10,565 nt of DNA from Desulfobacteraceae bacterium. Its GTDB lineage: Bacteria > Desulfobacterota > Desulfobacteria > Desulfobacterales > Desulfosalsimonadaceae. A model generated the notes under the pieces. It had not been told where the DNA came from. It worked only from the letters and a program-made list of their open reading frames with translations, and did no database searches. Where the stretch lies: the NCBI GenBank assembly GCA_007136525.1, contig SLGU01000314.1:1-10565 (forward strand), written 5' to 3'. The translations under genes and the position numbers were made by a program. How positions within the stretch are numbered: position 1 is the first letter of the stretch; each line of letters begins with the position of its first letter. This document shows, piece after piece, positions 1 to 10,565 of the stretch.

Positions 1-1359
1 ATTGCCGGGCCAGGCATATGATGCCATCAGCCTCAGCGCCCGGGGGGCAAAGCCGGGATGGCGCGGCTGGCACTTTTCCAGAAAATAGCGGGCCAGGGGC
101 ATGATGTCTTCCCGGCAGTCACGGAGTGCGGGGAGTTGCACCGGAATAACCGCCAGCCTGTAGTACAGGTCTTCACGAAACTTTCCCTCTTCCATCATTT
201 TCTGCAGGTTACGGTTTGTGGCGGCCAGGATGCGCGCCTGTACCGGTATCTGCCTGACGCTCCCCACGGGGCGGACCTCCCGTTCCTGGATGGCTCTGAG
301 CAGTTTAACCTGAAGCTCCAGCGGCATGTCCCCGACTTCATCGAGAAAAATTGTGCCCGCGCCGGCCTGTATGAACAGCCCGGTTTTGTCACGATCAGCG
401 CCGGTAAAAGAGCCCTTTTCATGGCCGAAAAGCTCGGATTCGAGAAGCGCCGGCGGCAGGGCCGCACAATTGACTGCTACAAAGGGTTCTTTCTCCCTCC
501 CGGAACGGCGGTGGATAAACCGGGCGATCAATTCCTTGCCGGTCCCGCTTTCGCCTATCAGCAGCACGTTGCTCGGTGTAGGGGCCGCTTTTTCGCTCAG
601 GGCGAGAACATTGGCTATTGCTTCGCTCCTGAAAATAATCCCTGCGTCGGCATCGACTTCGGCATATCCACTGCCCGGTTGATCTGATTCAGCACGCTGC
701 CGCTCCATTTCATTCCAGGCTTCCTGAAGCTGAACCCGCAAACGGGCCACTTCTTCTTCCATACCCATTCCGGTCAGATGACGGCGCCTCTTTTCCCGGT
801 CCAGGTTCCACTCACCTATGGGACGCCCTTCAAAATGGCAGACTGCATTTCCCTGGGCGCGGCAGGATGTTTCCCGGACGAGAACTTCACTCCCTAATAT
901 GGCACTGGCATAGCCGCTTGCAAATCCCGAAAGTATATGGCACACGGGGACGGTGCTCGTGCCGTGAGAACGCAGCCATTGCTCCGATTCCAGGGAGCCA
1001 CGCCATATCCCGTCCAAATGGAGTTCTTTGTTGGGACGATCCATCTTGTGGCGATAGCCATCGGTATAAGCAAGCCCGACGATGGAAATCAGGCGTCCGC
1101 AGGCTTCGAGCCATTCATTGTCCGAATCCCAATCATAGAGACCCGCCATTGCCGTAGCCACGGACATCCCGGCTTCAAATCCGTGTCGTGTCAGCATTTC
1201 CGTTGCCAATTCAGGTCCCAGGAGTTCGAAGAGATCGTTCTGGAGCAGCGAGAGTGAGCGGGCTCCCATGACCATCGTACGCGAGGATGCAAAAAGGGGT
1301 AAATTGCTTCCTTCAGACAAGGAAAACACTTCGCTGGATCGTAAATCCTCTGCGCGCAT
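1..1359 (-). CDS. XylR/DmpR-type sigma-54-dependent activator (3' end outside window)
   Basis: This is the first 453 codons of a cytoplasmic enhancer-binding activator of sigma-54 RNA polymerase. The start is the ATG at 1359, with GGAGA 8 nt upstream. Residues about 25-135 fit the XylR_N effector-binding domain. Residues about 136-190 fit the V4R zinc domain, with C140, E163, C166 and C174 at the spacing of the zinc ligands I recall from the phenol sensor MopR. Residues 195-225 form a charged, probably coiled-coil linker. The AAA+ domain follows: Walker A GESGTGK at 269-275, the sigma-54 contact loop as GSFTGA at 316-321 (Ser for the first Ala of GAFTGA), and Walker B with D340 E341 after TIFL. 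The window ends at WPGN, so the end of the AAA+ domain and the DNA-binding helix-turn-helix are not seen. In this family, binding of an aromatic effector to the sensor domain relieves repression of the ATPase. The gene is divergent from the catabolic cluster, whose sigma-54 promoter it very probably drives. The family is certain; the effector is unknown. Confidence 0.95.
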
Positions 1360-1390
1360 TGCGTTGTCTCCGTGTTAAGGGTGTAATTTT

Positions 1391-1429
1391 TTGTATTGCA
1401 ATTTACAAGCTCTTATTGAAAAATGCAAT
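1391..1429. promoter_or_regulatory. Candidate enhancer (UAS) for the divergent sigma-54 activator
   Basis: This AT-rich stretch in the divergent intergenic region contains several symmetric elements. TTGTA (1391-1395) and TACAA (1404-1408) form a perfect inverted repeat with an 8-nt spacer. That repeat encloses the palindrome ATTGCAAT (1395-1402). TGCAAT at 1424-1429 is the inverted partner of ATTGCA at 1395-1400. The block lies about 75-110 nt upstream of the -24 element, a normal place for a XylR/DmpR-type enhancer. It also sits just upstream of the regulator's own start, so autoregulation is possible. Symmetric AT-rich words arise easily by chance, so the assignment is tentative. Confidence 0.35.
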
Positions 1430-1502
1430 CATTTGTTCTCCTTCCAAAATATCTGTTGTCTATATATTATTGATTTCATATCTGAATATTTCACAGGAGC
1501 CG

Positions 1503-1520
1503 TTGGCATTGTTGTTGCAT
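1503..1520 (+). promoter_or_regulatory. Sigma-54 (-24/-12) promoter of the catabolic operon
   Basis: The sequence TTGGCATTGTTGTTGCAT matches the sigma-54 consensus TGGCAC-N5-TTGCW closely. The invariant GG is at 1505-1506 and the invariant GC at 1517-1518, giving the required 12-nt register. The only departure in the core is T for C after TGGCA. Transcription should start near 1530, which leaves a leader of about 120 nt before the BKACE gene at 1649. The promoter points away from the adjacent sigma-54 activator gene and into the six-gene cluster, the classical arrangement for a XylR-type regulator and its target. Confidence 0.85.
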
Positions 1521-1648
1521 CTTAATTGGACAGATCAGTTCCCCCGCGCTTTCCACCCGTTTCGATAAGACGCATCATCACCCATTAGAACCATGCAATG
1601 TTTGAAGGAATGTGATTTTGACCAGGTGCAACGGAAAGGAGGAGAGGT

Positions 1649-2527
1649 ATGAAGTCTGATTTGGTTTCAAGCGACAAAGTGATCATTACCGCAGCGATAA
1701 CAGGCGGCATCCACGGCAAATGGGCCAATGAGGCCATTCCGGTCACACCGGAGGAGCAGGCCCGGGATTCCCTGGATTGCTACAATGCGGGCGCATCCGT
1801 GCTTCATCTTCATGTCCGGGGGGCGGACGGTCAGAATACGCCCGATATCGGTACGTATAACGAAGCAGTCCGAAGAATCGGGGAAGCGTGCCCGATCATC
1901 CGCCAGATCGGCAACGGCATCGGCGCCAGGGTTGATGAAGCGCTCAACATCATTCAGCCGACCCTTGAGGAGCGTCTGAACCTTCTGACCATCGAACCGA
2001 AACCCGAAATGCACACGATCAATGCCGGGACTTTTGAATTCCGTACGCCCTACGGGGCGGGAACGTTCAACAATCCTCTCGACTTTAACGAGCAATATGC
2101 GGCAAAATGCAAGGAGAAGGGTTTTGGCGTCGAGATCGAGGTCTATGACCTGAGCCATATCGCCAACGCCCTCGAACTCACCGACAAGGGCGTGCTTTCC
2201 CCGCCATTGCACTTCAGCATCGTTTTGGGGATTATGGGAGGCGCACCGGCCAATGCTGACAACCTGATCCGCATGCTTGACGCCCTTCCCGAGGGTTCGA
2301 GCTGGCAGGTCGTTACCATCGGCAAGTATCATGTTCCAACCACGGTTATGGCAATGGCCATGGGGGGAAACGCCCGGACCGGTCTGGAAGATACCATCTA
2401 TTACGGAAAAGGTGAAAAAGCGAAAGGAAACGCACAACTGGTCGAACGGCTGGTCCGACTGGCCCGGGAACTCGGCCGCGAGCCGGCAACAGTCGAGGAA
2501 GCCAAAACCATGCTCGGCCTTCATTAG
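1649..2527 (+). CDS. Beta-keto acid cleavage enzyme (BKACE, DUF849)
   Basis: This 292-residue protein belongs to the family of Kce, the 3-keto-5-aminohexanoate cleavage enzyme. These zinc-dependent TIM-barrel enzymes react a beta-keto acid with acetyl-CoA to give acetoacetate and a new acyl-CoA. The family motif LHLHVR places the zinc-binding histidines at H53 and H55. The third ligand is E247 in the GLEDT motif near the C-terminal end of the barrel. E162 and E164 in the VEIEVYD strand include the usual conserved active-site glutamate. Length is normal. A variant active-site segment, RQIGNGIG (85-92), stands where many members have an STGG-like loop, which suggests a distinct substrate subgroup. 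The start is supported by AAAGGAGGAG at 1635-1644. It is the first gene of the operon. The family includes enzymes for lysine-fermentation intermediates, dehydrocarnitine and other beta-keto acids, so the exact substrate is open. Confidence 0.92.
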   Translation: MKSDLVSSDKVIITAAITGGIHGKWANEAIPVTPEEQARDSLDCYNAGASVLHLHVRGADGQNTPDIGTYNEAVRRIGEACPIIRQIGNGIGARVDEALNIIQPTLEERLNLLTIEPKPEMHTINAGTFEFRTPYGAGTFNNPLDFNEQYAAKCKEKGFGVEIEVYDLSHIANALELTDKGVLSPPLHFSIVLGIMGGAPANADNLIRMLDALPEGSSWQVVTIGKYHVPTTVMAMAMGGNARTGLEDTIYYGKGEKAKGNAQLVERLVRLARELGREPATVEEAKTMLGLH

Positions 2528-2538
2528 GAGGATCAACA

Positions 2539-3903
2539 ATGGGCACCGACACATCTGATGGAAAGCTCATCCCCAGTATCGGCTTCTGGGGTCTGTTAGC
2601 CATGTGCGTGGGGTTGAATATCGGCGGGTCGCTTTTTGCCCTGACTTCGCTTGCTGCCGGATTGAGCGGGCCATCCCTTCCCATCGCCATGATGATTTCC
2701 GCCATGCCGGCCTTGCTCGCCGTACTGCCATACAGCATCCTGACCTCTTCGATGCCGACCACCAGCGCCACCTACCGTTATGCCCAGATGGTCCATCCCA
2801 CGCTGGCGCTCGTGGTCATGCTCAGTTTAGGCATTACCATTCTGATCGGCGCCCAGCCCCTGTTCGGACTGGCTTTCGGCTCCTTTTTCAGGCACATCAC
2901 CCCGGTCAACCCGGTTGCCGTCGGCGTCATCGTGCTGACGATTTTCTATATCATCAACCTGCTGGGGATCAGCCTCACGGCGCGCATTCAGATCATCATG
3001 TTCTGCATCCTCATGGCGGCTCTTGGTCTCTACATCGTGATGGGGATACCCCACATTGAAGCCGCGAACTTCACGCCTCTCTACCCTATGGGGGCAGGGG
3101 GCGTGTTTGCCGCAGCCGGCCTTCTGTTTACCTTCTGCACCGGCGGATACTTCGTTATCGACCTGGGTGGGGAAGTGATCATGGCCCGCCGCATTTTCCC
3201 CAGGGTTCTGCTCCTCTCGATGGTCCTGATTATCGGCCTCTATCTTTTAATCCTGATGATTTCCGTGGGGGTTGTCCCATGGGGGTGGTTGGAAGGCAAA
3301 TCTCTGATCCACGTGGCAGAGCAGTTCATGTCCCCATCCGCCCTGATGTTTTTTATCATCGGTGGCGCCCTGACAGCTTGTGCAACAACAATTAATGTCA
3401 TCTTTTCCGTCGCGTCCCGGGCGACCATGGTGCTGGCCAAGGAAGGGCTTCTTCCCGAGGTCCTGGGACGGGTCCATCCCCGTTTCGGCACGCCCCATTG
3501 GGGGCTTACCGTAGGCTGGCTGATCTGCGTCGCGGCCCTGGTCACTATTCCATCCTTGATGTTTTTCGGTTCGATGCTCAACCTGGGTCTCATTATGGCT
3601 ATCACTGCGGTGGCTGCAGCCGGTTTTGTACTTCCATCCCAATATCCGGCCTTATTCCGGAATTCCCTGATCAATGTGCCGGGGTGGCTTCTTAAGGCCG
3701 CCTGCATCGCCATAATGGTCATTAACCTTTTAATCTTCTTGTTTTTCTGTGCCGCTATCGGCGCGGCCAGTTTCGTCTTTTTCGGAATCGTTCTTTTTTC
3801 ACTGGCCTATGCGTGGCTGCAGCGAAAGAAGATCCGGTCGCTGCGAAACACAATGAAGACAGACCCGGAACAATGGTTTAGAAACCTTCGGGGAGAAAAT
3901 TGA
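2539..3903 (+). CDS. APC-superfamily amino acid/polyamine-type permease
   Basis: This 454-residue, very hydrophobic protein has about 12 predicted membrane segments and a charged C-terminal tail (about 428-454). TM1 (about 14-36) contains the glycine-rich CVGLNIGGSLFAL stretch typical of the unwound substrate-binding helix of APC transporters. The segment around 195-220 (CTGGYFVIDLGGEV followed by ARRIFPR) corresponds to TM6 and the loop after it. SRATMVLAKEGLLPE near residue 296 is the conserved APC cytoplasmic loop. It most likely imports an amino acid, amine or related zwitterion through the inner membrane by cation or proton symport. The ribosome site AGGAGG (2526-2531) overlaps the stop codon of the BKACE gene, and its own stop overlaps the start of the SDR gene, so the three are translationally coupled. 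It is presumably the uptake system for the operon's substrate; the substrate is unknown. Confidence 0.9.
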   Translation: MGTDTSDGKLIPSIGFWGLLAMCVGLNIGGSLFALTSLAAGLSGPSLPIAMMISAMPALLAVLPYSILTSSMPTTSATYRYAQMVHPTLALVVMLSLGITILIGAQPLFGLAFGSFFRHITPVNPVAVGVIVLTIFYIINLLGISLTARIQIIMFCILMAALGLYIVMGIPHIEAANFTPLYPMGAGGVFAAAGLLFTFCTGGYFVIDLGGEVIMARRIFPRVLLLSMVLIIGLYLLILMISVGVVPWGWLEGKSLIHVAEQFMSPSALMFFIIGGALTACATTINVIFSVASRATMVLAKEGLLPEVLGRVHPRFGTPHWGLTVGWLICVAALVTIPSLMFFGSMLNLGLIMAITAVAAAGFVLPSQYPALFRNSLINVPGWLLKAACIAIMVINLLIFLFFCAAIGAASFVFFGIVLFSLAYAWLQRKKIRSLRNTMKTDPEQWFRNLRGEN

Positions 3904-4721
3904 AAAGGAAATCAATGTCTATGGTCGATTTCAAAGATAAGGTGGTCTGGATAACCGGCGCCTCTTCAGGCATCGGCGAAGCCTTGGCGTATGAATGGGG
4001 GCGGGCAAATGCCCGCCTGATTCTTTCTTCAAATGAACCCGATGAACTCGATCGCGTGGTTAAAGCGTGCCGTAAAAAGCAGTATGAAGCCGAAGCCCTG
4101 TTTGTCGATCTTGCCGACTCCGGCCGTATGCCGCAAGTCGTTAAAGAGGCTGTGAAAATATGGGGTCACGTGGATATATTAGTTAACAACGGCGGCATCA
4201 GCCAGCGTTCCATGGCAAAGGATACGGTTCTTGCGGTGGACCGGCTGATCATGGAAATCGATTATTTCGGCCACATTGCACTGACCAAGGCGATTCTGCC
4301 CTACATGGCCGACCGCGGATCCGGTCACATCGTGGTGACCACCAGCGTGGCCGGATTAATGGCTCTACCCCTTCGATCGGCCTATTGCGCCGCCAAACAT
4401 GCGCTGCACGGATTTTTCGAAACATTGAGGGCTGAAGTGTATGACGACGGAATCCGCATAACCCTTGCGGCGCCCTCAGCCGTCAGGACGGATATATCGA
4501 TCAAGGCACTGACTGAAAACGGCGGGCGGTTCAACCGGATGGACAGCCAGATCGACAAGGGGATCACGCCGGCGGCGTGTGCGAGGGCGATTGTCAGGGG
4601 GGTGTCCAAAGGAAAGGCCTTGATCGTTTTGGGAAAGGGACAGGGAAAATGGGGCGTGTATGTAAACCGGTTTTTCCCGGGGTTGTATCGGTTCCTGGTG
4701 CGGCGTGCTGAGGTGTTGTAA
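3900..4721 (+). CDS. Short-chain dehydrogenase/reductase (SDR)
   Basis: This is a classical SDR of 273 residues counted from the TTG at 3900. The Rossmann motif TGASSGIG lies at 19-26, the structural NNGG motif at 96-99, catalytic S149, and the YxxxK pair Y162 and K166. After strand 2 the sequence LSSNEPDEL has neither the usual NAD-type Asp nor a clear NADP-type Arg, so cofactor preference is undecided. Two starts are plausible. TTG 3900 overlaps the permease stop, with GGGGAG 4 nt upstream. ATG 3915 has AAGGA about 5 nt upstream and gives a protein five residues shorter that starts just before the usual SDR N-terminus. The enzyme probably interconverts an alcohol and a ketone. Next to a BKACE enzyme the simplest role is oxidation of a beta-hydroxy acid to the beta-keto acid that BKACE cleaves. 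The family is certain; the substrate is inferred from context. Confidence 0.92.
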   Translation: MKRKSMSMVDFKDKVVWITGASSGIGEALAYEWGRANARLILSSNEPDELDRVVKACRKKQYEAEALFVDLADSGRMPQVVKEAVKIWGHVDILVNNGGISQRSMAKDTVLAVDRLIMEIDYFGHIALTKAILPYMADRGSGHIVVTTSVAGLMALPLRSAYCAAKHALHGFFETLRAEVYDDGIRITLAAPSAVRTDISIKALTENGGRFNRMDSQIDKGITPAACARAIVRGVSKGKALIVLGKGQGKWGVYVNRFFPGLYRFLVRRAEVL

Positions 4722-4748
4722 CAATGAAATCGTAAAAGGAGTTTTCGC

Positions 4749-7370
4749 ATGAACTTTCACCCGTTCGATTCTCATAAAATTCAGACGGGCACACCAACAC
4801 GCTTCGATCATTTAAATGCGTTTCCGGTAAATCAAAGACTTAAAACCATCCGGCAGGAGATCCTCGATTCCGGCTACCACCTCTGTGTTCAGAAAGCTGC
4901 GCTGATAACCGAATACATGAAACGCCATGATCCCCAGCCCAAATGGCTCGGGCCTTTGCGCCGGGGTCACTACGCTTTTTATCGGAATTCAATGAAAAAA
5001 GCGACACAGGGGATACCTCAGCGCACCTGGCAGATTACTGCAAACAATCATCTGAGCCGCTTTTATCAGCGCCGGGGGCAAACCACGTCGTCTGAAACCC
5101 AGATCCTGTTTGCAGAAGCATTCCGGCATACACTCGAAAAGATGCAACTGAAAGTCTATGATCATGAGCTGATTGTCGGTAACCCTTCGTCTCGTCGGGT
5201 GGGGGCGCCCATTCATCCGGAACTGGGCGGGCTGCTGATGCTCCCGGAAATCGACCGCCTGGATACCCGGCCGAACAACCCCATACCCATTAATGACGAT
5301 CAGCGCCGGATGCTGAAGGAGAATATTTTTCCGTTCTGGTTTAACCGGTCCGTGCTGGGACTCGCACCGCTTTTTACAAAAAATCCCCAACTTTTCAGCC
5401 AGACCACCGAAGGCTGTTATTTTATCCTGACTCAGTTTGCCGGCATCTCCCACGTCACACCGGATTATCCCAAGGTCCTGCGGATCGGGTTTAAAGGGAT
5501 CAAAGAAGAGATAAAGCAACATCTGGATCAACTGGACCGGATGCCGGACAGCCGGGGAAATCCGGCGATAGAGAAGCAACGCGCTTTTTACCGGGCAGGC
5601 CTTATTTCAGCGGATGCGGCCATCGCATATGGGAAAAGATGGCGCCGGCATCTGGTTGAACTGGCGGCAGGTGAGCCCAACCCGGAAAGAAAAGAAGAAC
5701 TGGAAGCTTTGGCCGACATGTTTGGCCGGATTCCAGCTGAACCGGCCGTATCCTTTTACGAGGCGGTCCAAAGCCTGTTTATCACCCATGCCATGGTCCA
5801 CGCCGAAAACTTCCAGCACGGCGTTTCCTTCGGGCGGGTGGACCAGTACCTTTACCCCTACTATAGTGCGGACCTGGAAGCCGGGACGATAACGGCGGAG
5901 AAGGCAGTGGAATTTCTGGGGTGTTTTATTGCCAAAGCCGGTGAGCTCATCCCGCTGTTTTTCGACCGGGCCACTGAATTTTTCAGCGGGTTGTCTTCGG
6001 CCTCCGGGCTGACGCTGGGTGGCACCCTGCCGGACGGTTCTAACGGGGTCAATGAACTCTCTTATCTGTTTCTTCATGCCTACGATCAAATCCGGCTCCG
6101 GCAGCCGAACTTTCATGTCCGGGTCCACGGCAATACCCCTGCCGCATTTCTGACTCTGTGCGCCGATGTCCTGAAAAAAGGCGGCGGGCTGCCGGCTTTT
6201 TTCAACGATGACCAGGTTGTCAGGGCTCTTGTAAATACGGGATTCGGAGAAGCGGATGCTGCAAATTATTCCATTGTCGGGTGTGTCGAATGGGGGGTTC
6301 CGGGAAAGAGCTTTCCGGCAGCCGGCGCTATCTTTATCAATCTTCCCATGGCCCTTCATCTTGCCTTGCATAACGGGCAATTCAGGGAAAATGCGTTCGG
6401 CCCGCCAACCGGGGCGGCAAAAGATTTTCAATCGATGGATGAGATCATCGTGGCTTTTAAAACACAGCTTCGCCATATGATTGACATTGCGGTCGAAGGA
6501 AATGAAGCCATTGAAAAAGCCCATGCCCGTTATCGGCCAACCCCTTTTTTATCGATCCTGGTCGAAGGATGTCTGGAGCGCGGCATCGAGGTGAACAACG
6601 GAGGGGCGGTTTACGGTACGGCCGGCTGCCAGGGGGTGGGACTTGCCGATGTAGCCGATTCGCTTTCCGCCATTGATGAACTGATTTTTCGAAAAAAACG
6701 GTTGTCGTTTTCGGAGATGCTCGCTGCAATCGACGACAATTTTAAAGGCCGGGAAGATATCCGGCAGCTTATCGTCAATAGAACGCCCAAGTACGGCATC
6801 AACAGGGTTGAAGCCGACAGGTGGGCCCGCAGGGTTTCCGGGATCTATACCCGGGAGGTGTTCAGACACCAAAGCCACAGAGGCGGCCCCTATCTGGGCG
6901 GATTCTGGTCCATGACCACGCACCAGGGGTTCGGCGCACGCACCCCGGCCCTTCCCAGCGGCCGAAAAGACGGTGAGACCCTGGCAAATGGCATCTCTCC
7001 CATAAACGGGCGGGACAGGCTCGGCCCGACAGCGGCCATGGCATCGGCCGCGGCTATCGATACCGGTTACATCGGTAACGGCTGCGCCCTTAACATGAAA
7101 ATCAACCCGGACCAGATCCAGGGCCCTGAAGGGAGTCACCTCCTAGGCTGCCTGATAATGGGGTACTTTGACATGGGCGGCTGCCAGGTCCAGTTCAACA
7201 TCATTGACCCGGCACTGTTGATCGATGCCCGGAAACATCCGGAAAAATACCGGGATCTTGTGGTCAGGGTTTCCGGTTATTCCGCCTATTTCAATGATCT
7301 CACGGATGCCATGAAGGATGAACTGATTGACAGAACCCTTTATGACAGCCGAACGCTCTGCGGATGCTGA
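4749..7370 (+). CDS. Glycyl radical enzyme of the eliminase/dehydratase type, substrate unknown
   Basis: This 873-residue protein is a full-length pyruvate formate-lyase-like glycyl radical enzyme. The thiyl cysteine is C512 in GCVEWGVPGK, and the radical glycine is G843 in RVSGYSAYF, 30 residues from the C-terminus. The C512-G843 distance of 331 is close to that of choline lyase and glycerol dehydratase and shorter than in hydroxyphenylacetate decarboxylase. E514, two residues after the cysteine, matches the general base of the eliminating members; X-succinate synthases, as I recall them, lack it. The usual Pro after CVE is W515. The His-Asp pair that glycerol dehydratase has 13-14 residues after the cysteine is A525-G526 here, so a simple diol dehydratase is unlikely. 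The protein ends in the unusual tail CGC. The start at 4749 has AAAAGGAG 7 nt upstream. Its activase follows 38 nt later. Likely reaction: radical C-O, C-N or C-S cleavage of a small polar substrate in the cytoplasm. Family certain, reaction not. Confidence 0.95.
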   Translation: MNFHPFDSHKIQTGTPTRFDHLNAFPVNQRLKTIRQEILDSGYHLCVQKAALITEYMKRHDPQPKWLGPLRRGHYAFYRNSMKKATQGIPQRTWQITANNHLSRFYQRRGQTTSSETQILFAEAFRHTLEKMQLKVYDHELIVGNPSSRRVGAPIHPELGGLLMLPEIDRLDTRPNNPIPINDDQRRMLKENIFPFWFNRSVLGLAPLFTKNPQLFSQTTEGCYFILTQFAGISHVTPDYPKVLRIGFKGIKEEIKQHLDQLDRMPDSRGNPAIEKQRAFYRAGLISADAAIAYGKRWRRHLVELAAGEPNPERKEELEALADMFGRIPAEPAVSFYEAVQSLFITHAMVHAENFQHGVSFGRVDQYLYPYYSADLEAGTITAEKAVEFLGCFIAKAGELIPLFFDRATEFFSGLSSASGLTLGGTLPDGSNGVNELSYLFLHAYDQIRLRQPNFHVRVHGNTPAAFLTLCADVLKKGGGLPAFFNDDQVVRALVNTGFGEADAANYSIVGCVEWGVPGKSFPAAGAIFINLPMALHLALHNGQFRENAFGPPTGAAKDFQSMDEIIVAFKTQLRHMIDIAVEGNEAIEKAHARYRPTPFLSILVEGCLERGIEVNNGGAVYGTAGCQGVGLADVADSLSAIDELIFRKKRLSFSEMLAAIDDNFKGREDIRQLIVNRTPKYGINRVEADRWARRVSGIYTREVFRHQSHRGGPYLGGFWSMTTHQGFGARTPALPSGRKDGETLANGISPINGRDRLGPTAAMASAAAIDTGYIGNGCALNMKINPDQIQGPEGSHLLGCLIMGYFDMGGCQVQFNIIDPALLIDARKHPEKYRDLVVRVSGYSAYFNDLTDAMKDELIDRTLYDSRTLCGC

Positions 7371-7408
7371 GTATGAAGCAGTGGTAAGGCCATGAAAGGA
7401 CGCAGCCA

Positions 7409-8338
7409 TTGATGCCGGTTCATACAGCGACGATTTTCGATATACAGCGGTTTTCCATTCACGACGGGCCTGGTATCCGAACCACGGTTTTTTTCAAGGG
7501 GTGCACCCTGAACTGCCAATGGTGTCAAAACCCTGAGTCGATCCGGCCGGGAAAGGAAATGGCCGTCTATGGTGACCGGTGCATCGGATGCGGCATGTGT
7601 GCTAAAATCTGCCCGAACGGAGCGATCTCAATCCGAAACCCCGGTCGGATCGATTGGGTGCTGTGCGATAGCTGCGGCATCTGCGCTGAAACATGTCCCG
7701 CCGAGGCGCTGGTTGTCGTGGGGCAAGACATAACGGCCAATAACCTGCTGACCGAATGCCTGGCGGACCGCTCTTTTTACAACAGGTCCGGGGGAGGCGT
7801 GACCTTGTCCGGCGGTGAACCGGTCATGCAGTCGGAGTTCCTGCACACCTTTTTGCCCTTGCTGCAACAAGAATCTGTAAGCGTGCTCATGGAGACCGCG
7901 GGTCACTATGCTTTTTCAAAAATTGAGCCGCTCCTGCCGATGCTCGACCATATTTATTACGACTTTAAGCTGCCTGGCCCTGAGGAATATTGGGCGATGA
8001 CAGGGGGCGACCTGGCGGTCATATATGAGAACCTGGCCAAATTGAAAAAACGGGCAGTTCCGCTGACCGTAAGATTTCCGGTCCTCCCCGGCATAAACAC
8101 GGCGCCGGAACAGATTGGCCGGATCGGCAGCACCCTGCGCGCGCTCGGAATCATTGAGCTGCAGGTGCTTGCCTACAATCCGTTCTGGGAATCAAAACTT
8201 TCCCGGTTGCAGACGGAAAAACGGCCGCTTATGCTCTCTGACAAAGATATCGATTACAGGCGCATCGCTGATTGGTTTGAAAAAACCGGCATTGTTCCCG
8301 AGCTTCCCGCCCACCATGGAACCCGAAATGCCGGTTGA
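7409..8338 (+). CDS. Glycyl radical enzyme-activating enzyme (radical SAM)
   Basis: This 309-residue radical SAM activase uses S-adenosylmethionine and a [4Fe-4S] cluster to abstract hydrogen from the radical glycine (G843) of the preceding enzyme. The radical SAM motif CxxxCxxC is C32, C36, C39. It is followed by an inserted two-cluster ferredoxin domain with C58, C61, C64, C68 and C86, C89, C92, C96. This insert is typical of activases for choline lyase, glycerol dehydratase and related enzymes and is absent from the pyruvate formate-lyase activase. The SAM-binding GGE motif is in TLSGGEP (132-138). The N-terminal segment FDIQRFSIHDGPGIRTTVF is the family signature. The start is TTG 7409 or ATG 7412; AAAGGA ends at 7400, which gives 8 or 11 nt of spacing. 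The 3' end overlaps the exporter gene. Pairing with the upstream enzyme is as sure as context allows. Confidence 0.96.
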   Translation: MMPVHTATIFDIQRFSIHDGPGIRTTVFFKGCTLNCQWCQNPESIRPGKEMAVYGDRCIGCGMCAKICPNGAISIRNPGRIDWVLCDSCGICAETCPAEALVVVGQDITANNLLTECLADRSFYNRSGGGVTLSGGEPVMQSEFLHTFLPLLQQESVSVLMETAGHYAFSKIEPLLPMLDHIYYDFKLPGPEEYWAMTGGDLAVIYENLAKLKKRAVPLTVRFPVLPGINTAPEQIGRIGSTLRALGIIELQVLAYNPFWESKLSRLQTEKRPLMLSDKDIDYRRIADWFEKTGIVPELPAHHGTRNAG

Positions 8339-9059
8339 ATATGTAATTATCCTAATCCTTGCCCTGGGCGGGTTCACATTCAGTTTCGCCGGGTTCGGAT
8401 TCGCCCTTGTTACGCTCCCCTTTCTTTCTCTGCTGCTCCCGGTCAAGCTCTCGGTGGGGTTTATCTTTCCTTATGTCCTGGTCCTGGTCCTGTACCATAC
8501 CGGCCGCTTTGGAAAGCTTCTCGACCGGCGCATCCTGTTTCCCCTGATTGTCGGGGCCTGCCTGGCGATCCCTTTCGGACTCTGGTCCCTGCACATTTTT
8601 CCGGAAGTATGGCTTAAAAGATGTCTGGCTGTATTCATCGTTTTGTCTGTGACGGCCGGCCGGCTACCGGGGTTCATAAACATAACCCAGGTCAGGCGGA
8701 CCGGGCGGACCCGGGTATGGGGTCTTGTATGCGGTCTGATCGGTGGGTGGTTTCAAGGGGCATATGCCGCCGGTGGGCCTCCGGCGGTCGTCTACATCCG
8801 GTCCATCGAAGACAATCCGGAAAAAGCCAAAGGATACCTTGGCGCTTATTTTTCTGTTATCAACCTGCTGACCGCCGTCATGTTCGCTTTCGGAGATGTA
8901 TTTACCACCCAATGGCTCTGGAATTCATTGGCCTACAGCCCTGCAGTGCTGGTCGGCACTGTTGCGGGCGCCCTGCTGTCGAACAGGATCGATGCCCGTG
9001 TTTATCGCGCTGCCGTGGATCTGCTGTTGATTGTCTCGAGTGTCATGCTTTGGATTTAA
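8316..9059 (+). CDS. TauE/SafE-family membrane exporter (possible sulfite or sulfonate exporter)
   Basis: This 247-residue membrane protein has about eight hydrophobic segments in two related halves, as expected for TauE/SafE (YfcA-like) permeases. The first half begins with GGFTFSFAGFGFALVTLPF. The second carries the equivalent GLIGGWFQGAYAAGGPPAVV around residues 140-160, followed by the conserved stretch EKAKGYLGAYFSVINL. The reading frame is open upstream to 8115, but that part lies wholly inside the activase gene, so I chose ATG 8316; ATG 8328 is equally possible. The overlap with the activase is 23 or 11 nt, so translation is probably coupled. Known members export sulfite or sulfoacetate after sulfonate breakdown, but the family also moves other anions and many members are uncharacterised. 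As the last gene of the cluster it probably removes a product. Sulfite export would imply a sulfonate substrate for the glycyl radical enzyme, which is inference. Confidence 0.88.
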   Translation: MEPEMPVEYVIILILALGGFTFSFAGFGFALVTLPFLSLLLPVKLSVGFIFPYVLVLVLYHTGRFGKLLDRRILFPLIVGACLAIPFGLWSLHIFPEVWLKRCLAVFIVLSVTAGRLPGFINITQVRRTGRTRVWGLVCGLIGGWFQGAYAAGGPPAVVYIRSIEDNPEKAKGYLGAYFSVINLLTAVMFAFGDVFTTQWLWNSLAYSPAVLVGTVAGALLSNRIDARVYRAAVDLLLIVSSVMLWI

Positions 9060-9172
9060 ACGGGTCGTTGAAAATCTTGATGCCCTGCTGCGTCTCTGCG
9101 GAATTAATAAAAAATTAAAAAAGATGCAGGCAAGCAGCGCCCCTACAATATAATCAGTTGCATAAAAACTAC

Positions 9173-10111
9173 TTATTCAGACATCGCAACAAATTGAAGT
9201 ATTTCCTTCACCACTTTTTCCGGGGCTTCCAATGGCAGAAAATGACCGGCTTTTTTGATCATCCGGTACCTGCCCCCGGCGTGCCCGATCTCTTTTTCAC
9301 AATTTTTGAACATGGCGCTGGAAATACAATGGTCCGTTTCCCCGCTCAATATTAGGGCCGGTGCCTGGACCGGCGCCAGAAACAGGCGCCGGCTGCGGTT
9401 CCATTTGGCCAATTCGCCCGGGGGCGGTCGCAGAAGCCCCCGGTAATAGGCCAGGGCGGCCCGCAGGCTGTGGGGTCGGGAAAGCGTGTCAATGACTTCG
9501 GCCATGCGCTCCCGGAAAGGGGACATGTCCCCGCTCCAGTCCCGCCAGAGCTTGGCAATAAACTCGCCGTGGCCGGATCGAATGATATGTTCGGGCAGGT
9601 CGGGCACCTGGAAGAACAGGATGTACCAGCTCCGGGCCAACTGGGAAGGGTTCGTGAACAGGTTCCGAAGAAAGGCGGGCCCCGGCGGCACCGACATCAT
9701 GACGGCTTTGTCGTACAGGTCGCCGCGGTGGTTGACTGCGCCGTAGGCGGCAATTGCGCCCCAGTCATGGCCCACCAGGTACACGGCTTTCAGGTCATAA
9801 CGCGCTTTTAATTGCAAGGTGATGGCCGCGGCGTCCGCTGCGAGATCGGCAATCTGGATGGTGGCGAACCGTGACCCGCGTACGGATTCCGGGACCGAGG
9901 TGGGCCAGTAGCCGCGCATATAGGGCGCCGCACACATATAACCGGCGTCATTGAGGATGCGCATCATCGGGAGAAAGGACCGCGCATCATCGGGAAAGCC
10001 GTGCAGCAGAAGCATTAATCTATCTGAGCGGCCGGAAACCAGGATTTCAAATTCCAGCCCGTTGGCATTCATGCGAATCGATTCCATGGTGTCTTCTTCC
10101 TCAGGCTTCAT
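9173..10111 (-). CDS. Alpha/beta hydrolase, epoxide hydrolase-like
   Basis: This 312-residue alpha/beta hydrolase has an Asp nucleophile. The oxyanion motif HGFPD is at 37-41. The nucleophile elbow VGHDWG places D116 at the catalytic position, as in epoxide hydrolases and haloalkane dehalogenases rather than esterases. D260 in SGETDH and H290 in KAGHFLPLE complete the triad. The lid has SWYILFFQ (161-168) and AYYRG (221-225), whose tyrosines sit where epoxide hydrolases carry their ring-opening residues. The expected reaction is hydrolysis of an epoxide to a diol. The ATG at 10111 overlaps the stop of the upstream gene (ATGA), suggesting coupling. ATG 10087, eight codons later with GAGGA upstream, matches the usual family N-terminus better and may be the true start. 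It is transcribed towards the glycyl radical operon, so it belongs to a different transcription unit. Confidence 0.88.
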   Translation of the reverse strand: MKPEEEDTMESIRMNANGLEFEILVSGRSDRLMLLLHGFPDDARSFLPMMRILNDAGYMCAAPYMRGYWPTSVPESVRGSRFATIQIADLAADAAAITLQLKARYDLKAVYLVGHDWGAIAAYGAVNHRGDLYDKAVMMSVPPGPAFLRNLFTNPSQLARSWYILFFQVPDLPEHIIRSGHGEFIAKLWRDWSGDMSPFRERMAEVIDTLSRPHSLRAALAYYRGLLRPPPGELAKWNRSRRLFLAPVQAPALILSGETDHCISSAMFKNCEKEIGHAGGRYRMIKKAGHFLPLEAPEKVVKEILQFVAMSE

Positions 10112-10565
10112 CGCTTCTGCTGATCGAACATGCTGAAGAATTGCCGCAGTTCGCGGGTATTTCCCGCGGTCACTTCAAGCTCTCCGGTAAGAAGGGCCCA
10201 GGCCTGTCCTGCCAGGCCGGTTTTGCCGAGCAGCATTTTGGCCCAGGTGGTGCGCGGCAGCCTGATGGCCAGGTCCGGGTTTTCCGGAAAATGATCCAGG
10301 TATTCGGCGACCCCTTTGCGCACATGCATGCCGAAGCCCTGTTCGATATCGGAAAAGTAAATGCCGAACACCTGGTCAACGTCGGCGCTTTCTTCAGGAT
10401 CAAGGGCAAAACGGAGCGCCCTGACAAAAAAACCGGGACGGGACCGCAAAATGACCTCTTCGGTGATCAAGGCAGGCGGAAGATCGAACCGGTCGACCTT
10501 GCCCTCCAGTTCCAGGGCCTGGGTGATGTAAAAATTGCGGGTGATGGCGGCGGGCGTTGCCTGTC
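10108..10565 (-). CDS. Alkyl sulfatase-like protein, C-terminal part (5' end outside window)
   Basis: The last 151 residues of a longer protein are visible, read in frame from the right edge with no start codon needed inside the window. Near the edge, RNFYITQALELEGK resembles the end of the dimerisation domain of SdsA/BDS1-type alkyl sulfatases, where a segment like RNxYLTGAxEL is usual. The rest fits the SCP2-like C-terminal domain of these enzymes: RALRFALDPEES, then HVRKGVAEYL, then a threonine-leucine-rich TWAKMLLG segment and a closing helix. Such proteins carry an N-terminal metallo-beta-lactamase domain that hydrolyses alkyl sulfate esters to alcohol and sulfate. That catalytic part, with its zinc-binding histidines, is not in the window, so activity cannot be judged. 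A free-standing SCP2-like protein or a lactamase-fold relative with another substrate remains possible. Its stop overlaps the start of the hydrolase gene by 4 nt. Confidence 0.65.
   Translation of the reverse strand, partial: QATPAAITRNFYITQALELEGKVDRFDLPPALITEEVILRSRPGFFVRALRFALDPEESADVDQVFGIYFSDIEQGFGMHVRKGVAEYLDHFPENPDLAIRLPRTTWAKMLLGKTGLAGQAWALLTGELEVTAGNTRELRQFFSMFDQQKR

Follow-up and report, generated by a model that had tools for sequence, protein, structure and literature searches.

What chemistry would bring a glycyl radical enzyme (GRE) and a beta-keto acid cleavage enzyme (BKACE) under one promoter, and could the former release water from a hydroxylated acid to supply the latter? 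This question is raised by a stretch of 10,565 nucleotides (the window), whose host would be a bacterium related to Desulfobacteraceae. A divergent regulator gene with XylR_N, V4R and sigma-54 domains and a -24/-12 site are accompanied by six plus-strand genes, in the order BKACE, APC permease, short-chain dehydrogenase/reductase (SDR), GRE, activase and TauE, packed with intergenic gaps of 1 to 38 bases (Table 1). The regulator, the sigma-54 promoter and the six genes named in the preliminary description were all found where it had placed them. The starts of the SDR and TauE genes are approximate, the later ATG being chosen for both. Scanning for sigma-70 promoters returned 6 matches (5.5 expected) and for terminators 16 (9.2 expected); the terminator scan placed no plus-strand terminator between 9059 and 9172.

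Table 1. Features of the window, with positions, strand and supporting evidence.
Feature	Position	Strand	Evidence
XylR-type regulator (XylR_N + V4R + sigma-54 AAA+)	1..1359	-	Pfam PF06505 51.6 bits, PF02830 46.8, PF00158 233.6
Putative upstream activating site	1395..1429		Inverted pair of ATTGCATATTNCAAT-like 15-mers, 20 bases apart
Sigma-54 promoter TGGCAT-N5-TTGCA	1504..1519	+	Score 10 of 11, GG and GC in exact register
BKACE (beta-keto acid cleavage enzyme)	1649..2527	+	PF05853 290 bits
APC-superfamily permease	2539..3903	+	PF13520 83 bits
Short-chain dehydrogenase/reductase, NCBIfam PRK06181 group	3921..4721 (start about)	+	NF004825 226 bits, cut-off 215
SDR-GRE junction; no gene here in the window	4722..4748		L001 has an OleD-like extended SDR here
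GRE, 873 aa, uncharacterised CXE-eliminase subfamily, invariant CxEWG	4749..7370	+	Intact C512-V-E514 and R-V-S-G843-Y motifs
Radical-SAM GRE activase, two ferredoxin-type clusters	7409..8338	+	TIGR02494 272 bits, cut-off 174
TauE/SafE-type membrane exporter (predicted)	8340..9059 (start about)	+	PF01925 93.6 bits, cut-off 32.6

The regulator gene is cut by the window edge, and its C-terminal DNA-binding part (HTH) lies outside. By sequence, the solved structure that matches it best is CapR (6iy8), and orthologues are found at the loci L001 (78%), L005 (54%) and L007 (54%). The XylR_N, V4R and sigma-54 domains, the sigma-54 promoter and the upstream site place it in the XylR/DmpR family. That family, CapR included, shares these three domains, the divergent -24/-12 promoter and the upstream inverted repeat with the window, whereas aromatic-oxidation genes are absent among the nine window proteins scanned with Pfam. 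The promoter is common to three Desulfobacteraceae relatives and occupies the same intergenic position at L001 (score 10), L005 (11) and L007 (10), against a background of 0.09 matches per kb per strand for scores of at least 9; two more score-9 matches in the window both lie within the regulator gene. Sites similar to ATTGCATATTNCAAT start at 1395 (plus strand, 3 mismatches) and 1415 (minus strand, 1 mismatch), and the same inverted pair with equal spacing is found upstream in two of these relatives (L001, 5682/5702; L007, 7741/7761), while L005 has one weaker site only (7998, 3 mismatches). Across the 75 loci (2.3 Mb with both strands counted), four matches had 0 or 1 mismatch, all from L001 and L007, the consensus being derived from these very sequences. 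The recurrence of the promoter and the upstream site indicates that the arrangement in the window is more than chance. The gene set is real and regulated, and its earlier characterization as a self-contained sigma-54-controlled unit is supported.

The GRE, a radical enzyme sensitive to oxygen, carries the C512-V-E514 and RVSGYS motifs, and the Cys, Glu and Gly residues are invariant in 29 aligned sequences. The CXE motif is given as a feature of the GRE eliminase class in the accessible part of PMC7077986. A dedicated activase with intact CX3CX2C and two ferredoxin-type clusters is encoded downstream. The GRE scores 578 against the Pfam PFL-like cut-off of 24.3 and falls narrowly below TIGR01774 for the PFL2-3/glycerol dehydratase subfamily (655.3 against 678.2). 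Assignments to the hydroxyproline dehydratase HypD (NF043068, 532, cut-off 1100), the choline TMA-lyase CutC (TIGR04394, 474, cut-off 1050) and the sulfopropanediol enzymes HpsG/HpfG (NF048011, 486, and NF048009, 478, cut-off 1000) were rejected. The protein is a CXE eliminase whose nearest characterized enzyme is glycerol dehydratase and which scores under the cut-offs set for the named families it matched, and the preliminary view of a glycyl radical eliminase was borne out to that extent. The subfamily is sizeable: each of the 120 best among 3516 matches has 50% identity or more, and a GRE with 45% or more was found at 25 of 75 loci, from Thermodesulfobacteriota, Dehalococcoidia, Myxococcota, Binatota, Bdellovibrionota and others.

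The B12-independent glycerol/propanediol dehydratases (1r8w, 5i2g and 9rco, with activase) show 34% identity to the GRE over the fold alignment. His164, His281, Glu435 and Asp447 are taken here to be functional residues of glycerol dehydratase; the first three are kept in the window GRE, and Asp447 aligns with Gly526. Ser282, Tyr339 and Tyr640 are also replaced. The loss of Asp447, together with a CutC score by sequence that nearly equals that of glycerol dehydratase, speaks against a dehydration feeding BKACE. Differing also from the glycerol/propanediol systems, the nine window proteins scanned with Pfam include no microcompartment or aldehyde-dehydrogenase family. Archaeoglobus fulgidus PFL2 (2f3o), for which we know of no established function, differs from the window GRE at W515, H357 and the SSASG segment.

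The BKACE has the HLH (53/55) and R243-x3-E247-D248 motifs of its family, with H53, H55, R243, E247 and D248 unchanged across 29 sequences. Its best solved match is Kce (2y7d), and the ligand and catalytic residues are kept. Identification as Kce itself was rejected, with a score of 258 against 382 and with Glu14 of Kce, presumably the residue holding the amino group, replaced by Ile21 in the alignment. The idea that Lys24 points to an anionic substrate was dropped because Kce carries Arg at that position. The SDR motifs TGASSGIG and YxxxK are intact.

The preliminary description took a scattering of the six genes in relatives as refuting it, and on this point it was partly refuted: the six are not always kept together. 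Among the 25 loci whose GRE is 45% identical or more, one (L001) has BKACE and APC permease genes within six genes of that GRE. Two metagenome contigs, of 29,315 and 18,237 bases, probably also carry GRE, BKACE and APC together, as judged from identical contig sizes only. The APC and BKACE homologue lists (110 and 120 rows compared) have 16 exact contig sizes in common. Such matching misses known positives, since a GRE identical to that of the window is listed on a 7,384-base contig and the 54,850 bases of L001 appear only in the APC list; its negatives therefore prove nothing. No BKACE gene lies within six genes of the GRE at 24 of the 25 loci, or at 16 of the 17 with at least 1.5 kb on both sides. 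Counts of neighbours present are lower bounds, coming from a home-made gene caller on loci often cut by contig ends. The genome scan covered the best 80 of 101 relatives. In the genomes of L005 and L007 (G003 and G004), no BKACE match was found despite the shared regulator and promoter. BKACE is thus not a necessary endpoint of the GRE reaction. BKACE homologues (E up to 1e-90) occur in 1 of 389 genomes of the class Desulfobacteria, drawn evenly from a larger group, in 1 of 52 genomes from the phylum to which G045 belongs and in 2 of 42 from that of G046 at class level; the genome at the centre of each search is itself counted. This close form of BKACE is thus rare, and a wide BKACE-GRE linkage was rejected on these counts. 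BKACE and a second type of GRE on the same contigs of G046 and G045 are about 15 and 173 kb apart and were not counted as linkage.

What did recur in the neighbourhoods is the association of the GRE with its activase (within six genes at 18 of the 25 loci), an OleD-like extended SDR (16 of 25) and the SDR (11 of 25). The extended SDR, the commonest partner after the activase, was missed in the preliminary description; at L001 it is a 333-aa protein (9003-10004) between SDR and GRE, recognized through the gene call and Pfam/NCBIfam. The window gave no significant tblastn match to it (best E 0.037, 18 residues), and its absence there is an observation against the dehydration reading. A close BKACE+APC pair was found in four genomes. 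In three of them (G045, G046 and G510) that cluster is without a GRE and includes a LarA-like nickel enzyme and a 3-hydroxyacyl-CoA-dehydrogenase homologue.

The reading favoured here, still short of an even chance, is a substrate-induced, sigma-54-dependent catabolic operon in which GRE elimination, most likely of water, leads to a beta-keto acid and on to BKACE. It is built on the observed gene set, the intact catalytic motifs, the conserved promoter architecture and the recurrent GRE/activase/SDR/extended-SDR association; from these we infer the chemistry, the step order and the leaving group. The V4R regulator would sense a small molecule and activate the promoter from the paired upstream site, and the APC permease would import a hydroxylated organic or amino acid. 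Once activated by the radical-SAM enzyme, the GRE would abstract a hydrogen beside a hydroxyl group and eliminate a neighbouring group, most likely water, as in diol dehydratases, to give a keto compound. The substrate of this 1,2-elimination is most likely a hydroxylated acid and the product a beta-keto acid for BKACE. The SDR, in relatives also the extended SDR, may set the oxidation state of a neighbouring carbon; BKACE would convert the beta-keto acid with acetyl-CoA to acetoacetate and acyl-CoA, and TauE would export an anionic by-product. The sequence of uptake, radical cleavage, oxidation, carbon-chain cleavage and export in the preliminary description is plausible.

If the GRE were a sulfonate sulfite-lyase, sulfite from a beta-hydroxy sulfonate would feed sulfite respiration, with TauE handling sulfite or sulfonate. 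In three Dehalococcoidia (L002, L004 and L019; GRE 55-57%), the GRE gene is divergent from dsrA-dsrB at about 200 bases; dsrA is also present in the L001, L003 and L005 genomes, and TauE is found in the window and at L001, L005 and L007. The dsrAB adjacency and the equal fit of TauE to sulfite or sulfonate weigh against dehydration. Sulfite-releasing GREs such as IslA are known, and in the portion of PMC8473560 available its Arg189, Gln193 and Arg678 bind sulfonate. However, His235 of the window GRE aligns with the CutC Asp site that is equated with IslA Gln193, and Ala231, four residues before, stands where IslA has Arg189, as placed through the CutC alignment (PMC8473560, same portion); the remaining active-site residues resemble diol dehydratases. 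Moreover, dsrA was found in 7 of the 26 genomes that have a GRE of this type (G078, at 45% when rounded, among them) and not in the six labelled as myxobacteria or Myxococcota or in the incomplete L007 genome, and the three dsrAB neighbours are related genomes, perhaps one event. Sulfite release, though unlikely, is a serious alternative. Cleavage of a C-N bond in an amino or quaternary-amine substrate imported by the APC permease, freeing ammonia or trimethylamine, with BKACE handling a related keto acid, appears more improbable still. The permease is present, BKACE is known from carnitine catabolism in the text available of PMC12482172, and CutC and HplG are C-N-cleaving GREs, a CutC chain being third by sequence among solved relatives; but the CutC equivalog score is far below its cut-off, HplG is a weak relative (297 bits), the CutC Asp216 site is His as in glycerol dehydratase, the L005 and L007 clusters have a different carrier (in L005 it matches Glt_symporter weakly, in L007 it matches no Pfam family), and an amine needs no TauE.

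It is also conceivable, at low likelihood, that one promoter serves two independent modules, an older one of regulator, SDR, extended SDR, GRE, activase and TauE and an inserted BKACE-APC cassette for another substrate of the same inducer. The cassettes of G045, G046 and G510 and the GRE modules of L005 and L007, without BKACE under an orthologous regulator and promoter, agree with this. On a GRE tree built with a quick method, which gave warnings about long branches and composition, the BKACE label requires 4 changes against a shuffled mean of 4.0 and is no more clustered than in shuffles; yet the rows linked to BKACE belong to two starred clades (99 and 97), which hints at repeated association, most unlabelled rows lacking known context. 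TauE and an extended SDR accompany both modules, which also argues against independence.

No pathway joining a GRE with BKACE was found in the literature listings, in agreement with the earlier statement that none is named. The combination of TauE with a GRE dehydratase is already known from the dihydroxypropanesulfonate cluster of Enterococcus gilvus, as far as the accessible text of PMC11489063 describes it. That pathway (HpfGH-HpfD-HpfE/HpfXYZ-TauE) resembles the window in its GRE dehydratase, activase, dehydrogenase and TauE as a probable exporter; it differs in that the same text mentions no BKACE, APC permease or XylR-type regulator, and in HpfG, whose family cut-off the window GRE does not reach. 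The carnitine dehydrogenase-BKACE pathway of Pseudomonas, in the excerpted source (PMC12482172), passes from a 3-hydroxy acid to a 3-keto acid and BKACE cleavage, like the proposal for the window, and is most similar to loci L133, L134 and L137. The window has SDR and GRE instead of a 3-hydroxyacyl-CoA-type dehydrogenase, and no betaine genes were seen there. The LarA paper, in the part available (PMC11770544), covers 2-hydroxy acids, with LarAH15 a gluconate 2-epimerase; given this scope and a numbering that need not match the NCBIfam LarAH14/15/16 models, no substrate clue was drawn. A doubtful extension would be an undescribed anaerobic route in which the GRE, as a member of a new subfamily, or in other lineages a LarA-like nickel-pincer enzyme with a dehydrogenase, is an interchangeable front end making free beta-keto acid for BKACE from a hydroxylated acid. 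One form would be a radical dehydration that takes a 2,3-dihydroxy acid directly to a 3-oxo acid, another an elimination from a 3-hydroxy-4-substituted butyrate.

The operon probably lets an anaerobic bacterium consume a hydroxylated organic acid. Having a regulator, promoter, permease and BKACE of its own, the locus narrows the substrate search for this GRE subfamily. The products of BKACE can be assayed easily, the promoter can serve as a reporter for the inducer, and the dsrAB genes adjoining the GRE in some relatives make the sulfur alternative testable. Once solved, the locus would assign a chemistry to many clusters from anoxic settings that now lack annotation.

On the plus strand of the window, six genes separated by gaps of 1 to 38 bases encode a beta-keto acid cleavage enzyme (BKACE), an APC permease, a short-chain dehydrogenase/reductase (SDR), a glycyl radical enzyme (GRE), a radical-SAM activase, and TauE. 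They are divergent from a regulator gene, and the motifs of the operon proteins, read straight from the translations, are intact. The regulator contains XylR_N, V4R, and sigma-54 AAA+ domains, and CapR is its nearest solved protein by sequence. Between the regulator and BKACE, a -24/-12 site is found with the GG and GC in exact register. All components named in the preliminary description, the regulator, the sigma-54 promoter, and the six packed genes, are thus present. The convergent genes downstream (see table) are not counted in the unit.

The promoter scores 10 of 11 in the window, and 10, 11, and 10 in L001, L005, and L007, respectively, three loci from Desulfobacteraceae MAGs in which it is placed equivalently, between an orthologous regulator and the first operon gene. 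Across the loci compared, matches scoring at least 9 had a background density of 0.09 per kb per strand; the window has two more score-9 matches, both within the regulator gene. Upstream of the promoter, two 15-mers form an inverted pair with a spacing of 20 bases in the window, L001, and L007; L005 has one weaker site left and no pair. The consensus was derived from the very sequences scored, and therefore, the mismatch counts are biased in its favor. Better evidence for the pair is the equal spacing, and that across 75 loci the four matches with 0 or 1 mismatch are all in L001 and L007. In Desulfatibacillum (L057 and L058), the gene immediately before a different GRE (32%) matches the regulator (48–49%).

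The 75 loci were obtained by scanning a species-genome collection with an alignment of 29 GRE sequences (29 of the 120 listed homologues), which revealed 101 relatives, of which the best 80 were kept. Genes were called by a home-made codon model, and partners were tallied up to six genes from the GRE. Among the 25 loci whose GRE has an identity of 45% or more, the partners were activase (18), extended SDR (16), SDR (11), regulator (3), TauE (3), BKACE (1), and APC (1). Where at least 1.5 kb was available on both sides (17 loci), the counts were 13 for activase, 12 for extended SDR, 10 for SDR, and 1 for BKACE. The single locus with BKACE and APC beside the GRE is L001, which has all seven genes of the window unit with 77–87% identity. 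L005 and L007 have the regulator, promoter, SDR, extended SDR, GRE, activase, and TauE. APC is replaced there by another membrane carrier (in L005 one that marginally matches Glt_symporter, in L007 one that matches no Pfam family), and BKACE was not found in these two genomes, which may be incomplete. The self-contained six-gene unit proposed earlier is complete in L001 but not fixed; BKACE is so rarely linked to the GRE that the idea of one invariable pathway of six genes is weakened. In L030, a locus of a Deltaproteobacteria MAG, the GRE is preceded by genes including one for a CoA-transferase family III-like protein, judged from its sequence start, and one for a TetR-like regulator candidate.

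The extended SDRs counted above are related to a 333-aa NAD-dependent epimerase-type protein located between SDR and GRE in L001, whose top-scoring model is OleD (165 bits vs. the cut-off of 580). In the window, the SDR-GRE junction is 27 bases and tblastn gave no significant match (best E 0.037, 18 residues); thus, the window is a reduced version of the operon, unless the extended SDR sits elsewhere in the genome.

A distinct second GRE type (30–45% identity) was seen in several phyla, at L046 and the similar loci L035, L042, L050, L051, L056, L060, L061, L063, and L071. Its neighbors are extended SDR, SDR, two CoA-transferase-type proteins, an MmgE/PrpD protein, an acyl-CoA dehydrogenase, and a 146-aa protein. 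The two CoA-transferase-type genes were found in 17 and 18 of the 46 loci in this identity range, and activase was called near 11.

Coordinates of the operon surroundings and of compared loci
Feature	Location	Strand	Remarks
alpha/beta hydrolase, then upstream C-terminal part of alkyl sulfatase	window 9173-10563	minus	convergent with operon, downstream
GRE divergent from dsrAB	L002:7537-12610		dsrC nearby
GRE divergent from dsrAB	L019:7454-12613		dsrC nearby
GRE divergent from dsrAB	L004:3-4819		dsrB cut by contig end
BKACE-APC cluster without GRE	L133:9771-17414		LarA-like nickel enzyme, 3-hydroxyacyl-CoA-dehydrogenase homologue, TauE, extended SDR
BKACE-APC cluster without GRE	L134:4369-10843		LarA-like nickel enzyme, 3-hydroxyacyl-CoA-dehydrogenase homologue, TauE, extended SDR
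BKACE-APC cluster without GRE	L137:6006-12219		LarA-like nickel enzyme, 3-hydroxyacyl-CoA-dehydrogenase homologue
GRE with preceding genes	L030:748-6022
Regulator match and different GRE	L057:4401-8073
Second GRE type	L046:7446-17279

Linkage was also analyzed by matching contigs of exactly equal size between homologue lists (75 of 120 GRE, 120 of 120 BKACE, and 110 of 120 APC listed homologues). Among these rows, BKACE and APC have 16 sizes in common, 15 of them at least 5 kb, vs. 0.12 expected after jittering. For GRE, BKACE, and APC together, two sizes coincide (29,315 and 18,237 bases), and each coincidence is confined to a single source collection; this test fails to recover two positives known beforehand, the window and L001. 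On a tree of 70 GREs built by a quick method, the four rows linked to BKACE belong to two starred clades, but the BKACE label requires 4 changes, no reduction relative to shuffling (mean 4.0), in part because rows that are nearly identical or unread were treated as unlabelled.

Close BKACE and homologous permease genes adjoin in three other genomes, with BKACE/permease identities of 70/54% (L133), 70/55% (L134), and 68/49% (L137), and GRE was not found in these clusters. The LarA homologue of L133 scores 419 bits with NF052592 (cut-off 740). The extended SDRs of L133 and L134 are 53–55% identical to that of L001; TauE and extended SDR are both absent from the 12.7-kb contig of L137. The window BKACE keeps HLH and R-x3-E-D. 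Its Ile21 aligns with Glu14 of Kce, the residue that holds the substrate amino group in that enzyme; judging from this alignment, the lysine-fermentation intermediate is thus unlikely as the substrate.

For the proposed pathway, we infer uptake, the chemistry, and the step order: the GRE would catalyze a radical 1,2-elimination on a hydroxylated acid, accompanied by an SDR-type redox adjustment, and BKACE would convert a beta-keto acid to acetoacetate and acyl-CoA. Consistent with the earlier statement that no named pathway is known to unite the two enzymes, none joining GRE with BKACE or Kce was found in openly licensed literature among the matches listed, nor was the window gene set described in the titles or abstract starts of such matches. 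One paper (PMC12482172) mentions GRE and BKACE together, but places them on different routes, one for choline and one for carnitine.

In three Dehalococcoidia (L002, L004, and L019; GRE 55–57%), the GRE starts ~200 bases from divergent dsrA-dsrB, and the curated cut-off was passed by dsrA in all three and by dsrB in both of the two tested. This placement would suit a GRE that releases sulfite. However, these three are relatives, and dsrA was found in 7 of 26 genomes with the window GRE type (8 of 29 searched). TauE cannot decide between water and sulfite, because an excerpt of PMC11489063 places it in a GRE-dehydratase cluster, as a probable 3-sulfopropionate exporter. The window operon is real and regulated, and its GRE is a member of an uncharacterised subfamily.
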